Assembly: GCA_021807645.1 (NCBI GenBank)
Contig: JAKBCP010000074.1
Span: forward strand, 1-5,401
Reading direction: 5' to 3'
DNA: 5,401 nucleotides
DNA from: a bacterium
Lineage (GTDB): Bacteria > Vulcanimicrobiota > Vulcanimicrobiia > Vulcanimicrobiales > Vulcanimicrobiaceae
The notes beneath the pieces are model-generated. The model had not been told where the DNA came from. It saw nothing but the letters and a program-made list of their open reading frames with translations, and ran no database searches. This document shows, one piece after another, positions 1-5,401 of the stretch. The position numbers and the translations under genes are program-made. Every line of letters begins with the position of its first letter. The first letter of the stretch is position 1.

Positions 1-356
1 CAGGAAAATCCGGTAAGGATCGTCGCGACGGCGTAGATCGCCAGCGTCACCATGAAGAGACGCTTGCGCCCGAGGCGGTCGGCGAGCTCCCCGAAAACCA
101 GCGCGCCGACGAGCATGCCGATCGTATAGATCGGGTTGACCCAAGCGGCTAAACTCGCTTGAAAATGCAGGTGTGCGGCGATGCTGGACAGGACCGGCCC
201 GACGATCGCCGTCTCGAAGCCGTCGAGAACCCATGCAATGCCCAACGCGACGGCGATGCGGGTATGCATCGGCGACCACGCAAGTGCATCGAGGCGCGAC
301 AGCAACGTCGGTTTCGAAGGCGACGACGCGACGGATGTGGAGGGCACGGCGCGCAC
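1..356 (-). CDS. MFS transporter, N-terminal part (cut by window edge)
   Basis: This is the amino-terminal end of a major facilitator superfamily permease, an inner-membrane secondary transporter. The reading frame is open from the left edge to beyond position 356. After a polar, Ser/Pro/Thr-rich leader comes the segment LDALAWSPMHTRIAVALGIA and a first membrane helix containing WVLDGFE. A second helix (NPIYTIGMLVGALVFG) leads into ELADRLGRKR, the classic MFS motif A loop between helices 2 and 3. A third helix then begins (LFMVTLAIYAVATILTG). The DGFE signature in helix 1 is typical of the sugar/organic-acid porter branch, but the substrate cannot be named. The start is uncertain. GTG at 356 and GTG at 347 both fit; ATG at 269 is less likely because it would cut the conserved LDxLxWS stretch. 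None has a clear Shine-Dalgarno. The gene is divergent from surE, and its carboxy-terminal part lies outside the window. Confidence 0.85.
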   Translation of the reverse strand, partial: MRAVPSTSVASSPSKPTLLSRLDALAWSPMHTRIAVALGIAWVLDGFETAIVGPVLSSIAAHLHFQASLAAWVNPIYTIGMLVGALVFGELADRLGRKRLFMVTLAIYAVATILTGFS

Positions 357-379
357 TGTTGTCTGCGCGCGCGGGAATC

Positions 380-389
380 GCCTGCAGGC
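380..389. promoter_or_regulatory. Perfect palindrome between divergent genes (possible operator)
   Basis: GCCTGCAGGC is a perfect 10-bp palindrome in the short gap between the divergent MFS gene and surE. Its position would suit a repressor half-site pair acting on both genes. I cannot see convincing -10 or -35 boxes beside it, and short GC palindromes are frequent by chance in DNA of this composition. Confidence 0.15.
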
Positions 390-399
390 AGGGGCACCG

Positions 400-1206
400 A
401 TGCACTCGAAGCGCGTAGCGATGCGCACCCCGACGATTCTCCTCACCAACGATGACGGCGTCGCTTCCCCCGGCCTTCACGCGCTCGCGCGCGAGCTCGC
501 CGAACTCGCACGCGTCGTCGTCGTCGCACCCGACGGTAACCGAAGCGGCGTGAGCCATGCGATTACCACCGGCGACTCGGTCGGGGTGACGCCCTACGAG
601 GGCATCGCAGGCATACGCGCCTATGCCTGTACCGGGACGCCGGCCGACTGCGCCGTGATCGGCATCGGAGAGCTCTGCGAGACCCGTCCGGATATCGTCA
701 TCAGCGGCATTAACGACGGGCCCAACCTCGCCGACGACGTCAACTATTCCGGCACGGTCGCCGGCGCCGTCGAAGCCGTTCTGCTCGGCGTCCGCGCGCT
801 CGCCGTTTCGCTGGCGAGCGACCCCGACGACCGGTCGATGGCTCGTCGCTGGGAGAGTGCCGCCGCGCAAGCGCGCGCGATTCTTCCGCACGCTCTCGCC
901 GAGCTGCCGCCGGAGCGCTACTGGAACGTGAACGTTCCGAACCTCCCGCCCGAGCGATTGCTCGGGCACCGCTTTACCTCGCTTGGGCGCAAACGCTACG
1001 GTGAAGCGATCTCCCGGATCGACGAGCGCCGCGACGCTCGCTACTATCGCGTGTGGAATCTGCCCGGGCGGAGCGACAGCGAGGACCCCGATAGCGATAT
1101 CGGTGCGGTCATGCTCGGATACGTCAGCATCACGCCGATCGCCATCGACCGGACCGACCGCGACGAGCTCAACCGTTTGCGGCTTTCATCGGTTTTAGGA
1201 GCATGA
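400..1206 (+). CDS. surE: 5'/3'-nucleotidase SurE (survival protein E)
   Basis: SurE is a metal-dependent cytoplasmic phosphatase that removes phosphate from nucleoside 5'- and 3'-monophosphates and is linked to stationary-phase and stress survival. The hallmark ILLTNDDG motif opens the protein. It is followed by VVAPDGNRSGVSHA and by SGINDGPNLADDVNYSGTV. Numbered from the ATG at 421, the expected metal ligands are D11, D12, S42 and N98, all present. The protein is 261 residues from ATG 421 or 268 from ATG 400, normal for SurE. I list ATG 400 because AGGGG at 390-394 sits 5 nt before it. ATG 421 gives a more canonical N-terminus (MRTPTILLTNDDG) but has only a weak purine stretch upstream. The open frame extends to 181, but that part is Arg/Ala-rich and antisense to the transporter, so it is not counted. 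The TGA stop overlaps the ATG of the next gene (ATGA), implying translational coupling. Confidence 0.95.
   Translation: MHSKRVAMRTPTILLTNDDGVASPGLHALARELAELARVVVVAPDGNRSGVSHAITTGDSVGVTPYEGIAGIRAYACTGTPADCAVIGIGELCETRPDIVISGINDGPNLADDVNYSGTVAGAVEAVLLGVRALAVSLASDPDDRSMARRWESAAAQARAILPHALAELPPERYWNVNVPNLPPERLLGHRFTSLGRKRYGEAISRIDERRDARYYRVWNLPGRSDSEDPDSDIGAVMLGYVSITPIAIDRTDRDELNRLRLSSVLGA
1197..1201 (+). promoter_or_regulatory. Shine-Dalgarno-like AGGAG at the surE/Prx-like junction
   Basis: AGGAG is the last purine block of surE and ends one base before the ATG at 1203. That spacing is too short for ordinary initiation. It may instead hold the ribosome that has just terminated at the overlapping surE TGA (1204-1206) so that it restarts on the ATG. 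Confidence 0.35.
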
Positions 1207-1706
1207 AGCGATATTTCACTCCCGGCGATCCGGCGCCGCTCGAGCTCTTCCCGCAGCCGATCGAGCTACCGGCGCTGGTCATTTGGCCGCGACACACCGG
1301 TTGAACGTTCTTCGGCGAACCGCTCGCGCAGTTGCGTGAGTCCGAAAAAATCCACCCCGACGAGCGCGTCTATATCGTCGTCGCAGCCGATGAGGCGACG
1401 ACGCAATCGCTCTGCACTCCCTACGGTGTCGCCGACGCATGCATCGCCGACCCGGATCGGCGCACGCATCGCGCCGCGCGTCTGCGTCCGGCTTCGTTGC
1501 TCTCGTTTTTCTCCCGCGAACTGCTGAAGCGCGCGCGCGAAAATCACCGTGCCGGTTTTCGGCAGAACTGGGCGAAATCGCGGCTCGACGATCTGGGACG
1601 AGTCCCCGGCGCGATGCGCATCGATGCCCGCGGCAACGTCGCCTGGCTCTACCGCGGAACACACGCGGGCGATCTTCCGCCGCTCGAGGAGTTGCTCGCT
1701 CGCTAA
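1203..1706 (+). CDS. Probable selenoprotein: peroxiredoxin-like (AhpC/TSA_2) protein with in-frame TGA as Sec34
   Basis: This is a thioredoxin-fold, thiol/selenol redox protein of the peroxiredoxin-like AhpC/TSA_2 type, related to the SelU/SelL (Prx-like2) group. The frame starts at the ATG overlapping the surE stop and would stop at TGA 1302-1304. It then continues intact for another 134 sense codons to TAA. Read through, it is 167 residues. It has GDPAPLELF near the start, a strand PALVIWPRHTG, the TGA at residue 34, then TFFGEPLAQLRE. Further on are a strand VYIVVAA (56-62), ADPDRR (82-87), and LGRVPGAMRIDARGNVAWLY followed by HAGDLPPLEELL. Family members usually read RHxGCxFCRE here, so the TGA sits on the redox cysteine and the second cysteine is Phe37. 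C71 and C80 remain as possible resolving thiols. A SECIS-like hairpin follows the TGA. Alternatives are a recent nonsense mutation or a TGC/TGT-to-TGA sequence error. The oxidant and reductant are unknown, and no selA, selB or selC lies in the window. Confidence 0.78.
1302..1304 (+). other. In-frame TGA, predicted selenocysteine codon (Sec34)
   Basis: The TGA follows RHTG and precedes TFFGE, exactly matching the redox-active cysteine of the RHxGCxFCRE motif in peroxiredoxin-like proteins. It is the only stop between 1203 and 1706 in this frame, and family similarity is continuous on both sides. A stop at this one functional position is far more easily explained by selenocysteine than by random decay, although TGA differs from either Cys codon by a single base. 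Confidence 0.75.
1311..1346 (+). promoter_or_regulatory. Candidate bacterial SECIS hairpin
   Basis: The mRNA after the TGA can fold into a two-part stem-loop. The outer stem is TTCGG (1311-1315) with CCGAA (1342-1346). A six-base bulge (1316-1321) follows. The inner stem is a G-U pair (1322/1341) plus seven pairs between CTCGCGC (1323-1329) and GCGTGAG (1334-1340), including one G-U. The apical loop is AGTT (1330-1333). The loop begins 26 nt after the TGA and has G as its second base. Both features match published criteria for bacterial SECIS elements, namely a loop roughly 16-37 nt downstream and a G in the first two loop positions. The element would recruit SelB carrying Sec-tRNA. It lies inside the coding sequence, as bacterial SECIS elements do. 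Confidence 0.7.
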
Positions 1707-1754
1707 CGTCGCTCGCGCGAGATATCGCAGAACGCGACCGCGCCGGCGAAGCTC

Positions 1755-3023
1755 CTAGGCGGGCATCTCTTTCTGCCGATCTCCATAGACGAGCGTCGGC
1801 TGCTCGCGTTTCTCGACGACGTCCTTATTCACGACGCATTTTTTCACGCCGACCAATGACGGCAGATCGTACATCACGTCAAGCATGATCTCTTCGAGAA
1901 TCGAGCGCAGGCCACGCGCCCCGGTCTTTCGGCCCTGCGCCTTCGCGGCGATCGATACCAGAGCATCCTTCGTAAACTGGAGGTCGACGCCGTCCATCGC
2001 CAGGATGCGCTGGAACTGCTTGACGAGCGCATTGCGCGGCTCGGTAAGGATACGACGAAGGGTGAGATCGTCGAGCGCATCGAGCGTTACGACGATCGGC
2101 AGACGACCGATAAACTCCGGAATCAGGCCGAACTTCAATAAATCTTCCGGCAAAAGTTGACCGAGCATCTTGCTCGCACGCGTCACGCGTTTGCTTTCGG
2201 GGTTCGCTCTGAAGCCCATGTTGTTCGCCGCGACGCGCGACTCCACGATACGCTCCAATCCATCGAAAGCCCCACCGCAGATAAACAGCACGTTGGTGGT
2301 ATCGATCTGGATGAACTCCTGATGCGGATGCTTGCGTCCGCCCTGCGGCGGAACGTTCGCGGTCGTGCCTTCGAGAATTTTCAGCAGGGCTTGCTGCACG
2401 CCTTCGCCCGAGACGTCGCGCGTGATCGACGGATTTTCGCTCTTGCGGGCGATCTTGTCGATCTCGTCAATGTAAATGATTCCGCGCTCCGCGCGTTTGA
2501 CGTCGTAATCGGCGGCCTGAATGAGTTTGAGCAAAATATTCTCGACATCTTCGCCGACGTATCCGGCCTCGGTAAGCGAGGTCGCATCGGCCATCGCTAA
2601 CGGAACGTCGAGAATCTTTGCCAACGTCTGCGCCAGATAAGTCTTTCCCGAGCCGGTCGGGCCGACGAGCAGAATATTCGACTTTTGCAGCTCGACCTCT
2701 TCGGTTCCCGATCCGACGGGGCCGGCATTGATGCGCTTGTAGTGATTGTAGACCGCCACCGCGAGCGCTTTCTTCGCGCGATCCTGGCCGATCACGTAGG
2801 TATCGAGGATCTGATTGATCTCGCGCGGTTTCGGCAGGGTCCGAAGACGGGCGCTATCGTCGGCAGCCTTATAGAGCTCCTCTTCGATGATCTCGTTGCA
2901 GAGCTCGATGCATTCGTCGCAGATATAGACGCCGGGGCCCGCAATCAATTTCCGCACGTTCTCCTGCGATTTCCCGCAGAAGCTGCACTTGAGTTGCCCC
3001 TTTTCATCCCCGAATCGAAACAT
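1755..3023 (-). CDS. clpX: ATP-dependent Clp protease, unfoldase subunit ClpX
   Basis: ClpX is the hexameric AAA+ unfoldase that recognises tagged or native substrates, unfolds them with ATP and threads them into ClpP. The 422-residue protein has full family length. It opens with the zinc-binding dimerisation domain (C13, C16, C35, C38). Walker A is GPTGSGKT at 121-128, the substrate-gripping pore-1 loop is GYVGED at 154-159, and Walker B is IIYIDE at 182-187. The arginine finger is in FIGR at 304-307, and sensor 2 is GARGLR at 368-373. The loop that docks on ClpP, IGF or LGF in most ClpX proteins, reads MGF at 269-271 and continues RAN. The ATG at 3023 is preceded by a full AAGGAGG (3035-3041) 11 nt upstream. 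The gene follows clpP by 21 nt and converges with the peroxiredoxin-like gene, with 48 nt between the two stops. Confidence 0.98.
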
Positions 3024-3034
3024 GACGGCGGGCG

Positions 3035-3041
3035 CCTCCTT
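3035..3041 (-). promoter_or_regulatory. Shine-Dalgarno of clpX
   Basis: On the minus strand this reads AAGGAGG, a full-strength ribosome binding site in the 21-nt clpP-clpX gap, 11 nt before the ATG at 3023. It supports the MFRFGDEKG start and indicates strong independent initiation of clpX on the clpPX message. Confidence 0.8.
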
Positions 3042-3044
3042 GGG

Positions 3045-3656
3045 CTACGGTGCCGGAGCCGGCATCGAGCTACGATCTTCGATAATGCTATCGATTATCC
3101 CGTACTCTTTGGCGTCCTGGGCGGTCATATAGTAATCCCGGTCGATGTCCTTCAGGACGTCGTCGAGGGGCTTCTTACAGGTCGCTTCGTAGATCTTCGC
3201 GACGGTCAGACGCGTCGCGATGAGGTCGCGCGCCGCAATCTCGACGTCGGTCGCCTGCCCGCCGAGTTGAGAGACCCAGGGCTGGTGGATGAGAATCTTC
3301 GCATGGGGGAGCGCGAAGCGCTTACCCTGGGCGCCGCCGGTGAGAAGAATCGAACCCATCGAGGCGGCCATCCCCATGCAGATCGTGGCGACGTCGGGCT
3401 TGATAAAACGCATCGCATCGTAGATCGCGAGGCCGGCGGTCACGCTACCCCCGGGACTGTTGACGTACATATCGATATCTTTATCGGGGTCTTCTTTCTC
3501 GAGAAAGAGTAACTGCGCGATCGTGAGACTCGCAATAGAATCGTCGATCGGTCCACCGACAAAGACGATACGATCCTTCAGTAGCCGCGAATAGATATCG
3601 TACGCGCGTTCTCCGCGCGACGACTGTTCGACGACCATCGGTACCAAGTGTCCCAT
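3045..3656 (-). CDS. clpP: ATP-dependent Clp protease, proteolytic subunit ClpP
   Basis: ClpP is a serine peptidase that forms a double-heptamer chamber and degrades proteins delivered by ClpX or another Clp ATPase. The 203-residue protein has the standard form. The start [20 protein letters not shown] is followed by the handle region and by [15 protein letters not shown] (66-80). The catalytic serine is S99 in GMAASMGS and the catalytic histidine is H124 in ILIHQP. The catalytic aspartate is most likely D174 in [15 protein letters not shown]. The ATG at 3656 keeps the conserved LVPMVVEQ leader, which is normally processed. An ATG at 3638 is also in frame but would remove it. The upstream ribosome site is weak (TAGG about 10 nt away). 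The gene lies 72 nt after tig and 21 nt before clpX, the usual tig-clpP-clpX order. Confidence 0.98.
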
Positions 3657-3728
3657 CGGAGAACGACCTATCCCTTCTTCACCGGCGACCCGTTCCCGAG
3701 CGCCGTGCCAAACGTACGTGAAAGGTCT

Positions 3729-5021
3729 CTACGGCGCGGCAACGCGCTGCGCCTTGTCGATGAGAAATTCGAGCGTCTTATTTCGGACGATACCATCGTA
3801 GACCGACTGCATATTCTCGGCGAGCGCCGCTCGAACGCGGTCGATCGGCTGCCCGTATCGACGAGCGAGGAGAGCGAGTTCGGCCTGAATCTCGCCCGGG
3901 CTCGCCTCGATACCCTCGGCATCGGCGATCGCCTCGATCAGCAGCGTGCCCTTCACCCGGCGCTCGGCGTCGCCGGTCAGCTCCTCGCGAAGTTCGTCCT
4001 CGGTTTTGCCGATCGACGCAAGGTATTCGGGATACTCGACGCCTTGCTCCTGAGCCATGCGCCGGGTCTCTTCCAGCAGTTGCTCGCGCTCCGCGAGTAG
4101 CAAGCTCGGCGGAACCGGTATCTCGTGGGCGTTGACGAGTTGCTCCATCAACGCATTCCCGATCTCGCGGCGAACCCGAGCCGCGGCGATCCCCTCAAGG
4201 CGCTTGCGAACCTCCGCCCGGAGCTCCTCGATGGTGGCGAAATCGCTGACTTCGGCGGCAAACGCATCGTCGAGCGTCGGCATTTCGAGCTGCTTGACGT
4301 CGTGAAGGACGACCTCGAAGATCGCGCTCTTTCCGGCGAGCTCGCTTGCATGATAGGCCTCGGGAAAATGCGTCTCGATCTCGCGGCGTTCGCCGGCTTT
4401 CATCCCCGCGATGCCGGTAGCGAAACCGGGAATAAAGCGATCCTCAAGCAACTCGGCGACCTGGCCTTCGGCGGAGCCGCCCTCGAACGGCGTGCCGTCG
4501 ATCCGCCCCACAAAATCGATGGTGACGATATCGCCGAGCGCGGCGGGACGATCGACGGGGACGAGGGTGCCTCGATCCCGTGCGAGCCCTTCGAGGGTGC
4601 GCGCCACTTCCTCATCGCTTACCGTGCGCTCCGGGACCGAGACCGCGAGGCCTGCGTAGGTCCCGAGTTCGAGCGTCGGTCGCACCTCGACGCGCGCCTT
4701 CACGCGCATCGGTTCGTTTTCGACGCCGGGGAGCATCTCCAACTTCGGGCGCGCGACCGGCGCCAACGCATGCTCGCGCAGCGCGCTACCGTACAACTCG
4801 GGAACGAGCTCCTCCATCGCCTCCGATTCGATTCCGGCGGTGCCGTAAGTCTGCTCGAAGACGCGGCGCGGAATATGCCCCTTGCGAAAACCCGGGATAC
4901 GCGCGTTCTTGCTCAACCGCCGGAAGGCGATCTCACGAGCACGCTCGAGCGCATCGGGCAGCACCGGGATAACGATTTCGACGCTGGTCGCGTCGAGTCG
5001 GGTGAGGGTTGAGGTCGTCAC
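3729..5021 (-). CDS. tig: Trigger factor (ribosome-associated chaperone and peptidyl-prolyl isomerase)
   Basis: Trigger factor sits at the ribosome exit tunnel, shields nascent chains and has FKBP-type prolyl isomerase activity. At 430 residues it has typical length. The N-terminal ribosome-binding domain carries the docking signature IPGFRKGHIPRRVFEQTYG at about 42-60. The isomerase domain spans about 160-245 (DIVTIDFVGRIDGTPFEGG through FIPGFATGIAGMKAGERREI and IFEVVLHDV). The remainder is the helical SurA-like substrate-cradling region, ending at AQRVAAP. The frame is open upstream to an ATG at 5105, but that start would lie inside the tRNA-Gly gene and give a basic, unrelated leader. I choose the GTG at 5021, giving MTTSTLTRLD, because AAGGA (5026-5030) precedes it by 4 nt and the following sequence aligns with family N-termini. 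It is the first protein gene after three tRNAs and precedes clpP. Confidence 0.96.
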   Translation of the reverse strand: MTTSTLTRLDATSVEIVIPVLPDALERAREIAFRRLSKNARIPGFRKGHIPRRVFEQTYGTAGIESEAMEELVPELYGSALREHALAPVARPKLEMLPGVENEPMRVKARVEVRPTLELGTYAGLAVSVPERTVSDEEVARTLEGLARDRGTLVPVDRPAALGDIVTIDFVGRIDGTPFEGGSAEGQVAELLEDRFIPGFATGIAGMKAGERREIETHFPEAYHASELAGKSAIFEVVLHDVKQLEMPTLDDAFAAEVSDFATIEELRAEVRKRLEGIAAARVRREIGNALMEQLVNAHEIPVPPSLLLAEREQLLEETRRMAQEQGVEYPEYLASIGKTEDELREELTGDAERRVKGTLLIEAIADAEGIEASPGEIQAELALLARRYGQPIDRVRAALAENMQSVYDGIVRNKTLEFLIDKAQRVAAP

Positions 5022-5025
5022 GGGA

Positions 5026-5030
5026 TCCTT
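5026..5030 (-). promoter_or_regulatory. Shine-Dalgarno supporting the GTG start of tig
   Basis: On the minus strand AAGGA lies 4 nt before GTG 5021, which is a slightly short spacing. It is the best ribosome site in the 39-nt gap between tRNA-Gly and tig. It decides in favour of the GTG start over the longer open frame that runs into the tRNA. Confidence 0.6.
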
Positions 5031-5060
5031 ACTTCTTGGGTGGGGGCCGGCGCGCCGCGA

Positions 5061-5135
5061 TGGAGCGGAAGACGAGATTCGAACTCGCGACCCTCGCCTT
5101 GGCAAGGCGATGCTCTACCACTGAGCTACTTCCGC
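5061..5135 (-). tRNA. tRNA-Gly (anticodon GCC)
   Basis: The minus strand folds into a standard cloverleaf of 75 nt including encoded CCA. The acceptor GCGGAAG (5129-5135) pairs with CTTCCGC (5065-5071), followed by discriminator U and CCA (5061-5063). The D arm contains AGCTCAGTGGTAGAGC. The anticodon stem TCGCC/GGCGA encloses loop TTGCCAA, giving anticodon GCC at 5101-5103 for GGC/GGU codons. The T arm GCGAG-TTCGAAT-CTCGT is intact. It lies 39 nt upstream of the tig start in the same orientation and 25 nt after tRNA-Leu, so it is probably processed from a common precursor. Confidence 0.97.
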
Positions 5136-5160
5136 ATCGAACGGCCCGCCACGCGCGGGA

Positions 5161-5245
5161 TGGTGGGCAAGCAGAGACTCGAACTCTGACGGGTCTCCCC
5201 ACTGGAACCTAAATCCAGCGCGTCTACCAGTTTCGCCACTTGCCC
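5161..5245 (-). tRNA. tRNA-Leu (anticodon TAG)
   Basis: This is a class II tRNA of 85 nt with encoded CCA (5161-5163) and discriminator A. The acceptor GGGCAAG (5239-5245) pairs with CTTGCCC (5165-5171). The D arm is GCGAAACTGGTAGACGC. The anticodon stem CTGGA/TCCAG holds loop TTTAGGT, giving anticodon TAG (5209-5211) for CUA/CUN codons. A variable arm with stem GGG-GAGA-CCC and T arm CAGAG-TTCGAGT-CTCTG confirm the leucine type. Confidence 0.97.
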
Positions 5246-5262
5246 TCAGGCGAACGCCCCAT

Positions 5263-5268
5263 ACTATA
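5263..5268 (-). promoter_or_regulatory. Possible -10 box before tRNA-Leu
   Basis: The 73-nt gap between tRNA-Lys and tRNA-Leu contains minus-strand TATAGT (within GTTATAGTATGG), an A/T-rich island in GC-rich DNA, 17 nt before the mature 5' end of tRNA-Leu. No good TTGACA-like -35 lies at the usual 16-18 nt spacing. This is therefore a weak candidate for an internal promoter serving tRNA-Leu, tRNA-Gly and perhaps tig. Confidence 0.35.
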
Positions 5269-5318
5269 ACGGGAACCGGCCAAATCCTGCGCTGCCGAGC
5301 ACAAAGCGAGAGAAAATT

Positions 5319-5394
5319 TGGTGCACCGCGAGGGACTTGAACCCCCAACCAAGTGATTAAGAGTCACCTGCTCTACCAATTGAGCTAGCGGTGC
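5319..5394 (-). tRNA. tRNA-Lys (anticodon CTT)
   Basis: This cloverleaf is 76 nt with encoded CCA (5319-5321) and discriminator A. The acceptor GCACCGC (5388-5394) pairs with GCGGTGC (5323-5329). The D arm contains AGCTCAATTGGTAGAGC. The anticodon stem GGTGA/TCACT holds loop CTCTTAA, giving anticodon CTT (5359-5361) for AAG codons. The T arm is GGGGG-TTCAAGT-CCCTC. It is the most upstream of the three tRNAs, and its own promoter would lie beyond the right edge. Confidence 0.97.
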
Positions 5395-5401
5395 GAGATG
5401 T

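What the first reader, a model, noticed from the sequence alone, without database searches (positions are those of the whole stretch)
1203..1706. Undetected selenoprotein: peroxiredoxin-like protein with TGA at its redox cysteine
Seen directly: one frame from 1203 to 1706 is interrupted only by TGA 1302-1304, and both halves belong to one peroxiredoxin-like (AhpC/TSA_2, Prx-like2) protein. The TGA replaces the Cys of the family motif RHxGCxFCRE. Known: members of the wider Prx-like2 group (SelU, SelL) use Sec at this place. Inferred: the gene encodes a 167-residue selenoprotein with Sec34. Standard gene callers would report only a stub or a truncated fragment with a false TTG start at 1332, so it is probably missing or misannotated in databases.
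Basis: partly seen in the sequence, partly recalled or inferred. Interest (0 to 1): 0.93.

Follow-up and report, generated by a model that had tools for sequence, protein, structure and literature searches.

The report
Overlooked selenoprotein peroxiredoxin of Eremiobacterota
A bacterial gene that public databases hold only as a fragment is predicted to encode a selenium-containing peroxiredoxin-like redox protein: a stop codon sits at its active site in 22 of 23 related copies, followed by an unchanging RNA hairpin that likely tells the cell to insert selenocysteine there.

Summary
Frame 1203-1706 is interrupted only by TGA 1302-1304 (codon 34). A search of 149 genomes of the phylum found 23 copies in 22 genomes; in 22 copies the single in-frame TGA aligns at RHxG-U-xFF, in one it is TGC (Cys). 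The window's own genome encodes SelA, SelB, a Sec-type SelD and a UCA-anticodon tRNA-Sec. A hairpin at 1322-1341 (loop AGUU, 25 nt after the UGA) meets the published bacterial SECIS model; loop and spacing are identical in 22 of 22 Sec copies, synonymous sites are frozen there, and the Cys copy lacks it. Codons 35-43, which the truncated gene model would not translate, show no amino-acid change within the genus although synonymous changes occur, so the UGA is very likely read through. Databases hold fragments: 118 of 120 listed homologues start at or after codon 34. The invariant Cys80 is the candidate resolving residue; this is inferred, not tested. A 2026 review already lists a PRX_like2 selenoprotein (UxxS), so this is a new variant of a known kind. 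Selenium in the protein remains unproven.

The parts
1203..1706 (+). Selenoprotein gene: 167 residues with Sec34, stop TAA 1704-1706; peroxiredoxin-like
   Evidence: Read-through translation; 23 aligned copies; AlphaFold2 model mean pLDDT 89.5 with peroxiredoxin fold
1302..1304 (+). In-frame TGA, read as the Sec codon (codon 34)
   Evidence: Same aligned codon is TGA in 22 of 23 copies and TGC in one
1322..1341 (+). SECIS-like hairpin: stem 1322-1329 with 1334-1341, apical loop AGUU 1330-1333, 25 nt after the UGA
   Evidence: Alignment of 22 Sec copies; bacterial SECIS rules met; frozen synonymous sites; pS 0.13 in codons 41-46 against about 0.5 elsewhere
1332..1334 (+). TTG (Leu44, inside the hairpin): start codon of the truncated database proteins
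   Evidence: 10 of 10 hits are 124 aa; TTG in 22 of 22 Sec copies, CTG in the Cys copy
1440..1442 (+). TGC for Cys80, the candidate resolving Cys (inferred)
   Evidence: Invariant in 23 of 23 copies; present in 118 of 120 listed database homologues
421..1206 (+). surE; its stop TGA 1204-1206 overlaps the ATG 1203-1205 of the selenoprotein gene (ATGA)
   Evidence: Pfam SurE 195.3 bits; overlap kept in 10 of 10 copies of the genus

Best explanation
The gene is predicted to be a selenoprotein gene: the ribosome likely inserts selenocysteine at the in-frame UGA 1302-1304, directed by a SECIS-like hairpin at 1322-1341, giving a 167-residue peroxiredoxin-like protein with Sec34 as its likely redox residue. 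Shown: the UGA at the same aligned codon in 22 of 23 copies, amino-acid conservation on both sides of it, a hairpin frozen at synonymous sites, and genes for SelA, SelB, SelD and tRNA-Sec in the same genome. Inferred: SelB recognises the AGUU loop; Sec34 is the nucleophile that reacts with a peroxide or disulphide; the oxidised Sec34 is resolved by the invariant Cys80 as a selenylsulphide, because the usual second Cys three residues on is Phe; a thiol system such as thioredoxin then reduces it. The enzymatic steps are untested, and the stated confidence is for Sec insertion; I put the Cys80 step at about 0.4.
Against: No direct proof of selenium or of expression. The shape of the hairpin alone is weak evidence: 224 of 2748 codon positions more than 10 codons away pass the same SECIS rules, and one Sec copy (L028) fails them with an uninterrupted stem because of a mismatch. 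Covariation of the stem is not significant: one compensatory change, 211 of 500 shuffles reach it. The SelA association is weak because most genomes of the phylum have SelA and many are incomplete. For Cys80: it begins a short strand in the model (E80-82) and may be structural; P0133 keeps it although residue 34 is Ser, while P0014 with Cys34 has lost it; the UxxC relatives of G135 and G138 that lack Cys80 have a Cys two residues on. No distance between residues 34 and 80 could be measured.
Confidence: 0.94

Rival explanations
1. Pseudogene or sequencing error: the TGA is a true nonsense mutation or an assembly error and the gene is dying.
For: By standard annotation the frame is broken, and the genome is an incomplete draft.
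Against: TGA at the same codon in 21 further copies in 20 other genomes, and no further stop or frameshift in any of the 23; purifying selection on both sides.
Confidence: 0.01
2. The true gene is the 124-residue protein started at TTG 1332, and the upstream part is a separate short reading frame or noise.
For: This is what databases hold, and a TTG start is possible.
Against: Codons 2-33 are under purifying selection and codons 35-43 show no amino-acid change in the genus; the Cys copy L033 and the Cys proteins P0012 and P0014 are one continuous protein through this point; the TTG is one of the codons frozen by the hairpin. A protein without residues 1-43 would lack the first core strand and the active site.
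Confidence: 0.03
3. UGA is read as another amino acid (for example Trp or Gly) by a changed genetic code or a suppressor tRNA.
For: A read-through UGA alone fits this too.
Against: TGA ends surE in 10 of 10 copies of the genus and ends the same gene in 4 of 23 copies; full-length homologues have Cys, or Ser in two, at this site, never Trp or Gly; a complete Sec machinery is present.
Confidence: 0.01
4. Sec insertion is right, but Cys80 is only a structural residue and the protein works as a one-Sec enzyme that is reduced directly by glutathione-like thiols or thioredoxin.
For: Cys80 begins a short strand in the model; P0133 keeps Cys80 although residue 34 is Ser; P0014 has Cys34 without Cys80.
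Against: Cys80 is kept in 23 of 23 copies, whereas PRXL2B with the usual second Cys has Leu there and the UxxC Sec relatives of G135 and G138 have Leu and Thr (aligned by eye); these are few cases.
Confidence: 0.5

Closest known systems
Sec-containing 'Peroxiredoxin-like family protein (AhpC/TSA family protein)', cd02970, motif UxxS, MDX2448127.1 (Table 1 of PMC13188914, seen)
   Same: Listed as the same broad domain type (PRX_like2/AhpC-TSA) with a single Sec in a predicted bacterial selenoprotein
   Different: Motif UxxS against UxxF here. Its sequence was not fetched or aligned, so the degree of relationship is untested; the paper it comes from is not held.
NCBIfam NF040769, SelL-related redox protein
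   Same: Best curated family match, residues 23-166 to profile positions 26-171 of 173
   Different: 64.4 bits against a cut-off of 120; 0 of 149 genomes of the phylum reach the cut-off. SelL itself is recalled as a UxxU protein; here the motif is UxxF.
Human PRXL2B (prostamide/prostaglandin F synthase, PDB 9us9 and 9usa)
   Different: CxxC protein with Leu at the Cys80 position; 16% identity in the structural alignment
UxxC Sec relatives in another lineage of the same phylum (G135:C44, G138:C250; L095, L099)
   Same: In-frame TGA at the aligned RHFG-U position
   Different: Second Cys present (UIFC), Leu or Thr at the Cys80 position with a Cys two residues on; distant on the tree

Membership tests
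Bacterial selenoprotein genes | In-frame UGA aligned with Cys of homologues | tested here: met
   22 of 23 TGA, 1 TGC in the phylum; Cys in P0012 and P0014
Bacterial selenoprotein genes | SECIS hairpin: loop 3-9 nt, stem 4-16 bp, G in the first two loop positions, 16-37 nt from the UGA, MFE at or below -7.5 kcal/mol (model quoted in PMC13188914) | tested here: met
   Window: 4-nt loop AGUU, 8-bp stem, 25 nt, -12.1 kcal/mol; 21 of 22 Sec copies pass, the Cys copy fails; 224 of 2748 distant codon positions pass too
Bacterial selenoprotein genes | Decoding machinery SelA, SelB, SelD and tRNA-Sec in the same genome | tested here: met
Bacterial selenoprotein genes | Selenium in the purified protein | not testable with these tools
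   Needs 75Se labelling or mass spectrometry
Pfam PF13911 AhpC-TSA_2 | Score over the curated cut-off of 27 bits | tested here: inconclusive
   Window protein 19 bits, below; 13 of the 23 orthologous places are above it, up to 54.9 bits, none of them in the window's genus
NCBIfam NF040769 SelL_rel_redox | Score over the curated cut-off of 120 bits | tested here: not met
   64.4 bits; best in the phylum 89.7 bits, 0 of 149 genomes over the cut-off
SelL | UxxU active site (recalled) | tested here: not met
   UxxF in 22 of 22 Sec copies
Typical Sec peroxiredoxin (PF00578) | PxxxTxxU motif (as given in PMC13188914) | tested here: not met
   WPRHTGU in the window's genus, W(L/V)RHVGU in the other Sec copies
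Peroxiredoxin fold | Structural match to solved peroxiredoxins over most of the model | tested here: met

The most novel reading that the evidence does not exclude
A new selenoprotein subfamily of Eremiobacterota in which the resolving residue has moved: Sec34 works with the distant Cys80 instead of the usual neighbour at +3. It is decoded by a hairpin frozen to one loop and one spacing in all Sec copies found, and nearly all of its listed members stand in databases as fragments without the active site.
Probability: 0.38. Interest if true: 0.68.

Novelty: new variant of a known kind. Interest (0 to 1): 0.56.

Why it matters
The active site of a protein family in an uncultured phylum is missing from databases because gene callers stop at the Sec codon. 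The frozen hairpin, with a similar one in selD of the same genome, gives a lead to the Sec signal of Eremiobacterota, for which four term searches of the held papers found no selenoprotein report. The natural series of UxxF with Cys80, UxxC without it, and Cys or Ser homologues makes the question of how Sec is resolved in PRX_like2 proteins directly testable.

Tried and rejected
Rejected: pseudogene or sequencing error, changed genetic code, and a true TTG start (see rivals). Rfam on 1100-1800 gave only a sub-threshold malK-III match on the other strand. phmmer against the PDB with the window protein alone gave only chance matches; the profile found PRXL2B at E 0.0044. The search for the 18-nt hairpin with up to 2 mismatches over 149 genomes was uninformative: matches are common in these GC-rich genomes and the reversed control also matches in most of them. 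Covariation does not support the stem by itself. NCBIfam scans of 20 neighbouring ORFs of six relatives' loci (L044, L045, L047, L048, L049, L052) showed no shared operon; in L044 (G061) selB and selA lie about 1 and 3 kb away on the other strand. The tree of 31 rows has long branches and open forks and does not settle whether Cys forms came from Sec or the reverse. A regular expression counted four fragments as full length and misread Cys80 in five; and inspection correct this. A TGA reported inside SelA of G134 is just the stop at its end, overlapping selB. Occurrence outside the phylum is little tested: the one genome-contig scan used two peptide patterns and gave 20 loci: 11 titled Eremiobacterota, 1 WPS-2, 7 'bacterium' and 1 Rhodospirillales. 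The profile protein search scored only 7997 candidates and listed 120 of 316.

Papers: PMC13188914, section 5 whole, section 7 parts 1 and 2 of 3, and passages; PMC2398784 and PMC9312934, passages only; all others search listings only.

Full report
What is there. The window is one whole contig (C57, 5401 bases) of a draft genome of 1.35 Mb in 287 contigs, 61.6% complete. Related records are titled Candidatus Eremiobacterota where they are named to phylum, with one exception. On the + strand, surE (421-1206, Pfam SurE 195.3 bits) ends in TGA 1204-1206, which overlaps the ATG 1203-1205 of the frame in question. That frame runs to TAA 1704-1706 with a single interruption, TGA 1302-1304, at codon 34. 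The ATGA overlap with surE is kept in 10 of 10 copies of the genus, which supports the start and shows that TGA also serves as a normal stop.

Recurrence. A read-through search of 149 genomes of the phylum with the 167-residue protein found 23 places in 22 genomes. Twenty-two places have exactly one stop inside, always TGA; one has none. Translated and aligned, all 22 TGA codons fall at one column, RHxG-U-xFF; the remaining copy (G127, L033) has Cys there. Identity to the window protein runs from 98% down to 40% in the other copies. In 4 of 23 copies the gene itself ends in TGA, so the same codon is read in two ways within one gene.

Is it translated through? Within the genus (10 copies, all pairs) pN/pS is 0.28 for codons 2-33 and 0.27 for codons 47-167. 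Codons 35-43, which lie between the UGA and the TTG used as a start in databases, have pN 0 and pS 0.32. A terminating UGA followed by restart at the TTG would leave these codons untranslated and free to change.

The signal. Downstream of the UGA is a hairpin at 1322-1341 with apical loop AGUU, 25 nt from the UGA. The bacterial SECIS model quoted in a 2026 review asks for a loop of 3-9 nt with G in its first two positions, a stem of 4-16 bp, a spacing of 16-37 nt and an MFE at or below -7.5 kcal/mol (PMC13188914 section 5). All are met in the window. With an uninterrupted stem 21 of 22 Sec copies pass; one (L028) fails through a mismatch, and the Cys copy fails. The shape alone proves little: 372 of 3208 other codon positions of these 23 genes pass, or 224 of 2748 when those within 10 codons of codon 34 are left out. 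Conservation is the stronger point. Loop and spacing are the same in 22 of 22. Leu44 is TTG in 22 of 22, although TTG is 49 of 362 Leu codons in the 23 genes; Leu41 is CTC, Gln43 CAG and Glu46 GAG in 22 of 22. Of 50 conserved degenerate columns, 8 use one codon only, and 7 of the 8 lie in codons 33-46 (7 of 12 against 1 of 38, Fisher p 6e-5). Five of 6 hairpin codons are frozen; the sixth, Arg45, varies between CGC and CGT, and the pair it takes part in stays G-C, G-U or A-U in 21 of 22. In the genus pS falls to 0.13 in codons 41-46. Formal covariation is not significant (1 compensatory change, reached by 211 of 500 shuffles), as expected where almost nothing varies. The Cys copy lacks the hairpin and uses CTG for Leu44. 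The columns are not independent of the copies' relatedness, so the p values are a guide only.

The machinery. The own genome encodes SelA (472.6 bits) and SelB (296.7 bits) side by side on C155, tRNA-Sec on C58 (68 bits, anticodon TCA) and SelD on C29 (371.4 bits) with its own in-frame TGA in SSCAG-U-ASKL. After the SelD UGA stands a hairpin that shares the string CTCGCGCAG with the window's and has a GUU loop 33 nt from the UGA. SelA is over the cut-off in 121 of 149 genomes, among them all 22 that carry the gene; 0 of the 28 others carry it (p 0.015). Many of these genomes are incomplete, so this is weak support.

How it may work. Sec34 takes the active-site position. The usual partner at +3 is missing, and Cys80 is the one other invariant Cys: 23 of 23 copies and 118 of 120 listed database homologues (partly by inspection; exceptions P0014 with Phe and P0047 with Ser). 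Relatives that keep the +3 Cys have something else there: Leu in PRXL2B, Leu and Thr in the Sec proteins of G135 and G138, which however have a Cys two residues on (aligned by eye). I infer that Cys80 resolves oxidised Sec34. Against this, P0133 keeps Cys80 although residue 34 is Ser, P0014 has Cys34 without Cys80, and Cys80 begins a short strand in the model, so it may be structural. I put the resolving role at about 0.4.

Databases. The first protein search returned 10 proteins, all 124 aa, that is, started at the TTG. The profile search matched 316 and listed 120; of these only P0012 and P0014, both with Cys, contain the active site, and 118 begin at or after codon 34, 111 of them at Leu44. 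P0013 starts with Met at the Sec position itself, which I cannot explain.

Novelty. A 2026 review lists 119 prokaryotic selenoprotein families or subfamilies and treats a different Sec motif in the same domain as a separate subfamily (PMC13188914 section 7, parts 1 and 2 of 3). It lists a predicted cd02970 selenoprotein with UxxS; UxxF does not occur in its main text, nor does a word beginning with Eremio. Four searches of the paper library, pairing selenoprotein, selenocysteine or selenium with Eremiobacter, WPS-2, Eremiobacterota or Vulcanimicrobiota, found no paper that is on the subject by its title and abstract start. I call it a new variant of a known kind.

Noticed in passing
L085 (G000:C29:1048-1965, - strand): The own genome's SelD is itself a Sec-type protein (TGA in SSCAG-U-ASKL) followed by a hairpin that shares CTCGCGCAG with the window's hairpin.
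   Followed up: partly
L095 (G135:C44:29285-29725), L099 (G138:C250:1720-2139): A second Sec-type PRX_like2 protein with motif UIFC in another lineage of the phylum.
   Followed up: partly
L111 (G005:C2:112804-113094), L114 (G047:C183:8000-8347): Other peroxiredoxin-like genes with in-frame TGA at a U-P-F-C motif (FNRGFIUPFC and YRGHWUPFC); further places with one TGA are listed. The phylum may hold a larger unannotated selenoproteome.
   Followed up: partly
L044 (G061): gene 5001-5528 +, selB 6572-8440 -, selA 8440-9927 -: In one genome the selenoprotein gene stands near selB and selA, convergent, with one unassigned 346-aa ORF between.
   Followed up: partly
L051 (CAJCIN010000307.1): A record titled Rhodospirillales carries an Eremiobacterota-type copy; a contig of the same length (5017) is G094:C307, placed in the window's own family by the genome set, so the title is probably wrong.
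   Followed up: no
P0133, P0134 (database proteins): Two relatives have Ser at the Sec position (RHFGS); P0134 has also lost Cys71 and Cys80, which hints at loss of redox function.
   Followed up: no
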